NCBI GenBank assembly: GCA_016787725.1
Contig: JAEUTZ010000015.1
Location: forward strand, 1 to 64,000
From: Cyclobacteriaceae bacterium
Lineage (GTDB): Bacteria; Bacteroidota; Bacteroidia; Cytophagales; Cyclobacteriaceae
Length of the DNA: 64,000 nt
Direction of reading: 5' to 3'
Each line of letters opens with the position of its first letter. The stretch's first letter is position 1. The translations under genes and the position numbers were made by a program. A model generated the notes under the pieces. That model did not search any database. It saw only the letters and a program-made list of their open reading frames with translations, and was not told the origin of the DNA. Shown one piece after another: positions 1 to 64,000 of the stretch.

Positions 1-345
1 AGAAAGCTTAAAGTTTAAAGTACAAAGTACTCAACTCCTCGCCATCCCACTCAGCTTCGTGGCTCTGGCTTCTTTCGAAACCTTCGGCCCTCAGCCTATG
101 TCATTTAATCCTCGGTCCTCATTAATTGTTTTGTCCACTCTAAAACATCGCTGCTCTAAAGCTCTTAAAGAAATTAACTCGTCTATGTCCTCCATCGAAC
201 ATAAACGGGTCCGCTATCAATCTCCATCTATTCAAAGAACGTTTATCGGGTTTCGCAATCAGCTTGGCTGAATTTTGTAATCCGACAGAAGTGGTTAAAA
301 AAGCTTCAAATTTTTAAACCAATCGCCTTTTTCCGTTCAAAAGGG
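1..345 (-). other. probable leader region of a leftward rRNA operon
   Basis: No convincing protein is encoded here on either strand. Read on the minus strand, the stretch begins just after a strong TAnnTTTG promoter (350-357) and carries a boxA-like ACGTTCTTTGAA at 231-242, the kind of sequence that precedes 16S rRNA in many Bacteroidota. The 16S gene itself would lie left of position 1 and is not visible. The far left end (3-30) is an A/T-rich stutter of AAAGT-like units. The rRNA assignment is inference from promoter and boxA-like motif; a stable small RNA would be the alternative. Confidence 0.4.
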
Positions 346-349
346 AGTG

Positions 350-378
350 CAAAGGTAGGTGTTGAGTGGGTTTCTGCA
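350..378 (-). promoter_or_regulatory. Bacteroidota promoter, TTG-N18-TACCTTTG, reading leftward
   Basis: On the minus strand TACCTTTG (350-357) matches the TAnnTTTG -7 consensus exactly, with a TTG at 376-378, 18 bases upstream. The same TACCTTTGCA sequence precedes the tRNA-Val at 63514-63588, so it resembles a stable-RNA promoter in this genome. It points into the presumed rRNA leader. Confidence 0.6.
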
Positions 379-451
379 ATAGTTGCAATGAAGATTTTTT
401 GCAAAAATGAGGGTTTTTGGCCTGTTGCCGCCTAACTAACTGATAATCAGA

Positions 452-970
452 TTAAGATTCTGTGGGTTTTTTCTTAAAAATCGGCACCGTGCTGCACGGT
501 TCGCCATACATGATGCTTGTAGCTACCTTTCTTAGCTGACTGGTAACCGCTACATAGGCAGAAACCGGGACCTCCACCTTGCTGCACCCTTTGACAACCA
601 CCTTCGCATTTTCAAATTTGCTCCAATCAACCTTAATTAATGCGCGCTCGTAAAGACGAATTTCCAACTCCTGTAACGACCCGAAAATTACCAGGCCAGC
701 ATACGGCTGAAGGGAGGCTGATAAAAGCATGTAGGCCCAGGTAGGAACGATGGCGTCCGCAGTACACGTAATGGCAACCCATTTATTCTGATACTGTGCC
801 CACTCGTGTGATTTAACAAAATCACGAAAATCTTTTTCGCGCAACACCAGACCTTGAAATAATAAATCCTTGATATCAAAAAGAACCCGTTCACCCGATG
901 TATACAGTTCCTCGAGATCAAAGGTGACCAGTTGACTGTTGCTTACCCGATTTATAATCTCTCTTTCCAT
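452..970 (-). CDS. DUF2480 family protein
   Basis: This 172-residue cytoplasmic protein has the full length and character of the Bacteroidota DUF2480 family: an acidic N-terminus with FDLEELY, the block AITCTADAIVPTWAYMLL in the middle, and a C-terminal VVKGCSKVEVPVSAYV followed by MYGEPCSTVPIFK. Conserved cysteines sit in the TCTADA, KGCSK and EPCST motifs, which could suggest metal or redox chemistry, but no function is established for the family. The ATG start is at 970. It lies 16 bases beyond the tsaB stop and is probably co-transcribed with it. Confidence 0.85.
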   Translation of the reverse strand: MEREIINRVSNSQLVTFDLEELYTSGERVLFDIKDLLFQGLVLREKDFRDFVKSHEWAQYQNKWVAITCTADAIVPTWAYMLLSASLQPYAGLVIFGSLQELEIRLYERALIKVDWSKFENAKVVVKGCSKVEVPVSAYVAVTSQLRKVATSIMYGEPCSTVPIFKKKPTES

Positions 971-986
971 CGTTTCTACAACACAA

Positions 987-1676
987 TTATGAAAGCGTTG
1001 GTTTTCTAATCAGAAAATCTTTTAGGTAAAAGGGTTCGAAAGAATCAACCGCTTCAAAATCCTGGCTTGGCCACTTTGCATAGCCCATCTCGCCCAGTCG
1101 GGTTGCCAGCGGCACAATGTTTTCAAGAAATATACCATTGGGATGATTCATTATGCTTCTGCATTTGGAAGCCCCATCGCCAAAAAAGTAAACTCTCCCC
1201 TTGATCAAATAATCCAAGAAACTCTGCTCATCGATGATCTTGGCTTGCGTTGGTTCAAGTTCCTGCAGGCGGTGGTTTACTAACTTACAATACACCTCCA
1301 TTCGTCTGGCATCCAACATCGGGCAAAGAAAAACGTCTTCGCTCATTATATTAATCTGATCCCGACCCAGCGAAGCCAACACATCCAATGTATTTACAGC
1401 GATCAAGGGAATCCGCAGGGCATAACATATTCCTTTGGCGGTTGCAACGCCTATCCGCAACCCGGTGTAAGAACCTGGTCCTGCTGCAACTATTATGCCC
1501 TGAAGTTCGGACGGTTTTACCGTTGCCGCTCGCAGGACGTGTTGAATGGAAACTGCGAGTTGGGAGGCGGCCGATCTTGGTTCCAACACTTCCTGGTAAG
1601 CAAGCAGAACTCCCTTATTATGTACCGCCACGGAGCACGTCTGTGTGGACGTTTCCAAACTGAGCAGCAAGGCCAT
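987..1676 (-). CDS. tsaB: tRNA threonylcarbamoyladenosine biosynthesis protein TsaB
   Basis: TsaB is the inactive ASKHA-fold partner that dimerises with TsaD and, with TsaE, transfers threonylcarbamoyl to A37 of ANN-decoding tRNAs. The 229-residue product begins LLSLETSTQTCSVAV, the family's N-terminal strand-loop, and carries the AAGPGSYTGLRIGVATAKG signature near residues 65-83. The length is normal. The ATG overlaps the stop of the upstream S41 protease by one base (TAATG), which implies translational coupling. Identification is firm from the signature; complex partners are not in this window. Confidence 0.93.
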   Translation of the reverse strand: MALLLSLETSTQTCSVAVHNKGVLLAYQEVLEPRSAASQLAVSIQHVLRAATVKPSELQGIIVAAGPGSYTGLRIGVATAKGICYALRIPLIAVNTLDVLASLGRDQINIMSEDVFLCPMLDARRMEVYCKLVNHRLQELEPTQAKIIDEQSFLDYLIKGRVYFFGDGASKCRSIMNHPNGIFLENIVPLATRLGEMGYAKWPSQDFEAVDSFEPFYLKDFLIRKPTLS

Positions 1677-3325
1677 TAGTTTGGGGCTAGCATTTTCTTA
1701 TAAGCTCCCAGGTCGGATACTATTTTGCGGGCTTCACTGATCTCCTTGTCCCGTTCCATCGAAACTTCCACCTGACCCTTGACCAATGAATAGTGAAAGG
1801 CAATCTCCTCTTCCAGAATTCTCGATAACTCGGGCTTATTCCGAATCAACGCAGTGCTTTTACTTTGTTCGATCTTGGCCTTCAACTCTTTCAACTGACC
1901 CTGCAATTCGTCATAGTATCGCTCTTTCTTGGCCGAAGCAATCAACTCATCCGTTCGTTGATCCAGTTCGGAAGAAAATGTAAACGTCTGTTCCTTTACC
2001 CACGCCACAAATCGTTGGTACTCAGCATCTGAAAGTGTGAAGTCTTTCATGCTGTTTGGTATTTCGGGATGCTCGCCACAATATTTGGTTGCATATTCAA
2101 AAACCAACCCCGATCCAACCAACTCCACAATCGCAGCGCTGTAGGTCGCAGCTTCCACCAGCACATCCGGATCCAGTCCAGCCCCATCAAACACTTTTCT
2201 GCCTATGGCCGTCTTGAATTCTCTTTTTAATGAATCTGGAAATTTTTGCACGGTACCATCGCTTTGGCGATGTTCGTAATCAATCGCCTGAATGCATCGA
2301 CCGCTGGGGATATAGTATTTGGCGGTGGTTACTTTCAGCTGCGCATTGTAAGCCAACTGCCGTGTGGTTTGCACCAGCCCTTTACCAAACGTTTTTTGTC
2401 CTACGAGTACGGCCCGATCATAATCCTGCAGAGAGCCGGCAACAATCTCCGAAGCCGAGGCACTGCCTTCACTAGTGAGTATGGCCAATGGAATATCCGT
2501 ATCTAATGGATTATTCAGTGTGGTGTAAGTTTTATTCCATTCCGGAACCTTGCCTTTGGTTGATACTACTTCCTTCCCTTTTGGAATGAACAGATTAACA
2601 ATGTTAACTGCTTCATACAAGGATCCACCCGGATTGTCGCGCAAGTCCAGGATCAATTTTTTAGCGCCTTTCTTTTTCAATTCTGTAACCGCTGCTTCAA
2701 CTTCCTTTCCGGCCCCGGGAGTGAACTCATCCAACTTAATGTACCCTACATCGGGCGCAACCATGCCTTGATAGGTGATGTTTGAAATCTTAATTTTTTC
2801 GCGGGTTAGCTTAAACTTCAGATTTTCTTTCTGACCTACCCGCTTCACCTCCAGTACAACATCGGTATTTGGCTTGCCCTTCAACAACGTACTAATCTCA
2901 AACGTGGGGCTGCCCTGAACCTGTTTGCCATCGACTGAAATGATTTCATCGCCCACGCGAATCCCTGCACGTTCGGCTGGGAACCCAACATAAGGATTGG
3001 TGATGACGGTCTTTTTATTCACAATGCCTATCAAGGCGCCAACACCGGCATATTGACCTGTGGTTTGAATGCTAAACGCTTCGAGGTCTTCTTCCGGAAT
3101 ATAATCGGTATAGGGATCCAACTGATCCAGCATACCGTTAATCCCTGTTTCAATTAATTTTTTGGGATTAACCTCATCAACATAATGGGCATTGACTTCT
3201 TTAAACAGCGTGGCAAAAATGTCAAGGCTTTTGGCAATGTCGAAATACTTCTCGCCCGGAACAGTAAAGGCCCAGATCGTACCTGCCAGCAAGACCAATC
3301 CTACTAAATACGATAGTCGCTTCAT
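1676..3325 (-). CDS. S41 family C-terminal processing peptidase (CtpA/Prc type)
   Basis: A membrane-anchored periplasmic protease that cleaves near protein C-termini. An N-terminal hydrophobic anchor (residues 5-20) is followed by a helical segment, a PDZ domain (about 85-175, with AGVGALIG and the GIRVGDEI loop) and the S41 catalytic core. By alignment to the SASASE...FGKG pattern the dyad is Ser290/Lys315. The C-terminal 130 residues are charged and helical, as in longer Bacteroidota members. Total length is 549. It is first in a run with tsaB and DUF2480. The substrate is unknown. Confidence 0.92.
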   Translation of the reverse strand: MKRLSYLVGLVLLAGTIWAFTVPGEKYFDIAKSLDIFATLFKEVNAHYVDEVNPKKLIETGINGMLDQLDPYTDYIPEEDLEAFSIQTTGQYAGVGALIGIVNKKTVITNPYVGFPAERAGIRVGDEIISVDGKQVQGSPTFEISTLLKGKPNTDVVLEVKRVGQKENLKFKLTREKIKISNITYQGMVAPDVGYIKLDEFTPGAGKEVEAAVTELKKKGAKKLILDLRDNPGGSLYEAVNIVNLFIPKGKEVVSTKGKVPEWNKTYTTLNNPLDTDIPLAILTSEGSASASEIVAGSLQDYDRAVLVGQKTFGKGLVQTTRQLAYNAQLKVTTAKYYIPSGRCIQAIDYEHRQSDGTVQKFPDSLKREFKTAIGRKVFDGAGLDPDVLVEAATYSAAIVELVGSGLVFEYATKYCGEHPEIPNSMKDFTLSDAEYQRFVAWVKEQTFTFSSELDQRTDELIASAKKERYYDELQGQLKELKAKIEQSKSTALIRNKPELSRILEEEIAFHYSLVKGQVEVSMERDKEISEARKIVSDLGAYKKMLAPN

Positions 3326-3361
3326 ATCCTCTGCACACCCTGAAAAAGGGATTTATAATAT

Positions 3362-3739
3362 TTATTGAACCTCTAATTTCTTAATTTTTTCCAGCACTAA
3401 AAAGACCTTTGATCTGATCTGCGCAAAGGGAAGTATTTCTTTAGCCGTATAGATGATCGAAAAGATACCTTTTTGAGGAAGATCCCTGATCATTTCCTTC
3501 TGCAGCCGATAGGCTTCCCGGATTCTCCGCTTGATCAGATTCCGATCCACTGCCCTTTTAAATTGCCGGCTCGAAACTGTAATGAGGAGTTGATTGACTG
3601 CCGCAGACCGTTTATCAGGATTGGCCAGATAAAGAATCTTAAACGGGTATAAATAAAAAGAGGAACCCTTGTCAAAGAGTTCCTTTATTAATTTCTCCTT
3701 TGAAAGCCTTTCGGCTTTTGAAAGCGTAAAACTCCCCAT
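3362..3739 (-). CDS. rnpA: ribonuclease P protein component
   Basis: RnpA is the protein subunit that helps the catalytic RNase P RNA bind precursor tRNA. The 125-residue basic product has the N-terminal FTLSKAERLSKEKLI segment and the RNR-type signature FKRAVDRNLIKRRIREAYR (about residues 78-96). It lies directly after rpmH, the universal rpmH-rnpA pairing, and precedes the S41 protease by 36 bases. The start at 3739 gives the expected family length. Confidence 0.95.
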   Translation of the reverse strand: MGSFTLSKAERLSKEKLIKELFDKGSSFYLYPFKILYLANPDKRSAAVNQLLITVSSRQFKRAVDRNLIKRRIREAYRLQKEMIRDLPQKGIFSIIYTAKEILPFAQIRSKVFLVLEKIKKLEVQ

Positions 3740-3777
3740 GAGATTAAAATTAATCCCTTTCGGGGCTAACCGAAAGG

Positions 3778-3939
3778 TTATTTGGTCTTAGGCGTGCCTT
3801 CGTCTGATACCGTCAATTTCTTGCGGCCCTTCCTTCTGCGGGAAGCCAGCACCCTGCGGCCATTGGCCGTTGCCATTCGTTCACGAAATCCGTGCTTATT
3901 CTTTCTCTTTTTGCGGGAAGGCTGAAATGTGCGTTTCAT
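3778..3939 (-). CDS. rpmH: 50S ribosomal protein L34
   Basis: A 53-codon gene encoding a highly basic peptide that starts [20 protein letters not shown] and continues with the [20 protein letters not shown] block, a textbook L34. The C-terminus has a short [12 protein letters not shown] tail, typical of Bacteroidota L34. It is immediately upstream of rnpA on the same strand, 38 bases apart. A promoter candidate lies at 3976-4006. Confidence 0.97.
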
Positions 3940-3975
3940 AATAGTATCTTCTAATGCTAAATTCTAAAAGGGCTG

Positions 3976-4006
3976 CAAAAATGCTTAGGATAATCCGGAT
4001 TTACAA
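3976..4006 (-). promoter_or_regulatory. candidate promoter of rpmH-rnpA
   Basis: On the minus strand CATTTTTG (3976-3983) differs from TAnnTTTG by one base and is followed by CAGCCC. A TTG lies at 4004-4006 with a 20-base spacer, the expected geometry for the Bacteroidota primary sigma factor. It sits 37 bases upstream of the rpmH ATG. Confidence 0.45.
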
Positions 4007-4048
4007 GGTAGCCGCTACGATTTTAAGCCAAGAGCACCTTATTTCAAC

Positions 4049-4075
4049 AAAAAAGGCCGGTTTTTGACCGGCCTT
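4049..4075 (-). terminator. rho-independent terminator of the M16 operon
   Basis: Eight-base arms AAGGCCGG (4053-4060) and CCGGCCTT (4068-4075) form a G/C-rich hairpin. On the minus strand it is followed by a T tract (complement of the A run at about 4049-4054). It lies 20 bases after the stop of the second M16 gene. Confidence 0.8.
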
Positions 4076-4095
4076 CTCATTTCTATTATCAAAAT

Positions 4096-6168
4096 CTATT
4101 GGACTTTAAACAATGCGTCATCTAACGCCACATTCGGTTCTGTAGAGGTTGTTTCAAATTTCAGTTTCATAGGCCCCATTGATTGTACAATAATTTGGGG
4201 AAACTTTACCCCATTCACTTCTTTATAATCCTGATACTGAACTGGCACTGCTACTTCTCCCTGCGGAGTATTTACATATGTAACAGTTTGAATTTTGAAA
4301 TTCGACTTGCTATCAAAGTAGGTTGAAATCCTTCCCCCACTCGGAAATGTATAGTCAATCACATAGGCTTCATTTCCATCTACATTTTCAATCGATTTAA
4401 GAATGGCTTTTACCTTCATTGAAGCCAACCCCACTTCAGGAACAATTTGAGATTCAAATGAACTAAGCTCCTTAAGGGCTGCATCCAAAGGCATTTTTTG
4501 GCCACGCATTTCTTGAGAAATGTCCTTACCGTCACTCACAATTTTTTGCATGGCTCCCATTCCCGCAACTGATAGTTCCATCAAATATTTACCACCAGCT
4601 TTCTTAGAACTAACCATGCTTACTTCCATTCCCTGAATAGAGCCCTTTGCCGTAGTCCTAATACTCTTCAATTCATTTATTTTCTTTTCCCCGCCAATCG
4701 CTAAAAGGTAATTAGCAATCACTTTTTCTGCCGTCAAATCAGCCGGCAAAGCGGATACTTTAGCGGGTACATAAGGTTCACCATAAATATCAAAATACTT
4801 CACCTCGCCAAACGGCTTTAGCTTATCAGCCACATCCGCGCCTTTGCCCACAATTACAATGTGCGCATTTTCCGGGCGGATAAATTTCTTGGCGGTGGCC
4901 TGGACATCCGCCAATGTTACTGCATCAATCGACTTGACGTAGTTGTTGTAGTAATCTTTCGGAAGATTATACTTGGCGGTATTCAACGCGAAGTTGGCAA
5001 TGGTTTGCGGGTTTTCGAGCGAGCGACCAAACGCTCCGGAAATTTCTGCCTTGGCGGCTACCAATTCCTTTTCGGTAACCGGTTCGATTACCATCCGCTT
5101 CAACTCAGACATGAATTCAAACACCGAGCTGTCCGTAACTTCGTTGCGCACACTGGCCGAAGCCACAAAGTTGCCGACTAGTTGATCTGCATTTAATTGC
5201 GAACTCGCTCCGTAGGTAAAGCCGTGCTTCTCACGCAGGTTCTGCATGAGGCGCGCAGAAAATCCACCGCCTAAAATCTGGTTTGTAACACGGGCCTTGA
5301 TGGCATCCTGTGTTCCGGGTTTCAGGTCCACCGGATAAGCAATGTTGATTACCGATTGAACCGAAGCCGGACGATCCACCAACGCCACGTAGGTTTTTGC
5401 GGGTTCCTTTGGCTGGGCATAGGTTGGATTCTTCACCTCTCCTTGAGTCCATTTTGCAAAGTATTTCTCTGATAATGACTTTGCTGTCTTCAAATCGATG
5501 TCACCAACAATAATCAAATAGGCATTATTCGGTTTGAAGTATGTGTTATAGTAATTTTTGCAATCCTCCAGCGTAATGGACCCTACACTCTTCTCGGTAG
5601 TAAATAATCCATACGGATGCTGCTTCCCATAAACCAACGCTCTGCGCACATTGCCGGCAATGGCATTCGGATTATCTTTGCTGGCGGCCAATCCGGAAAG
5701 GGTTTGCGTCTTCAGCTTTTCCATTTCTTCGGGGGCGAAGGCCGGATTGTAAAGTACATCCGTCATCAGATCCAGCAACTTGGTGGTATGCTTGCTTAAG
5801 CTCGAAGCAAAAATGCCATTGGATCCGGTACTTAAGTTGGCACCAATGAAATCCACTTCTTCATCCAACTGGGCTTTGGTTTTGGTTTTGGTGCCTGTAC
5901 CAATTAAGGTACCGGCCATCTCCACATATCCTTCCTTTTCGCCCTGGTAAATGGGGTCGTTCTTTAACTGCAACGAAACCTGAATGCGTGGCAACTTGTG
6001 ATTTTCCACGACAAATACCTGCAATCCGTTTTTCAAGGTGAAGGTCTGATATTCCCCGATTTTAATTTCGCGGGCCGGAGCGGGTTTAGGCGCCTTCGTA
6101 CGGTCAACCTGAGCCTGAGCTGATACGATAACGAGCAATAGGCAACTTAGTATTACTATCTTCTTCAT
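4096..6168 (-). CDS. M16 family protein, inactive subunit with C-terminal extension
   Basis: A 690-residue exported protein with a signal peptide (residues 2-20, ending SAQAQ). Residues 40-460 form an M16 (pitrilysin/insulinase) tandem, but the HxxEH zinc motif is missing: the equivalent stretch reads YVEMAGTLIGTG. The second half keeps RENLREKHG-like features (MQNLREKHGFTYGA). Residues from about 470 form an extra beta-rich domain resembling LolA-type lipoprotein carriers (assignment tentative). It probably pairs with the active M16 protein encoded just upstream. A TTG at 6174 would overlap the upstream TGA; I prefer the ATG at 6168 because it starts the signal peptide. Confidence 0.85.
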   Translation of the reverse strand: MKKIVILSCLLLVIVSAQAQVDRTKAPKPAPAREIKIGEYQTFTLKNGLQVFVVENHKLPRIQVSLQLKNDPIYQGEKEGYVEMAGTLIGTGTKTKTKAQLDEEVDFIGANLSTGSNGIFASSLSKHTTKLLDLMTDVLYNPAFAPEEMEKLKTQTLSGLAASKDNPNAIAGNVRRALVYGKQHPYGLFTTEKSVGSITLEDCKNYYNTYFKPNNAYLIIVGDIDLKTAKSLSEKYFAKWTQGEVKNPTYAQPKEPAKTYVALVDRPASVQSVINIAYPVDLKPGTQDAIKARVTNQILGGGFSARLMQNLREKHGFTYGASSQLNADQLVGNFVASASVRNEVTDSSVFEFMSELKRMVIEPVTEKELVAAKAEISGAFGRSLENPQTIANFALNTAKYNLPKDYYNNYVKSIDAVTLADVQATAKKFIRPENAHIVIVGKGADVADKLKPFGEVKYFDIYGEPYVPAKVSALPADLTAEKVIANYLLAIGGEKKINELKSIRTTAKGSIQGMEVSMVSSKKAGGKYLMELSVAGMGAMQKIVSDGKDISQEMRGQKMPLDAALKELSSFESQIVPEVGLASMKVKAILKSIENVDGNEAYVIDYTFPSGGRISTYFDSKSNFKIQTVTYVNTPQGEVAVPVQYQDYKEVNGVKFPQIIVQSMGPMKLKFETTSTEPNVALDDALFKVQ

Positions 6169-6170
6169 AA

Positions 6171-7532
6171 TCAATTATCTTTTTTGATTTGGGTATTCTC
6201 GGGTTTGCTCTGGGCCGATTTCGGCAAGTATTGCAACACCACCCGGTTCTCTTTTGTCAGGTATTGTTTGGCTACCCGCTGCAAATCCTCCCGCGTTACT
6301 TTCATGTAGCGGTCGATTTCGGTGTTAATCAGATTGGCATCTTTATAATATACATGATAGTTGGCCAACTGCTCGGCAATGCCCACGGCTGATGAGTTTT
6401 GCAGTACAAAATTACTTTCCACCTGATTGCGGATTTTTTGAAACTCCTTTTCAGAGATCAACTCCTTTTGCACTTTTTCGATTTCCGCATCCATGGCTTT
6501 TTCCAAATCTTCCGGACTGACGCCCATGTTTACCAACCCGAAGGTCAAATACAACCCGGGGTCTTCCAACGAAAATGGAAAGGCCTGAACGGTGAATGCT
6601 TTTTTCTGTTCATCCACCAGGGCTTTGTACATGCGTGAACTTTGTCCGCCACTCAATAGAGTACTCAGCATATCCAGCGCATAGGAATCAGGAGTTCCCT
6701 GAGCAGGAATGTGATAAGCCTGAATAACGGCCGGAAGTTGAATGTTATCAAAAACCACATCGCGAACTTCCGCCTTCTGGGGTGGTTCAACTACGGTAGG
6801 ACGAGGTACCGGCTTGGTGCCTTTTGGAATGTCTTTGAAATACTTGGACACCATGGCTTTGGTTTGTTCGATATCAATATCTCCCGCGATGGAGAGTGTT
6901 GCATTTTCAGGAACATAAAAGGTCTTGTAGAAGGCAATGAACTCATCCAGGGACGCGGCATTGAGGTGATCTAACGAACCGATAGGCGCCCACTGATAGG
7001 GGTGCACAGTATAAGCCCGCTTCAACACTTCTGTAAGGATGGAACCATACGGTTGATTGTCGATGCGTTGGCGCTTTTCTTCCTTTACTACCTCGCGCTG
7101 AGTTTCAACACCAATGGGTTCAATTTTGGCGTGTAGCATGCGTTCCGATTCCATCCACAGACCTAACTCCAATTGATTGGAAGGAAGTACTTCATAATAA
7201 AAAGTACGGTCATTTGATGTATTGGCATTGTTGGTGGCACCGGCATTCTGCAAGTACTTATCAAACTCACCACGCTTGATGTTTTCGGAGCCTTCAAACA
7301 ACAGGTGTTCAAAAAAATGTGCAAACCCTGTACGATTAGGATCTTCATTCTTTGAACCTACATGATACAAGACTGATACCGCCACGATGGGTGTGGTGTT
7401 ATCCTTGTGTAGGATTACATGTAGCCCGTTGGGTAAATCGTATTCGGTGAATTCAATTTTACGCGCCTGGCCAAAGCTGGTTGTGCCTGCAACCAGAAGC
7501 AGCCAAAGCAATAAACTTTGTTTTTTAAGCAT
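6171..7532 (-). CDS. M16 family zinc metalloprotease, active subunit
   Basis: An exported 453-residue peptidase. After a signal peptide ending TTSFGQA it carries the inverted zinc motif H72-FFE-H76 (AHFFEHLLFEG), with the distal glutamate expected in REVVKEEKRQ about 75 residues on, so this subunit should be catalytic. The R/Y substrate motif region is GGQSSRMYKALVDEQ. It is followed within a few bases by the inactive partner, the usual active/inactive M16B arrangement, and the pair probably degrades peptides in the periplasm. Confidence 0.92.
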   Translation of the reverse strand: MLKKQSLLLWLLLVAGTTSFGQARKIEFTEYDLPNGLHVILHKDNTTPIVAVSVLYHVGSKNEDPNRTGFAHFFEHLLFEGSENIKRGEFDKYLQNAGATNNANTSNDRTFYYEVLPSNQLELGLWMESERMLHAKIEPIGVETQREVVKEEKRQRIDNQPYGSILTEVLKRAYTVHPYQWAPIGSLDHLNAASLDEFIAFYKTFYVPENATLSIAGDIDIEQTKAMVSKYFKDIPKGTKPVPRPTVVEPPQKAEVRDVVFDNIQLPAVIQAYHIPAQGTPDSYALDMLSTLLSGGQSSRMYKALVDEQKKAFTVQAFPFSLEDPGLYLTFGLVNMGVSPEDLEKAMDAEIEKVQKELISEKEFQKIRNQVESNFVLQNSSAVGIAEQLANYHVYYKDANLINTEIDRYMKVTREDLQRVAKQYLTKENRVVLQYLPKSAQSKPENTQIKKDN

Positions 7533-7646
7533 ATTTGGATTTTTTGTGGATTACAATAATAGTGAAACTAACGAATATCGGTAAGTTCAGTTTTTCTTAG
7601 TTGTTTAAACCATCTGTCCGAATAAAATGCAATAATTAAACAACTT

Positions 7647-9842
7647 CTACGCGAATGACTCGCTAAAGAAGTTTTGTGACAACATAAGTTGTTGTGGTGA
7701 ACCCATGGCTGACACAGTTCCATTCTCCAAAATATAAATGGTATCACACTCCTGAGCCATCAAAATCCGATGCGTTACCAGAATAGTTACTCGTCTCTCC
7801 TTATGTTTCATGATGAGGTTCATTACAAATTTTTCTGTTTTCCGATCCATGGCTGCAGTTGCTTCATCTAGAAGCAAAAGTTTGGGGTTACGAAACAACG
7901 CTCTTGCCAGAACCACTAATTGTTTCTGACCCCCAGAAAGATTAACACCCTCCTCCCCCACTAGGGTAAAATAACTTTGGGGCAACTCTGCAAAGAATTT
8001 ACCAAAGCCGGTTTCATCACAAAACTTTATGGCCCGCTCAAGTTCTTCCTGTTGATCGCTCAACACAATATTGTACAGTAATGTGCCATTAAATATTTTG
8101 GGCTCTTGTGGCACGGAAGCAATTTTTGAACGCCACCCCAATGTATCAATCTCGGTTAATGGAACTCCATCAATAAGAATGGATCCACTTTCGGGAGAAT
8201 AAAATTTTTGAAGTAGTTGCAGGAGTGTGCTTTTGCCATGCCCGCTCTCTCCCAATAGAGCAACCATTTTCCCGGCTTGTGCAAGCAGGTTTATGTCCTT
8301 TAATACTTGCTTACGACCCGGAAAACGAAACGATAGCTCTTTTACGACCAACTCCTTAATAATATAATCAGGTTGCACATGTTGCGCGGTCTCGGTTTCC
8401 TTTTTTATGGAGGTAAACTCAAACATTCTGTCAAACGCCACCAAAGCTTCTTGCACTTGTATATTGGAAACCATTAACCGGTTTACAGAAGGGATTATTC
8501 CACCAGCTATGCCCAATAAAGCAACCATTTCACCCAGCAATAATTGTTCCGAGATCACCAGCCATGCCGCTAACCCAAATACACCCATGGTAAACAACAC
8601 TCCGATGGTTTCAGAAAGCATCGAAAACCGAATTTGCACTTTGCCCAAATCAGCGATCTTCTGCTGAAACAACCCATAGACTGTCGAATTCAATTTTTCG
8701 AAAAAACTAAGTTTGTTCGATAGCTTAATATCGGCAACACCTTGCATAGTATCGATAAAATTACTCTCGGCTAAGGCATACCCGCTCATAACTTCTTTTT
8801 GAGCACGAACGATCGGTGAATTAAACCGATACCACAACACCGCATACACGGGCAAACAGCATATCATCAATACACCAATCCAACTGGAATAAACAAACAC
8901 AAAGCCGAGTGAAACCAAGACCACCAGCAGGTCGATGCTCACACTGCCAAACAAAACGGCTAGCACAGTTTGAATTCTGCGCGTATCGTTCATGCGGGCT
9001 ATTAGATCGCCCGTTTTGCGTGTATCAAAAAACGATTTAGGCAATGCCAGTAAGTTGTTGTAAAAACTCTGAATGATGCGGTTATTAAAATCCATGCCTT
9101 GCCGGATCATAAACAACCCGCGTAAAAAACCAAGACCACTCCGGGCCAGCAAGAGAATGGTTACGAGAACAAGGCTTAAAACAAGTTTTTGGTAATTATG
9201 GGCAGGCAGAATATCATCGATCAGTTTTTGAGAAAAAATAGCTGATGAAATACCCAGCCCCGCAATGAGAATACCCAGCACCAATGAGATCAGCAGGAGA
9301 TTGATATCTTCCTTGATCAGGCTAATGATCCATTGCCTCTTTTTTACTTTTTGTTCTGTGGCCTTCTCAAATGCAGGCGTGGGAACCAGTTTGAGTAAGG
9401 CTTTACTTTTCCAGATCTGATCCAGTTGAGCAGGGGTGCAGGTGATTAGGCCACGGGCGGGGTCATGGAGCCTCACCTCCGGCCCCTCTACACCGTCTTG
9501 CGGGACAGGCTCGGAGAGGGGGGCGGATTGCGGATAAAAGACCACATAATGCTGTAAGCGGTTATCGATCACTACATGCAAAATAGCGGGCTCGGTTAGT
9601 TCAGAAAGATTGGCCACTGACTCAGCTTCTAAACCCTCGGCATCAAAGCCGAGTTGTTGTGCAGCTTGCATTAAACCAAGCAAGGTAGTGCCTTGCCGCG
9701 AAGTGCCACTGAGTTTGCGAAGGTGTTCTAAACTTTGATTACCACCGTGAAATTTTATGATCGATAAAAGACAGGCCACGCCACAGTCGGATTGGTCATG
9801 TTGCCGTACGATCGATCTCTCTGTGTTTTTACCGGTATGCAT
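7647..9842 (-). CDS. C39-peptidase-containing ABC transporter (peptide maturation and export)
   Basis: A 731-residue PCAT-type exporter. Residues 8-150 are a C39 cysteine peptidase: Q14/C20 in RQHDQSDCGVACL, His98 in QHYVVFY and Asp127 in LHDPARG. This family cuts leader peptides after Gly-Gly and exports the core. The His-Asp spacing is 29, about 13 longer than the usual 16, because of a Pro-rich insertion (residues 104-123). Residues 170-455 are the transmembrane domain. The nucleotide-binding domain has Walker A GESGHGKST (531-539), signature LSGGQ (635-639), Walker B with E660, and H691. It closes the cluster that begins with the GG-leader peptide at 13412-13579. Confidence 0.93.
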   Translation of the reverse strand: MHTGKNTERSIVRQHDQSDCGVACLLSIIKFHGGNQSLEHLRKLSGTSRQGTTLLGLMQAAQQLGFDAEGLEAESVANLSELTEPAILHVVIDNRLQHYVVFYPQSAPLSEPVPQDGVEGPEVRLHDPARGLITCTPAQLDQIWKSKALLKLVPTPAFEKATEQKVKKRQWIISLIKEDINLLLISLVLGILIAGLGISSAIFSQKLIDDILPAHNYQKLVLSLVLVTILLLARSGLGFLRGLFMIRQGMDFNNRIIQSFYNNLLALPKSFFDTRKTGDLIARMNDTRRIQTVLAVLFGSVSIDLLVVLVSLGFVFVYSSWIGVLMICCLPVYAVLWYRFNSPIVRAQKEVMSGYALAESNFIDTMQGVADIKLSNKLSFFEKLNSTVYGLFQQKIADLGKVQIRFSMLSETIGVLFTMGVFGLAAWLVISEQLLLGEMVALLGIAGGIIPSVNRLMVSNIQVQEALVAFDRMFEFTSIKKETETAQHVQPDYIIKELVVKELSFRFPGRKQVLKDINLLAQAGKMVALLGESGHGKSTLLQLLQKFYSPESGSILIDGVPLTEIDTLGWRSKIASVPQEPKIFNGTLLYNIVLSDQQEELERAIKFCDETGFGKFFAELPQSYFTLVGEEGVNLSGGQKQLVVLARALFRNPKLLLLDEATAAMDRKTEKFVMNLIMKHKERRVTILVTHRILMAQECDTIYILENGTVSAMGSPQQLMLSQNFFSESFA
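9471..9524. repeat. GC-rich imperfect palindrome inserted in frame in the C39 domain
   Basis: Inside the exporter gene, CCCCTCT (9483-9489) and AGAGGGG (9515-9521) are inverted around GTCTTGCGGGAC. The stretch stands out as G/C-rich from its surroundings, and the encoded residues PQSAPLSEPVPQDGVEGPEV sit between catalytic His98 and Asp127, where family members have a shorter loop. It resembles dispersed GC-rich palindromic elements found in intergenic DNA; that origin is inference. Confidence 0.45.
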
Positions 9843-9900
9843 AATGAAGGATGGCCTTTCTTGTAGTTCTGAAATATCATACAGATCACACTATTGATAC

Positions 9901-10407
9901 TTATGGAACAATTTGTTCTATAGTAGCGCCACCCTTAAATCCCTTTAAGAAATATCCCGATTTGTCATATAAAATGACTGTTGGGTAAGGGATTGCAAAA
10001 TGCTTTAAGGTGGATGCGTTTAGAATTCCAATCTTTAATGACGAGAAGCCAGATAAATCAAATTTATTAGCGTAATCAATAATAACTGAAGGGTCTGCTG
10101 TTGATGCAAAAACTAAATGACATCTATTAAAAAGCTGCTTGTTTAATGAAATACTTGCAATCTGCTTAAAACAGGCTTCACACTCAGGATCAAATAGTAC
10201 CAATATTGTGTTATTGTACTTTGAATTCTTTAGTATAGAATAATCCTCAATAATTGTAATGTAATCTATTGGGATCTTCCCGTCAAACAAATTCTTTCCA
10301 AATTCCGAAACAGATTCTCTAGCATCTCTAATTTTATATGAGATCAAGCTTATTCCAATCAAAGCTGTAGTTAACAAAAAAATTATCAACAATTTCCTTG
10401 TAGCCAT
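9901..10407 (-). CDS. membrane-anchored thioredoxin-like protein (CEAC motif)
   Basis: A 168-residue protein with an N-terminal membrane anchor (residues 5-24) and a thioredoxin-like fold outside the membrane. Strand-CxxC is LVLFDPECEACFKQ (Cys76, Cys79), and the cis-proline region is IPYPTVILYD (Pro142). It resembles TlpA/ResA-type periplasmic thiol-disulfide proteins, though the CEAC dipeptide is not the classic CPxC. It lies 1 base after the membrane protein gene and 58 bases before the C39 exporter. In this context it could form, shuffle or reduce the cysteines of the six-Cys peptide (inference). Local sequence is visibly A/T-rich. Confidence 0.75.
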   Translation of the reverse strand: MATRKLLIIFLLTTALIGISLISYKIRDARESVSEFGKNLFDGKIPIDYITIIEDYSILKNSKYNNTILVLFDPECEACFKQIASISLNKQLFNRCHLVFASTADPSVIIDYANKFDLSGFSSLKIGILNASTLKHFAIPYPTVILYDKSGYFLKGFKGGATIEQIVP

Positions 10408-10408
10408 A

Positions 10409-11074
10409 TCAGTTTACATTAAATAACATCATTTTGATATAAATTCGTGCAACAACCCAAAATACCAATCCGACAAAGTAGCTTGAGAGAACAAGTCTCA
10501 AAGAGTCATCAAAGTCCCATGTCAAAACTTTTGATAATCCAAATCCCAACAATACCCAATAACTTATCTCAAAAAATGTAAAAACTTGTAATAGCGATGA
10601 TAACCAGAATGGGTCGCCTGAAGACAATAAAAATATTAAAGATCCAAAGGAATAATTATTGAATTCCTCAATCGCGACATCTTCAGCAATCACAAAATAA
10701 ACAAATTTTACGAGGGCCGGAATGACGAAGATTAAGTAGGACCATAATGTGACTCTCACCAATTTATCAAAGGATACGCTTTCATTATAGTACAAACAAC
10801 CCAAGTACAAGCATATGGATGTTCCTAAAACATTTAAAAGATGACTTACAGGTTCCCATATAGCTTTTAGAACATTGAATTTTAGAACTCTTTGGGTAAC
10901 ATCATGAATTCTATTTGGCTCAATTTTCTCCTCAAAATAACGGTAGTAAGTTTCTTCTGTCAAAATAAATTCGTTGCTAGCAAAGCTTATCACTACATAA
11001 ATAAATATGATAATAACAATACCCTGAACAAGTCCTTTTTTAGAATTTATTCTATCAATGAAGTATTTTGTCAC
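10409..11074 (-). CDS. polytopic membrane protein of unknown function (Yip1-like)
   Basis: A 221-residue protein with about five to six hydrophobic segments (near 15-31, 80-97, 108-129, 142-185 containing two, and 194-213). Spacing and length resemble Yip1-domain proteins, but I cannot confirm that from motifs. The GTG start overlaps the TGA of the upstream permease by GTGA, so it is translationally coupled. It sits between the ABC permeases and the thioredoxin-like gene and is likely a dedicated component of the peptide system, perhaps immunity or transport (inference). Confidence 0.6.
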   Translation of the reverse strand: MTKYFIDRINSKKGLVQGIVIIIFIYVVISFASNEFILTEETYYRYFEEKIEPNRIHDVTQRVLKFNVLKAIWEPVSHLLNVLGTSICLYLGCLYYNESVSFDKLVRVTLWSYLIFVIPALVKFVYFVIAEDVAIEEFNNYSFGSLIFLLSSGDPFWLSSLLQVFTFFEISYWVLLGFGLSKVLTWDFDDSLRLVLSSYFVGLVFWVVARIYIKMMLFNVN

Positions 11075-11871
11075 TTAAAAAAATTTGAATACTTGTAAAT
11101 TTTGTTTTTGAAAGCCGTGATCAATAGTGCAGTTAATAGTAAAAATATGATACTCATCACTTCATACCTCCCTATCAAGGAATCCGAAAGTCTCATTCCA
11201 TTTTCAATTTTTTTTCCTAGCCAGAAATTACTCATTGCCCAACCATAGGGCAAATAACTCATAAAGTCATATAAGCAAATAATGGGTGTAAAAACACTCA
11301 GCAACAATAATAACGCTCTATTCCTAAGATAGAAATGAATAAGTAAATGGAAGCACGTTGCGGCTGTTGCAATTAAATAGAATTTAGATAAGAAAACTCC
11401 AAGAACCAATAATGATTTACCAAATTCTATGAATTGGGTGTTCGGCAACATATAGGATAAAATTGCTCCTTCAAGCAATGTTTGTAAAAATAAAATGGTC
11501 ACTAAACCAAGATTTAAGAGCAAAGCTGCTGATAACTTAGCAAAGACATAAAACTCAGGTGGGACAGGCAAGGAAAGTAGGAATTTCCACATATTGTTGT
11601 CCCTTTCATTACTCAATATGAAGAAAAGAACAAGATTTGTAATTATTATTCCTAATGAACTAATAAATGCATATTGTCCTAAGTAAAACGAAGCAAATAG
11701 GCTGTCATAGCTCCCACTTTTACTAAGTTGAAACAATAGTTGACTATTGCTTACAATAAGCAGCATAGGTACCGTCTGTAGTAGTACACAAGAAATTAGT
11801 AAATATTGCACATACTTCTGTTTGACCGCTTTTCTCAAGTCGTTTCCTATAATTAGAATAAATTGATCCAT
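11071..11871 (-). CDS. ABC-2 type transporter permease (second subunit)
   Basis: A 266-residue integral membrane protein with six hydrophobic segments and the amphipathic N-terminal start IIGNDLRKAVKQKYVQYLL typical of ABC-2 permeases. The segment FFILSNERDNNMWKFLLSLPV after TM2 matches the cytoplasmic coupling region seen in antibiotic and lantibiotic immunity permeases. It starts 5 bases after the first permease and ends in a 4-base overlap with the next gene. With the neighbouring ATPase and first permease it should form a heteromeric exporter. Specific substrate is not readable from sequence. Confidence 0.8.
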   Translation of the reverse strand: MDQFILIIGNDLRKAVKQKYVQYLLISCVLLQTVPMLLIVSNSQLLFQLSKSGSYDSLFASFYLGQYAFISSLGIIITNLVLFFILSNERDNNMWKFLLSLPVPPEFYVFAKLSAALLLNLGLVTILFLQTLLEGAILSYMLPNTQFIEFGKSLLVLGVFLSKFYLIATAATCFHLLIHFYLRNRALLLLLSVFTPIICLYDFMSYLPYGWAMSNFWLGKKIENGMRLSDSLIGRYEVMSIIFLLLTALLITAFKNKIYKYSNFFK

Positions 11872-11876
11872 ACGAC

Positions 11877-12647
11877 TTAAAGGCTTGAGATTAATCGCTT
11901 GTTAAAAAGCTTGAGCGCAGACAGTAGAATCAATATAAATACACCGGTTTTAATATAGACGCCCAAGTTTATAGATGCCCCTGATTGTATTGTCCAAAAC
12001 AGGCGAATGGCTTCTTTATGAAAAAAAAAGGGATTTAAAGAAAAGTTAAAATATCCTATCAACACTGAGCAAGTGATTATTATTCCAGGATTATCAAAAA
12101 TCATTGTTATAATAAACAAAATAATAAATGCGGGTAGCGATGCTAGATATACACTTCCCATGATGAGCAGGAGTGTTTCAGTATCCAGCCCCGAATAGCT
12201 TTCAAAAAACCAGTCCTGTTTAAAGTTTTTTAGGTGATTAATTACACCAATCAACGCTAGTATCACTAAAGCCTTGGATATGGCAATGTGAATCATCCCA
12301 GTAAGCAATTTTGACCACACTACATTTATGGTTCTTAGAGGTAATGACTTTAAATATTTCCATCCTTTTGCCTTTCTCTCTATTTCAAAAAACCAAATTA
12401 GAAAAACAGAATAGTAGGGAATAAGAAGGAATGTAAAAATTAATTGAAACCATTTGTAAAAATAGTTGTAAGGATTCAGATCACTGTTTGTACTTAGTAC
12501 TCTCTGCTCAAATTCAGTATACGGCATTGGGTAAATAAACAAGAAAACCGTTAGCACTGGCAGAGTTAATACAAAAAGTAATCCTATTGAAAGTGGGCTC
12601 TTCAGACATTTTACAAACTCATTTTTTATTGCTAGCATAATCATCAT
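11877..12647 (-). CDS. ABC-2 type transporter permease (first subunit)
   Basis: A 256-residue permease with six hydrophobic segments and a cytoplasmic coupling motif FEIERKAKGWKYLKSLPLRT after TM2, nearly the same as in its sister gene. This arrangement, one BcrA/LanF-like ATPase plus two different permeases, is the standard layout of LanFEG-type self-protection transporters. Its ATG overlaps the ATPase stop by ATGA (12644-12647). Several ATG codons (at 12647, 12644, 12638) are possible starts; the first fits the coupling. Confidence 0.8.
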   Translation of the reverse strand: MMIMLAIKNEFVKCLKSPLSIGLLFVLTLPVLTVFLFIYPMPYTEFEQRVLSTNSDLNPYNYFYKWFQLIFTFLLIPYYSVFLIWFFEIERKAKGWKYLKSLPLRTINVVWSKLLTGMIHIAISKALVILALIGVINHLKNFKQDWFFESYSGLDTETLLLIMGSVYLASLPAFIILFIITMIFDNPGIIITCSVLIGYFNFSLNPFFFHKEAIRLFWTIQSGASINLGVYIKTGVFILILLSALKLFNKRLISSL

Positions 12648-13351
12648 TGATAATGCGCTTTGGTAAGTTTGAAATATATACTATTCAGGTCGTCACTATC
12701 CATCCTGTTTATCTCAATAGCTTGTGTGGAAACTCCTCGATGAAGCACAACAACATGTGTTGCTACTTTTTCTAATTCAGTAAGATGATGACTTGAGATT
12801 AGGAATGTTGCTCCCTTTTCCTTGTTAAATCTTATTATTAAGTTCTTTAGATCGTTGAGACCATCAGGATCTAAGCCATTTGTTGGTTCATCTAATATTA
12901 CCAATTCTGGTTTACCGATCATAGCCAGCGCAAGGCCTAATCTTTGTTTCATGCCAAGCGATAGGGATTTCACTTTCTGCTTCTTCTTCTCATCTAAACC
13001 TACACTACTCAATAACTCCTCACTGTAACCTTTTTCTACTCGATAGATACGCCTAGCCAGTTCAAGGTTTTCCAAAGGAGTTAAGTGTTCGTATAATGAA
13101 GCTTGTTCAATTAAGGACCCGATCTTTTTAAGATGTTCTATTCTGTTGAATTCATTCAATTGTTGACCGTCAATTGAAATTGAGCCAGATAATGGTTCTA
13201 ATACCCCTAAAATAAGTTTTATTAAGGTTGATTTACCTGCACCATTCTGACCAAGCAATCCACAGATTGCATTTTTTGGAACTTCAAATGTTACATTTTC
13301 TAAAATTGTACTTTCTTTTACCTTATAGGTGATTGATTTAACTCCTAACAT
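12644..13351 (-). CDS. ABC transporter ATP-binding protein (BcrA/LanF-like)
   Basis: A 235-residue ATPase with Walker A GQNGAGKST, Q-loop SLIEQASLYEHLT, signature LSLGMKQRLGLA, Walker B LVILDEPTNGLD and the H-loop ISSHH. The LSLGM signature and short length are typical of ABC-2 drug and bacteriocin immunity ATPases. A TTG at 13363 is also open, but the ATG at 13351 is the better start. It is the first transport gene after the peptide gene, from which it is separated by 60 bases containing a strong hairpin. Confidence 0.9.
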   Translation of the reverse strand: MLGVKSITYKVKESTILENVTFEVPKNAICGLLGQNGAGKSTLIKLILGVLEPLSGSISIDGQQLNEFNRIEHLKKIGSLIEQASLYEHLTPLENLELARRIYRVEKGYSEELLSSVGLDEKKKQKVKSLSLGMKQRLGLALAMIGKPELVILDEPTNGLDPDGLNDLKNLIIRFNKEKGATFLISSHHLTELEKVATHVVVLHRGVSTQAIEINRMDSDDLNSIYFKLTKAHYQ

Positions 13352-13376
13352 AATATCAATCAATTTAGCACAAAAG

Positions 13377-13408
13377 AAAATAAGCTGGTTAAATAACCAG
13401 CTTATTTT
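13377..13408 (-). terminator. strong hairpin between the peptide gene and the ABC genes
   Basis: Fifteen-base complementary arms (13377-13391 and 13394-13408) lie 3 bases after the peptide stop codon. On the minus strand the right-hand arm ends in a T-rich stretch, so it can act as an intrinsic terminator. Because the ATPase gene starts only 26 bases further on with no obvious promoter of its own, partial read-through is likely, giving far more peptide mRNA than transporter mRNA. That behaviour is inference. Confidence 0.7.
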
Positions 13409-13411
13409 TCA

Positions 13412-13579
13412 TTACCATGGTTCAATATAAAGTAATGTGCCATCACAACTAAAACAAACCGCCCAATCTCCAAAACCTGTTACTCCACCTAAATCCCAAT
13501 GCTCACAGCAAATACCTGCTCCTTGGCAGGTACAACCTCCAGCAAGCTGTTCCGATTTTTCCATTGTAAGTTTTTTCAT
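13412..13579 (-). CDS. double-glycine leader peptide precursor, six-cysteine core
   Basis: A 55-codon gene. The N-terminal 15 residues, MKKLTMEKSEQLAGG, match a C39-type leader: hydrophobic residues at L4, M6(or S9)/L12 spacing and a terminal Gly14-Gly15. The 40-residue core starts at Cys16 and has six cysteines (16, 18, 24, 25, 42, 45), three tryptophans (28, 39, 55) and many glycines, with net negative charge. A C39 exporter, CxxC protein and ABC trio follow on the same strand. By analogy with Bacteroidota GG-leader peptides such as bacteroidetocins it is probably a bacteriocin-like or signalling peptide, but I see no sequence-level match that fixes activity. The competing antisense frame (13499-13726) lacks any such features. 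Confidence 0.75.
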   Translation of the reverse strand: MKKLTMEKSEQLAGGCTCQGAGICCEHWDLGGVTGFGDWAVCFSCDGTLLYIEPW

Positions 13580-13630
13580 AACATAACTTTAGATTTAATT
13601 TCACCGGTTAAACCCTGCTCCGGCTGCAGT

Positions 13631-13644
13631 TGTTTTGCAAAACA
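13631..13644. promoter_or_regulatory. 14-bp perfect palindrome upstream of the peptide gene
   Basis: TGTTTTGCAAAACA is perfectly self-complementary and lies 52 bases upstream of the peptide ATG, in the divergent region shared with the NarL-type regulator. It overlaps the place where a peptide promoter would be expected (on the minus strand a TATGTTTTG is close to, but one base longer than, the TAnnTTTG box). It could be the operator for the adjacent regulator; this is inference. Confidence 0.4.
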
Positions 13645-13683
13645 TAATGAACTAAAAACTTATTATCGTGTAAATCAACCCCA

Positions 13684-13731
13684 CCCCCATAAATGGGGGG
13701 TTGTTGGCCCCCGGATTTCCGGGTAACTTTA
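13684..13731 (+). promoter_or_regulatory. response-regulator promoter with two embedded palindromes
   Basis: On the plus strand TAACTTTA (13724-13731, one base off TAnnTTTG) has TTG at 13701-13703, a 20-base spacer, and lies 17 bases before the regulator ATG. Two perfect inverted repeats surround the -33 box: CCCCCAT/ATGGGGG (13684-13690, 13693-13699) and CCCGGA/TCCGGG (13710-13715, 13718-13723). The G run and C run (13696-13700, 13708-13712) could also pair with each other. Autoregulation is plausible. Confidence 0.4.
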
Positions 13732-13747
13732 GTTCACAAATACCTGC

Positions 13748-14380
13748 ATGGAGCCTGGCGTTTTGGTGGTGGATGATCACGTAATGACCTGTGATGGTAT
13801 CGCTGCGTTGGTTGAAAAGCAATGCCCGGTCAAAAGCTACACAGCCTATGGAGCTGAACGCGCATTGGAAATTCTGAAGCAAACCCGGATTCAGGTAGCC
13901 ATGATTGATGCCCGCATGCCGGGCATCAGTGGAGTTGAATTGATGCACCGTCTGAAGAAAGAATCGCCTTCACTAAAATTGATCGGCATGACCAGCTTTG
14001 ATGAGGACGAAACCATTCTGGACTTACTTCGCACCGGCATACCCGGAATAATTCTTAAGCGCAATACCACAGGAGCTGAAATCAAAACCTGCCTGGAGGC
14101 CGTGCTGGCGGGTAAATCCTATTACACCGCAGAAATCTGGAACCGGTTTAACCAGGGTGGATACGACCTATTAAAAGAAAAGATTCGGTTCTCCAAACGG
14201 GAGTTTGATTTGTTACTCCTGCTCGCTCAGGGATACTCCACCAAACAGGCCGCAGAAGTCCTCAAGCTCAGCGAAAATACTGTTGAAGATTATCGAAAGC
14301 AAATGCTAAAAAAGTCAAACACAAAAAATACAACCGAGCTAGTGGCCTTCGTGCTCAGTAATGGATTGCTGCTCCGGTAA
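13748..14380 (+). CDS. NarL/FixJ family response regulator
   Basis: A 210-residue regulator with an N-terminal receiver domain (phospho-acceptor Asp54 in AMIDARMPG, acidic pair D9/D10, Lys near residue 100) and a C-terminal LuxR-type helix-turn-helix around residues 150-205 (LLAQGYSTKQAAEVLKLSEN). It is divergent from the GG-leader peptide and its 3' end overlaps the opposing histidine kinase gene by 42 bases. The pair probably forms one phosphorelay; the target genes are not shown by sequence, but the adjacent peptide cluster is the obvious candidate. Confidence 0.9.
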   Translation: MEPGVLVVDDHVMTCDGIAALVEKQCPVKSYTAYGAERALEILKQTRIQVAMIDARMPGISGVELMHRLKKESPSLKLIGMTSFDEDETILDLLRTGIPGIILKRNTTGAEIKTCLEAVLAGKSYYTAEIWNRFNQGGYDLLKEKIRFSKREFDLLLLLAQGYSTKQAAEVLKLSENTVEDYRKQMLKKSNTKNTTELVAFVLSNGLLLR

Positions 14381-15166
14381 CCGAATGGTAACCGAAAGCC
14401 CCCGGGTTACTTTTTCAAAATCAATAGTCGCATTAATTTTTTTGGCCCGCTCCTGCAACGACAACATACCGATTCCATACCCTCTGCCTCGCCCCAACCC
14501 CTGCCCGTTGTCGCCCACCCATAAGGTTAACACCTTACCCCAGGTCATCCGGATTATTATCTGAAAGCCCGTAGAGCTTTTCAGCGAGTTATGAACCAAT
14601 TCATGCACCATGTAGTACAACTCCTGCTTCACAGGGGGCTCGATGGTAAAGGCTCGCTCCGGAGAAACTGTTTCTAACTTTATCTCCTGATGGTGCAACG
14701 TGCCTAATTTTTCTGCCAATTCCTTAACCAGGTACTCGAGTGAATGTTGTTGAAACCGGGGTTGAATCTGATTATTGATCAGAAACCGAAGCGTAGCAAT
14801 AATCTGATCGATTTCTCTTCGTAAATCTTCTACTTCCTGACTAACCCGTGGATGATTGGGGTAATCGAGCAATTGTTCCAACTTAAACCGAACGGCTACC
14901 ATTCGCTGCACCGTATCATCATGAAGTTCCGTGGCCAACCTCCGTTGTTCGCGTTCCACCGCAACGGCTTCCCAATATCCACGGTCAGCATCACTCCGTT
15001 GACTTTTTCGTTGAAGCAAATCTTTCATATTGCTAATCAGTTCCTGGGAATCCCGGTTTTCCGCTACCAGCTTATTAAATCGCTTTTGAAGATTTCGGAC
15101 ATAGAAAGAAATCGGGAAAATCAAGATTACGATCAGCAAGACTACTATCCAGATTGCACCGACCAT
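14339..15166 (-). CDS. NarL-type sensor histidine kinase (HisKA_3)
   Basis: A 275-residue kinase with a single N-terminal membrane span (residues 3-23), a coiled linker (25-75), the HisKA_3 dimerisation helix with phospho-accepting His82 (ATELHDDTVQRM) and a HATPase domain with the N box HELVHNSLKSS and G box GDNGQGLGRG. There is no periplasmic sensor domain, so the signal is probably sensed in the membrane or the cytoplasm. HisKA_3 kinases partner with LuxR-type regulators, which fits the convergent neighbour despite the opposite strand. Confidence 0.9.
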   Translation of the reverse strand: MVGAIWIVVLLIVILIFPISFYVRNLQKRFNKLVAENRDSQELISNMKDLLQRKSQRSDADRGYWEAVAVEREQRRLATELHDDTVQRMVAVRFKLEQLLDYPNHPRVSQEVEDLRREIDQIIATLRFLINNQIQPRFQQHSLEYLVKELAEKLGTLHHQEIKLETVSPERAFTIEPPVKQELYYMVHELVHNSLKSSTGFQIIIRMTWGKVLTLWVGDNGQGLGRGRGYGIGMLSLQERAKKINATIDFEKVTRGLSVTIRLPEQQSITEHEGH

Positions 15167-15184
15167 TGGATATTTTCAATAGTG

Positions 15185-16186
15185 CTAAACAATCAAATCA
15201 CCCAGTAACTTCTTCATCTGTTGTGGCTCCAGGCGGGGACCGAATTGTGATACCACCCTAGAGGATGCCAAGGAAGCAAGTTTACCTGCTTCCGCATAGC
15301 TATGGCCGTGGGTGATTCCATACATGAACGCTCCTGAAAACATATCGCCCGCTCCGTTGGTATCGATGGCCCGCACTTTGTAAGGTTCAATTTGTATAAA
15401 TGTATCGCCATCGTAAATCAACGCTCCGTTGGCACCTAAGGTAATCGCAAATCGTTTGGCCACCTGCTTTAGCTTTTCGCGGGCCGTACCCATGTCATTC
15501 GTGCCGGTAAAGATCATCGCCTCTTCTTCATTGCAGAAAAGCAAGTCTACACTCGCCCCCACAATCTCTTCCATCTGCGAAGAAAAATATTTCACCATGC
15601 TCGGATCAGAAAATGTTAAGGCTGTACCCACTTTATTGCGCTCGGCAATTTTCTTGGCCTCTTTCAACGCCTCCAATCCCTTCGGACTCGCCACCAGATA
15701 TCCTTCCAGATAGATGTAACTAGACTCCTTAATGGCCGCTTCATCCAAATGCTCGGGCGACAAAAATGAACTGACTCCCAAAAACGTATTCATGGTGCGC
15801 TCCGCATCAGGGCTGGTCATCACCAAACACCGGCCAGTATGTCCTTCCGGACAATTTTCATGAGTTAAGTTGGTATCTACACCGTTGCGTTTTAAGTCAT
15901 CCAAAAAGAACTTGCCCAGTTCATCTTTAGCCACCAGGCAGGAATAGAAGCTCTTACCGCCAAACTGGTTGATGGCTACCACGGTATTGCCGGCTGAACC
16001 ACCGCCCGACATTTTACTCCGCTTCATGTCAATGGCCTTCATCAGGTGCTGCTGACGTTTTTCATCGACCAACGTCATTAGTCCTTTCTCTACTTCGTTC
16101 TTCTCAAAGAAGTCATGATCTACTTCGGTAACAATATCGACTAACGCATTGCCGATTCCGTAAACATCGTATTTAGTTGTGGGCAT
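15185..16186 (-). CDS. PfkB family carbohydrate/adenosine kinase
   Basis: A 333-residue cytoplasmic kinase of the ribokinase fold. The N-terminal GGGSAGNTVVAINQFGG block (about 61-77) binds sugar or nucleoside, and the C-terminal AIDTNGAGDMFSGAF holds the anion hole and catalytic base Asp281. Bacteroidota proteins of this type are usually annotated adenosine kinase, phosphorylating adenosine to AMP; a sugar substrate cannot be excluded. It ends 19 bases from the histidine kinase start and is on the same strand. Confidence 0.88.
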   Translation of the reverse strand: MPTTKYDVYGIGNALVDIVTEVDHDFFEKNEVEKGLMTLVDEKRQQHLMKAIDMKRSKMSGGGSAGNTVVAINQFGGKSFYSCLVAKDELGKFFLDDLKRNGVDTNLTHENCPEGHTGRCLVMTSPDAERTMNTFLGVSSFLSPEHLDEAAIKESSYIYLEGYLVASPKGLEALKEAKKIAERNKVGTALTFSDPSMVKYFSSQMEEIVGASVDLLFCNEEEAMIFTGTNDMGTAREKLKQVAKRFAITLGANGALIYDGDTFIQIEPYKVRAIDTNGAGDMFSGAFMYGITHGHSYAEAGKLASLASSRVVSQFGPRLEPQQMKKLLGDLIV

Positions 16187-16284
16187 ATCCGGGTATTAAA
16201 AAGAAGTGCAATGATAGGGAAGTATGGAAGATTGAGCAAATGCATCTCATGAAGTAAGAAGCTAACCTGTGTCACAGACGCGCT

Positions 16285-17205
16285 CTACTTCTTTCCGTTT
16301 GGCTTAATGTTCAGCGTTCGCTTGAATTTGGCGGCCCGGTTAGGATAATCGGTTATAAATCCATCCACATCCATTCCCTTCAGGGAGAGCATATCTTTCT
16401 CTTCGTTGACCGTCCAGGGTATGACTCTAATATTTTTCTCATGAAGATTTTTTACGTCCTCACGCTTTAGCAATTGATAATATGGACTGTAGATGGAGGG
16501 TGTAAATCCAAGGTCGGTCAGGTTTTCATCTACGGTTTTCTTATTCATTACCAATGCGGCCAACCTGATTTCCGGATACTTTTCATGCCAGTATCGCAAC
16601 ACGCGAAAGTCAAACGACTGAATTACGATCCGATCAAGCGGTAAATATTCATCCAACAATTGAAAAACCAGGTCTGAAAAAACTTCCGGCTTCGGGTGAA
16701 ACTTCGTGTCGCCTTCCGGGCTGGATTTAATTTCCAGGTTATAATCCACTTCATATCGTGTGAAACTCTTGATGTGATTTTCAGCGGCTACAATAACCTC
16801 CTTCAACAGCGGCTTTGAAACCTTCATCTTTTTTTGTTCTGGAAATCCTTTATTCCCTAATGAACCGCAATCCCACTGTTGAACTTCGGCATAGGTCATC
16901 TTGTAGATGTTGTATTTCTGCTCCGCCTTCGCCAACAAGGTATCGCCCGTAGGTGTCAGGCAAATCGAAGGCGACATCCAGGGTTCGTGCGAAACGACAA
17001 TTTGATTGTCTTTGGTAATGACCAGGTCCAATTCCAGTGTATTCACACCGGAATCCAACGCCAATAAAAATGCCGGAATGGAATTTTCCGGCATTAAGCC
17101 ACGCGCACCACGATGTCCCTGAATGTCAAACTTGGGAATATAGGATTGTGCATTGCCTTGATAAAAAGTCAACGCCATGCACAGATAAAACACACCAACC
17201 TTCAT
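16285..17205 (-). CDS. glycerophosphodiester phosphodiesterase
   Basis: A secreted GDPD of 306 residues that hydrolyses glycerophosphodiesters to glycerol 3-phosphate and an alcohol. The TIM-barrel motif IQGHRGARGLMPENSIPAF opens the mature protein with the catalytic His-Arg, the metal ligands are in LELDLVITKD, and the second histidine is in VVSHEPWM. A GTG at 17232 extends the frame, but the ATG at 17205 begins a clean signal peptide ending GNAQS. A C-terminal PWTVNEE and GFITDYP are also family features. Confidence 0.92.
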   Translation of the reverse strand: MKVGVFYLCMALTFYQGNAQSYIPKFDIQGHRGARGLMPENSIPAFLLALDSGVNTLELDLVITKDNQIVVSHEPWMSPSICLTPTGDTLLAKAEQKYNIYKMTYAEVQQWDCGSLGNKGFPEQKKMKVSKPLLKEVIVAAENHIKSFTRYEVDYNLEIKSSPEGDTKFHPKPEVFSDLVFQLLDEYLPLDRIVIQSFDFRVLRYWHEKYPEIRLAALVMNKKTVDENLTDLGFTPSIYSPYYQLLKREDVKNLHEKNIRVIPWTVNEEKDMLSLKGMDVDGFITDYPNRAAKFKRTLNIKPNGKK

Positions 17206-17261
17206 GTTGCAAGATACTGGATTCTGGATCACAACACCAGAAAGCAGTAGCTCACGTTTCC

Positions 17262-20066
17262 TTACTGACGGATCATCATCATTCGTCCGCCCGGTCTGCG
17301 GCCGCCTCCCATCGGATTCAGATGTTTATTCAGCGCATAGGTAAAGCTGAACATAAAGTAGCGGCCCAGGTTATTGGTGGTCTCCTGCTGATAGTAGTTG
17401 GAAGTAGCCGTTTGGTTTACACTCAGGTCTTTATCAAACAGGTTATTAACACTCACTTTTACTTCGCCTTTCTTATTCTTCATTATAAAACGCGAGATCG
17501 ATAAATTTAACAGGGGAATCTCCTGATTGAAATCGGTAGTCTGGCTGTTGTAAATCAGGTAATTGAAGGTTGCATTCAATGAATAGTTTTTCAAAAAATT
17601 CAGATTCCCTTCAGCCGTATAGGATTTATTGAAATACACCTGATCTTGTTGGGTATCGAATTCATAGTTGGTCTGTTGGTGACTGAGCGTGGCACTTAAG
17701 TCAATCGTAAGGATTTCCTTATAGGTAAAGTTATAGCGGGCGTTGCCGCCTAAGGTTTGCTGTGTTATACTGCTCTCTGTTTCATTCAAAATATTGATGC
17801 TACGCATGTGGGAAGCTGTGGGCCCAATGTTGAAGCGGCTATTCAGTTTATTAATGGGAAACCCAAAGTTGACATTCGCAGTAACGTTGAGATTATCCTT
17901 CACATTGACCGGTTGCGTTAACCGCACCAGGCTATCGCTAACGGTTTGTGAGTTGGTAATGGCATCCTGTGTGTATACCGCTGTAAGGAAGGCAAAAAAG
18001 TTAATGAATTTGGCTGGGTCAAACGTGGTGAAGTTCAGCGTGCCGCGATGTCCATACGCTGGTTTTAACGTGGGATTACCCACATAAAGATTAAGGGGAT
18101 CCGAATTATCCACCACGGGCTGCAATTGTTGAATGGTGGGTTCCTGCATGGACGTTTCATAATTCAGGCTTACGTGTTTGAAGTTGGAGAAGTCATAGTT
18201 AAAACGAGCCGAGGGCAAAATGTTTTCAAATGTGCGGTCGATAAATGCATTGCGAGTAATTAACTCACCTTTCAGGCGGGTAGACTGATAGCTGGCACCG
18301 ATCACAAAATTGTACTTCTCACGGTTCATCCTGAAGTTAAGCCCCGGACGGCTGTATAAATAATCACTGGTGTATTCATTGGTCAATCGGGTATTCAGCA
18401 CGTGGGTTCCGGTGTTTTCATCATACACTTTATAATCAACTTCATTGCTATTGGTACTGATGTTGTAATTGGCCTCCAGGTATTTTCTTCCACCCAATGG
18501 CTCCGTATAGGATACGGTTGCGCCATACGTAAGATTGTCGCTCAGCAGATAGTTGGTTTGCAGGAGCTGCTGCTCGCTGGGTACATTGGTATAAAATTGA
18601 TTGAGGGATTGCTGGTTTCCATCGCGATCGGTTTGGCTGGCGCCAAAAGTAAGGTTGGTTGAAAACGTACGACCCTTCTTGGTAAACCGATGACGCCACA
18701 ACAAGGATGAAATCAGATTGAAGCTATTTTGTGCCGCATAGGTATACTGTTCACTCTCGTTTTGGACGGTATTGTCTACCGTCATGGTTTGACTTGTGCT
18801 TTGCGAGTTCAATTCCGATTCTGAGTAGGTGGCGCTGGCGGTAAACTTCAACGAGTTGGCAGAATCAATCCGGTGATCGATCGTGAGGTTTGCCCGATGG
18901 TTGTCGTTGTTATTGAATTGCCGGCTATCCTGAAAATAGTTGTAGCTGCCATTGGGTAAATAGTTGACACGGTCAATGGATCGCTCAATATCCTGCTCCA
19001 GGCGATTGTAGAAATAGCTGGAGGTAAGTTGGGTGTCTTTGCTGAGGTCTTTATTGAAGTTTACACCCCCTGCATAACTGGTCATAATTCCATTCGGGCG
19101 GTTGCCAAAGTTCAGGGGCACGCCACTGGAATTATTGGAATTGAAAGTGAGTTGAACACGGCCACCACCCCCACCGCCCATCATGGCTTGGGAGCCACCG
19201 GTGAAGTTCATGTAATCATCAATGGAAAATCCCTGCTCATTGATGTTGTTTCCCATTCCCAAAAAAGAAAGTTGCTGACCCTTGGAAAACCGGTTGACGC
19301 TTGCTTTTGCCTGGAAGCGGTCATCGGTACCAATACCGCCCATCAGCGCACCAAAAGCCCCGTTGCGTTTCTCATCTTTCAATTCCAGATTGATGGTCTT
19401 TTCTTTCTGCCCATCATCAATGCCGGTGAACACAGCTTGATCGGATTTCTTGTCAAACACCTGAACCTTTTCCACCGCATCGGCTGGAAGATTTCGGGTG
19501 GCCAACTTCGGATCACGACCAAAGAATTCGCGGCCATCCACCATTACCCGTTGCACTTGTTCTCCCTGGGCACGCACAGTGCCATCAGTTTCTACTTCTA
19601 CACCCGGAAGTTTCTTTAATAGATCTTCCACATTGGCATTGGCCTGCACTTTAAAGGATCCGGCATTAAATTCAATGGTGTCACGCTTCACCGTAACCGG
19701 AGCCTTCTCGCCCATGATTACCACGCTTTCCAGTTCCTTCGTAAGCGGTTGCATTTTTATGCGCCCCACTTCTACGATAGAACCTGTGGAGGGCGTGGTT
19801 ATTTTTTGTGAAAAGGGAACATAGCCAACAAAGGTGATCTTGAGCAAATACTCACCCTTGTTTACATTCTTAATTTCGAAAGCCCCTTTCGCATCACTCA
19901 CACCAAAATTCACCAACGAAGAATCTTTGGGACTCAATAACATGATCGTAGAAGAAGGGAGCGGACTGGAGAGGGTATCGGTTACCTGCCCGTGGATCGA
20001 AAATTTCTGTGCGAAGGAACTCAGTGAACCCGCCATTAAAATCAAGAACAGTAAATTATGCTTCAT
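17262..20066 (-). CDS. TonB-dependent-receptor-like outer membrane protein (OMP_b-brl_3)
   Basis: A 934-residue outer-membrane protein. A signal peptide (1-19) precedes a carboxypeptidase-regulatory-like domain (about 23-110), then a plug domain with LLKKLPGVEVETDGTV and VMVDGREFFGRDP, then a beta barrel to the C-terminus. Classical receptors end in an aromatic residue; this one ends in a Gly/Arg/Met tail, GGGRRPGGRMMMIRQ. Its GLPGLI partner gene is directly upstream and ends similarly. Ligand is not determinable. The transcript starts divergently from a sensor kinase/regulator pair, which may control it. Confidence 0.85.
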   Translation of the reverse strand: MKHNLLFLILMAGSLSSFAQKFSIHGQVTDTLSSPLPSSTIMLLSPKDSSLVNFGVSDAKGAFEIKNVNKGEYLLKITFVGYVPFSQKITTPSTGSIVEVGRIKMQPLTKELESVVIMGEKAPVTVKRDTIEFNAGSFKVQANANVEDLLKKLPGVEVETDGTVRAQGEQVQRVMVDGREFFGRDPKLATRNLPADAVEKVQVFDKKSDQAVFTGIDDGQKEKTINLELKDEKRNGAFGALMGGIGTDDRFQAKASVNRFSKGQQLSFLGMGNNINEQGFSIDDYMNFTGGSQAMMGGGGGGRVQLTFNSNNSSGVPLNFGNRPNGIMTSYAGGVNFNKDLSKDTQLTSSYFYNRLEQDIERSIDRVNYLPNGSYNYFQDSRQFNNNDNHRANLTIDHRIDSANSLKFTASATYSESELNSQSTSQTMTVDNTVQNESEQYTYAAQNSFNLISSLLWRHRFTKKGRTFSTNLTFGASQTDRDGNQQSLNQFYTNVPSEQQLLQTNYLLSDNLTYGATVSYTEPLGGRKYLEANYNISTNSNEVDYKVYDENTGTHVLNTRLTNEYTSDYLYSRPGLNFRMNREKYNFVIGASYQSTRLKGELITRNAFIDRTFENILPSARFNYDFSNFKHVSLNYETSMQEPTIQQLQPVVDNSDPLNLYVGNPTLKPAYGHRGTLNFTTFDPAKFINFFAFLTAVYTQDAITNSQTVSDSLVRLTQPVNVKDNLNVTANVNFGFPINKLNSRFNIGPTASHMRSINILNETESSITQQTLGGNARYNFTYKEILTIDLSATLSHQQTNYEFDTQQDQVYFNKSYTAEGNLNFLKNYSLNATFNYLIYNSQTTDFNQEIPLLNLSISRFIMKNKKGEVKVSVNNLFDKDLSVNQTATSNYYQQETTNNLGRYFMFSFTYALNKHLNPMGGGRRPGGRMMMIRQ

Positions 20067-20111
20067 GAAATTTGAAGTAAGCGTGAATTAGATTTTAACA
20101 CAACTGCTGAA

Positions 20112-20867
20112 CTAGTTCCGAATGATCATGCCCCGACCACCCATCTGCTTCATCTGCTCTTCCACCATTTTGCGATATTCCTCCTGCGTAGTTTTAGTGC
20201 CGCTGGCTGGCATTTTCAACTCATTCTTTTTCAACTCCCGCATTTCGATGGTTTTGGCAACCAGTACCCGTTCTCCGCCATTAATATCCACAGCGAGGAC
20301 GGCTCCAGGCAAGGTATTAAAGCGCTCGGGACCTAAAAATGGCCGGATCTTATCCGTAAACCAGGCAGTGATTTCCCGCTTTTCGGTTACCGGGTTTCCG
20401 TTCATATTCATCTGCACCGAATCTGTATAATATGCCTGTCGGCATTCATATCCCTGAATGGTTTTTATTTCCGTGCCGAATTTCCAGGGCGATACCTTTA
20501 CTGAATCTTCAATGAGATAATTCTTACCCATAAACTCCTGTTTCGAAAGGATCTTTCCGCTGGTTTGATCTAAATAGAGCTCATTGTTCGGCTGGCGGAT
20601 CACCATGCGCATGCCGCCTCCACCCATCTCCTCTTCTTCATCTTCAATCAAGGGTTTGTAAAGTGACTCGATCTCATTAAAAAATAATTGTTCTTTGGTG
20701 GTACGGAATTCCGGGATCATCCCCTTCATATCTGCGCGCTCGGGTGGAAGCCTGCGGTGCAGGTTTACCTTTATTTCATAGGTGATTACACCGGTCGTCT
20801 GACCAAAAACTACATGCGCAGCCGTTAATGACACCAGGATACCCAGGAGTAAAATCAATTTTTTCAT
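20112..20867 (-). CDS. GLPGLI family protein
   Basis: A 251-residue exported protein of the Bacteroidota GLPGLI family, which is regularly found beside OMP_b-brl_3 receptors. A signal peptide (KLILLLGILVSLTAAHVVFG) is followed by GVITYEIKVNL, ends of the family fold around WFTDKIRPFLGPERFNTLPGAVL, where the family name motif appears as NTLPGAVL. Gly/Met-rich patches GGGGMRMVIRQ and the C-terminus QMGGRGMIIRN stand out. Longer starts (20885, 20909) exist; the ATG at 20867 gives the best signal peptide. Function is unknown, probably linked to the receptor. Confidence 0.85.
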   Translation of the reverse strand: MKKLILLLGILVSLTAAHVVFGQTTGVITYEIKVNLHRRLPPERADMKGMIPEFRTTKEQLFFNEIESLYKPLIEDEEEEMGGGGMRMVIRQPNNELYLDQTSGKILSKQEFMGKNYLIEDSVKVSPWKFGTEIKTIQGYECRQAYYTDSVQMNMNGNPVTEKREITAWFTDKIRPFLGPERFNTLPGAVLAVDINGGERVLVAKTIEMRELKKNELKMPASGTKTTQEEYRKMVEEQMKQMGGRGMIIRN

Positions 20868-20996
20868 AAGAGAGGAGGATTTCATTTGTTTTAATTCCCA
20901 TGTAAACATACGATTGGAGAGTATCGGGTGTGGTTAATAGTTCTGAATTCAATGTTAATTAAGGTTAAAAGAACATCGCTAACCCGGTGAGAGCTG

Positions 20997-21004
20997 TACT
21001 TTTG
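20997..21004 (+). promoter_or_regulatory. TAnnTTTG -7 box abutting the sensor kinase start
   Basis: TACTTTTG is an exact match to the -7 consensus and ends only 4 bases before the GTG start at 21009. A transcript from it would begin at or next to the start codon. No clear TTG lies at the -33 position, so the promoter call is moderate. Confidence 0.4.
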
Positions 21005-21008
21005 TAAT

Positions 21009-22496
21009 GTGAAAACTTCAAAGAACAGGTTAACCTTGATCCTGATTGCCAGCAGCATTGTCTTATTGCTGGCCTTGCAAGCGTTGTGGCTAACCAATTC
21101 CTACGAAAAGGCCTACTATGATTTACGCAGGGAAACGAATGGACTTTTTCGAAACACGGTACTGGCCTTGCGTGATTCCTTTCTGCTTCAAGGCTTTGAA
21201 AAAATTCCAAACGATTCGACTGAAACAAAACTTTCAAGAGCGTTCACCTACCGGCATTTAATAGATACAGCAACCCGGGGTAATATGCGCATCCGTTCCT
21301 CGCAGGTTCAAATCTATATTTCAACAGACCGTGCTAACGATTCATTAGCTGCTATCCTTCGGCCACTGGGCACCCGCATTCAGGAGGGTAAAATTGATGG
21401 TGGCAACTTTGTTTTTCGAATGCGAACCGACTCATTGCCGGAAGACAGCTTGAGAAACCATTTTAGTAATGCGTTGACCAAGGTAGGTCTTGCTGTTCCC
21501 TTTGTAATTAAACATTCCTCTTTTGTGCCCACACCCGTTCAGGTCGGATCTGGTAATAGTACTCTCTTTAAACCTCCGGGCGATGAACTGCTGGAATTAC
21601 CTGGCGAAGCACGGGCTTATTCGAATACGTTGTATTCGGATTGGGTCCGGTTTGATCCAATTCACCGGTATGCTGTGGAATTGCACGGTTTCCGAACATT
21701 CTTATTGGGACAAATTACACCGCAAATCCTGTTCTCATTGTTCCTTACGTTGCTAACCACCGCTGCCTTCGTAGTGATGTACAGGAGCATGTTGGCACAA
21801 CAGCGATTGATGGATTTAAAGAATGACTTCATCAGCAACATAACCCATGAATTGAAAACACCAGTAACCACGGTAGGCGTGGCACTGGAAGCCATTAAAA
21901 ATTTCAAAGGTCAAAACAACCCTGAATTAACTACAGAGTACCTGACCATTGCCCAGAATGAGTTAAACCGGCTGAACATCCTGACCGATAAAATTTTGAA
22001 AACCGCGATATTCGAAGACAAGGGTGTTGACTTTAAAGCTGAACCTGTTGATATGAATCAACTGATTGAACAGGTAATCAATTCAATGAAACTGGTGTTT
22101 GAAAAACATAAAGCCACGGTTGCGTTTGAAAAGAAAGGTCAAGACTTTCAACTGCTGGGTGGCCCGGTCCATTTAACCAGTGTCATTTATAACCTGCTGG
22201 ATAATGCTTTAAAGTACAGTCCGATTAATCCGGAGATTTTGATTTCGTTGACTGATGAGGGAGATGGACTTGTTATTAAGGTTCAGGATAAAGGAATCGG
22301 AATTGCTCCGGAGTTCAGGAAAAAAGTATTTGAGAAATTCTTCCGCGTTCCTACCGGGGATATTCACAACATCAAAGGATATGGCCTGGGCCTAAGCTAT
22401 GTTGAAAGCGTAGTAAAGAGCCACCATGGATCCATTGCCGTAGATAGCGCCCCGGGTAGTGGAAGTGTGTTTACCATTCGATTACCAAAAAAGTAA
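21009..22496 (+). CDS. two-component sensor histidine kinase
   Basis: A 495-residue membrane kinase: TM1 near residues 9-28, a periplasmic sensor of about 200 residues with no recognisable fold, TM2 near 237-258, then the HisKA domain with His280 in SNITHELKTPVTT and a HATPase domain with N box NLLDNALKYSP, G1 DKGIGIAPEFR and G2 KGYGLGLSYV. The start is GTG; no later methionine keeps TM1. It is followed by 1 base and then the OmpR-type regulator and is divergent from the GLPGLI/receptor pair, which is its likely target. Confidence 0.92.
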   Translation: MKTSKNRLTLILIASSIVLLLALQALWLTNSYEKAYYDLRRETNGLFRNTVLALRDSFLLQGFEKIPNDSTETKLSRAFTYRHLIDTATRGNMRIRSSQVQIYISTDRANDSLAAILRPLGTRIQEGKIDGGNFVFRMRTDSLPEDSLRNHFSNALTKVGLAVPFVIKHSSFVPTPVQVGSGNSTLFKPPGDELLELPGEARAYSNTLYSDWVRFDPIHRYAVELHGFRTFLLGQITPQILFSLFLTLLTTAAFVVMYRSMLAQQRLMDLKNDFISNITHELKTPVTTVGVALEAIKNFKGQNNPELTTEYLTIAQNELNRLNILTDKILKTAIFEDKGVDFKAEPVDMNQLIEQVINSMKLVFEKHKATVAFEKKGQDFQLLGGPVHLTSVIYNLLDNALKYSPINPEILISLTDEGDGLVIKVQDKGIGIAPEFRKKVFEKFFRVPTGDIHNIKGYGLGLSYVESVVKSHHGSIAVDSAPGSGSVFTIRLPKK

Positions 22497-22497
22497 G

Positions 22498-23187
22498 GTG
22501 AGCAAAGTGAAAATCCTTTATGTGGAAGACGAACCTTTCCTGGGGAGGATTGTAAAGGAAAGCCTTGAGGTACGCGATTTTGAAGTGCGGATGGTAGCTG
22601 ATGGCAAACTGGTGCTGAGTGTGTTTGAAGAATTTAAACCCGATATCTGCGTACTGGACATCATGCTCCCAAATAAAGATGGGTATTCCATCGCCCAAAT
22701 CATTCGCCAAAGCAATGGCTCCATTCCCATCATATTTGTTACAGCCAAAACCCAAACTGAAGATTTATTAAAAGGATTTGAGGTGGGTGGAAACGATTAC
22801 CTGCGCAAACCTTTCAGCATGGAGGAATTAATTGCCCGGGTGAACAATCTCTTACAGCTTACACAAAAACTGACTTCAACCTCCAACCAGTTATTCAAGA
22901 TAGGCACCTTCGAATTTGTTCCGCAGCGGTACGAACTGCGAAAAAACGGAACTGCGAGAAAATTATCCCATCGTGAAGCCATGCTGTTGCACATCCTGGC
23001 CGAAAATCAAAACATGAATATTGATCGCAAGACTATCCTGATGCGGGTATGGGGCGATGACTCGTTTTTTAATTCGCGAAACCTGGATGTGTACATCACG
23101 AAACTGCGGGATTATTTACGAGAAGATCCGGCCATTGAAATCATAACCATCAAAGGTGTGGGCTATCATTTTGCTGTAGGGAATTAA
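22498..23187 (+). CDS. OmpR family response regulator
   Basis: A 229-residue regulator with receiver domain (acidic pocket in YVEDEP, phospho-acceptor Asp54 in VLDIMLPNKDG, Lys in YLRKPF) and a C-terminal winged helix (about 130-228) ending TIKGVGYHF. The frame is open further upstream into the kinase gene, but the GTG at 22498, 2 bases after the kinase stop, or the GTG at 22507 are the natural starts. It acts as partner of the upstream kinase. Confidence 0.92.
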   Translation: MSKVKILYVEDEPFLGRIVKESLEVRDFEVRMVADGKLVLSVFEEFKPDICVLDIMLPNKDGYSIAQIIRQSNGSIPIIFVTAKTQTEDLLKGFEVGGNDYLRKPFSMEELIARVNNLLQLTQKLTSTSNQLFKIGTFEFVPQRYELRKNGTARKLSHREAMLLHILAENQNMNIDRKTILMRVWGDDSFFNSRNLDVYITKLRDYLREDPAIEIITIKGVGYHFAVGN

Positions 23188-23227
23188 CTGAAAGTAAGTA
23201 GATTTGTTTAGCCTCTCCTGCTAAACT

Positions 23228-24490
23228 ATGTCGAACTGGAAAATCAAACTCTCTCTCTTTCTCAACTACTTTGTCTTTGCCATCCTGCTCAATAGTGTAG
23301 GCACGGTGATTTTGCAAGTGCAGAGCAACTATGGAGTTTCCGAGTCTTCGGCCAGTGTGCTGGAAGCATTTAAAGATTTAAGCATCGCAGCGGTATCGTT
23401 CCTGGTTGCCTCGTTTATCGTGCGTATCGGATATAAAAATGCCATGCTGCTTGCGTTGGCCATCGTAACGGTCGCTTGCCTTGCAATGCCCTCGCTCGGC
23501 AGTTTTGCCATGACCAAGGTATTGTTTGCCGCCACCGGTACTTCCTTTGCGCTGATCAAAGTCTCCGTCTATGCCACCATTGGTATAGTAACTTCTGACA
23601 AGAAAGAACATGCCAGCTTCATGAACTTTATCGAATCTTTTTTCATGATTGGTATTCTTACCGGATATTTCATTTTCAGCGCCTTTGTAGATGATACTCA
23701 AGCCCAATCCACTTCCTGGCTCCAGGTGTACTACTTGCTGGCAGCACTTACTGCGGTTGCTTTTGTTCTCTTATTCAGTACAAAACTGGATGAAACCTCC
23801 ATCAAGCCCGCTGATTCAAAACCCTTTCTGGAAGATTTCGCAGATATGATCAAGCTGGCCATAAAGCCCCTTGTGCTTGTATTTATTATGAGCGCCTTTA
23901 CGTACGTATTGATTGAACAAAGCATCATGAGTTGGTTACCAACGTTTAATAGTAAAGTGTTAAGCCTGCCTACCACCTTAAGCATACAAATGGCCAGCAT
24001 CCTGGCGGCTTCCACTGCGTTGGGCAGATTTTCTGCTGGCATCGTGCTTCGAAAAATTCATTGGTTTCTGGTGTTGATTATTTGCCTGCTGGCAGCAGCT
24101 ACCTTGGTGGTGGTAGCCATTCCATTGGCAAAAGCGGCTCAAGGCCAGCCGGTTACCGGTTGGAGTACGGCCCCCCTGGGTGCTTTTATATTTCCTTTGA
24201 TTGGATTATTCATCGCCCCCATCTACCCGGCTATCAATTCAGTAATCTTAAGTACCCTGCCGGCACGACAGCATGGCCCCATGTCGGGACTGATCGTTAT
24301 TTTCTCTGCATTGGGTGGAACCACCGGATCCATTATTACCGGTCACATTTTTGAAGCCTATGGCGGTGAAACAGCTTTTTACTTTTCACTGGTACCCATT
24401 GGTATTTTACTGATTTGTCTATTCCTCTTTAACAGGTTTCAGAAAAAATCAGAAGCTAAAGTTGAATTTACCGCCACAGGCGGACATTAA
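23228..24490 (+). CDS. MFS transporter, probably sugar uptake
   Basis: A 420-residue inner-membrane porter with 12 predicted hydrophobic segments. The first half has the conserved loop FIVRIGYKNAML between TM2 and TM3, the second half AALGRFSAGIVLRKI-like loop before TM8. It resembles FucP-type sugar/proton symporters. The trehalase gene begins 1 base after its stop, so it most likely imports trehalose or another glucoside (context inference). It starts 40 bases after the OmpR regulator. Confidence 0.82.
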   Translation: MSNWKIKLSLFLNYFVFAILLNSVGTVILQVQSNYGVSESSASVLEAFKDLSIAAVSFLVASFIVRIGYKNAMLLALAIVTVACLAMPSLGSFAMTKVLFAATGTSFALIKVSVYATIGIVTSDKKEHASFMNFIESFFMIGILTGYFIFSAFVDDTQAQSTSWLQVYYLLAALTAVAFVLLFSTKLDETSIKPADSKPFLEDFADMIKLAIKPLVLVFIMSAFTYVLIEQSIMSWLPTFNSKVLSLPTTLSIQMASILAASTALGRFSAGIVLRKIHWFLVLIICLLAAATLVVVAIPLAKAAQGQPVTGWSTAPLGAFIFPLIGLFIAPIYPAINSVILSTLPARQHGPMSGLIVIFSALGGTTGSIITGHIFEAYGGETAFYFSLVPIGILLICLFLFNRFQKKSEAKVEFTATGGH

Positions 24491-24491
24491 T

Positions 24492-25973
24492 ATGAATCAA
24501 CTACACGATCTCGGTGAGCTCTTTGAAGAAGTGCAACTTCAAAATATACTGGGTGATGGAAAAACCTTTCCTGACTGCCAGCCAAAAAAGGCATTGGAAG
24601 AAATCAACAGGGAGTATCAAAATCAAAAAGACACTGCCAACTTTGATTTAAAGCAATTCGTTCTAAAAAACTTTGAACTTCCACCAAAACCCAATACTGA
24701 GTATCACAGTGATGCTTCATTAACCGCAGTTGAGCACATTAACGAATTGTGGTCCATTCTTACACGCAAACCCGATCAAGCCGGTGGCTCTCTCATTCCC
24801 TTGCCACATCCCTACCTCGTACCCGGTGGGCGTTTCCGGGAAATTTATTATTGGGATAGTTACTTCACGATGCTGGGTCTTCAGGTTTCAGGTCGCGCGG
24901 ATCTGATTCAATCCATGGTTGATAACTTCACGTACCTGATCAACACGCTCGGCTACATTCCCAACGGAAACCGGACGTACTACTTGGGGCGCTCACAGCC
25001 ACCCTTCTTCTCTTTTATGGTGAAACTACTGGCCGAATCCAAAAAGAATGTATTGACGAACTACCTAAGCGCACTCGAAAAAGAATATCAATTCTGGATG
25101 CGTGGTTCGAAAGAAGTTAGTGAACAGCAACCTGTATTGCATAGGGTTGTGCGCCTGCCGGATGGAAGCATTTTGAATCGGTATTGGGATGAACACGCAA
25201 CGCCACGGCCCGAATCCTTTAAGGAAGACGTTGAGCTGGCACGGCACTCGTTACAAAAACCGGAGGTGCTTTACCGACACTTGCGGGCCGCTGCAGAGTC
25301 CGGTTGGGATTTCAGCAGCCGCTGGTTTAAAGATGAAAATCTCTTTTCCACCATTCATACTACAGAAATTATTCCGGTGGACTTAAATTGTCTTTTGTAT
25401 CACCTCGAACAATTAATTGCCGAAGGCCACAGAGAAAGTGGTAATAATTCCCAAGCTGCCTTGTTTTTGGGATCAGCCAATCAACGCAAGGCTGCTATCA
25501 AAAAATATTGCTGGGATGCGACCCGAGAATTTTTCTTTGACTATGACTTTGTCTCACAGAGACTGAAGAATTGTTATACGTTGGCAGCTGCATTCCCATT
25601 GTTTGTTGAAATCGCATCCCCAGAACAGGCACTCGTGTCGCAAAGAATTTTACAGGATCAATTTTTAAAACCCGGTGGGCTCACCACGACTATTTTCAAC
25701 AGCGGTCAACAATGGGATGCCCCCAACGGCTGGGCGCCACTCCAGTGGATAACAATAAAGGGATTACAGAATTATGGTCTGGATGAAGTAGCCAACAAAA
25801 TCAAAAATGCCTGGCTGGAGACAAATGAAAAAGTTTATGAGCACACCGGCAAAATGACCGAAAAGTATGACGTATGGAACAGTCATGGCGAGGCCAGTGG
25901 TGGAGAATATCCAAACCAGGATGGTTTTGGCTGGACCAACGGGGTTTACCTCGCCTTGAAATCCATGGCGTAA
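24492..25973 (+). CDS. treA: trehalase (GH37)
   Basis: A 493-residue glycoside hydrolase that splits trehalose into two glucose. Both family signatures are present: PGGRFREIYYWDSYF (about residues 115-129) and QWDAPNGWAPLQW near residue 410, plus ERTEKYD-like GKMTEKYDVWN near the end. No signal peptide is visible, so it should be cytoplasmic, as in TreF-type enzymes, consistent with uptake by the MFS porter. The frame is open upstream within the MFS gene; the ATG at 24492, one base after its stop, is chosen. The C-terminal GGEYPNQDGFGWTNGV block is intact. Confidence 0.95.
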   Translation: MNQLHDLGELFEEVQLQNILGDGKTFPDCQPKKALEEINREYQNQKDTANFDLKQFVLKNFELPPKPNTEYHSDASLTAVEHINELWSILTRKPDQAGGSLIPLPHPYLVPGGRFREIYYWDSYFTMLGLQVSGRADLIQSMVDNFTYLINTLGYIPNGNRTYYLGRSQPPFFSFMVKLLAESKKNVLTNYLSALEKEYQFWMRGSKEVSEQQPVLHRVVRLPDGSILNRYWDEHATPRPESFKEDVELARHSLQKPEVLYRHLRAAAESGWDFSSRWFKDENLFSTIHTTEIIPVDLNCLLYHLEQLIAEGHRESGNNSQAALFLGSANQRKAAIKKYCWDATREFFFDYDFVSQRLKNCYTLAAAFPLFVEIASPEQALVSQRILQDQFLKPGGLTTTIFNSGQQWDAPNGWAPLQWITIKGLQNYGLDEVANKIKNAWLETNEKVYEHTGKMTEKYDVWNSHGEASGGEYPNQDGFGWTNGVYLALKSMA

Positions 25974-25983
25974 CGCGCACCGC

Positions 25984-27213
25984 TCAGTCTTTTCTGTAAA
26001 TCGCTTTCAACACTTCTGCATTCCCATCGATGGTGGGCACCGGCAATCCCAGAATGGTTGCCACCAGCGGAAAAACATGAATGTTCTGAAAAGGTGGCAG
26101 GGTAATCCCTGGCTTAATGTTTGGTCCCTGTGCATAGAAAATACCGTACACATCCTTAGATGATTCGGGATCATAGCCATGCACTCCTCGCTTGGCACCT
26201 ATGGGCGCATTTTTTAGAAACCAATCACGGGAAGGATCGCGGATAAAATATCCAGGTTTTGCTTCTACCAGCAGATCGCCCACCCGTTCATGTTGATAAT
26301 TCCATCGCTTGGGGAATTCCTCCTTCTTATAAACAGTGTAGTTGCCTTCTCCTCTCTTTAATACGGCATAGGTTGAATCCCGCTTTCTGATGTCTGTAAA
26401 ATACAAGTGTAATTGTGTGCCGCCATTTGCGAATTTAACGGTCGGATCTCTCGGATTGATCAACTCGTCACGAAAAATAGAAGTCTCTGCCTGAAGTGTT
26501 ACCTCGTGCATTCCGTGATCAGAAACCAGGATGACATTAACTGGAAGTTGGGTAGATTTTATCTCAGCCATTAAGGAGCCTAAAACAGAATCGGCCCGCA
26601 ACACGGCTGCCCTTGTTTCCGGTGCCTGGGGTCCATGATCATGACCTTCGTGATCGGGTGATGAGAAGTAGAGCGTAATGAGATGAGGCCGTTCGTTTTC
26701 AGGAAGTTTCAGCCAATCAATCACCTGGGCAACTTTCCTTTGTGGGGGTACTGTATCATTGAAGAGATAATAATAGTTTGGTCTTCTGCTTTCATCACTC
26801 ACTTCAGAACCCACCCAGAAATATGAAGCCGAGATTACGTTTTTTTTCCTGGCCAGCTCCCATAGAGATACGCCACCATAATAATAGCCATCCTCTACTT
26901 TAGATCGGTCGCCCATACTGTACTTCACATCCCGTTGACGATCGTAAAATGAATTATCCACCAGGCCGTGATGGCCGGGGGTCAGACCTGTTACCAGCGT
27001 GTAATGATTCGGAAAGGTTTTGCTGGGAAAGGAAGGAATCAGCGCTTCGGCCTGAGACCCGTTAGCAATAAATTCCTTAAAGTTGGGTGGATTAAACTTC
27101 TGAACATAATCGTAACGAAAACCGTCAAACGAAACCATCACGACATAAGGCCGATCTTGCTGTGCACAGGCTGCCTGTGCAAACAACAGCAAAAAAAGTA
27201 CAAATCGCGTCAT
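25984..27213 (-). CDS. alkaline phosphatase superfamily phosphodiesterase/pyrophosphatase (NPP-like)
   Basis: A secreted 409-residue enzyme of the nucleotide pyrophosphatase/phosphodiesterase family. The signal peptide ends AACAQ. Metal ligand Asp30 is in VSFDGFRYDY, the nucleophile is Thr66 in PSKTFPNHYTLVTG, and further ligands are in SSPDHEGHDHGP and LVSDHGMHEV. The ATG lies only 4 bases after the CCA end of the upstream tRNA-Val, so its mRNA probably arises from the tRNA transcript. It converges with trehalase with a 10-base gap. Confidence 0.9.
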   Translation of the reverse strand: MTRFVLFLLLFAQAACAQQDRPYVVMVSFDGFRYDYVQKFNPPNFKEFIANGSQAEALIPSFPSKTFPNHYTLVTGLTPGHHGLVDNSFYDRQRDVKYSMGDRSKVEDGYYYGGVSLWELARKKNVISASYFWVGSEVSDESRRPNYYYLFNDTVPPQRKVAQVIDWLKLPENERPHLITLYFSSPDHEGHDHGPQAPETRAAVLRADSVLGSLMAEIKSTQLPVNVILVSDHGMHEVTLQAETSIFRDELINPRDPTVKFANGGTQLHLYFTDIRKRDSTYAVLKRGEGNYTVYKKEEFPKRWNYQHERVGDLLVEAKPGYFIRDPSRDWFLKNAPIGAKRGVHGYDPESSKDVYGIFYAQGPNIKPGITLPPFQNIHVFPLVATILGLPVPTIDGNAEVLKAIYRKD

Positions 27214-27217
27214 AGCG

Positions 27218-27295
27218 TGGTGGGACCTGTGGGACTCGAACCCACGACCCCTACCTTGTCGAGGTAGTGCTCTAAACCAGCTGAGCTAAGGTCCC
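27218..27295 (-). tRNA. tRNA-Val (anticodon GAC)
   Basis: The minus strand folds as a cloverleaf: acceptor GGGACCT paired with AGGTCCC, D arm GCTC/GAGC, anticodon stem CTACC/GGTAG around loop TCGACAA (anticodon GAC, valine), and T arm with GTTCGAG. The CCA tail is encoded (27218-27220). It is the only visible leader for the phosphodiesterase gene at 27213. Confidence 0.95.
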
Positions 27296-27375
27296 GAGGA
27301 AAGTCCGCAAGATGATTTATTTTGCTTAAATGAACCATGAATTTTTTTCATTTGAAGTAAAATATATGTTACACC

Positions 27376-27873
27376 ATGACCCCTGTTGAATTTTGGGTAT
27401 CCTCCCTGAACCTGCTTCCCCATCCGGAAGGTGGGTTTTATAAAGAAACGTACCGGTCATCAGAAAATATTAAATCAGCCGCATTGCCCAATCGGTATGC
27501 TGGCGACCGAAATTTTTCTACGGCTATCTATTTCTTGCTCCGGTCCCAGGATCGGTCAGTATTTCATCGCATCAAATCGGATGAACTCTGGCATTTCTAT
27601 GCAGGAACAACGTTGGTGATTTATGTGCTAACCAACACGGGTCTTACCCCATTTCGCCTGGGTCCCAATCCTGATCTCGGTGATTCATTTCAGGTTCTGG
27701 TTCCGGCAAATTGCTGGTTTGGAGCAAGGGTGGAGCAATCCGATAGTTATTCCTTGTGTGGATGCACCGTAGCTCCAGGATTTGAGTTTCGTGATTTTGA
27801 AATGGCAGATCGAGCTAGTCTGCTACGAGCGTTTCCGGACCAGGAAGAAATTATCAGGAAGTTGACAGCGTAA
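27376..27873 (+). CDS. DUF985 cupin family protein
   Basis: A 165-residue single-cupin protein with the family opening LLPHPEGGFYKETYRS, the cupin strands FSTAIYFLLR and FHRIKSDELWHFYAG (metal-ligand type His/Glu/His positions) and the C-terminal CTVAPGFEFRDFEMADR. The family is widespread and uncharacterised in bacteria. It is cytoplasmic and monocistronic, divergent from the tRNA-Val and convergent with the CDGSH gene. Confidence 0.9.
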   Translation: MTPVEFWVSSLNLLPHPEGGFYKETYRSSENIKSAALPNRYAGDRNFSTAIYFLLRSQDRSVFHRIKSDELWHFYAGTTLVIYVLTNTGLTPFRLGPNPDLGDSFQVLVPANCWFGARVEQSDSYSLCGCTVAPGFEFRDFEMADRASLLRAFPDQEEIIRKLTA

Positions 27874-27879
27874 GTTCAA

Positions 27880-28308
27880 TTATCCAACAAACCCAATCCG
27901 CTTGTGCGAGCCATCACAATAGGGCTTGTTACCCGAACCTCCGCAACGACAAAATGCAGTGACCTTATTCTTTTTAGAAACAGTGCCAGTGGAATCTTTC
28001 ACGACCACATTCCCGTACACCATTAATGGCCCATTGGGTGCAGGCTCTACAATAGTTTCAACTTCTACCTTCACACTTTTTTGATCCGTCTCGTTATTCA
28101 TGTAATAACTCAATGCACCGGAAGGGCATTTTTTAATCTGATCAACAATTTGTTGCGTTGTTGCTGCTTCGGGGGTTATCCAGGGCCGTCTTTGCGGATC
28201 GAAGACCGGACTTAACCCTTTAAAACAAATGGTGGAGTGAATGCACTGGTTGGGCTTCCAGACGATGGTCACCTCTCCGTTGGTATACTTTTTTGTAATG
28301 TCTTTCAT
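27880..28308 (-). CDS. iron-sulfur protein: (4Fe-4S) mono-cluster domain plus CDGSH domain
   Basis: A 142-residue two-domain protein. Residues 1-70 resemble the divergent 4Fe-4S mono-cluster family, with cysteines in NQCIHSTICF and IKKCPSGALSY. Residues 95-140 are a CDGSH iron-sulfur domain with the complete ligand set in CRCGGSGNKPYCDGSH, which binds a redox-active 2Fe-2S cluster. The protein is likely an electron carrier or cluster donor in the redox island. The fusion is known in bacteria. Confidence 0.9.
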   Translation of the reverse strand: MKDITKKYTNGEVTIVWKPNQCIHSTICFKGLSPVFDPQRRPWITPEAATTQQIVDQIKKCPSGALSYYMNNETDQKSVKVEVETIVEPAPNGPLMVYGNVVVKDSTGTVSKKNKVTAFCRCGGSGNKPYCDGSHKRIGFVG

Positions 28309-28328
28309 CTTTAGAAAAATTATATAGA

Positions 28329-28928
28329 TTATAATAACTGGATAAGATTCAGACCCGGTAACGGACCGGAAGGATACTGCTGAAGTCTTCCGCCTTCCGC
28401 CAGATTGCCTAAATCTATTCCGGCAAATCCAAACTTTTCAATAATCGAACGCACTACTCGCTTTGCGTCATGATCATCTCCCGAGTAAAAAATCACGCGT
28501 TTACCCCCCGCTTGTGATGGCGATGCACTGAGCAATTCCGGGGTAAACGTATTGAAGGCTTTAACAATCCGTGCTCCCTTCAGCAAATCCTTGACCACCT
28601 CACTGGACGTGTTGACGCCCAGGTCCACCATTTTATAATCAGGAGGTGCCACCGGGTTAATTGGGTCAATCACAATTTTTCCAGTCCAGGAGTCCAATTG
28701 CCTGGCTACTGTTGGCAAATGAATCCATTGTACTGCTAGAAATATTACATCGGCTTGTACTGCTTCCTGGAAAGACCCGGCCTTGCTTCGTCCACCTAAC
28801 TCCTTAACAACCTCCACCAGTGAGGATGCGCCCCGGCTGTTGCTGATGATTATTTCATACCCGGCTTTGCTTGCTTGCCGGGCGAATGCCAACCCAATAC
28901 CACCCGATCCAATAATCCCAACCTTCAT
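28329..28928 (-). CDS. NADPH-dependent F420 reductase-like oxidoreductase
   Basis: A 199-residue Rossmann protein with the dinucleotide motif GIIGSGGIGLAFARQ at the N-terminus and IFLAVQW, IDPINP and KAFNTF blocks, as in F420-dependent NADP reductases and their bacterial relatives. Bacteroidota generally lack F420, so the true acceptor is unknown. A second member lies at 32670-33284. It is 66 bases from the OsmC gene. Confidence 0.85.
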   Translation of the reverse strand: MKVGIIGSGGIGLAFARQASKAGYEIIISNSRGASSLVEVVKELGGRSKAGSFQEAVQADVIFLAVQWIHLPTVARQLDSWTGKIVIDPINPVAPPDYKMVDLGVNTSSEVVKDLLKGARIVKAFNTFTPELLSASPSQAGGKRVIFYSGDDHDAKRVVRSIIEKFGFAGIDLGNLAEGGRLQQYPSGPLPGLNLIQLL

Positions 28929-28994
28929 TTCTGCGCTTTAAAAATTTGAAGATACTGCGATGATACCGGTTAATCCAAGCGATCCAAAACTTCT

Positions 28995-29378
28995 TTACTC
29001 CACCAATCTGGTCTCGATTTGAATGGGATTGGTCAACGTTTTATGTACAGGACAGGCATTGGCAATCTGAAGCAATCTCTCGCGCTGATCCTTTGTTAAA
29101 TCGCCCGTTAGAACAATTTCGCGTTGAAAGTGAGTAACGTTTTCTATTTTCTCAAAAGCAACTTCTACTTTAATTTCATCTGCTGGCCACTGCTTACGAT
29201 CGGCATACATCCGAAGTGTAATGGCTGTACAGGCTGCCAAAGAAATCATCAAATATTCACCCGGAGCCGGACCCAGATCAGTGCCTCCCACGTCCAACGG
29301 CTCATCTGCAATCACCGTTTTTCCAGAAACAACAAGTTCTGTGCGATAATGCTCCTTTCCGATGATTGCCCGGACCAT
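28995..29378 (-). CDS. OsmC family peroxide reductase
   Basis: A 127-residue OsmC/Ohr-superfamily protein with the two reactive cysteines Cys50 (SLAACTAITLRMYADRK) and Cys109 (ANACPVHKTL), spaced as usual. These thiol peroxidases reduce organic hydroperoxides. Its ATG overlaps the nitroreductase stop by one base (TGATG), so the two are coupled. Confidence 0.93.
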   Translation of the reverse strand: MVRAIIGKEHYRTELVVSGKTVIADEPLDVGGTDLGPAPGEYLMISLAACTAITLRMYADRKQWPADEIKVEVAFEKIENVTHFQREIVLTGDLTKDQRERLLQIANACPVHKTLTNPIQIETRLVE

Positions 29379-29983
29379 CAGAACGACTCGTTTCGTACAA
29401 AGAACTCCTGTCGAAAGCGCTCGCGTGGAGCGATCTCCCGTTGTCTTAAATTTTCCGGCAAACTTTCCAGGTCACCCGGGTATCCAATGGCCATCACCAC
29501 CAGGGGTTCGTGCGAATCCGGAATATTCAAATTGTCAATCAACACCTGACGGTTGTAGCCACCCATTTGGTGGACATTCAATCCTTCCCGTGTTGCCTGC
29601 AACGATAACAACGCGTTGGCCCCACCCACATCATACCGCGCTGATCCATTTATTACGCCATTACGCAGTAACGTTTTTCTGGCAAGGCTGACAATTAATA
29701 ATGGAGCCTGCTTGGCCCAGATCTTATTGCTATCATTTAATGCCTGAATTATTTTCTCACGAAGTTCCGGTTGATCCGGAGTTGCATAGAGATAAACCCA
29801 GGGTTGTTCATTCATACTGGAAGGTGCCCAGCGGGCGGCCTCAAAGAGCGAGTTAATGATCTCGTTGCTCACCGGAGTGGGAGCATACGCCCGTTTGCTT
29901 CTGCGCTGGCTGATTTCATTCATTACAGCGTACTCAATAGCAGTGGATTTTATGATTTCTGTATGGGTTTCCATTAGGTTCAT
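29378..29983 (-). CDS. nitroreductase family protein
   Basis: A 201-residue flavin (FMN) oxidoreductase. RRSKRAYAPTPV is the N-terminal FMN-phosphate loop, ARWAPSSMNEQPWVYLYA the central FMN contact, and ALLSLQATREGLNVHQMGGY the later one. Substrates of this family range from quinones to nitroaromatics. The frame opens at 30010, but the ATG at 29983 is preferred. It heads a coupled pair with OsmC. Confidence 0.9.
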   Translation of the reverse strand: MNLMETHTEIIKSTAIEYAVMNEISQRRSKRAYAPTPVSNEIINSLFEAARWAPSSMNEQPWVYLYATPDQPELREKIIQALNDSNKIWAKQAPLLIVSLARKTLLRNGVINGSARYDVGGANALLSLQATREGLNVHQMGGYNRQVLIDNLNIPDSHEPLVVMAIGYPGDLESLPENLRQREIAPRERFRQEFFVRNESF

Positions 29984-30017
29984 TGTTTTTAAATTAACAA
30001 CCACGCACAAAAACAGT

Positions 30018-30422
30018 TTATCTTGACCATCGCGGAATTCCCCAAATTGCTAAAAAACCTGAACATGCATGCATCGGACCCACTAATATTGGGAAGGTAC
30101 TATCTGTTATGGTACCATCAGGCAATTGGAGAGTAAAGAAAACTGGATAAAAGCTAACCAGCAGAAACCCCACGCTTGCTATCAACCAAACGAGATTTCC
30201 TTTTGGTATAAACCGCACCAATACAAAAAATAAAATGGCCCCTACCAGCAGGGGAAAAATAGAGGCTATTGTAATAGCCATTGCAAACCCTGGGGGGATG
30301 GTTGCCCCTAATAAATTTGCAATCAGACTCCATACATTATTAATACCGGCTCCAATAAAACCGGCAATGGCACCGGCCTTTAGCGCACTTATAAAAGAGA
30401 AATTAGATTTAGATGTTGACAT
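30018..30422 (-). CDS. DUF6069 family membrane protein
   Basis: A 134-residue inner-membrane protein with four hydrophobic segments (about 13-37, 45-66, 76-98, 111-129) in a GLFxGxGxNxx-like first helix (AGFIGAGINNVWSLI). It matches the small DUF6069 family, which has no known function. Its neighbours are the nitroreductase and a pirin. Confidence 0.7.
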   Translation of the reverse strand: MSTSKSNFSFISALKAGAIAGFIGAGINNVWSLIANLLGATIPPGFAMAITIASIFPLLVGAILFFVLVRFIPKGNLVWLIASVGFLLVSFYPVFFTLQLPDGTITDSTFPILVGPMHACSGFLAIWGIPRWSR

Positions 30423-30472
30423 GAAAGTTTAGTTAGTTGGTTTGTTTTATTTATAATTTCCGGTTTCCTTTT

Positions 30473-31342
30473 TCATTCTTCGATCAGCACTCCCATTTTG
30501 CCAACCTGATAATCCCGCATGGCTTCCATAATCTGGGTTTGGGAATTCATGACAAATGGACCATAGGAAACTACTTTTTCATTCAGCGGCTCTCCGCTCA
30601 AGAGCAATACGCGGGTGTCTTCGAGGGCAGTCATGCCGATGCCATCACCATCATTATTAAAGTGGACGAGGTGTAATTCTTCAGTCAGACCAAAGCCCTC
30701 TATTGTCAATTTGCCATCCAACAGATAAATCAACGCATTATGAGTCGTAGGTAATGGGATTGTGATTGTACCACTCTTCTTTAATTCAAGCGTAGCGGCA
30801 TTGACAACCGTTTGAGAAGGGATAGGACCTTTTGCACCAAGAATCTCGCCCGAAAAAACCCGGCCATTAACCAATTGGTCATCACTCAGAAAGGTGGGCG
30901 CTTGCTCTTTACTCAGCGGATAGTATGCTGGCTGATCCATCTTATTTTTTGAAGGCGTGTTGATCCACAACTGAATGATCTCCTGACGGCCACCGATTTC
31001 TTGAATGTTGTGTGGCGGTCGCTCGCTATGAATGATGCCCATGCCGGCATTCATCCATTGGGCGCCACCGGCATAAATGACACTGTCATTTCCGCGGCTA
31101 TCGCGATGATGAACACCGCCCTGAAAAATAAACGTTACTGGTGAAAATCCACGATGCGGATGCGGTCCTACCCCTGCATGATCCGGATCGATGTGAGCAG
31201 GCGCTTTGATGTTGGCATGATGTAATAAAAGAAATGGATCAATTTGTTGCACTTGTTGCGTGGGCAACGGCTGCCGGATCGGCATTCCACCCATATCTGC
31301 TTCCTGTGCATACAGTAAACGAGCAACTGTTCTTGGTTTCAT
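30473..31342 (-). CDS. pirin family protein
   Basis: A 289-residue bicupin. The N-terminal cupin holds the metal ligands in VGPHPHRGFSPVTFIFQGG and HSERPPHN, the conserved pirin set; GMPIRQPLPT and FLLLHHANI are family markers. Bacterial pirins often have quercetinase activity or sense redox state via bound iron. It is followed by the DUF6069 gene and preceded by the receiver-like gene by 9 bases. Confidence 0.92.
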   Translation of the reverse strand: MKPRTVARLLYAQEADMGGMPIRQPLPTQQVQQIDPFLLLHHANIKAPAHIDPDHAGVGPHPHRGFSPVTFIFQGGVHHRDSRGNDSVIYAGGAQWMNAGMGIIHSERPPHNIQEIGGRQEIIQLWINTPSKNKMDQPAYYPLSKEQAPTFLSDDQLVNGRVFSGEILGAKGPIPSQTVVNAATLELKKSGTITIPLPTTHNALIYLLDGKLTIEGFGLTEELHLVHFNNDGDGIGMTALEDTRVLLLSGEPLNEKVVSYGPFVMNSQTQIMEAMRDYQVGKMGVLIEE

Positions 31343-31351
31343 AAGGTAATT

Positions 31352-31663
31352 TTATCCCTCACTCCTTTCGAGGGCCATTTGAATTTCATTAAATAATAAA
31401 CCACTGCCACCACCGAAGTGACGAATCACCCGGGTTTGTGGCCGCAGCTTTTTAATTTTAGAGGTAAGTTGCCTTTCGGAAGCTTCTTCCACTCCACCAC
31501 CAATCAACACACATTCAAAAGCTGTTTGACTAAACTTTTCCAACGCTTCCCGGTCGTTCAACGCTCCTTCGGCATGCCATCCCGATTGTGAATTGAGCAG
31601 GCGCACTACGGTTTCCATAATCTCATAGTGCCTGCCGATTACCAGAATGTTCAACTTGTCCAT
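31352..31663 (-). CDS. degenerate receiver-like protein lacking the phospho-acceptor
   Basis: A 103-residue protein with the alternating strand/helix pattern of a CheY-like receiver (KLNILVIG opening, C-terminal LLFNEIQMALE). The position of the phosphorylated aspartate reads ECVLIGGGVEE, with glycine in its place, and the acidic pair after strand 1 is replaced by GRHY. It therefore cannot be phosphorylated in the normal way. The ATG at 31663 avoids overlap with the pirin upstream; a longer start at 31687 is possible. It lies between two pirin genes. Confidence 0.65.
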   Translation of the reverse strand: MDKLNILVIGRHYEIMETVVRLLNSQSGWHAEGALNDREALEKFSQTAFECVLIGGGVEEASERQLTSKIKKLRPQTRVIRHFGGGSGLLFNEIQMALERSEG

Positions 31664-31676
31664 GGTTTCAGAATTA

Positions 31677-32543
31677 TCAATCTCCAAATCCGGTCATCGG
31701 CACTTCCATCAGCAACAACTCTGCATCGCTATCCGCGCTGATAGAGAGTTTTTCAACATCCCACACTCCAAATCCATCGCGTTTGGTCAAAGCCTGGCCG
31801 TTGATGGTAACATCTCCACTGATTACAAAAGCATATACACCATTGCCTTTCAGCTTCACCGCGTAATCGGCTTTGAATCCCGGCTTCAGATTGCCAAGAT
31901 AAAACCAGGCATCCTGATTGATCCACACGCCTTCATCCGTTTTGGAAGGGCTTACAATCTGTTGCAGTTTATTCACCCGGTCTTCCGGTTTAAAGGTGAT
32001 CTGATCATAGCGGGGCTCAATGTTCCGAATTTTAGGGAATACCCAGATCTGCAGAAAGTTTACCTTTTTGTCTTTGTTCTTGTTGTACTCGCTGTGGTAA
32101 ATGCCGGTGCCGGCACTCATGATCTGCACATCATGTTGTTTTATCACGGCAACATTTCCCATGCTGTCTTTGTGTTCTAGGTCACCCGATAAGGGAATGG
32201 AAATGATCTCCATGTTATCGTGCGGATGTCGGCCGAAACCCATGCCACCATCCACGAAATCATCATTCAACACGCGAAGGGCACCAAAATGGACCCGTGT
32301 TGGATCGTAATAATGTGCAAAACTGAATGTGTGGCTGGTATCGAGCCATCCGTGATTGGCATGGCCACGGGTGTTGGCTTTGTGCAATACAGTATTCATA
32401 GTCCTTTCTGTTTTAGTCGGTAAATGTTCAAACCCTACCGGGGAAAAATTTTTATCGCCTGGGTTTTCAGCAGCTGGCACTTCTGAAGTTCCGAGAAGGA
32501 TACCTCCTGAAATAGCAGCTTTAAAGAAGTCTTTGCGATTCAT
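31677..32543 (-). CDS. pirin family protein (YhhW-like) with N-terminal export-type extension
   Basis: A 288-residue protein. The pirin bicupin starts near residue 49 (MNTVLHKANTRGHANHGWLD) and has the metal-site pattern GFGRHPHDNMEIISIPL and GTGIYHSEYN. Before it, MNRKDFFKAAISGGILLG looks like a twin-arginine-type or lipoprotein-like export signal (only an R-K pair is present), unusual for a pirin. An internal ATG at residue 49 would give a standard cytoplasmic pirin. A promoter with an operator-like palindrome lies directly upstream. Confidence 0.88.
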   Translation of the reverse strand: MNRKDFFKAAISGGILLGTSEVPAAENPGDKNFSPVGFEHLPTKTERTMNTVLHKANTRGHANHGWLDTSHTFSFAHYYDPTRVHFGALRVLNDDFVDGGMGFGRHPHDNMEIISIPLSGDLEHKDSMGNVAVIKQHDVQIMSAGTGIYHSEYNKNKDKKVNFLQIWVFPKIRNIEPRYDQITFKPEDRVNKLQQIVSPSKTDEGVWINQDAWFYLGNLKPGFKADYAVKLKGNGVYAFVISGDVTINGQALTKRDGFGVWDVEKLSISADSDAELLLMEVPMTGFGD

Positions 32544-32559
32544 TGTGGTTCGTGGTCAA

Positions 32560-32591
32560 CAAAGATACATACAACTATTGTATATACAATA
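32560..32591 (-). promoter_or_regulatory. pirin gene promoter overlapped by a 16-bp perfect palindrome
   Basis: On the minus strand TATCTTTG (32560-32567) matches the -7 consensus, with TTG at 32587-32589 and a 19-base spacer. The perfect palindrome TATTGTATATACAATA (32576-32591) covers the -33 box, the ideal spot for a repressor. Its core TTGTANNTACAA recurs upstream of the MarR gene at 54629-54640. Confidence 0.65.
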
Positions 32592-32669
32592 ATCTGGATT
32601 ATTTTGTTCCTCGAGTGACAGAAAGTTCGAAAATCATATAATTTTAAAGGTTTTTAGGTCCAGAGTACC

Positions 32670-33284
32670 TTATCGCTTGACGACCTTAAAGGCGATGTTG
32701 CGGCCATATCCCTGCATCATCGCGAGGTTGATCCAACTCAAGGCAAATTGTTCCAATAAATTGAATTTGTCACTGCCTCCAAAATTGTACACGGCTTCAA
32801 AGCCCAGGTCTTTGGCAAGCGTTTCCGCAACCTGCTTAGCACGATCGCTGTCCCCGGCATAAAACATATCGATGCCTCGCCCCTGGTAGGTTGGGTTCGC
32901 CATATTTTCCGCTCCGGTTGTGTTAAAACACTTAACGATGTTTTGACAGTTGGTCAACTTCGTCAACGCTTCAGTAGTATTTGAATACGGATCGGGTTTT
33001 ACGCGCACCGAGTTCATGGTATCGATGATTATTTTTTGGCTAACATCCCCCATCGCCTTTACGATGTCATGAACGGCTTGTGGCACGGCAGCCAGAACAA
33101 CCACTTCGGAATTAGAAACAGCCTCTGCAATCGAGGCTGAATTCAGGTTGGGATGAGACTCCAACCGGCTCCCTTTAAATTCACCTGGGTTCCGAACACC
33201 AAAGGCAACCTGATGACCTGCTTTTGCCCACCCCAGGGCTAACGCACCGCCCACATTGCCACTTCCGATAACAGCAATTTTCAT
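32670..33284 (-). CDS. NADPH-dependent F420 reductase-like oxidoreductase (second copy)
   Basis: A 204-residue Rossmann protein starting KIAVIGSGNVGGALALGWAKAGH, with VVLAAVPQAVHDI, IIDTMNSV and VKCFNTTGAENM blocks. It belongs to the same family as the product of 28329-28928 but is clearly diverged. The closest described relatives reduce small substrates with NADPH. It lies just upstream of the pirin promoter on the same strand, ending the island. Confidence 0.85.
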   Translation of the reverse strand: MKIAVIGSGNVGGALALGWAKAGHQVAFGVRNPGEFKGSRLESHPNLNSASIAEAVSNSEVVVLAAVPQAVHDIVKAMGDVSQKIIIDTMNSVRVKPDPYSNTTEALTKLTNCQNIVKCFNTTGAENMANPTYQGRGIDMFYAGDSDRAKQVAETLAKDLGFEAVYNFGGSDKFNLLEQFALSWINLAMMQGYGRNIAFKVVKR

Positions 33285-33404
33285 ATTGATTGTTTATTTA
33301 TTTAAAAATAGAGAGAACCAAATTGAGTACAAATTCTATCGCGATGATTGATTAGAATTAAATTACCTTAAACAGGATATGTTTTTTGTTTATTTTGTAA
33401 ACGT

Positions 33405-36050
33405 ATGACAGCTGAGAAACAACGACTGATTGAAGACCGCGACAAAGTAAAAAACTGGCGGCAATGGGGTCCGTATCTCACCGAACGGCAGTGGGGTACG
33501 GTGCGCGAAGATTACAGCAGCGAAGGTCATGCCTGGCAATACATCTCGCACGACATGGCCCGCAGCAAAGCCTACCGCTGGGGCGAAGAAGGAATTGCTG
33601 GAATCTCCGATGATCAGCAACTGCTATGTTTTTCAGTGGCCTTATGGAACAAGAAAGATCCCATCATCAAAGAACGCTTTTTCGGATTGACCAACCCGGA
33701 AGGGAACCACGGTGAAGATGTAAAGGAACTCTATTATTATCTGGACTCAACACCCACGCATTCTTACATGCGGATGCTTTATAAATATCCACAAGCAGAA
33801 TATCCTTATTCGCAACTGGTGGAAGAAAGCAGCAAGCGTACCAAACAAGATCCGGAATACGAACTAGTCGATACAGGCATTTTTGCGGATAACCGGTATT
33901 TCGATGTAGAAGTTACGTATGCAAAAGCCGAAGCCAATGAGTTGCTTATTCAAATAACGGTAACCAATCGGGGGCCCGAGAGAGCTTCCATTGAAGTAAT
34001 TCCACACCTCTGGTTTCGAAATACCTGGGCCTGGGGTTATGACGGCTACAAACCGGAAATCTACCTGGATGATGCCGGGACCATGAAGGCATCGCACCGG
34101 CAACTGGGTTCGTATTATCTCTTTTGCGATACGAAAGCGGAAGCGCTCTTTTGCGAAAATGAAACCAATACCTGGCGACTATACCAACATTTTCAGGAAG
34201 GGACCTTTAAAGATGGTATCAATGATTATATCATCTTCAACTACCCGGTTGCCATTAACAAAATTAACAAAGGCACCAAAGCTGCATTTCGCATAGACTG
34301 GACGTTGAATGCCGGCAAATCCAACACGGTGCGCCTCCGTCTTTCGCCCGAGTTCCATACAAAACCCTTTCATCTATTTGATGCTATTGTAGAAGCCCGC
34401 AGGCAGGAAGCGGATGCCTTCTATCAGGATTTACAAAGAGACACGCCCGATGAAGAAAGCCGGATGATCCAACGCCAGGCACTGGGCGGCATGCTTTGGA
34501 GTAAGCAGTTTTATTATTACGACCTGGATGTATGGTTACGCGGAGATCCGGGTATGCCACCGCCACCACACGAACGGAAACGCGGTCGCAACAATGATTG
34601 GAACCACCATCATAGTGCCGATATAATCTCCATGCCCGATAAATGGGAATATCCCTGGTATGCCGCATGGGACCTCGCCTTTCACGCCATTCCCATCGCC
34701 TTGATTGATCCGGAGTTTGCAAAAAATCAACTTTTGTTGCTTACCAAAGAATGGTACATGCATCCCAACGGTCAACTGCCCGCCTACGAGTGGTCGTTCA
34801 GCGATGTGAATCCTCCTGTGCATGCCTGGGCCACCTGGCGCGTATATCGGATTGACAGCAAACTGCAGGACGGCAAGCGCGATCGAAAATTCTTAGAAGA
34901 AATTTTTCACAAGCTGTTACTCAACTTTACCTGGTGGGTAAATAAAAAAGACGTTAACGGAAACAACATTTTCCAGGGCGGTTTTTTGGGGATGGATAAT
35001 ATTGGGGTATTCGATCGCAGCAGCACGCACCTGCCCACCGGGGGGCACATCGAGCAATCGGATGGCACAAGTTGGATGGCCATGTTTACACTGAACATGT
35101 TGCGCATGTCGCTGGAGCTGGCGAAAGGGAACCCCACGTACCAAAGTCTGGCCACCAAATTCTTCGAACACTTTCTCTACATCGCAGGCGCCATGTCGAA
35201 CGTGAACAATGAGGGCATCAACCTGTGGGACGAAGAAGACGAATTTTTTTACGATGTGTTGCACTTACCCAACAATGAGCGGATCAAACTCAAAGTGCGG
35301 TCCATGGTGGGGTTGATCCCCTTATTTGCTGTGGAAGTATTGGATGAAGATATTTTTCAGAAGATGCCTGAGTTCACCGCGCGGCTCGATTGGTTTTTAC
35401 AAAACCGGCCCGACCTCGCCAACCTGATTTCGCGCTGGGGCGACCGTGGAAAAAATCAGCGGCACCTGCTCTCGTTGTTGCGCGGCCACCGCATGAAGCG
35501 GCTCTTGAAACGGATGTTGGACCAAAATGAATTTCTTTCTCCGTATGGCATACGTGCCTTATCACACATCCACCTGAATAATCCTTATGTACTACAGGCT
35601 AATGGTACCGAGTTTTCAGTGCGATACCAGCCGGGTGAAAGTGATTCGTATCTATTTGGCGGCAACAGCAATTGGCGCGGACCGGTGTGGTTTCCGGTAA
35701 ATTACCTGATCATTGAATCGCTCTATCGCTTTCATAATTATTATGGCGATGATTTTAAAATAGAGCATCCCACAGGCTCGGGTCAATTGCTCACGTTGCG
35801 GCAAATTGCGAACGACCTTTCGAAGCGCATGATTGCCCTCTTTAAAAAAGACGATCAGGGACTCCGACCGATTTATGGCAAGAATGAATTGATGCAAACG
35901 AATCCCCACTTTCAAAACAATCTGCTGTTTCATGAATATTTCGATGGCGACACGGGCCGGGGGTTAGGTGCAAACCACCAAACCGGGTGGACGGGTTTGG
36001 TCGCAAAACTTATTCAGCCCATCCAGCCTCACAAAAAGAAACAAAATTAA
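33405..36050 (+). CDS. GH63-like glucosidase
   Basis: An 881-residue enzyme similar to the GH63/MGH1-like (alpha/alpha)6 glucosidases: the N-terminus has LTERQWGTVREDYSSEG, a beta domain spans about 30-290, and the catalytic barrel includes EYPWYAAWDLAFHAIP and FLGMDNIGVFDR, ending GNSNWRGPVWFPVNY. Related bacterial proteins act on alpha-glucosides or on glucosylglycerate/mannosylglycerate-type solutes. It has no signal peptide. It stands alone between a redox gene and a convergent MBL gene. Confidence 0.88.
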   Translation: MTAEKQRLIEDRDKVKNWRQWGPYLTERQWGTVREDYSSEGHAWQYISHDMARSKAYRWGEEGIAGISDDQQLLCFSVALWNKKDPIIKERFFGLTNPEGNHGEDVKELYYYLDSTPTHSYMRMLYKYPQAEYPYSQLVEESSKRTKQDPEYELVDTGIFADNRYFDVEVTYAKAEANELLIQITVTNRGPERASIEVIPHLWFRNTWAWGYDGYKPEIYLDDAGTMKASHRQLGSYYLFCDTKAEALFCENETNTWRLYQHFQEGTFKDGINDYIIFNYPVAINKINKGTKAAFRIDWTLNAGKSNTVRLRLSPEFHTKPFHLFDAIVEARRQEADAFYQDLQRDTPDEESRMIQRQALGGMLWSKQFYYYDLDVWLRGDPGMPPPPHERKRGRNNDWNHHHSADIISMPDKWEYPWYAAWDLAFHAIPIALIDPEFAKNQLLLLTKEWYMHPNGQLPAYEWSFSDVNPPVHAWATWRVYRIDSKLQDGKRDRKFLEEIFHKLLLNFTWWVNKKDVNGNNIFQGGFLGMDNIGVFDRSSTHLPTGGHIEQSDGTSWMAMFTLNMLRMSLELAKGNPTYQSLATKFFEHFLYIAGAMSNVNNEGINLWDEEDEFFYDVLHLPNNERIKLKVRSMVGLIPLFAVEVLDEDIFQKMPEFTARLDWFLQNRPDLANLISRWGDRGKNQRHLLSLLRGHRMKRLLKRMLDQNEFLSPYGIRALSHIHLNNPYVLQANGTEFSVRYQPGESDSYLFGGNSNWRGPVWFPVNYLIIESLYRFHNYYGDDFKIEHPTGSGQLLTLRQIANDLSKRMIALFKKDDQGLRPIYGKNELMQTNPHFQNNLLFHEYFDGDTGRGLGANHQTGWTGLVAKLIQPIQPHKKKQN

Positions 36051-36239
36051 CAGCTTATTATCCCTGGTGTTTGAATGTGCCCAGGTCTGGTAAGCAACAG
36101 ATGGGTTTTATTACAACGATCACGCGGTGTCTGCTTGCTCTGGATTGTTTGATCTTATCTATAGGTGATCTGAATTCAGTACACCAACGCATATCAACCA
36201 TCCACCAGCCTAAGTTTACAAAATAATTGATCGAGGACA

Positions 36240-37151
36240 TCACTTGAAAATCAATCCAGCTTTCGCAATCTGAAATCCATTTTTTTGAACGGATGCCCGG
36301 ACTGCGGAATCCCATAATAATGGGTTGGTGTGATTAAAGTGAATGAACCAGATCCTTTGTTTTAAGGTTGCCTTACCATCAAATCGGTTCATGGTTTCTT
36401 CTACCAGCGGGTGTGGAATCTCGCTCATCGGCCGATTGGGTAATTCAGAAGCAGAATAAAAAGTAGCATCGAGTAGTGCAACATCTACTGTCGCTACAGC
36501 AGCATCTACCGCTACTGACCATTTTTCCCACTTATCGATATCCGGAATAAATAAGTACTTTTTTGCGGGAGTGAAAATTTTAAACCCCGCGGTCTCCGAA
36601 AATTCATCGCGGTGCGGAACCGTGAAAGCGGTTACTTGAATTCCGGTGGTTATGGTCACCGGCTGATCAGCTTTCATCGTGATGAGTGTGATGTTATTCA
36701 GACTTACCAACTGCGACCAAGGTCCATGTTCTTTCAAAAACTGTCCCATCCGTTCCAGTACATATACCGGAATCTGTTTGCTCCCGAGGGCCTCACGCCC
36801 AAGTTGCATTAAACCGGTATAATGACCGATGTGAGCGTGCGTGATGAAAATCCCCGCGGGTAGATAGGGGTATTCTCCGCCAGTGCGCTTCTGAAAATCG
36901 TGCAGTTGATCTTTAATATCCGGAGTTGCTTCAAACAACCACCATTGTTTGGTGGAAGGATTCGTGAGGGCTAACGAAACAACGGATTGTTTTAACGTGG
37001 GATCTAACCAGGCGGGAGCGCAACAGGATTTTTCGCAACCGATGTGCGGATAGCCACCGTCTTGGGCGACCCCTAAAATTTGAAGAAAAGGACTTTGCGC
37101 CTGAACATATGCAGGGCTAACAAGAAACAAGAACAGTGTAGCAAATCGCAT
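36240..37151 (-). CDS. PqqB-like metallo-beta-lactamase-fold hydrolase
   Basis: A 303-residue exported protein with signal peptide ending YVQAQ. It has an unusual Cys-rich loop GCEKSCC near the N-terminus and the metal motif FITHAHIGHYTGLMQLG, in which the aspartate of HxHxDH is glycine, as often in PqqB-like proteins. Later histidines (VPHRDEF, IHFNHT) could complete a site. PQQ biosynthesis genes are absent from the window, so a different role is probable. It is 6 bases from the cyclotransferase gene. Confidence 0.82.
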   Translation of the reverse strand: MRFATLFLFLVSPAYVQAQSPFLQILGVAQDGGYPHIGCEKSCCAPAWLDPTLKQSVVSLALTNPSTKQWWLFEATPDIKDQLHDFQKRTGGEYPYLPAGIFITHAHIGHYTGLMQLGREALGSKQIPVYVLERMGQFLKEHGPWSQLVSLNNITLITMKADQPVTITTGIQVTAFTVPHRDEFSETAGFKIFTPAKKYLFIPDIDKWEKWSVAVDAAVATVDVALLDATFYSASELPNRPMSEIPHPLVEETMNRFDGKATLKQRIWFIHFNHTNPLLWDSAVRASVQKNGFQIAKAGLIFK

Positions 37152-37157
37152 GAAGAG

Positions 37158-37964
37158 TTACTTGCCTGGTAATGGTGCCTCATCAATTTTCAGAATATAA
37201 ATATTTGGCCAGTTCTTACCGGTTACCAGAAAAGACCGGGTGTCGGGGTGCCACGCAATTCCGTTCAGTACATCTACTTTCGGGCTGGCCTTTCGGGCAT
37301 CGTTTGCCAATGGTGTCAAATCAAGGCGACCGACCACTTTGCCAGTGGCTGGATCAATCTTCATGATCTTGTTGGTTTGCCATACATTGGCAAACACGTA
37401 GCCTTCAATGTATTCCAATTCATTCAGATTCATCACAGGTCCGCTTTCATCGGTAACCCGAACTGTACGCACAATCGCTAACGATGCGGTGTCCAGAAAA
37501 TGTATTTGATCGGTACCATCACTCATAATCAGGTTGTGATTATCGTGGGTTAATCCCCACCCTTCTGACGCATACGTCCACTCTTTAATTTTTTTGAAAT
37601 CCTTGAGCGTGTACACAAACCCGATCTTGTTTTGCCAGGTGAGGTGGTACACTTTATTATTCAAAATCGAAATCCCCTCTCCAAAGTACTGGTTCGGCAA
37701 CTCTACCTTCCTGGTTGCCTTTCCGGTGTTAATATCCACCACCCCAATCCAGGAGGTTCCAAACTGGCCTGTGCTCTCGTATAGCTCCCCATTATAAATT
37801 AGCAGCCCCTGAGTAAATGCTTCCGGATCGTGCGGCCACATACTGCGGATGGAGTAGTTGATCCGGAGAGAATCCACCTCTGTTTTTTGCTCGCGGGTTG
37901 GGGTGCAACTCTGAACCATGACTCCAACCAGCAAAAGAATGAAAAAGGAATTTCTTATACGCAT
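37158..37964 (-). CDS. glutaminyl-peptide cyclotransferase
   Basis: A 268-residue bacterial glutamine cyclotransferase of the five-blade propeller type, which makes N-terminal pyroglutamate. Markers are DPEAFTQGLLIYNGELYESTG, the EGWGLTHD and NELEYIEG blocks and LNGIAWHPDTRSFLVTGK. The N-terminus has a lipobox (MVQSC), so it may be a lipoprotein. It pairs with the following MBL gene. Confidence 0.9.
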   Translation of the reverse strand: MRIRNSFFILLLVGVMVQSCTPTREQKTEVDSLRINYSIRSMWPHDPEAFTQGLLIYNGELYESTGQFGTSWIGVVDINTGKATRKVELPNQYFGEGISILNNKVYHLTWQNKIGFVYTLKDFKKIKEWTYASEGWGLTHDNHNLIMSDGTDQIHFLDTASLAIVRTVRVTDESGPVMNLNELEYIEGYVFANVWQTNKIMKIDPATGKVVGRLDLTPLANDARKASPKVDVLNGIAWHPDTRSFLVTGKNWPNIYILKIDEAPLPGK

Positions 37965-38120
37965 ACTTTAGTTTGACCAAAATCAAAGGTAATGGGAATG
38001 CTCCATTCAGGAAACTGAAAATTTCAACCCGGTCGCTAAACAAACCCATTCTACATCATTATCTTTAGCCAGGGAAACCACAAGCCACTCCCAACCGTTT
38101 AATAACCTAATAACACCTGT

Positions 38121-38297
38121 ATGGCCAAACGACTTGTAAAAGGAGAAAAAAAACTATTTGGGGTTTGCAGCGGCCTCGCGAATTACTTTGATATAGACCC
38201 CACCATCATGCGGATCATCTTCATTGCCGCCTTTCTGTTTTTTGGTACCGGTCTTCTCTTATACATCATTATGGCATTTGTTATGCCTGAGCGTTAA
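38121..38297 (+). CDS. PspC domain protein
   Basis: A 58-residue protein too short for usual gene thresholds. It opens KRLVKGEKKLFGVCSGLANY and continues with the PspC core DIDPTIMRIIFIAAFLFFG and a single hydrophobic helix ending FVMPER. PspC domains act in membrane stress response. The ATG at 38121 fits; the upstream divergent gene is at 37964. Confidence 0.9.
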   Translation: MAKRLVKGEKKLFGVCSGLANYFDIDPTIMRIIFIAAFLFFGTGLLLYIIMAFVMPER

Positions 38298-38307
38298 GCG
38301 AACATGT

Positions 38308-38342
38308 GTCCGGCCTAACTGTCCGGACTTGAACAATTTTTT
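38308..38342 (+). terminator. weak terminator after the PspC gene
   Basis: GTCCGG (38308-38313) and CCGGAC (38323-38328) form a six-base stem, followed 8 bases later by a T run at about 38337-38342. The gap between stem and T run makes it a weak candidate. Confidence 0.35.
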
Positions 38343-38480
38343 AGTTTGACTTAAAATTTTTCACTAATCCTGCAACTTAGACACTCCGCTGCTCATCCTT
38401 AGGCAGTAAAAAAATATTTGTGCCATTGGTGATACCTTTTTACAGGATCCGAGTACTACTTGTCTAATCCCTCAACCCGC

Positions 38481-40847
38481 ATGTTTCGCAATTACTTTGT
38501 CGTCATGGTCCGCAACCTGTTCAAAAACGGGTTTTATTCATTTATTAATATCTCGGGGCTCGCTTTGGGTATCACCTGCAGCATCCTGATTTTGTTGTGG
38601 GTTGCCGATGAAACAAGCTTCGATAACTTCATTCCAAAAGCCGACCGGCTTTACCAGGTTTGGGTGCGCGCTCAATTCGATGGTAAGATCAGCTCATGGA
38701 CCAGCGTACCCCTGCCCACGTATGAAGCCTTTAAAACTGCCAACAGCAATATCGCCCGCATGGCTGTTACCGACTGGGGTGGTGAACATTTGATTACCGT
38801 TGGCGAAAACCGGTTGATCAAGGACGGGTATTGGGTAAGCGAAGAGTTTCTGGAGATGTTTGAGTATCCGCTTTTAAGCGGCAATGCCGAACAGGTGCTG
38901 GATGAACCGCCTTCCATTGTGATTACGGAATCCACGGCAAAATCGTTGTTTGGCGAAGAAGACCCCATCAATAAAATAATCCGGCTCGACAATGAATACG
39001 ATCTGAAAGTGACGGGAATCCTGAAGGATGTACCCGGCAATTCCTCCTTTCAATTTGATTTCCTAATGCCGTGGAAATTCCGCGAGCAAAACAATCAGTG
39101 GGTACGCGATAATACAACCAACTGGGGAAATTATTCCTTTCAGGTGTTTGCCGAATTAAATGATCCCAAAAATCAATCGGATGTTGAAAAGAGTGTAAAG
39201 ATGATGCTGCAGGAACATGGTGAAGTGGATACGAAGCCCGAATACTTTTTATATCCGATGGAACGCTGGAGGTTATTCAGCAATTTTGATAATGGTGTGG
39301 AAACTGGCGGCATGAATGATTACGTTCAGATGTTCACCATCATTGCCATCTTCATCATCATCATTGCCTGTATCAACTTTATGAACCTGGCCACCGCGCG
39401 CAGCGAACGCAGAGCCCGCGAAGTGGGTGTTCGGAAAAGTGTAGGATCAAAGCGCAGGGAATTGATCCTACAGTTTATAGGCGAATCCACCTTCATCGCC
39501 TTCATCGCTTTCGCGATTGCCATTTTGGCTGCCCAATTATTATTGCCTTCCTACAATAATCTGGTCGATAAAAAACTACTTATCGATTACACGTCCTCGC
39601 AATTCTGGATTTACTCACTCGGTATGATTTTGCTGGTGGGAATTGTGTCGGGAAGTTATCCGGCATTTTATCTTTCGTCCTTCCGTCCGGTTCAAGTATT
39701 GAAAGGCAAACCCTCCGTGGGCCGGGGTACCAGTACACCCCGGAAGATATTGGTGACCCTTCAATTTGGATTCTCCATTTTGTTAATCATCGGTACGATT
39801 GTTATCTACCAGCAAATTCAATTAGTCAAAGGCCGTCAGCTCGGGTACGATCAGGAAAACCTGATGGCGGTTAGCTATACCAATGAGGTAAGCAAAAATT
39901 ACCGGGCAATAAAATTGGAATTGCTGAATACCGGGGTAGTGGAAGCCGTCACCAAATCGAATAGCCAGATTACCGATATCAATTCAAACAACTTTTTAGG
40001 CTGGCCCGGCAAGCCCGAAGACCTGCGGGTAATATTTACCACCATTGCTACTGAGTACGATTATGCGAAAACCATGGGCATCAAAATTCTGGAAGGCCGC
40101 GATTTCAGTGAGGATTTTAAAAGCGACACAGCCGCTATTGTTATCAATAAAGCCGCACTGGCGCTGATGAATCTCGAAGATCCGATTGGAACAGAGCTCG
40201 ATCTTTGGGGCGGCAAACGCAAACTGATTGGAGTGGTGGATGATGTGCTGATGGGCTCCCCCTTTCAACCGGTAAAACCCATGTTTGTCATTCTGGAACC
40301 AGAATGGATTGATGCCGTAACCATCCGGTTAAAAAAGACGAGTGACCTGCAGGCCTCCATCAATGCTGTTAAAACCGTTTTTGAAAAATATGCTCCTGCT
40401 TATCCATTCGAATACCGGTTTGCCGATCAGGAGTTCCAGAAAAAATTTACTACGATTAATCTCACCAGCACACTAGCCAGTTTGTTTGCCACCCTGACGA
40501 TTGTCATTACCGGGCTGGGGTTATTTGGATTGGCAGCGTTTACTGCTGAACAGCGCACCAAAGAAATCGGCATTCGAAAAGTATTAGGCGCTTCGGTACC
40601 CAACCTGGTGGGGTTAATGTCGCGCGATTTTTCGGTGCTGGTCATCATTGCGTTTATGATATCCTCACCGGTGGCATGGTGGTTCCTGACGGAATACCTG
40701 GAACGCTATACGATACGCACCACCGTGGCGTGGTGGATTTTTCCGCTAACAGGATTGATTGCCTTATCTTTTGCATTACTGATTGTAAGTACGCAGGCCT
40801 TGAAAGCTGCGCGGGCGAATCCGGCAAACTCGTTGCGAAGTGAGTAA
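38481..40847 (+). CDS. FtsX/MacB-type ABC transporter permease
   Basis: A 788-residue protein built as a tandem of MacB-PCD periplasmic domains, each with an FtsX core. Opening FRNYFVVMVRNLFKNGFYS leads into TM1; the sequence VGVRKSVGSKRRELILQFIGES in the first FtsX unit and EIGIRKVLGASVPNLVGLMSRDF in the second are signature loops. Such permeases occur in large paralogous sets in Bacteroidota, and no ATPase is next to it. A TTG at 38460 extends the frame; the ATG at 38481 is preferred. Confidence 0.9.
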   Translation: MFRNYFVVMVRNLFKNGFYSFINISGLALGITCSILILLWVADETSFDNFIPKADRLYQVWVRAQFDGKISSWTSVPLPTYEAFKTANSNIARMAVTDWGGEHLITVGENRLIKDGYWVSEEFLEMFEYPLLSGNAEQVLDEPPSIVITESTAKSLFGEEDPINKIIRLDNEYDLKVTGILKDVPGNSSFQFDFLMPWKFREQNNQWVRDNTTNWGNYSFQVFAELNDPKNQSDVEKSVKMMLQEHGEVDTKPEYFLYPMERWRLFSNFDNGVETGGMNDYVQMFTIIAIFIIIIACINFMNLATARSERRAREVGVRKSVGSKRRELILQFIGESTFIAFIAFAIAILAAQLLLPSYNNLVDKKLLIDYTSSQFWIYSLGMILLVGIVSGSYPAFYLSSFRPVQVLKGKPSVGRGTSTPRKILVTLQFGFSILLIIGTIVIYQQIQLVKGRQLGYDQENLMAVSYTNEVSKNYRAIKLELLNTGVVEAVTKSNSQITDINSNNFLGWPGKPEDLRVIFTTIATEYDYAKTMGIKILEGRDFSEDFKSDTAAIVINKAALALMNLEDPIGTELDLWGGKRKLIGVVDDVLMGSPFQPVKPMFVILEPEWIDAVTIRLKKTSDLQASINAVKTVFEKYAPAYPFEYRFADQEFQKKFTTINLTSTLASLFATLTIVITGLGLFGLAAFTAEQRTKEIGIRKVLGASVPNLVGLMSRDFSVLVIIAFMISSPVAWWFLTEYLERYTIRTTVAWWIFPLTGLIALSFALLIVSTQALKAARANPANSLRSE

Positions 40848-40982
40848 AGATTTTTTAGTGCGGGAACCAAAGTCACGAAGTGCAACGCAATTTAAGATTC
40901 ATGGCAGCATAAAATTTGTACAGGGATTTATTGGTGTTTGGTTTCTTATCCTTGTGTATCTTGTACCAAATCCCTGCCTGCG

Positions 40983-41759
40983 ATGAAACTTTTTGCGGCC
41001 CTACTTTTACTTCCGTTAATCTCCTTATCGCAAGCTCCTAAAGGAGTTATGCTGGAGAACCTTACCTGGATAGAAGCTGAAAAAATATTAACTCCGGAAA
41101 CCGTGGTGGTAATTCCACTGGGGGCAGCCGCCAAAGAACATGGGCCCCATTTGTTGCTGAAGAATGATTTGATTCTGGCGGAATATCTAACCATGCGTGT
41201 ATGCCAACAAGCAGAGGTTGTAATCGCACCCACCATCAATTATCACTTCTATCCTGCTTTTGTGGAGTATCCGGGATCAACCTCCTTGCGTTTGAACACG
41301 GCCCGTGATCTGGTGGTGGACATCGTCAGGAGTTTGGCTCACTTCGGCCCAAAAAAATTTTACATCCTCAATACGGGCATTAGCACAGTACGGGCTCTCA
41401 ATCCTGCGAGGGATACGCTCGCCCTCGAAGGGATTACCTTGAATTTTACCGATCTAAAAAGTATTGAAGCTGTGGAAAGTAAAATCCGCCAACAGGAAGG
41501 TGGTACCCATGCGGACGAAATTGAGACCTCCATGATTTTATATATGAAACCGGATGCGGTGAACATGAAGCTAGCGGTTAAAGATTACTCTCCCACAGGT
41601 CGCGGACTTACCCGTGATCCCAATAACAAAGCGGGTATCTATTCACCGAGTGGAGTTTGGGGGGATGCCACGCTCGCGACCAGAGAGAAGGGAAAAATCG
41701 TGACGGAAGCATTGGTCGCACTAATTCTACAAGATCTTGAAATGCTCATGGAAAAATAA
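40983..41759 (+). CDS. creatininase family amidohydrolase
   Basis: A 258-residue member of the creatininase family, with signal-like N-terminus KLFAALLLLPLISLSQ. Metal-site motifs are VVIPLGAAAKEHGPHLLLKND (Glu, His, Asp) and EGGTHADEIETSMILYM (His, Glu). These enzymes hydrolyse cyclic amides, or deformylate in related pathways. Upstream residues in frame to 40938 are unlikely to be translated. It ends at 41759, converging with glutamine synthetase. Confidence 0.9.
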   Translation: MKLFAALLLLPLISLSQAPKGVMLENLTWIEAEKILTPETVVVIPLGAAAKEHGPHLLLKNDLILAEYLTMRVCQQAEVVIAPTINYHFYPAFVEYPGSTSLRLNTARDLVVDIVRSLAHFGPKKFYILNTGISTVRALNPARDTLALEGITLNFTDLKSIEAVESKIRQQEGGTHADEIETSMILYMKPDAVNMKLAVKDYSPTGRGLTRDPNNKAGIYSPSGVWGDATLATREKGKIVTEALVALILQDLEMLMEK

Positions 41760-41785
41760 AAAAGGGAGAAGCTTGCGCTCCTCCC
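41757..41785 (-). terminator. intrinsic terminator of glutamine synthetase
   Basis: On the minus strand a nine-base stem (GGGAGGAGC with GCTTCTCCC, one G-U pair) closes a GCAA tetraloop and is followed by a run of T. Arms are at 41777-41785 and 41764-41772. It lies 24 bases after the glnA stop. Confidence 0.8.
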
Positions 41786-41808
41786 GTTCACTTCACACAC
41801 GGAAAAGT

Positions 41809-42867
41809 CTACCTCCCTTTTCCGTTGCCGTTCATGTGAACCAATACAGGTTCCAACTGTGGCGCCATCTTCACCGTAGTGATGATGCGTGCCGCTACCT
41901 TGTATGGATCAGCAGCCGAGTTGGGTCTTCTGTCTTCCAGCCATCCCTTCCAGCCGTTTTCAACGGTAGCGATAGGAATGCGGATCGAAGCCCCGCGATC
42001 GGAAATACCATAAGAAAATTTATCGATGCTCTGTGTTTCATGCTTTCCAGTGAGACGCAAATGATTATCCGCACCGTAAACGGCAATATGTTCTTTAACA
42101 AAAGGAGCAAAACTCTTGCACACCATGTCATATACATCTTTTGATCCAGCTTCGCGCAGCAACGAGTTAGAGAAGTTGGCATGCATACCTGAGCCATTCC
42201 AATCGGTAGCACCCATGGGCTTGCAATGCCAGTTTACCGCAATGCCAAATTTTTCTGCGGTACGTTCCAATAAGTAACGAGCCACCCACACCTGGTCTCC
42301 GGCTTCTTTGGCGCCTTTGGCAAAAATCTGAAACTCCCATTGGCCGGGCGCAACCTCGGCATTGATCCCTTCCACATTAATACCTGCTGCTAAACATAAA
42401 TCAAGGTGTTCTTCTACGATGGCGCGGCCGAATGCATTCTTTGCCCCCACCGAGCAATAGTAGGGTCCTTGCGGTGCCGGGAATCCATTCTCCGGAAAGC
42501 CCAGCGGTTTATTGGTGCCCGGGTCCCACAGGAAATACTCCTGTTCGAAACCAAACCAGAAGTCACGGTCATCATCTTCAATGGTAGCACGACCATTGGT
42601 AGGATGTGGGGTGCCATCGGGACTTAATACTTCGCACATGACTAAGAACGCATCCTTCCGACCTGGGTCCGGGAAGATGGCCACGGGTTCCAGCAAACAA
42701 TCGCTTGAACCGCCCGGGGCTTGCTCGGTGGAACTTCCATCGAAACACCAGGTAGGACAACTTTCCAGGGAGCCGTCAAAGTTTTTTACAATTTTTGTTT
42801 TGCTGCGCAGGCTTTGGGTGGGTGTGTATCCATCCAGCCAGATGTACTCAAGTTTTGTTTTCGACAT
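41809..42867 (-). CDS. glnA: glutamine synthetase, type II (eukaryote-like)
   Basis: A 352-residue glutamine synthetase of the short GSII class, which joins ammonium and glutamate with ATP. Motifs: KLEYIWLDGYTP and the WCFDGSSTEQAPGGSSDCLL block in the beta-grasp region; the active-site DRDFWFGFEQEYFLWD and INAEVAPGQWEFQI; the ATP/ammonium region NWHCKPMGATDWNGSGMHAN; and the arginine-bearing KHETQSIDKFSYGISDRGASIRIP. It is followed by a terminator and preceded by a porin and AmtB. Confidence 0.95.
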   Translation of the reverse strand: MSKTKLEYIWLDGYTPTQSLRSKTKIVKNFDGSLESCPTWCFDGSSTEQAPGGSSDCLLEPVAIFPDPGRKDAFLVMCEVLSPDGTPHPTNGRATIEDDDRDFWFGFEQEYFLWDPGTNKPLGFPENGFPAPQGPYYCSVGAKNAFGRAIVEEHLDLCLAAGINVEGINAEVAPGQWEFQIFAKGAKEAGDQVWVARYLLERTAEKFGIAVNWHCKPMGATDWNGSGMHANFSNSLLREAGSKDVYDMVCKSFAPFVKEHIAVYGADNHLRLTGKHETQSIDKFSYGISDRGASIRIPIATVENGWKGWLEDRRPNSAADPYKVAARIITTVKMAPQLEPVLVHMNGNGKGR

Positions 42868-42891
42868 GGTAGTAGTGGTTTATTGATTCAA

Positions 42892-44217
42892 TTAAAATTT
42901 ATAGATGGCGGCAAGACCTAATGTAGTTTGGCCATTTTTTGTGTACAGGCCATCCGAATCCATGAATTGCTGGGATTGTTCATTGCCGGTACCGCTTAAT
43001 TTGTTGAACACATCGGCACGCAACTCTGGTTTTAACAAAAGATGTCCATCCGCTAAAGTAAAGCTACCGGTCAAGGTATAGGTTGTGGCCGATGCTCCCA
43101 ACGCCTGGCCCGAGCTGTCAAAATTTCGCAAGCCGCGCGCACCTGAATCGTTATTGAAATATTCCCCCCGGAAACCCATGCTGAATAAGTCACTTAGTGC
43201 ATAGGTGAAATACAGGTTGGCACCATACCAGCTTTTCGTTGCATCCACATCGCCATCAGCAGGCACAAATGTTCCGGGTGATCCCAGTGTACCGTGCTGC
43301 GTTCCATACATAACCCAGTACCCTATAAATAACTTATCCGTAGCCTGATAACCGCCATTTAGGTCATATACTGTAAAATTTCCATCCGGTGTGCTTCCGG
43401 TCGCATCGGCATTCGATTCATTAGAACTAATAAAATTAAAATAGACACTCAGGCCCTCGGCTGGCAACAGAGAAAGCTGGCCAATCAATCCTTTTGCGCG
43501 ATTGTTGTCGTGCACATAATCAAACCCATTGACTGCGCCCAGCATCAGCGAAACTTTGTCGCTAAACGCATAGCTCGCCTTTATCCCGGTATGGTAAAAA
43601 GGAATTCCGCTATTGAACGTGTGGTTGATGGAATAAAAGAAATTGAGCGGAGCATCGATGTATTCATATCCGATGTGCGTGCCAAACTGACCGGCTGTGA
43701 AAGATAATTTTTCAGTTGCATTGTACTTGAAATACGCTTGCTTAATCATTACGGCCGAGAATACATCATTTCCCAAAGTATATCCATAAGCCGGAGAAAG
43801 GTTTGGTACGTTTCCGTAGTTACCGTATTGTGCACTGGGGCCGAAGGCCAAATCTGCCACTACTTCGGATTTACTGTTGGTATACTTAAACACGGTTTGC
43901 ACCATGCCGATCTGAAATTGATCTACTCGCCTGTCAAAGCCACGGCCTACTCCGGATTGACCCATGTTATCGCGTGAGGAGGGCTTATTAAAGTTGGTAA
44001 AGTAATACGTGTCGATATACCCGCTTACCGAAAATTTGCCTTCCTCAGCTTCTTTTTCTTCTTCCAGTTTTGCTTCCAGTTCATCACCTTTGGTGGGTAC
44101 CACCTCAATCGTGGGTTTGGCAGCATTGGATGCCACAACTATCGGATTTTCCTGAGCGTGTAGTGCAAATCCAATCAGGATACCCATGATTGAACCTGTT
44201 AGTACATGTTTTTTCAT
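42892..44217 (-). CDS. OmpL-like porin (beta-barrel porin-2 type)
   Basis: A 441-residue outer membrane protein with signal peptide ending ALHAQ and an acidic, glutamate-rich linker (ELEAKLEEEKEAEEG) before a beta barrel (about 55-441). Strand-rich repeats and the FSVSGYIDTYYF opening fit the OmpL-like barrel group. A position between AmtB and glutamine synthetase suggests a channel for ammonium or amino acids (inference). The C-terminal residue is Phe, as in true barrels. Confidence 0.82.
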   Translation of the reverse strand: MKKHVLTGSIMGILIGFALHAQENPIVVASNAAKPTIEVVPTKGDELEAKLEEEKEAEEGKFSVSGYIDTYYFTNFNKPSSRDNMGQSGVGRGFDRRVDQFQIGMVQTVFKYTNSKSEVVADLAFGPSAQYGNYGNVPNLSPAYGYTLGNDVFSAVMIKQAYFKYNATEKLSFTAGQFGTHIGYEYIDAPLNFFYSINHTFNSGIPFYHTGIKASYAFSDKVSLMLGAVNGFDYVHDNNRAKGLIGQLSLLPAEGLSVYFNFISSNESNADATGSTPDGNFTVYDLNGGYQATDKLFIGYWVMYGTQHGTLGSPGTFVPADGDVDATKSWYGANLYFTYALSDLFSMGFRGEYFNNDSGARGLRNFDSSGQALGASATTYTLTGSFTLADGHLLLKPELRADVFNKLSGTGNEQSQQFMDSDGLYTKNGQTTLGLAAIYKF

Positions 44218-44255
44218 AATTTTAGATGTGTTTTTTTAAACAATAAGCTAAAGTG

Positions 44256-44287
44256 GTCCCGGCTGGGTCTCTTACACCCACCGGGAC
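44256..44287 (-). other. intercistronic hairpin between amtB and the porin gene
   Basis: Arms GTCCCGG (44256-44262) and CCGGGAC (44281-44287) with inner TGGGT/ACCCA and one bulged C make a stable stem. No T run follows on the minus strand, so it is more likely an mRNA-stabilising or processing structure than a terminator. Confidence 0.55.
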
Positions 44288-44297
44288 GCTTTGGTGA

Positions 44298-45653
44298 TTA
44301 GGCTGCTGCAGCCGCAGTTTCTTTTGGTGATTCGTAAGGATGTAAATTCTCGCCATGCTGGCTGAAATCTGATCCCACCAATTTCTCTTCACTGCTAACT
44401 GTCATCGGAGAAATCAAATCCGTGATTTTCAGAATCAGGAAGGAGCCTCCAATGATGAACGTCAGGGCCAAACCCAGGGCAATCATGTGTACTTTGAAGA
44501 GCGTGAACTCACCGAAGAGTAAGCCATTGCCGGTGGTATTGGCAGCGTTAACTGCGGTGTTGGCCAACAAGGCAGTCATCACCATCCCAACAGCACCACC
44601 CACACCATGGCAAGGGAACACATCCAATGTATCTTCCAAAGAAGTTTTGGATTTCCAATGAACGACTACATTACTAATGATGGCGGCTATGGTACCGATG
44701 AACAAGCTGGACGGAATTGTTACAAATCCGGCAGCAGGGGTGATCGCAACAAGACCAACCACAGCACCAATACAAAAGCCCAGCGCAGAAGGCTTTTTAC
44801 CGCGTACCGAATCCAATAGCACCCAGCACAACCCAGCTGCGGCAGAGGCGGTGTTCGTAGTAGCAAACGCTGAAGCGGCTAACGGACCAGCACCCAAGGC
44901 ACTACCGGCATTAAAGCCGAACCAACCGAACCATAATAATCCAGTACCCAACAATACAAAGGGAATGTTGGCTGGAGATATCGCCTCTTTGATTTCCTTT
45001 TTATTTCTCAAATAAATTGCTGCGGCCAGTGCTGCAAATCCTGCGGACATATGCACGACCGTACCCCCGGCAAAGTCAAGCACCCCCAATTTGAAAAGGA
45101 ATCCATCCGGATGCCAGGTCATATGCGCCAGCGGTGCATAGATCAGGAGTGAGAACAGCACCAGAAAAATAATGTATGACTTGAAGCGCACCCGCTCGGC
45201 AAAGGTGCCGGTGATCAGTGCCGGTGTAATGATGGCAAACTTCAGTTGGAACAACGCAAACAGGACCAACGGAATAGTAGGGGCCAGGGACCACGGTTTT
45301 CCATCCAACACATTCTGGAACATGAAGAAGGATGCCGGGTTACCAATAAAGCCCCCAAGTGAATCGCCAAAAGCAAGGCTGAATCCCACAACAATCCAAA
45401 GCACACTGATTACCCCCATGGCAATAAAACTTTGTAGCATGGTGGAGATAATGTTTTTGGTGTTGATCATACCCCCGTAGAAATAGGCCAAGCCGGGGGT
45501 CATCAATAGTACAAGGGCGGTGGCAGCCAACATCCAGGCTACATCACCGGAGTTAATGCCCTCGGTGTTGATTGTTGTAGGTACGGCCGGCATGAATATA
45601 GCCAGCACGCTGAAGCCCACTAACAGCCCGAGGTAGATAATCGATCGTTTCAT
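44298..45653 (-). CDS. amtB: ammonium transporter
   Basis: A 451-residue Amt/Rh channel. A signal-like first helix (residues 4-24) is followed by 11 predicted helices; DVAWMLAATALVLLMTPGLAYFYGG, DFAGGTVVHMSAGFAALAAA (the first conserved pore histidine) and DVFPCHGVGGAVGMV (second histidine) are diagnostic. The C-terminal tail keeps a cytoplasmic PII-contact segment then ends in an alanine run. A PII gene is not in the window. Confidence 0.94.
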   Translation of the reverse strand: MKRSIIYLGLLVGFSVLAIFMPAVPTTINTEGINSGDVAWMLAATALVLLMTPGLAYFYGGMINTKNIISTMLQSFIAMGVISVLWIVVGFSLAFGDSLGGFIGNPASFFMFQNVLDGKPWSLAPTIPLVLFALFQLKFAIITPALITGTFAERVRFKSYIIFLVLFSLLIYAPLAHMTWHPDGFLFKLGVLDFAGGTVVHMSAGFAALAAAIYLRNKKEIKEAISPANIPFVLLGTGLLWFGWFGFNAGSALGAGPLAASAFATTNTASAAAGLCWVLLDSVRGKKPSALGFCIGAVVGLVAITPAAGFVTIPSSLFIGTIAAIISNVVVHWKSKTSLEDTLDVFPCHGVGGAVGMVMTALLANTAVNAANTTGNGLLFGEFTLFKVHMIALGLALTFIIGGSFLILKITDLISPMTVSSEEKLVGSDFSQHGENLHPYESPKETAAAAA

Positions 45654-45967
45654 AGGGTTAGGTTTAGATTTACCCTACAACATTGATCACTTTAGGTTAA
45701 AAAAAGGTCATGTTTTAAATATTTTTTACTGAATTCGTTTACGATGGGTCATTTTTGAACTATAATTCAAAATTTATCGCTGTTTTTTGCAAAATGTGAT
45801 TAAAATTTAACCTATGAGTAACATTATTGTTGATTTAAGTATTCCCAACCTCAATTTCACCTCCATAAAGAGGGTTACAATCGTTTGCTGAAGTTTTTGA
45901 TTTTACAGCGTTTTTCAGAAGTATCTTCTGCCTTTCACCTCAATGATCAAATCATGTTTTGGAAATG
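45654..45967. other. 314-base noncoding region upstream of amtB with inverted repeats
   Basis: No gene was seen. Two inverted repeats fall here: TTTTGAA/TTCAAAA (45753-45759 and 45766-45772), and wider 9-base arms TAGGTTAAA (45693-45701) and TTTAACCTA (45806-45814), with nearly common centres. They could be operator or leader structure of amtB. No TAnnTTTG box was recognised. Confidence 0.4.
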
Positions 45968-46720
45968 CTACTCAATACGAAATGAAATTCCAGAAGAAAT
46001 AAAGTGATTGGTATTGCCTGAAATCCGGCTAATCCCGGCAGATAAATCTGCCTGAATCATCCGGTGAAGCAAAAATGTAAATCCGCCATCCACTCCATGT
46101 TCCTGGGTTTCTTTGGTTCGAATAAAATTATAGTACTCAATAAAAAAGCCCAGCTTATCTGATGGCAGGTAATTAAAACACATCGAAGCGGTGAAGAGAT
46201 CCTCGTTTACAAATCCATCCCAGATGACGCCTACATTATAGTTGATGGCAACCTTTGGAGAGAAATTATTTTGAAATAGCAGGAGTACATCGTGACCTAC
46301 CCGATCGGGTTGGAGATCAGAGTTTCCCATTGGAAAAATCAAATCCACCAGGATATCCGTTTCGGGTATCCAGCCCTTCTGTTCAATAATGTGTGTTTTG
46401 ATACCGATGGTTATGGGCGAAATGCCCTTGAGCTTCTGAGTGGTGGTTTTGTCGATCAGGTTCCGGATCGAAACCCGGAGTTCGGTATTGCGACTTAACC
46501 CGGTGCGAAAAAGAGAAACCGGGAGAAAATAAATTTCCCCGGCTGTTCTCTTATAGTAATCAATCCCTGTTTCCAATTGAAACATTCCCGGAGTTACCGT
46601 AAAAGGCGCCTCGGCAATTCCGGGCCGGTCAACAGTAAGTTCATTAAGCTGAATCTGGGCAACTGAACTGTAGAAGGAAATAAATAATAAGACTACTCCC
46701 GGAAGCCTGATTGTATTCAT
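45968..46720 (-). CDS. outer-membrane MetA-pathway-like transporter
   Basis: A 250-residue beta-rich exported protein resembling the Phenol_MetA_deg/outer membrane transporter family. Signal peptide ends SSVAQ, then LTVDRPGIAEAPFTVTPGMFQLETGI opens the barrel, and LSAGISRISGNTNHFISSGISFRIE closes it with an aromatic-containing end. It is downstream of the CusA gene (4-base gap from the chosen ATG at 46720; an in-frame ATG at 46744 would overlap cusA) and may be an accessory channel for metal efflux. Confidence 0.72.
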   Translation of the reverse strand: MNTIRLPGVVLLFISFYSSVAQIQLNELTVDRPGIAEAPFTVTPGMFQLETGIDYYKRTAGEIYFLPVSLFRTGLSRNTELRVSIRNLIDKTTTQKLKGISPITIGIKTHIIEQKGWIPETDILVDLIFPMGNSDLQPDRVGHDVLLLFQNNFSPKVAINYNVGVIWDGFVNEDLFTASMCFNYLPSDKLGFFIEYYNFIRTKETQEHGVDGGFTFLLHRMIQADLSAGISRISGNTNHFISSGISFRIE

Positions 46721-46724
46721 GCTC

Positions 46725-49700
46725 TTACCCTTCGTAATCCTCAAAATCCTTTTTCCTAATGTCTTCCCGGACTTTAGTAGGTGTTGTGTACCGATAGCCC
46801 CATTCGAAAACGAGTGGGAAGATCAGCAAGGTTAAGATCGTAGCACTAATCAAACCTCCAATCACAACAATGGCTAAGGGCTTTTGAGTTTCGGAACCTA
46901 TTCCGGTTGAAACTGCCGCGGGAACCAATCCAATGGCAGCCATCAACGCGGTCATAACAACCGGTCGGGTTCGCTCGGCCACCCCGCGAATCAATGCTCC
47001 TTGCATATTCATTCCAATGCTCAAATTCTTCTTAAATACTGAAATCAGGATTACACCATTTTGAATACACAAGCCAAAGAGTGCGATAAACCCTATACCG
47101 GCCGAAATACTGAATATCGTTCCCGTTATATGCAAGGCCAGAATCCCACCAATCATGGCGAAGGGCACGTTAATCAGAACAAGCCCTGCATCCCGAACAT
47201 TGCCAAAAGCAACAAACAACAGGAAGAAGATCAAGACCAAACAAATTGGAACCACTTCGAGCAACCGTTGTTGTGCTCGAACCTGGTTTTCAAATTCACC
47301 AGTCCAGGCTACCGAATAACCTCTCGGTACGGTAATTTTTGCATTCACTTTCTCCTGCGCCTCGGCAATGGTGCTACCCAAATCCCGCTCGCGGATAGAA
47401 AACTTAATGGCAATAAATCGTTTGTTATTATCCCGGTAAATAAAGGCAGGCCCTGTAACAGCCTTAATTTCCGCAATCTCCTTTAATGGCACCTTATTCC
47501 CCTTCATAGATGGCACCTTTAGCTCTTTGATCTCGCGCTCCGATTTGCGATAGGCGCCTTCATAACGAACCCGAACATCAAATTTCTTCTCCTGCTCAAA
47601 GAACTTAGTTGCTGTTTTTCCACCTATGGCCATTTCAATTACCGTTTCAGCATCGGCAATCGTTACGCCATAGGCAGCCATTTTTCGTTGATTAAGGACA
47701 ATGCTAAGTTCTGGTTGGCCGATGTTACGAAGAATACCCAAATCCTTAACCCCGTGTACAGTCTTTAAAATAGTGGCTATTGAATCAGCTTTCGAGTTCA
47801 ATACCTCTAGGTTATCACCAAATATTTTCACCGCCAGGCTTGCATTGATTCCAGCAACCGCTTCCGCCACATTATCGATTATTGGCTGAGAATAGTTATA
47901 CACTACTCCGGGGTATTGGCGGAGGCTCTTATCCATTTCCTCTATCAGCTGTTCTGTTGAAATATCCCGGTTCCATTCCTTCTTCGACTTCAAATTAACC
48001 TGACATTGAACATAGAAGAAACCGGATGGATCGGTTCCATCATTTGACCGGCCCACCTGCGAAAGGACGGATTCGACCTCATCAAATTCATTCAGTTCAT
48101 GTCGAAAGATTTTAACAAACTTGGTAGTCTCCTGGATGGAACTGCTCATGGGTAGTTTGGCTTCAACCCACAGTGCGCCTTCATTTAATGTCGGCAAGAA
48201 TTCAGAGCCCAAAAATTTAAACGAGTAGGCGCTTACAATAATAATCACGATGGTAGCCCAAAAACTTTTGTTCTTATGGTGTAAGGTGTAGGAAAACCCC
48301 CTGGAAACTATTCGGTTAAAAAAATTCACAACCGGATTGCGCTTTTCCTTCACGTTTTTGTCAAACAGAATCCCACAAAGCACAGGAACCAACGTAAGGG
48401 TAAAAAGGAGGGCACCTAATAAGGCAAAACCAAGTGTGTAGGCTAATGGCGAAAACATTTTTCCTTCCACTTTCTCAAAGGAAAAAATGGGAACTAAACT
48501 GGTTATGATTATCAGCTTCGAAAAAAAGATTGCCTTTCCTAATTCAGATCCTGCCTTTTTCACAAGACCTAATTTTGAGAGACTGTTATACTGAGGCATA
48601 CCCAATTCATGGGCCCGATGTGCCAGCAAAACAAATAATCCTTCCACCATCACAACGGCACCATCGATGATAATCCCGAAATCAATGGCGCCCATGGAAA
48701 GCAGGTTGGCCGACATTCCTTTCAGTTTTAAACACATAAAAGCAAAGAGTAGCGAAAGAGGAATGATGATGGAAACAATTACCGTACTACGCCAATCAAG
48801 CATGAAAATGAAAACAACAATGGTTACGAAAAGGATGCCTTCCACGAGATTACCCAAAACGGTTTCACGGCAATAATCCATTAACTTATCGCGATCATAA
48901 AATGTTACCATCTTAATATCTGAAGGCAACACCTTTTCATTAATTTCGGATATGCGGGCTTTAACACGGCCCAGCACTTGAGCAGGATTTTCGCCTTTAC
49001 GCATCACAATGATCCCTTCCACCACATCGTCATTCTCGTCTAATCCTACTTGTCCAACACGTGGAAGTGATCCGACCTTTACCGTTGCTACGTTCCTGAC
49101 CAAAATGGGGACATCATTGATGGCCTCAATGAGAATGTTTTCAATGTCTTCAATGTTTTGCAGCAACCCAATACCCCGGACTACATAAGCCTGTCCGTTC
49201 TTTTCAATCACATCACCACCTACGTTGATATTACTTTTGGCAATCGCTTCGTACACTTCTAAGGGAGTAATGTTGTATTTGGTGAGCAACAAGGGATTTA
49301 CATTCACTTCAAATACTTTTCTTGAACCTCCAAACGAAACGATGTCGGCTACACCGGCAACCGCGCGCAACTGCCTGTCGATTACCCAGTCTTGCCAGGC
49401 TAACAACTCGCTGGTGTTACGATCACTCTTTAGTGTATACCGGAAGATCTCACCGGTAGGACCATACGGAGGTTGAACATCCGGTTCCACACCTTCGGGC
49501 AAACTCACAGTGCGCAACAAGTTGTTGACCTGTTGTCGGGCAAAGAAGTCATCTACATCATCTTCAAAAATGATTTTCATTACCGAAAGTCCAAACATGG
49601 AAATTGACCGAACGCTGGTCTTCCGTTGCACGCTGTTCATCGCCACTTCTATCGGTATGCTGACAAATCGCTCCACCTCTTCGGCACTGCGGCCGTTCCA

Positions 49701-49865
49701 CTGGGTTACCACAATGATTTGGGTATTGGTAACATCCGGAAAGGCTTCCAGGGGGGTTTTCAGGTAACTCCAAATCCCAATAATGACTAGTACAGCCGTG
49801 GAGAAGAAAACAAAAAATTTATTCTTAAGGGAAAATGAAATTATGTTCTTGACAAACTTGTCCAT
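46725..49865 (-). CDS. CusA/CzcA family heavy-metal efflux RND pump
   Basis: The 1046-residue inner-membrane pump of an HME-RND system, with 12 helices and two large periplasmic loops. The proton-relay signature on helix 4 reads FGIIIDGAVVMVEG (about residues 394-407), with the D-D-E pattern of metal pumps. KTPLEAFPDVTNTQIIV near the N-terminus is family-typical. Cation choice (copper/silver or zinc/cobalt/cadmium) is not decided by sequence I can read. It is followed by the 250-residue barrel protein and preceded by the periplasmic adaptor. Confidence 0.93.
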   Translation of the reverse strand: MDKFVKNIISFSLKNKFFVFFSTAVLVIIGIWSYLKTPLEAFPDVTNTQIIVVTQWNGRSAEEVERFVSIPIEVAMNSVQRKTSVRSISMFGLSVMKIIFEDDVDDFFARQQVNNLLRTVSLPEGVEPDVQPPYGPTGEIFRYTLKSDRNTSELLAWQDWVIDRQLRAVAGVADIVSFGGSRKVFEVNVNPLLLTKYNITPLEVYEAIAKSNINVGGDVIEKNGQAYVVRGIGLLQNIEDIENILIEAINDVPILVRNVATVKVGSLPRVGQVGLDENDDVVEGIIVMRKGENPAQVLGRVKARISEINEKVLPSDIKMVTFYDRDKLMDYCRETVLGNLVEGILFVTIVVFIFMLDWRSTVIVSIIIPLSLLFAFMCLKLKGMSANLLSMGAIDFGIIIDGAVVMVEGLFVLLAHRAHELGMPQYNSLSKLGLVKKAGSELGKAIFFSKLIIITSLVPIFSFEKVEGKMFSPLAYTLGFALLGALLFTLTLVPVLCGILFDKNVKEKRNPVVNFFNRIVSRGFSYTLHHKNKSFWATIVIIIVSAYSFKFLGSEFLPTLNEGALWVEAKLPMSSSIQETTKFVKIFRHELNEFDEVESVLSQVGRSNDGTDPSGFFYVQCQVNLKSKKEWNRDISTEQLIEEMDKSLRQYPGVVYNYSQPIIDNVAEAVAGINASLAVKIFGDNLEVLNSKADSIATILKTVHGVKDLGILRNIGQPELSIVLNQRKMAAYGVTIADAETVIEMAIGGKTATKFFEQEKKFDVRVRYEGAYRKSEREIKELKVPSMKGNKVPLKEIAEIKAVTGPAFIYRDNNKRFIAIKFSIRERDLGSTIAEAQEKVNAKITVPRGYSVAWTGEFENQVRAQQRLLEVVPICLVLIFFLLFVAFGNVRDAGLVLINVPFAMIGGILALHITGTIFSISAGIGFIALFGLCIQNGVILISVFKKNLSIGMNMQGALIRGVAERTRPVVMTALMAAIGLVPAAVSTGIGSETQKPLAIVVIGGLISATILTLLIFPLVFEWGYRYTTPTKVREDIRKKDFEDYEG

Positions 49866-49888
49866 AACAAACGGGTATCTATTGTGAA

Positions 49889-50962
49889 TTAATCATTGAG
49901 CGCATCGTATACGAGCAGCTGATACTTGGTCATCACTCGTTCTCCGGCTTCAACACCAATGTCAATATAGGCCACGATGCCCGTATCTTTATAGACAGCA
50001 ACTTCACGGGTTTCGATGTTATCATCGGCATGGTACACCATTAAAAAATAGCGGCTCTTATCAAAAATCAGAGCCTGCGATGGAACAGCCAGCTTTTGAA
50101 TCGGCTCCTCGTAGGTTACTTTCACATTGGCAAACATTTCCGGCTTTAGATCAAAGTTTCTGTTAGGCAGGGTTACACGGGCTTTAACCACCTTGCTCTC
50201 TGCATCCATGAGATTAAATATCTTATCGATCTTTCCCTTAAATACCCGGTCGGGATAGGGTATTGTTGTGATTTCAGCGTCAAAACCTTCTTTAATTTTG
50301 GTAATGTCCGATTCGTAAATATTGGCCATTACCCAAACCTCATCCAGGTTTCCCACAATAAATACCGGACTGATGTCTTCGGTGCGAAGTTCCATGTTCA
50401 ACGCAATATTCTTCTGTACAATAACTCCTGAAACAGGTGCTTTAATGGGATAAGTTGATCCAGTGCCTGCACCATACATATCCAACACAGCCTGAATTCG
50501 TGCTAATTCTCCTTTTGCATTTTCCAAATCCTTTTGTGCATTGATCAGTTCTACCTCCGATACATTGCCACTCTTGTAAAGTTCTGCGGCTACTTGGGCA
50601 TTCTTTTCCGCTAAGCGAACTTGAGATTCTGCAGCCACCCCTTCACGGGTGAACCCGGCAATTTCAGGGCTTCGGATAATGGCCATCGTTTGCCCTTTCT
50701 GGACGTAATCGCCCAACTCCACATTAAGATCACGAACAAATCCACCAGCCAGGGGAAAGACGCGGGCAACTTTGTCTTCATCAAACGTAATCTTGCCGGT
50801 CAATATCAATTCCGATTGCACGGTTTGCTTGGTTACTTCAACTAATTCCTTTCCTTTTGAAATCGTATCGGTTAATCGAAAGGCTGAAGGAGCGGTTACC
50901 GTCTCTTCCTTTTTGCATGCTGTTAACGTTGTCAGCAAAATGATAATCACCTTTATTTTCAT
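49889..50962 (-). CDS. RND periplasmic adaptor (CusB/CzcB type)
   Basis: A 357-residue membrane-fusion lipoprotein with a lipobox (TLTAC) and the classic order barrel-sandwich (VFPLAGGFVRDLNVELGDYVQKGQ), helical hairpin (about 125-165), lipoyl-like half PIKAPVSGVIVQKNIALN and C-terminal beta-barrel. It links the pump to the outer membrane channel. A 23-base gap separates it from the cusA start. Confidence 0.92.
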   Translation of the reverse strand: MKIKVIIILLTTLTACKKEETVTAPSAFRLTDTISKGKELVEVTKQTVQSELILTGKITFDEDKVARVFPLAGGFVRDLNVELGDYVQKGQTMAIIRSPEIAGFTREGVAAESQVRLAEKNAQVAAELYKSGNVSEVELINAQKDLENAKGELARIQAVLDMYGAGTGSTYPIKAPVSGVIVQKNIALNMELRTEDISPVFIVGNLDEVWVMANIYESDITKIKEGFDAEITTIPYPDRVFKGKIDKIFNLMDAESKVVKARVTLPNRNFDLKPEMFANVKVTYEEPIQKLAVPSQALIFDKSRYFLMVYHADDNIETREVAVYKDTGIVAYIDIGVEAGERVMTKYQLLVYDALND

Positions 50963-50993
50963 AAGTCTAAATTCAATTTGATCTACACACTAA

Positions 50994-51734
50994 TTAATAA
51001 AGCCAAGACACCCGAAAACCATAAGTTTCCAAGTGGCCACTTCCCTGCCCCACGGCAAACATGTTCTTCGTTCCTTTTGTATATACCAGATGTACCTGAA
51101 GCAGGCCTGAACCACCCGCGTCAATATCAGTACCCAACGAAAGCTGATAGGCGAGATCATTCGTTAAATAATCTTTCGTTACTGGTATGTCGGTATGATA
51201 TCCGTCTTCTACGCTCATAAAAAAGTCGCTGACCTTCTTTGTTTTTATGTAGGAAATTCCTGCTGCGCCACTCAAACGCATTCCTTTAATTACATCTTTG
51301 GGGGTTCTTAGAAGGAGGGTAACCGGTATCTCGTAGGTAGTGAACCGAAGGCGTTGCCGATAGGTGGAATCGGCATCAAATTGAGGATACTCCCAGGGGT
51401 GGGTAAATGAACCTCCGGAATTATCGGGGTTGATAATCCCCGCACCGCGTTGCTGAATTCCCGCCCCCACTGACATCCCAACGAAAGATAGGGGGTAATA
51501 CTGCGCAAGAATATTGAATCCAAGACAGGGTTTTCCAAAATACTCTTCCGGCAAGGCATTGCCCTTTACATTTCCCCAGTATTGATTCCAGCTAAGTCCC
51601 CAGCGAAACTTTTTATCGAATGGCTGCGGCTCAGCTCCCTGTGCTACAACCTCCTCTTTTGATTGTGCGCTGCTCGTTCCCAAAGCTCCTAATAAAGTCA
51701 ATGAGATTATCCAAGGTAAAATTTTTGTTTTCAT
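50994..51734 (-). CDS. outer-membrane protein of unknown function in the efflux operon
   Basis: A 246-residue exported protein with a signal peptide ending SSAQS. The mature part alternates beta strands with loops and contains GVSVGAGIQQRGAGI-like glycine patches; it looks like an OmpA/PorT-type eight-to-ten-strand barrel, ending ETYGFRVSWLY. It is between the TolC-like and CusB-like genes, an unusual slot. Role in metal efflux is an inference from position. Confidence 0.6.
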   Translation of the reverse strand: MKTKILPWIISLTLLGALGTSSAQSKEEVVAQGAEPQPFDKKFRWGLSWNQYWGNVKGNALPEEYFGKPCLGFNILAQYYPLSFVGMSVGAGIQQRGAGIINPDNSGGSFTHPWEYPQFDADSTYRQRLRFTTYEIPVTLLLRTPKDVIKGMRLSGAAGISYIKTKKVSDFFMSVEDGYHTDIPVTKDYLTNDLAYQLSLGTDIDAGGSGLLQVHLVYTKGTKNMFAVGQGSGHLETYGFRVSWLY

Positions 51735-51736
51735 TT

Positions 51737-52990
51737 TTAATAATCAATGATGTTGGTCCCTACTGCGAAATTCAACTCGTTGGCATTGTCAATAAATTGT
51801 TGTCGTAGCTCAATAAGCTGTGTGTTTGTTAATATGTAGATACGCTGATAATCGATAAACTGAAGAAGACTGATGTTTTTCTTTTGAAAATTTTCGTTTG
51901 TTGTTCTATTGAGTTCATTTAATCGTTCCAATAATATGGAACTGTAGTTTGAAAGCCCCGCGTTTGAATTTCTGTATTGATTGTAAGCGGCCACTACTTC
52001 ATTGCGTACCTGGTTTTCAATCTGATCAAATTGCAGATTGGACTTAGCAATTGAATATTCGGCCGCTTTAATCTCACCCTGATTGCGATCAAACAAGGGA
52101 ATATTAAATTCTACATTAACCCCCTGGTAGGGACGTACATAATTACTACCCCGATCGCGAGGCTGATAAGCCAGCTTGATATCCGGAACACTGATGGACC
52201 TTTGAAGTTTAAGGTTGCGTTCCTGATATTTGAGATCAAATTTTTGAAGTTGAAGATCCGGCCTCAAAACAGTTGCCTGTTCAATCAGTTTTGACAAATC
52301 CAGTTGGGGCTCTATCACCGGAATTCGCTGCTCTACATAAAAGACGGTGTCTTCCGGAAGGCGAAGTAATACACGAAGGTCCTTCATTGTTTCTTCACGG
52401 GCATTCACATTGGTTAATGCCTCAGTTTTTACCGCCAGGTATTCTGACTCGAGACGAATGGCTTCCGTTACTGAAATCGCACCTACCTCCAGCTGTTTCC
52501 GTGTTGCTTCCATCAGCTTGTCATAGTTTCTCATTACCTGTTGGTATAGGATTGACTTCTGTTGGAGGGCTGCTAAGTTGTTATAAATATTTCCTGTTTC
52601 GAATAGCAGGCTACGCAACACATCCTCCAATTGCTTCTCGGCCATCGCTGATCCAAGCCGTGCTAATTTCACCGTGTTGGTATGCTTACCTGCATACGAA
52701 AAGGTCTGTTCAACCTGAAGCAAATGCTGATTTCGAAAATGGAAATATTCATTGGCTTCATTCGAATATAAATCTCCGTTAAAGACGAAGTATGGATTGT
52801 TCCAAAGTCGCGCTTGTATCACCGCGGCTTTCGCGATGTTGATGTCATAATAGGATGCCAACAGGGTAAGGTTGGACTTCAATAAGCGCGCTTTCGCCTC
52901 CTGGAAGGATATAACCGTATCGGGCTGAGCCAGGCTGGCAAGCGGCAATAGCCCTGCCAGCCATATGACTGACAATAATTTCTTAATCAT
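51737..52990 (-). CDS. TolC family outer-membrane efflux channel (CusC/CzcC type)
   Basis: A 417-residue channel subunit. Signal peptide ends LASLAQ; the repeated coiled-coil pairs of the TolC fold are seen (AKARLLKSNLTLLASYYDINIAKAAVIQARLW, and the second repeat at VRNEVVAAYNQYRNSNAGLSNY). The GVNVEFNIPLFDRNQGEIKAAE strand is typical of metal-efflux channels. It starts the efflux genes after the small His-rich protein gene, 128 bases away. Confidence 0.9.
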   Translation of the reverse strand: MIKKLLSVIWLAGLLPLASLAQPDTVISFQEAKARLLKSNLTLLASYYDINIAKAAVIQARLWNNPYFVFNGDLYSNEANEYFHFRNQHLLQVEQTFSYAGKHTNTVKLARLGSAMAEKQLEDVLRSLLFETGNIYNNLAALQQKSILYQQVMRNYDKLMEATRKQLEVGAISVTEAIRLESEYLAVKTEALTNVNAREETMKDLRVLLRLPEDTVFYVEQRIPVIEPQLDLSKLIEQATVLRPDLQLQKFDLKYQERNLKLQRSISVPDIKLAYQPRDRGSNYVRPYQGVNVEFNIPLFDRNQGEIKAAEYSIAKSNLQFDQIENQVRNEVVAAYNQYRNSNAGLSNYSSILLERLNELNRTTNENFQKKNISLLQFIDYQRIYILTNTQLIELRQQFIDNANELNFAVGTNIIDY

Positions 52991-53118
52991 GTAAAATGAA
53001 GTTTTAAACTTGGTTTGTCTCGAACTGCCTAGCAGAATGAAAATCCTGAAGAAACAGCACGCACAATGCCGGTCCGGAACAAACTAAAAATAAACGGAAG
53101 TAAGGGCGAGCGCTCAGC

Positions 53119-53469
53119 TCAGATTAAGAACAAGGAATGGACCAGGTATAGTCGTTGTTTGGGGCGCTTTGCCTCGCTGAATTGAACATTCTGAATTAAC
53201 CTGACTTTTGAAACTTCGGATGTGTATGCAACACCGTGCGGGTTGACAAAGTGCCGATGATGTTCTGCGGTATTTCTCGTGTTTAACTCTTCATTCTCAG
53301 AAATTGAACGCAACAACCAATGGCTGCTGTGTTCTTCTCCATTTTCAAACACCAAAAACCGAGTCGCTTCTTGCTCAATGGGTGATGCCGGTGCCACCCA
53401 TAGCGGCATCGATGAAATGCCTAAAAAGGCAATCAAAAGAGAAAAGGCAATAATTTTTGATTTTTTCAT
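53119..53469 (-). CDS. small exported His-rich protein at the head of the efflux operon
   Basis: A 116-residue protein with signal sequence (KSKIIAFSLLIAFLGISSMPLW) and a His-rich segment EHHRHFVNPHG near residues 68-78, which could bind metal. Small proteins of this kind are common as the first gene of Bacteroidota metal efflux operons. Function is unknown. A -7 box lies 15-22 bases upstream. Confidence 0.65.
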   Translation of the reverse strand: MKKSKIIAFSLLIAFLGISSMPLWVAPASPIEQEATRFLVFENGEEHSSHWLLRSISENEELNTRNTAEHHRHFVNPHGVAYTSEVSKVRLIQNVQFSEAKRPKQRLYLVHSLFLI

Positions 53470-53483
53470 CTCGTAAGCCCTAG

Positions 53484-53491
53484 CAAATGTA
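53484..53491 (-). promoter_or_regulatory. -7 box of the metal-efflux operon
   Basis: TACATTTG on the minus strand matches TAnnTTTG and lies 15 bases before the first ATG of the operon. No TTG was found at the usual -33 spacing. Confidence 0.4.
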
Positions 53492-53599
53492 AAAAGACTT
53501 CTCTTCCATTCCTTTGCAGATGAGAAAATAGTTTTCCAAGACCAAGAAAATATTCAAAAGGTTAAAAAAAAGAACATTGGTTTTAATAGGTTTGCCGGT

Positions 53600-54157
53600 A
53601 TGAAATGGGAGCTAACACTTGTTGTGTTGGGGTTTTACAGCTGTTTACAGGCACAAAAGTTCGACTTATTTGAAATTGAAAACGGAGAATTGATCTGGCG
53701 CAACACCTATGAATACCAAGGCCCCCAGGACAGCTTGCGTAGAGAAGTGGTCAGCATGCTCAAATCAAAAGTATTTACACAACATGTGGTTCGAAACGAA
53801 GCAGGCTATAATGGCGAAATAAAACATTACCAGATAGACCCGAAGCGATACGGAAGAAGTTATTCCAATACTCCCTTAATTTATTGGGATGGAGAATGGA
53901 GCGGTAAATTTGTAATCGAAGTACGGGACGATCGATACCGTGTAACCATTTACGGATTATACTTCGAAAATAAGGCTCAACCTCCTACTCACTATCCGAT
54001 AAAGCCGCCAAGAAAAGGGTTCTATATCAAGGAAGTCTGGAAGAAAGGCAGTCCAAACTTTAAGAAGCATGCTTTGCCAGATATGGCTTTAATGAGTCTA
54101 GCGTTGCGCGACTCCTTTGATATAATGAAATATAACTCACCCATCCCCGATTGGTAA
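53600..54157 (+). CDS. exported protein of unknown function
   Basis: A 185-residue protein with signal sequence ending SCLQAQ. The mature part mixes beta strands and charged loops (QKFDLFEIENGELIWRNTYEY opening; KFVIEVRDDRYRVTIYGLYF core). The pattern is reminiscent of DUF4468/TBP-like fold proteins, but no motif settles it. It is monocistronic on the plus strand and converges with MarR 1 base apart. Confidence 0.55.
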   Translation: MKWELTLVVLGFYSCLQAQKFDLFEIENGELIWRNTYEYQGPQDSLRREVVSMLKSKVFTQHVVRNEAGYNGEIKHYQIDPKRYGRSYSNTPLIYWDGEWSGKFVIEVRDDRYRVTIYGLYFENKAQPPTHYPIKPPRKGFYIKEVWKKGSPNFKKHALPDMALMSLALRDSFDIMKYNSPIPDW

Positions 54158-54158
54158 T

Positions 54159-54608
54159 TTAACAGCGCAGCTTATCTAACAATCGGTTCAATTCCTTGGC
54201 CTCCGCTTTTGAAATTTTCTCCATGGCTCGGGTCCATTCCGGAACGTCTGCATCAATACGCTTTAATACCTGCAACCCTTTTTCCGTAATCGAAATATCC
54301 ACTTGCCTGCGATTGTGCTCACAAATCTGGCGATTGACAAAACCCTTTTGACGCAACTTTTCGACCAGCCTCGTACAATTGCTGTTCTTGTCAATCATCC
54401 TGGCGGTAATGTCTGCCAGCATCATGGGCTTGGGGGCACTGCCCCGTAAAATGCGCAACACATTAAACTGTTCAGGCGTGATTCCGAATTTCTTCAGATA
54501 GGACGCATTCAGGTTGTAAAGCCAACTGCCGGTAAACAGGATGTTAATGGAAGCCTTTTGGAATTCGTTATAAAACTTCTCCTGTTGTATTTCCTTTTCC
54601 AACGACAT
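54159..54608 (-). CDS. MarR family transcriptional regulator
   Basis: A 149-residue winged-helix regulator. YLKKFGITPEQFNVLRILRGSA, the recognition region LADITARMIDKNSNCTRLVEKLRQKG and wing QICEHNRRQVDISITEKG are the MarR fold. The start could also be 54614 (ATG). The single cysteines near the wing and mid-helix (CTRL, ICEH, and the C-terminal KLRC) could sense oxidation. A palindrome TTGTAGATACAA upstream is its likely operator and recurs before the pirin gene. Confidence 0.9.
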   Translation of the reverse strand: MSLEKEIQQEKFYNEFQKASINILFTGSWLYNLNASYLKKFGITPEQFNVLRILRGSAPKPMMLADITARMIDKNSNCTRLVEKLRQKGFVNRQICEHNRRQVDISITEKGLQVLKRIDADVPEWTRAMEKISKAEAKELNRLLDKLRC

Positions 54609-54628
54609 AATCATTACACAGTCAATAA

Positions 54629-54640
54629 TTGTAGATACAA
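54629..54640. promoter_or_regulatory. MarR operator candidate TTGTAGATACAA
   Basis: An inverted repeat TTGTA/TACAA around GA sits 21 bases upstream of the MarR ATG. It matches the core of the 16-bp palindrome at 32576-32591 except for the two central bases. Confidence 0.55.
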
Positions 54641-54732
54641 CATTACGAAGAAATTAATTCCATTCAGAGAATTATTTCAGGCTTTTAAAGCTGATGACCG
54701 TAATATTGTAGGATTCTAGCTTCTTCAAAAGT

Positions 54733-56505
54733 ATGATGAAAGCCATTAGCCGGATTTTGAAGCAGGTATTCTTCTATGCAAGAAAGAAATTGTCGCCCCG
54801 GCAATTCTTTATGCTCTCCAGTTTTGCGGTGGGGGTTCTATCGGCTTTGGCGGCTATTATTCTAAAGTCGTTTGTTCATACCATTGGCGTGTGGGTAAAT
54901 TACTATGCCGCTCATTATGAGCAGTTTTTTCTTTTTTCGCTTTTCCCCATCATTGGTATCGCACTTACCGTAGTGTACATAAAACTTATACTGAAAGGTG
55001 ACTTTAAAAAGGGCAGTGCTGAAATCGGGTACGCAATCGCCCGACAGTCGAGTAAACTTCCCCCTCACCAAACTTATTCGCACGTTATCACCAGCGCATT
55101 AACGGTCGGGTTTGGGGGATCCGTTGGCTTGGAATCGCCCATGGTAAGTACCGGCTCGGCCATCGGCTCGAACTTTGGAAACTACTTTCATCTATCCTAT
55201 AAAGACAGAACAGTATTATTAGCGAGCGGTGCTGCTGCCGGGATTGCCGCTGCGTTTAACTCCCCGGTTGCCGGAGTACTCTTTGCCATTGAGGTCCTGT
55301 TGACAGACGCCTCGATCGGTGCTTTTATTCCTGTTATTATCGCTGCGGCCAGTGGAGCCTTGCTTTCCAATATCATTTTGGGCGACAATGTCTTATTATC
55401 ATTCTCGCAACACCAACCTTTTGACTATCACAATTTCTTTTTTTACATCGCTTTAGGTTTACTGGCAGGATTTGTTTCGCTTTACTACGCCAGGCTGTTG
55501 GAGCGAACCGAGAAAATCTTCACCGGTATTGCGAGTAATCGGAATAAAATAATGGCGGGTGGACTTCTGTTGGCTGTTCTGCTTCTACTCTTCCCCTCGC
55601 TTTTTGGAGAAGGGTATGAAAGCATAAAAATGCTGGCGAACCATCAGGCCCTGGAGGTTGCCCGGGGGAGTATTTTATTTCCGCTTCTGCAAAATGACTA
55701 TAGTCTTTTACTTTTCATTGGGGCACTCATTCTCATTAAAGTAATAGCCGTGGGCATTACGCTAGGGAGCGGGGGCAACGGAGGCAACTTTGGTCCTTCT
55801 CTGTTTGTGGGCGCCTATCTTGGATTTACGTTTGCCCGGTTGATCAATATGACGGGATTAGCCACCATTCCGGAAACAAACTTCACCCTGGTGGCCATGG
55901 CCGGGATTTTAAGTGGTGTGTTTTACGCGCCCCTTTGCGCCATCTTCCTGATTGCAGAAATTACGGGTGGATACGATCTCATCATTCCCTTGATGCTCGT
56001 ATCTGCCCTCAGTCTAACCGTGGCTCGCTACTTCGAACCACTCTCCATGGAAGGCCGGAAGTTATCGCGGATGCTGAAAGCCAACGTAGACGACCGGGAT
56101 AAGTATTTGTTAAGCAAACTCAACCTGAAAGAAATGCTGGAAACAAATTTCTCCGCGGTTCGTCCGGATGATTCACTTCGGCTCTTAGTTCGGGTAATCT
56201 CCATCTCTAAACGCAATACGTTTCCTGTGGTAACCCAGACAGACGAGTTGGTAGGGGTGGTTCATCTCGATAATGTTCGTGAATTGATCTTCAATACCAA
56301 AGTATATGATACCACACTGGTGCGCGACCTGATGACAGACCCCCATGCTGTTGATATGGACGATTCTCTTCATGACATTCTTAAAAAATTTGATGAAACC
56401 CGTCAATGGAACTTACCGGTGGTTAACCATAAAACCTATCTCGGGTTTCTATCCAAAGCCCGAATCCTGAGTGAATATCGTGCAGAGTTGATGAAAACGA
56501 TTTAA
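54733..56505 (+). CDS. ClC-type chloride channel/antiporter with CBS domains
   Basis: A 590-residue membrane protein. The ion-path motifs GSVGLESP (with gating glutamate Glu134) and GSGGNGGNFGPSL (about residues 345-357) and the long helix bundle (about 20-440) identify the ClC fold; two CBS repeats at about 465-585 form the C-terminal regulatory domain. The presence of the gating glutamate suggests exchange rather than a passive channel. It is divergent from MarR. Confidence 0.93.
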   Translation: MMKAISRILKQVFFYARKKLSPRQFFMLSSFAVGVLSALAAIILKSFVHTIGVWVNYYAAHYEQFFLFSLFPIIGIALTVVYIKLILKGDFKKGSAEIGYAIARQSSKLPPHQTYSHVITSALTVGFGGSVGLESPMVSTGSAIGSNFGNYFHLSYKDRTVLLASGAAAGIAAAFNSPVAGVLFAIEVLLTDASIGAFIPVIIAAASGALLSNIILGDNVLLSFSQHQPFDYHNFFFYIALGLLAGFVSLYYARLLERTEKIFTGIASNRNKIMAGGLLLAVLLLLFPSLFGEGYESIKMLANHQALEVARGSILFPLLQNDYSLLLFIGALILIKVIAVGITLGSGGNGGNFGPSLFVGAYLGFTFARLINMTGLATIPETNFTLVAMAGILSGVFYAPLCAIFLIAEITGGYDLIIPLMLVSALSLTVARYFEPLSMEGRKLSRMLKANVDDRDKYLLSKLNLKEMLETNFSAVRPDDSLRLLVRVISISKRNTFPVVTQTDELVGVVHLDNVRELIFNTKVYDTTLVRDLMTDPHAVDMDDSLHDILKKFDETRQWNLPVVNHKTYLGFLSKARILSEYRAELMKTI

Positions 56506-56617
56506 CTTGGATGGATGATCCGGTTACGATCAACCCCTTACAGGTTTGATTCGAAGGCTGAATACCCGGGATGACCTCATTTTAATTTCGGCCAGACGTA
56601 AACTTTAAGATTTTCGA

Positions 56618-58336
56618 ATGAGCAAAAAAGACAGCTTACGCAGCCAGGGGTGGTTTGGCAAAACCGGAAAAGATGGATTTATCTATCGTGCCTGGATGAA
56701 AAACCAGGGCATTCCCGATTATGAATTTCGCGGTAAGCCGGTCATTGGCATTTGTAATACCTGGTCAGAATTCACCCCGTGCAATGCGCACTTTCGCGAA
56801 TTAGCAGAGTCTGTCAAACGGGGTATTTCGGAAGCCGGAGGATTTCCAGTGGAATTTCCAGTGATGTCGCTGGGTGAAACATTGATCAAGCCAACCGCCA
56901 TGCTGTACCGCAATCTGGCCAGTATGGATGTGGAAGAATCCATTCGGGCCAACCCCATGGATGGTGTGGTGCTTCTATGCGGTTGTGATAAAACCACACC
57001 TTCTTTAGTAATGGGAGCCTGCAGTGTAAACCTCCCTACGCTGGTGGTTTCAGGTGGACCCATGCTCACCGGAAAATACCAGGGCCGGGATATCAGTACC
57101 AGCGATGTTTGGCGCTTTAATGATGCCGTTCGCAGTGGTGAAATGACACAAGATGAATTGACCGTAGCAGAAGAATGTATGTGCCGTTCGCGCGGTCATT
57201 GTGCCGTTATGGGTACGGCCTCCACCATGGCTTGCATGGTCGAATCCTTGGGTCTGTCATTACCCGGCAATGCAGCCATCCCTGCGGCAGATTCCAGAAG
57301 AAAAGTACTGGCCCAATGGTCAGGTATTCGCATTGTGGAAATGGTAAAAGAAAATTTACGCCTTTCGGATGTGCTTACGCGACAAGCCTTTGAGAATGCA
57401 ATCATCACCAACGCAGCCATCGGAGGTTCTACCAATTTTATTATTCATTTATTGGCAATTGCCAAACGGATTGGTGTGGAATTGAAGTTGGATGAATTTG
57501 ACAAACTTTCAGCGAACGTACCTCTGATTGCCAACCTCCAGCCTTCCGGAAGGTACTTCATGGAAGATCTTTACTATGCAGGCGGGCTGCCGGCTGTATT
57601 GAAGGAGTTGGACTCAATGCTCCACCGGGAAGCCATTACTGTAAACGGAAAATCCATACAAGAAAATTATTCCACAGCGCATTGCTATAACCGCGAAGTT
57701 ATTGCAACCAGCGCCAAGCCATTTAATCCGCTATCCGGTGTTGCGATTTTGAAGGGTAACTTGTGCGAACATGGAGCGGTGATTAAACCCTCCGCGGCAA
57801 GCGCCCATTTAATGAAGCACACCGGAAAGGCAGTCGTGTTTGAGGATATTGATGACTACAAACAAAGGATCGATTTACCGGATCTTGAGGTGGACGAAAC
57901 CAGTATCCTGGTATTGAAAAATGTGGGACCCATCGGCTACCCGGGCATGCCGGAAGTAGGTAACATGGCGTTACCTAAAAAACTTTTAACAAAAGGGGTT
58001 ACGGATATGGTGCGCATTTCGGATGGTCGAATGAGTGGTACCGGTTTTGGCACGGTCATCCTCCATGCATCGCCCGAAGCCGCACTGGGTGGTACCTTTG
58101 CGGTGGTGAAATCCGGTGATACTATTCGACTTGACGTTACCAAGCGGACGTTAATACTGGACGTACCGGCCGATGAACTTGAAAAACGAAAACTAGCCTG
58201 GAAACCCATTCATAAAAAATATGATCGTGGTTATGTGATGTTGTACCAGAAACATGTGCAACAGGCAAGCGAAGGTGCCGACCTGGATTTTTTACAGGGT
58301 AGTTCAGGAAGCGAAGTATCCAGAGACTCACATTAA
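56618..58336 (+). CDS. IlvD/Edd family sugar-acid dehydratase
   Basis: A 572-residue [2Fe-2S] dehydratase. Cluster cysteines are Cys55 (EFTPCNAH), Cys123 (LLCGCDKTTPS) and Cys195 (GHCAVMG), and the arrangement and length fit the sugar-acid branch (L-arabonate/D-xylonate dehydratase) better than IlvD. It removes water from aldonates to 2-keto-3-deoxy acids. A short-chain dehydrogenase follows 70 bases on. The kinases and aldolases of a full pathway are not in the window. Confidence 0.9.
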   Translation: MSKKDSLRSQGWFGKTGKDGFIYRAWMKNQGIPDYEFRGKPVIGICNTWSEFTPCNAHFRELAESVKRGISEAGGFPVEFPVMSLGETLIKPTAMLYRNLASMDVEESIRANPMDGVVLLCGCDKTTPSLVMGACSVNLPTLVVSGGPMLTGKYQGRDISTSDVWRFNDAVRSGEMTQDELTVAEECMCRSRGHCAVMGTASTMACMVESLGLSLPGNAAIPAADSRRKVLAQWSGIRIVEMVKENLRLSDVLTRQAFENAIITNAAIGGSTNFIIHLLAIAKRIGVELKLDEFDKLSANVPLIANLQPSGRYFMEDLYYAGGLPAVLKELDSMLHREAITVNGKSIQENYSTAHCYNREVIATSAKPFNPLSGVAILKGNLCEHGAVIKPSAASAHLMKHTGKAVVFEDIDDYKQRIDLPDLEVDETSILVLKNVGPIGYPGMPEVGNMALPKKLLTKGVTDMVRISDGRMSGTGFGTVILHASPEAALGGTFAVVKSGDTIRLDVTKRTLILDVPADELEKRKLAWKPIHKKYDRGYVMLYQKHVQQASEGADLDFLQGSSGSEVSRDSH

Positions 58337-58337
58337 G

Positions 58338-58373
58338 GATTTGGGATTTCAGAATTTCGAATTGCGATTTGGG
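58338..58373. repeat. short intergenic repeat
   Basis: GATTTGGG occurs twice (58338-58345, 58366-58373) around a TTCAGAATTTCGAATTGC core. Similar ATTTCGAATTTC units form an inverted set at 60971-61030, so it may belong to a dispersed A/T-rich intergenic family. Confidence 0.4.
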
Positions 58374-58405
58374 TAAGAGCAATAAATTATACTCCCATTT
58401 TTAGA

Positions 58406-59164
58406 ATGCGGTTTAAAAATAAAGTAGCCATTGTAACCGGAGCGGGGCAAGGCATTGGTCTTGAAATTTGTCGGCAATTAGCCAGCGAAGGAGCGCATGT
58501 GATTCTAAACGACATTGAAGTGGCGTTGGCCGAAGAAGCAGCCAATAAAATCAAATTGGAACATGGACGTTGTATTCCCTTGGCCGGTGACAGTGGTGAG
58601 GTTTCATTCCTGGAGCGATTGGTAACCGAAGCTGTAAAACGTTTTGGCCACCTGGACATTGTCATCGCCAACGCGGGGATTACCCTGTTCGGAGATTTTC
58701 TTGATTACAAACCCGAAGATTTTTATAAAGTAATGCGGTTGAATCTGGGCGGCAGTTTTTTCCTGGCACAACTTGCTTCGCGCCAAATGAAAGAGCAGGA
58801 AACCGGAGGGCGAATCCTATTCATGTCCTCGGTAACCGGACACCAGGCTCATAAAAACCTGGCTGCCTACGGTATGAGCAAGGCTGCCCTGGAAATGCTG
58901 GCAAAGAATTTAGTGCTGGAATTATCGCCCTATGGAATCACGGTCAATGCCATTGCTCCGGGTGCAACTGTAACAGAACGAACCAAGAGCGATCCTGATT
59001 ATGAAACCACCTGGTCGCGGATTACGCCCATCGGTAAACCGGCTACCACAAAGGACATTGCCACGGCTGCACTTTTTCTTGTTTCACCGGAAGCGGGCCA
59101 CATTACAGGCCAAACATTAGTAGTCGATGGAGGCTGGACCAGCGTAAGTCCTTCGCCCTACTAG
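58406..59164 (+). CDS. short-chain dehydrogenase/reductase
   Basis: A 252-residue classical SDR: TGAGQGIG cofactor loop (residues 11-18), NAG motif VIANAGI, the catalytic Ser and YGMSK (Tyr-x-x-x-Lys), and a PGATVTER substrate loop. The adjacent sugar-acid dehydratase suggests it oxidises a sugar or sugar acid (inference). NAD rather than NADP preference is suggested by the Asp in LNDIEVA. Confidence 0.9.
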   Translation: MRFKNKVAIVTGAGQGIGLEICRQLASEGAHVILNDIEVALAEEAANKIKLEHGRCIPLAGDSGEVSFLERLVTEAVKRFGHLDIVIANAGITLFGDFLDYKPEDFYKVMRLNLGGSFFLAQLASRQMKEQETGGRILFMSSVTGHQAHKNLAAYGMSKAALEMLAKNLVLELSPYGITVNAIAPGATVTERTKSDPDYETTWSRITPIGKPATTKDIATAALFLVSPEAGHITGQTLVVDGGWTSVSPSPY

Positions 59165-59166
59165 TG

Positions 59167-59763
59167 TCATTTCCGCTTGGAGATTACTTTACCAGCCGGA
59201 GTGTCCAATTCAATAGTAGTTAATTTTGAGTTCTTATAGGTGTATAGAGATTTTTTATTATCCGGGGCAGTAACCTGGTAAATTCCATTTCCAAGATTTT
59301 TAACCGCTACCATATCGGCCCACATATTGGAATAGATTTTACTCATTCCTTTAGGTTCTTTGAAATATAGGTCTGCTACACAAAACGTAATCTCGGTATT
59401 CTCAAGGAAGGTTTTTTTATCATTTCGGGTACATTCATACTTTCTGTTCGATACGCGCTTCGTTGTAGCATGAACATCTTCTGGCCCCCGGTTGGCATGC
59501 CTGTACGCAATTCCCTCGGTCATTATTTCATTCCCCTTGGTGATTTTAGTATCCGACTCCACGTGAATTGAAAATGCAAAAATCCTGGCATCCGTTGCCG
59601 ATTGAATATCGCGGATAATGGTACTGCCGGTATTCGTTTCAATTGCTTTAATTTGGCCAATGTTCTCTTCCTTCAAGAATACATTGAAAAGTACTTCGGT
59701 TTTCTGCGCAACCCCATGGAAGGATATAAAAGAAATAACAATGAACAATAAAGACTTTTTCAT
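59167..59763 (-). CDS. exported protein, DUF6134-like
   Basis: A 198-residue protein with signal sequence ending HGVAQK and a lipid-binding-like beta fold (EVLFNVFLKEENIGQIKAIE onward; C-terminal KLTTIELDTPAGKVISKRK). It is similar in shape to DUF6134 family proteins common in Bacteroidota; this is not confirmed by a motif. Converges with the SDR gene 2 bases apart. Confidence 0.6.
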   Translation of the reverse strand: MKKSLLFIVISFISFHGVAQKTEVLFNVFLKEENIGQIKAIETNTGSTIIRDIQSATDARIFAFSIHVESDTKITKGNEIMTEGIAYRHANRGPEDVHATTKRVSNRKYECTRNDKKTFLENTEITFCVADLYFKEPKGMSKIYSNMWADMVAVKNLGNGIYQVTAPDNKKSLYTYKNSKLTTIELDTPAGKVISKRK

Positions 59764-59769
59764 ACATAC

Positions 59770-60585
59770 TTATGAATTGTTTGCTTCTAAAAAGTTAATC
59801 AATATGCGATTAAACTGATCGGAGCCTTCCAGGCTGGAAAGATGGCCTGCCCCCTTTACTACTACCACGTGTGCTTCCCTAATTCCTGCAGCCATTTTCT
59901 CTGCCATGGGGAGTGGGGTGATTCTATCTTCTTCGCCAACCATGATGCATACCGGGATATTTATCTTGGGCAAGTACGAACAGGTTTCCTTTCGGTCGGC
60001 AAGGGCCTGAAGTGTTCGGCACACCACCTCGGTAGGTGTAGCAAGAATTGTCTGATGAATGAATTCAACTTCTTCCATGTGCATCTGAAAAGATTGCTCT
60101 GCAAACAGATTTTTCAAAGATTCATCGGCATAAACCTCAAGTCCATTCTTTTTTATGAAGGCAATTGTCTTCATCCGTTTATCACGACCTTCGGAGGTAT
60201 CAGCTCCGCATTGGGTATCGGTAAGTACCAACCCGGCAAATCGACTCGGCTGTTTTTGTATGGCGTTTAACACAATGTAGCCACCCATTGAAAGTCCGCA
60301 AACAACGGCCTTTGGAATGTTTAGTTCATCCAGGAGCGCCAGCAAGTCATCGGCAAACAAATCGATACTGAAGTCAACCTGCCCACTATCCGACTGCCCA
60401 TGCCCGCGCACATCGTAGGCAATGGGTCTGTAGTCTTTTTTTAATGCTTCCAGTTGGTTGCTCCACATCGCCTTGCTAAAAGGAAACCCGTGAATAAAAA
60501 CAACCGGCAATGCCTGTCGTTGACCTTCATCAAAATAACTTACCTGATGGTAGTTGACAGTAATTTTACGCTCCTTAAATTTCAT
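59770..60585 (-). CDS. alpha/beta hydrolase
   Basis: A 271-residue hydrolase. VVFIHGFPFSKAMW carries the oxyanion HG motif, CGLSMGGYI the nucleophile Ser elbow (GxSxG), and GAGHLSSLE the catalytic His; the acid is in VGEEDRITPL. Substrate unknown. The ATG at 60585 leaves 13 bases after the upstream YciI-like stop; a 60615 start would overlap it. Confidence 0.9.
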   Translation of the reverse strand: MKFKERKITVNYHQVSYFDEGQRQALPVVFIHGFPFSKAMWSNQLEALKKDYRPIAYDVRGHGQSDSGQVDFSIDLFADDLLALLDELNIPKAVVCGLSMGGYIVLNAIQKQPSRFAGLVLTDTQCGADTSEGRDKRMKTIAFIKKNGLEVYADESLKNLFAEQSFQMHMEEVEFIHQTILATPTEVVCRTLQALADRKETCSYLPKINIPVCIMVGEEDRITPLPMAEKMAAGIREAHVVVVKGAGHLSSLEGSDQFNRILINFLEANNS

Positions 60586-60598
60586 GCTGCACGTAGAT

Positions 60599-60964
60599 TC
60601 ATTTGGGGCGCTCAAGACAACCCTCGTAAAAGACTGATAATTTCTGCACCTCTGCCAGAAATAACTTGTTGATAACCGCTACATCAGCAAAAATTATTTC
60701 TCTGGCTGACGCATACGATTTTGCAGAAAGCACGATCATTCCCTTTTCGGCATATCGGGCACCTGCTTTTATCATTCCGGCTTGTCGAAGTTTCGATAGA
60801 GTGGAGGAATGCTCCTTAAAGTAGGGCTGCTCATTCGGTGACTTTGATGCATCCCAGGCTGGTCCGGTCGTATAGATTACCATGTATAAACTATCCGGAG
60901 CGGTTTGGGCGTAGGATGAAAACATCATCAGCATGGATGAGAAAATCAATAGCCACTTTTTCAT
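60599..60964 (-). CDS. YciI-like domain protein, exported
   Basis: A 121-residue protein with signal sequence ending SSYAQ. The mature part has the YciI (ferredoxin-like) character: LYMVIYTTGPAWD, FKEHSSTLSKLRQAGMI, GARYAEKGMIVLSAKSYASAREI. The usual Asp-His pair of YciI enzymes is only partly recognisable (His in KEHSS). Its stop at 60599 precedes the alpha/beta hydrolase ATG by 13 bases. Confidence 0.7.
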   Translation of the reverse strand: MKKWLLIFSSMLMMFSSYAQTAPDSLYMVIYTTGPAWDASKSPNEQPYFKEHSSTLSKLRQAGMIKAGARYAEKGMIVLSAKSYASAREIIFADVAVINKLFLAEVQKLSVFYEGCLERPK

Positions 60965-60970
60965 AATTAT

Positions 60971-61030
60971 AAATTTCGAATTTCAAGTTTCAGATGTCAA
61001 ATAGCTAAAAAAGAAATTCGAAATCTGAAA
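60971..61030. repeat. inverted-repeat A/T-rich intergenic element
   Basis: ATTTCGAATTTC (60973-60984) is inverted at 61013-61024 (GAAATTCGAAAT), and TTTCAGAT (60988-60995) is inverted at 61023-61030. The order is not simply nested, so two alternative structures are possible. It lies between the YciI-like start and the aldo/keto reductase stop. Confidence 0.45.
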
Positions 61031-61034
61031 TTGT

Positions 61035-62060
61035 TTAATATCGTGAGTCCATCATTTTATCTTTTATGCCTCCGTACAACACATCCAACACACCCGGTTC
61101 ATTTAAAAACTTTTGTGGGAATGGCAATTCAATTTCTGATACCGCGTTCAATTGTTTTATGGCCGCTGCCGGGATCTCAAACTTCAGGCAACCCAGCACG
61201 TCTTCGATCTGAGATACTTTGGAAGCACCCACAATGGGAATAACCGATTGGCCTTTGTGTTGCCGGGTCCAGTTAATGGCCAATTGCCCGGGGGTTACTC
61301 CAAGTTGTTCTGCAACTTCCACCACTTTTTTTGCAATCAATGTGGACCGATCGCCTAACCGGTTGCTGCTCGCAGGCAGGCGTCCCTTTTCGCCCTTCAA
61401 ATATTTTCCGGTTAACGCACCTCCGGCCAACGGAGCCCAGGATGTGATGGTCATCCCATACGCTTTTGCCATGGGAAGTAGTTCTGCCTCCACCGTGCGT
61501 TGAACTAAACTGTACTCTATCTGCAAGCCAACAAATTGATTCCAACCGCGAAGTTGTGCCATCGTATTTGCCTGACTTACTACCCAGGCGGGGGTATCGC
61601 TGATGCCTATGTAGTGCACCATTCCGCGACTGATCAGGTCTTCCAACCCTTTCATAATTTCTTCCGTGGGAGTCCAGCTATCCCAGGCGTGTACCCAAAG
61701 CACATCCATGTACTCGGTATTGAGCCGCCACAGGCTGTCCTTCACACTGCGCATCAGGTTTTTACGATGGTTCCCAACAAAATTGAGATCTCCGGTTCGA
61801 TCGCGTAACGAATACTTGGTGGCCACCACAAAATGATCGCGATCTTTGGCAATAAAATCACCGACAAACTTTTCAGAGGTGCCCTCGGTGTAGCGGTTGG
61901 CCGTATCAATGAAATTTCCCCCGGCATTTGCAAAGGCATCAAAGATCTGCTTGCTCTGTTCTTTATCGCAGCCCCACTTCCATTCTGTGCCAAAGCCCAT
62001 GGTACCCAGGCATAATTCTGACACCCGCAAGCCTGACTGGCCAAATAATTTTTGATTCAT
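61035..62060 (-). CDS. aldo/keto reductase
   Basis: A 341-residue NADPH-dependent (beta/alpha)8 enzyme. Catalytic tetrad motifs are present: FIDTANRYTEG (Asp, Tyr), VVATKYS (Lys) and VLWVHAWDSWTP (His). The cofactor pyrophosphate contacts are in IPIVGASKVSQIED. It is 3 bases from the Crp/Fnr gene, so both are probably co-transcribed. Confidence 0.93.
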   Translation of the reverse strand: MNQKLFGQSGLRVSELCLGTMGFGTEWKWGCDKEQSKQIFDAFANAGGNFIDTANRYTEGTSEKFVGDFIAKDRDHFVVATKYSLRDRTGDLNFVGNHRKNLMRSVKDSLWRLNTEYMDVLWVHAWDSWTPTEEIMKGLEDLISRGMVHYIGISDTPAWVVSQANTMAQLRGWNQFVGLQIEYSLVQRTVEAELLPMAKAYGMTITSWAPLAGGALTGKYLKGEKGRLPASSNRLGDRSTLIAKKVVEVAEQLGVTPGQLAINWTRQHKGQSVIPIVGASKVSQIEDVLGCLKFEIPAAAIKQLNAVSEIELPFPQKFLNEPGVLDVLYGGIKDKMMDSRY

Positions 62061-62063
62061 AGA

Positions 62064-62756
62064 TTAGTAATAGTTCATCCCTATAACAAATTTCCCCGGC
62101 TTTTGATTATCCCTTTTAAAACCCACTCTCTTGCACTGTGCATGGACACACGATGCCGGATCTCCAAAATACACTTTACGCCTGTAAATGCGGAGAACTC
62201 CTTTCGAGTTAAGATTTTTCATAACCCGAATCACGGTTTCTACCCGAAGACCGGTCATTTCCGCAATCTGCCTGCGGGTAAGTTGTACCTGATTGCAGGT
62301 GGCGCAGATGTGTGATTTTTGTTCTGATAAATACTCTAACAAGGTTTCTATGATATCTTCCGGATCATGCTGAGCCATTTTTTTAAGCATGAAAAATTTG
62401 AAACGCAATCGTTGCGCTAACAAGGAAGAAAAAGAAAAGTGAATCTGCGGAAAGTCGATCAGCAAACGATGAAAATCCTCTTTCGGAAGCCTTAACAGAC
62501 AGGTGGGTTTATTCGCAATGGCTGTTGCTGCATACAGTTTCCCATCAAACAAGGGTAACTCGCCAATGCTTTCACCTTGCTCCACGAGTGTTTGCAGATA
62601 TTCGTTCCCGGCCTGATTAATATTCACCCAACGTACCTGTCCGCTAACCACCTGAAAATAATACCGGCACTGACTCCCCTCCTGGAATAAAACCTCCTCC
62701 GGTGGCAAGTTGAGATACGTGGCCCCTCGTTCAATTAATAACTGTGTATCGATCAT
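62064..62756 (-). CDS. Crp/Fnr family transcriptional regulator
   Basis: A 230-residue regulator with a cyclic-nucleotide-binding-like beta barrel (residues about 15-130) and a C-terminal HTH (RRQIAEMTGLRVETVIRVMKNL). Cysteine pairs are found at ICATCNQ just before the HTH and CVHAQC at the C-terminus; they could bind metal or act as a redox switch, but that is inference. The ATG at 62756 gives a normal length; the open frame up to 62810 would add a hydrophobic 18-residue tail. Confidence 0.9.
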   Translation of the reverse strand: MIDTQLLIERGATYLNLPPEEVLFQEGSQCRYYFQVVSGQVRWVNINQAGNEYLQTLVEQGESIGELPLFDGKLYAATAIANKPTCLLRLPKEDFHRLLIDFPQIHFSFSSLLAQRLRFKFFMLKKMAQHDPEDIIETLLEYLSEQKSHICATCNQVQLTRRQIAEMTGLRVETVIRVMKNLNSKGVLRIYRRKVYFGDPASCVHAQCKRVGFKRDNQKPGKFVIGMNYY

Positions 62757-62878
62757 CGTAATAACAGATAACTTACCCAAAAAATAATTAACAAAGAAAT
62801 TCGCAATCAACCAATAAGGGTATCGTTCCTCATTTGACTCGTATCTTCACTTGGGTTTAACTTCCGAAAATTCCAATC

Positions 62879-63484
62879 ATGAAAAAGATTGCCATTGTCC
62901 TTTTTGATGACGTTGAAGTACTTGATTTTGCCGGCCCGTTTGAAGTCTTTTCGGTAACCGGAAAAAGAAAGGCCGGACAGCCCTATGAAGTGGTTACGGT
63001 AGCTGAAAAAGATACCATTACTGCACGCAATCAACTCGTGGTTAAACCCTTGTATACCTTTGCCGATATGCCTGCCCCGGATATACTTCTGATTCCCGGA
63101 GGGGGTGGATACCATGCCGATGGTCGACCGTTTGGTTCAAGAAAGGAGATGGATAATCCGGTAATGATCCAATGGGTGCAGTTGCAAGCGAAACATACTG
63201 AATTGATCTTATCGGTTTGTACCGGAGCACTCATTCTGGCCAAAGCCGGATTATTGGAAAACCTGGAAGCAACTACGCATTTCATGGCCCTTGACACATT
63301 GAAACTACTTGCCCCAAATACCCGGGTTGTCAGCGACAAACGCTATGTTGACAATGGTAAAATCATTTTGTCTGCCGGGGTATCAGCCGGTATGGATATG
63401 GCCTTTTACGTAGTATCAAAACTACAAAGCCCGGAAGTAGCCCGGGAGACTGCACAGTATATGCAGTATGATTATTGGAAATAA
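62879..63484 (+). CDS. DJ-1/PfpI family protein (isonitrile hydratase-like)
   Basis: A 201-residue flavodoxin-like protein. Nucleophile Cys114 lies in the elbow LSVCTGALI, with Asp16 (EVLDFAGP) and Thr115 arranged as in isonitrile hydratase (InhA) and the N-terminal part of AraC-type regulators. PGGGGYHADG carries the glycine-rich loop. It is divergent from the Crp/Fnr gene and ends in a hairpin terminator. Confidence 0.88.
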   Translation: MKKIAIVLFDDVEVLDFAGPFEVFSVTGKRKAGQPYEVVTVAEKDTITARNQLVVKPLYTFADMPAPDILLIPGGGGYHADGRPFGSRKEMDNPVMIQWVQLQAKHTELILSVCTGALILAKAGLLENLEATTHFMALDTLKLLAPNTRVVSDKRYVDNGKIILSAGVSAGMDMAFYVVSKLQSPEVARETAQYMQYDYWK

Positions 63485-63485
63485 T

Positions 63486-63512
63486 AAAAGCCACCTTTGC
63501 AGGTGGCTTTTT
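63486..63512 (+). terminator. intrinsic terminator (bidirectional)
   Basis: AAAGCCACC (63487-63495) and GGTGGCTTT (63502-63510) form a nine-base stem, followed by TTTT on the plus strand. The A run on the left lets it also stop the minus-strand tRNA transcript. Confidence 0.85.
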
Positions 63513-63513
63513 G

Positions 63514-63588
63514 TGGGAGCTGAGGGGTTCGAACCCCCGACCCTCTGCTTGTAAGGCAGATGCTCTGAACCAGCTGAGCTAAGCTCCC
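63514..63588 (-). tRNA. tRNA-Val (anticodon TAC)
   Basis: The minus strand gives acceptor GGGAGCT with AGCTCCC, D stem GCTC/GAGC, anticodon stem TCTGC/GCAGA with loop CTTACAA (anticodon TAC, valine), T arm GGGGG/CCCTC-type with TTCGAAC. No CCA is encoded. Promoter at 63603-63632. Confidence 0.95.
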
Positions 63589-63602
63589 TTCTTTTGGGAC
63601 TG

Positions 63603-63632
63603 CAAAGGTAAAAGAGAATTGGAATTGTGCAA
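63603..63632 (-). promoter_or_regulatory. promoter of tRNA-Val(TAC)
   Basis: TACCTTTG (63603-63610) with TTG at 63630-63632, a 19-base spacer, lies 14 bases upstream of the tRNA. It is the same TACCTTTGCA seen upstream of the presumed rRNA leader. Confidence 0.7.
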
Positions 63633-63761
63633 AAAAATAAATTTTCTAACAAGCTGGCTTTCAATAAAAGACCACTTTGCCCGTTTTGCAGTTCTAATGC
63701 GGTGAGCACTGCCCGTATCGTTTAATTCTTCCCTATTTTTGCCTAACCATTTTTTAAACTT

Positions 63762-64000
63762 TTGAAACGACTTCGGAAAATCCTGCTCTACTTCTTCCTT
63801 TCGATAGCGGTGATCATTGGCGGAATTATGATCTCTGTTTTTTTATTCAAAGACAGAATCATTCGTCAGTTTGTAAATGAAGCGAATAAGCACCTGAATA
63901 CACCTGTTAAAATCGGGAAAATCGATATTTCGACTTTCTCTGATTTCCCTAACCTGGCCATTGTATTTACGGACGTCTATGTTGAAGACAGCCATCCGGG
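63762..64000 (+). CDS. AsmA-like family protein, N-terminal part
   Basis: The first 79 residues of a longer protein cut by the window end. A TTG start is followed by a basic end and one membrane span (KRLRKILLYFFLSIAVIIGG), and then NKHLNTPVKIGKIDIS-TFSDFPNLAIVFTDVYVED, which matches the AsmA/TamB-type opening that anchors a long periplasmic beta structure used in outer membrane lipid or protein transport. The rest is outside the window. Confidence 0.8.
   Translation, partial: MKRLRKILLYFFLSIAVIIGGIMISVFLFKDRIIRQFVNEANKHLNTPVKIGKIDISTFSDFPNLAIVFTDVYVEDSHP

Follow-up and report, generated by a model that had tools for sequence, protein, structure and literature searches.

A candidate bacteroidetocin-like bacteriocin locus with a two-component controller in a Cyclobacteriaceae bacterium

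Organization of the locus and its precursor peptide

The window analysed is a 64,000-nucleotide stretch of DNA from a Cyclobacteriaceae bacterium (GCA_016787725.1, contig JAEUTZ010000015.1, positions 1 to 64,000). It contains a minus-strand run of genes for a Gly-Gly peptide, a LanF-like ATPase, two ABC-2 permeases, a membrane protein, a CxxC protein, and a C39 exporter (Table 1), in the order given by a first-pass annotation. That annotation set the limits of the locus at 7647..13579; the parts within them are confirmed, but the locus reaches 15166 and includes a regulator and a kinase. The kinase/regulator pair (13748-15166), the upstream palindromes, and the hairpin past the peptide stop were absent from it.

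Table 1. Genes and DNA elements of the locus, with the evidence for each
Feature	Position	Strand	Evidence
C39 peptidase-ABC exporter	7647..9842	-	domain profiles, structure match, residue alignment
Membrane-anchored thioredoxin-like protein (thiol oxidoreductase), CEAC	9901..10407	-	motif, profile, fold
YknW/Yip1-like multi-spanning membrane protein	10409..11074	-	profile matches
ABC-2 permease 2	11071..11871	-	ABC2_membrane_4, 2e-7
ABC-2 permease 1	11877..12647	-	ABC2_membrane_4, 6.7e-9
LanF/BcrA-like ATPase, start TTG 13363 or ATG 13351	12644..13363	-	TIGR03740 profile
Hairpin with T-rich tail, directly 3' of peptide stop	13377..13409	-	folding energy vs shuffles
Precursor peptide gene, 55 aa	13412..13579	-	translation, leader profile, position behind operator
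Candidate Bacteroidota -7 promoter element TATGTTTTG	13638..13646	-	four-promoter alignment
Putative operator box B, CCCCCATTTATGGGGG	13684..13699	.	conserved tail TGGGGTTGATTT on minus strand
Putative operator box A, degenerate palindrome CCCGGAAATCCGGGGG	13708..13723	.	24 bp start to start from box B
LuxR-type response regulator, divergent from peptide	13748..14380	+	domain profiles, alignment
Histidine kinase, HisKA_3 type	14339..15166	-	domain profile, hydropathy

The precursor peptide starts with the ATG at 13579 and can be divided into a leader (residues 1–15, with the Gly-Gly at 14–15) and a 40-residue core (residues 16–55), and the coordinates proposed earlier for this gene check. The core contains cysteines 16, 18, 24, 25, 42, and 45, arranged as CxC, CC, and CxxC, has no lysine or arginine, and carries a net charge of -5. 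The YGNGV motif of class IIa, pediocin-like peptides is absent from the translation. The leader scores 25.2 bits against a profile built from the leaders of 22 relatives, with the window leader excluded, and the runner-up among 1278 starts in the window scores 2.8 bits. When the window was resampled 100 times with a Markov model, no score reached 25.2 bits and the highest was 12.8; the leader is far above chance. The 66-nt stretch with the hairpin folds at -19.4 kcal/mol (z -4.86), which is equalled by none of 200 shuffles. Located between the peptide and transporter genes, the hairpin is a terminator-like element, perhaps a partial one.

The peptide gave matches at E ≤1 in 76 of 292 genomes of the order, its own included; the best match outside the window (E 0.004) contains an internal stop and was rejected. 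None of 65 candidate stretches in the genome_contigs set is a homologue, the plasmids hold no homologue, and there is no match in Pfam, NCBIfam, PHROGs, or PADLOC. Peptide matches in viral contigs, at four loci, span only 12 residues each and were taken as chance. PADLOC matched the exporter and the ATPase to ABC or other ATPase models. The six-cysteine core sequence is an orphan in the searches made (order genomes, genome_contigs, viral contigs, and plasmids), and its predicted function rests on context because it has no detected relative. That the ORF is spurious, or that the true gene lies on the opposite strand, is nevertheless very improbable. The core lacks a homologue, and plus-strand ORFs 13437-13586 and 13499-13726 overlap the gene, but the second of these would cross the operator; the leader profile, the operator, and the hairpin argue for the peptide, which occupies the slot behind the operator that is held by Gly-Gly peptides in three further genomes (G718, G719, and G019).

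The exporter contains a Peptidase_C39 domain (E 2.5e-26), as annotated previously, together with ABC membrane and ATPase domains. Its C39 residues are intact: Q14, C20, H98, and D127, which we take to be the catalytic ones, fall within the C39 motifs. Among nine aligned relatives, the Q and C are present in eight (the frame of the ninth was called too short) and the H and D in all nine. Residues 11–722 match the solved structure 4ry2, an 'ABC-type bacteriocin transporter'. The thioredoxin-like protein is ResA-type by both profile and fold. A second thioredoxin-like protein encoded in the same genome (G000:C10) has no surrounding peptide cluster. The YknW/Yip1-like protein was recognized by two profiles with E values of 4e-8 and 3e-5, both under the curated cut-offs. 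It has three membrane segments by simple hydropathy and five helices of at least 18 residues in the AlphaFold model, for which Foldseek returned no match at E ≤0.001.

The ATPase adjoining the peptide scores 216.8 bits against the lantibiotic protection profile TIGR03740, under its cut-off of 309.75, and with the two permeases bears out the protection-type ABC trio that had been proposed. The trio resembles LanFEG/BcrAB in having one ATPase and two ABC-2 permeases next to the peptide, but differs in the sub-threshold ATPase score and in the absence of a lanthionine enzyme: none of LanB/LanC, LanM, or similar lanthipeptide enzymes was found among the nine scanned proteins of 7647-15166.

Controller and operator

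The tandem palindromes at 13684-13723 sit between the regulator and peptide genes, with the regulator ATG 24 bp from box A. The histidine kinase has one N-terminal transmembrane segment and no extracellular domain. In the -7 element, TATGTTT is unchanged across four aligned promoters; the element presumably matches the promoter consensus of the phylum. Their conservation suggests that the regulator would bind the palindromes as its operator.

The operator pattern, 22 bases long, occurs in five stretches of an 84,980-species collection, four of which precede Gly-Gly peptide genes; the remaining one, from Synergistales, falls inside a long ORF and was rejected. Two of the three hits outside the pattern-building set precede Gly-Gly peptide genes. 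Viral contigs contain no copy of the pattern, and the genome of the window has no second exact copy of box B. The search is not specific at ≤2 mismatches, where in most of nine genomes a reversed control pattern was just as frequent as the operator box. At this threshold the genome of the window gave two strand-matches, equal to one palindromic place, against four control matches, and 336 genomes gave ten operator places, in nine genomes, against seven control places. The trusted places are the four exact ones, located in three genomes and each ahead of a Gly-Gly peptide, and one in G933, which is trusted because of its adjoining regulator/kinase pair.

Exchange of peptide cassettes behind one controller

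The operator, regulator, and kinase precede unrelated Gly-Gly peptides in three further lineages (G718, G719, and G019). The peptides behind the operator in the four lineages are the six-cysteine peptide, a cysteine-free pair, and two-cysteine peptides, with nothing obvious in common beyond the leader. In G718, the controller lies at the identical chromosomal site (M16 peptidases/PfkB), with a cysteine-free cassette and a different exporter; the cassette contains Rce1-like protease, HlyD, and C39 genes. The same site in G226 lacks the block, and in the PfkB region of 11 relatives the block is present in none. The genes from thioredoxin to ATPase have a GC content of 32-35%, those of the regulator and kinase 47-48%, and the window 44.6%. 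As judged from these sequences, the controller is conserved and the cargo is exchanged, one controller being followed by different peptide cassettes.

The kinase and regulator could belong to another pathway and adjoin a bacteriocin locus by accident. Their GC content differs from that of the thioredoxin-to-ATPase genes, and regulator homologues occur in four other genomes of the family (E 7e-45 to 4e-31), in all four cases away from any such cluster. This explanation is distinctly unlikely: across four lineages, and at two different sites in the chromosome, a close regulator is accompanied by the kinase, the operator, and a Gly-Gly peptide. In G019, the operator additionally precedes a peptide gene that is separated from the regulator by about 6 kb (L137 12098).

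The first-pass annotation left open whether the peptide is bacteriocin-like or signalling. If it were a secreted autoinducer read by the adjoining kinase, the exporter and trio would merely handle the signal. The adjacency of the kinase and regulator genes and the operator before the peptide gene fit this, and there is a precedent in Firmicutes, where Gly-Gly pheromones are known alongside C39 exporters and two-component systems. However, the kinases (35-60% identical across the four lineages) and the regulators (43-66%) remain related even though the peptides have nothing but the leader in common. The kinases of pheromone two-component systems typically have a multi-spanning or extracellular sensor part, but this kinase has a single transmembrane segment and no outer domain. 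Both features weaken the signalling alternative, and a protection-type ABC trio would be unexpected for a signal. We consider it unlikely, and retain the bacteriocin-like half of the earlier proposal: sequence and context point to a C39-processed, exported, and probably disulfide-bonded peptide.

Cysteine content was compared in a scored set of the window and 31 loci that have either a YknW-like protein or a close C39 protein; loci lacking both, such as L073 to L079 and L176 to L179, were left unscored. Three of 23 ORFs in a separate set were judged to be chance ORFs; the counts given here come from the scored set. A Gly-Gly peptide is present in 16 of 20 loci with YknW-like, thioredoxin-like, and C39 proteins, the window included, a count that is partly circular because the leader training set was drawn from the same locus type. 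Three of the four loci without the peptide end at a contig edge. The G719 protein in the thioredoxin position lacks CxxC and is unrecognised by phmmer; without G719, whose proteins are in the profile alignments yet missed by phmmer, the count is 15/19. The number of cysteines is even in 29 of 31 cores (window included; two of the 29 are cysteine-free) and odd in two.

The six cysteines might alternatively bind metal, making the product a secreted metal-binding peptide, as the CxC, CC, and CxxC spacing and the acidic core would allow. This is quite improbable, as MNIO, radical SAM, LanM, and YcaO are absent from the nine scanned proteins of 7647-15166, the peptides that follow this operator in other genomes contain two cysteines or none, and the thiol oxidoreductase points to disulfides.

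Likeness to bacteroidetocins and proposed function

Operons of pediocin-type class IIa bacteriocins can include a thioredoxin-like accessory protein. The window shares with them the Gly-Gly leader, C39 exporter, and thiol-disulfide helper, but lacks YGNGV; class IIa systems belong to Gram-positive hosts and are not known to have such an ABC trio. The closer likeness is to bacteroidetocins (class IIf), which kill Bacteroidota via BamA by the class criterion. As described in PMC6671954, their leaders have 15-16 residues and end in GG, and their cores have at least two cysteines (four in bacteroidetocins A and B) and 42-48 residues in A, B, and the first relatives, or 35-50 in the discussion of that paper. 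Their neighbours are a thiol oxidoreductase (in most regions), a five-TM protein, and a C39 exporter; deleting the peptide, the TM protein, or the thiol oxidoreductase each attenuates activity, and the four genes are enough in E. coli (PMC6671954). By 2021, the number of identified bacteroidetocins stood at 19 (PMC8546649).

Like bacteroidetocins A-D, the window combines a 15-residue Gly-Gly leader and a cysteine-bearing core of roughly 40 residues with neighbouring genes for a thiol oxidoreductase, a C39 exporter, and a multi-spanning membrane protein. It departs from them in its six cysteines, an apparently different core, the ABC trio, and a divergently arranged two-component system and operator. 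The class of system is known, because a membrane protein, a thiol oxidoreductase, a C39 exporter, and a cysteine-bearing Gly-Gly peptide make up the gene set that PMC6671954 reported for bacteroidetocins in 2019. The first-pass annotation did not recognise the core from any described family; in the searches made, this holds for the core sequence and not for the kind of system. By predicted gene content, the locus is a bacteroidetocin gene set with extra genes, and the YknW/Yip1-like protein would be the counterpart of the bacteroidetocin TM protein.

The texts consulted on bacteroidetocins (PMC6671954 and PMC8546649) describe no regulator or immunity gene for them; the former nowhere uses the terms regulator, two-component, or histidine kinase. 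Because it also found no obvious immunity gene, the ABC trio of the window may serve another role. In the pln regulon of lactic acid bacteria, response regulators act on DNA repeats before bacteriocin genes (PMC2714321). The window likewise has a response regulator and repeats before the peptide gene, but its regulator is LuxR-type, its kinase has one transmembrane segment, its repeats are palindromes, and no pheromone is evident. YknWXYZ of Bacillus links a YknW-type membrane protein to peptide-toxin protection (PMC4887032); the window has such a protein by a weak profile match only, and the YknXYZ partners are absent from its scanned proteins.

The locus is likely to encode a disulfide-bonded bacteriocin resembling bacteroidetocins, controlled by a conserved two-component system whose peptide cassettes are interchangeable. 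Its product would be an unmodified, class II-type antibacterial peptide. A membrane or intracellular cue would reach the one-TM kinase, and the response regulator would turn the peptide on by binding both palindromes in the region that separates the regulator and peptide genes. The hairpin may pass only part of the transcripts into the transporter genes. By analogy with its family, the C39 domain would cleave after Gly15 as the exporter carries the 40-residue core across the inner membrane. The membrane-anchored CxxC protein would oxidise the six cysteines, probably to three disulfides, assisted by the YknW/Yip1-like protein as by its putative bacteroidetocin counterpart, and the LanF-like ABC trio may prevent the peptide from entering the membrane of its producer. 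The peptide is probably an antibacterial weapon. The anionic core (-5) counts against this explanation; classical bacteriocins are cationic, although the cores of several relatives are anionic as well.

There is, in our judgement, an even chance that the resident controller (one-TM kinase, LuxR-type regulator, and tandem CCCCCATTTATGGGGG-type operators) marks fixed docking sites on the chromosome, at which whole bacteriocin cassettes of peptide, exporter, helper, and protection genes are exchanged among related bacteria. Any peptide landing behind the operator would then come under one common cue, and the six-cysteine peptide with its low-GC helper/ABC block would be one recently landed cassette. 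For bacteroidetocin-like peptides, the locus supplies candidates for a regulator, an operator, and a self-protection system, and the 22-base DNA pattern finds such loci without peptide homology. One controller at one chromosomal site with different peptides also constitutes a natural experiment.

Peptide precursor, export and oxidation proteins

All of the open reading frames, with the order and overlaps described in the first-pass annotation, were found in the window on recheck, and the Cys-rich Gly-Gly peptide with a C39 cluster that it reported is real. The leader, the C39 residues, the CxxC motif and the gene order can be read directly in the sequence. The leader was scored with a 15-column profile trained on 22 leaders of the Gly-Gly type from related loci, excluding that of the window, against all 1278 starts in the window that open a frame of 35–110 codons. 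The peptide leader scored 25.2 bits and the runner-up 2.8, and when the window was resampled 100 times with a Markov model, no resampling scored as high (best 12.8). The window leader falls within the range of leave-one-out scores of the training leaders, 11.3 to 45.5. The gene is followed by a hairpin (z −4.86), at which transcription would be partly terminated. The six Cys of the product probably form three disulfides.

Coordinates of the peptide cluster and its controller in the window
Feature	Position	Strand	Description
C39 exporter	7647–9842	−	
CxxC protein	9901–10407	−	
ATPase	12644–13363	−	
Precursor peptide	13412–13579	−	Leader MKKLTMEKSEQLAGG and 40-residue core; Cys 16, 18, 24, 25, 42, 45
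Palindromes	13708–13723 and 13684–13699		24 bp start to start; regulator–peptide gap, then TGGGGTTGATTT
Regulator	13748–14380	+	
Kinase	14339–15166	−	

The assignment of the exporter as a C39–ABC protein is borne out by its C39, ABC membrane and ABC ATPase domains, by the match of residues 11–722 to a solved ABC-type bacteriocin transporter, and by the retention of Q14, C20, H98 and D127, which we take to be the catalytic residues of C39. The CxxC protein has no match in Pfam. A profile of this protein and 11 from related loci (12 in total) picks up thioredoxins and thiol-disulfide oxidoreductases of the ResA type (E 1e-13). In the AlphaFold model of the CxxC protein (pLDDT 84.5), an N-terminal helix precedes a thioredoxin-like domain, whose structural matches are the same proteins. 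For the polytopic protein the hits are YknW_fam (E 4e-8) and Yip1 (3e-5), both under the curated cut-offs. The nearest relatives of the ATPase are lantibiotic-protection ATPases, at a score under the cut-off, and the trio that it forms with two ABC-2 permeases would protect the producer from its own peptide. None of the nine proteins of 7647–15166 matched a peptide-modifying enzyme in Pfam or NCBIfam.

Distribution of the gene set and likeness to bacteroidetocins

The YknW-like profile has matches in 25 of 395 genomes of the phylum, the window's own genome included. The window and 31 fetched loci bearing a YknW-like protein or a close C39 exporter were scored, and YknW-like, thioredoxin-like and C39 proteins occur together in 20 of them. 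At least one Gly-Gly peptide is present in 16 of the 20, a detection that is partly circular because the leader profile derives from such loci. The count becomes 15 of 19 when locus L197 of genome G719 is dropped, the proteins of which are part of the profile alignments yet were missed by phmmer. The four loci showing no Gly-Gly peptide are L152 and three that are each cut by a contig edge (L071, L138 and L149). No Gly-Gly peptide was found in the ten scored loci with a YknW-like protein but without a strong C39 exporter, two of which (L139 and L140) encode a weaker C39 protein and a leader-like small ORF. A window-like ATPase lies near 11 of the 20 three-protein loci, counting that of L149, which has 682 residues, looks to be of the ABC-F type and should be excluded. 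The number of Cys is even in 29 of 31 peptides, including that of the window (two in 20, four in six, six in one and none in two); the other two have one and three.

Coyne et al. 2019 (PMC6671954) describe the bacteroidetocins, for which a peptide that has four Cys and a Gly-Gly leader of 15 residues is encoded together with a TM protein, a thiol oxidoreductase and a C39 exporter; deletion of the peptide, TM protein or oxidoreductase attenuated the activity, and the four genes were sufficient in E. coli. Each of the four has a counterpart in the window cluster, a likeness in gene set and described features. The class of system is known; the six-Cys core is new within what could be searched, as is the arrangement with the ABC trio and the controller. 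The window peptide is probably antibacterial. Beside YknW-like and C39 genes, loci L150 (9239) and L151 (8420 and 8201) encode four-Cys peptides with cores starting KFWG or KFFG, which are candidate bacteroidetocin-type peptides.

A 61-kb plasmid of Flammeovirga pectinis has four genes in succession: one for a membrane protein found by the profile at E 1e-34, one for a redoxin (3e-29), one for a C39-type exporter that shares 36% identity with that of the window, and one for a two-Cys Gly-Gly peptide. On this plasmid (NZ_CP034564.1, 4817–12252, locus L209) GLPGLI, LanC-family and glycosyltransferase genes come after the set, which is perhaps a modified relative.

The controller and its operator

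Two genes absent from the first-pass annotation encode a LuxR-type response regulator, divergent from the peptide gene, and, beyond it, a kinase whose single TM segment is N-terminal. The regulator would bind and activate the operator formed by the two palindromes. In G019, from another genus of the family, a palindrome pair (25 bp) precedes three of four Gly-Gly peptide genes, the fourth lying directly behind the second without its own pair, and a homologous regulator and kinase are encoded alongside. The exporter gene of this locus (L137, 9776–11944) is interrupted into two ORFs, also in its UBA5585 copy, and the four peptides and operators persist despite this.

The exact 16-base operator box occurs once in the window's own genome. 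A 22-base pattern from the window and G019 promoters matched five stretches in a collection of 84,980 species. Two belong to UBA5585, the copy of the G019 locus, and two to Cyclobacteriaceae MAGs (L190 and L191), where each has a divergent regulator/kinase pair on one side and a gene for a Gly-Gly peptide on the other. The fifth, in a Synergistales MAG, lies within a long ORF. Among 336 family genomes, the exact pattern occurs at four places in three genomes, always ahead of Gly-Gly peptides; one of the three, G835, holds the same locus as L191. With two mismatches there are six places, not above the seven control places, and that in G933 adjoins a regulator/kinase pair. This same-genus locus (L202, G933:C65, 1–330) has operator, regulator and kinase, with no intact peptide frame before the contig end, and is possibly a decayed or emptied site. 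In G305 (L176, 9708), the palindrome CCCCCGATTACTGGGG lies 68 bp upstream of a more distant regulator homologue, near which there is no Gly-Gly peptide or C39 gene.

Proposed cargo exchange at the chromosomal site

The operator is conserved in sequence and the cargo differs. In G718, an M16 peptidase pair and PfkB enclose the same succession of elements as in the window: cargo, then operator, regulator and kinase. Here the cargo consists of a pair of Gly-Gly peptides without Cys, together with an Rce1-like membrane protease, an HlyD protein and a C39 exporter that shares only 30% identity with that of the window. Rce1-like membrane proteases can act as bacteriocin immunity proteins. The kinase–PfkB gap of this locus (L198, G718:C35, 10812–12567) holds two extra genes, for a Fic-domain protein and a DUF3267 membrane protein, and that of the window has none. 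The M16 peptidase and PfkB genes are 181 bp apart in G226, of the window's genus, and also adjacent (115 bp) in G035, of another genus. The window block is absent from all 11 fetched PfkB regions of relatives; evidence for an empty site comes mainly from G226, because the neighbours differ in the other nine. The G226 spacer (L097, between 7731 and 7913) holds CCCTGTAATAAATGGGG, which resembles a degenerate operator box and is either chance or a remnant.

In G719 and G019, the controller is at a different site, beside two neighbour genes common to both and with other peptides; the G719 exporter is 59% identical to that of the window. At a distance of about 5 kb from the G719 bacteriocin locus, another response regulator adjoins an 87-residue ORF (L197, 16321–16584) whose tail is rich in Cys, Gly and Ser. 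Across the four lineages, the kinases are 35–60% and the regulators 43–66% identical, and the peptides are alike in the leader only. GC content in the window is 32–35% in the thioredoxin-to-ATPase genes, 44% in the exporter and 47–48% in the regulator and kinase. The related controllers, the peptides alike in the leader only and this GC contrast fit a conserved controller that would serve exchanged cargo, and the first two speak against a kinase that senses its own peptide. The controller may have moved, the cargo may have moved, or both may have been lost in relatives. Of the whole finding, a controller that would serve interchangeable cassettes is of the greatest interest.
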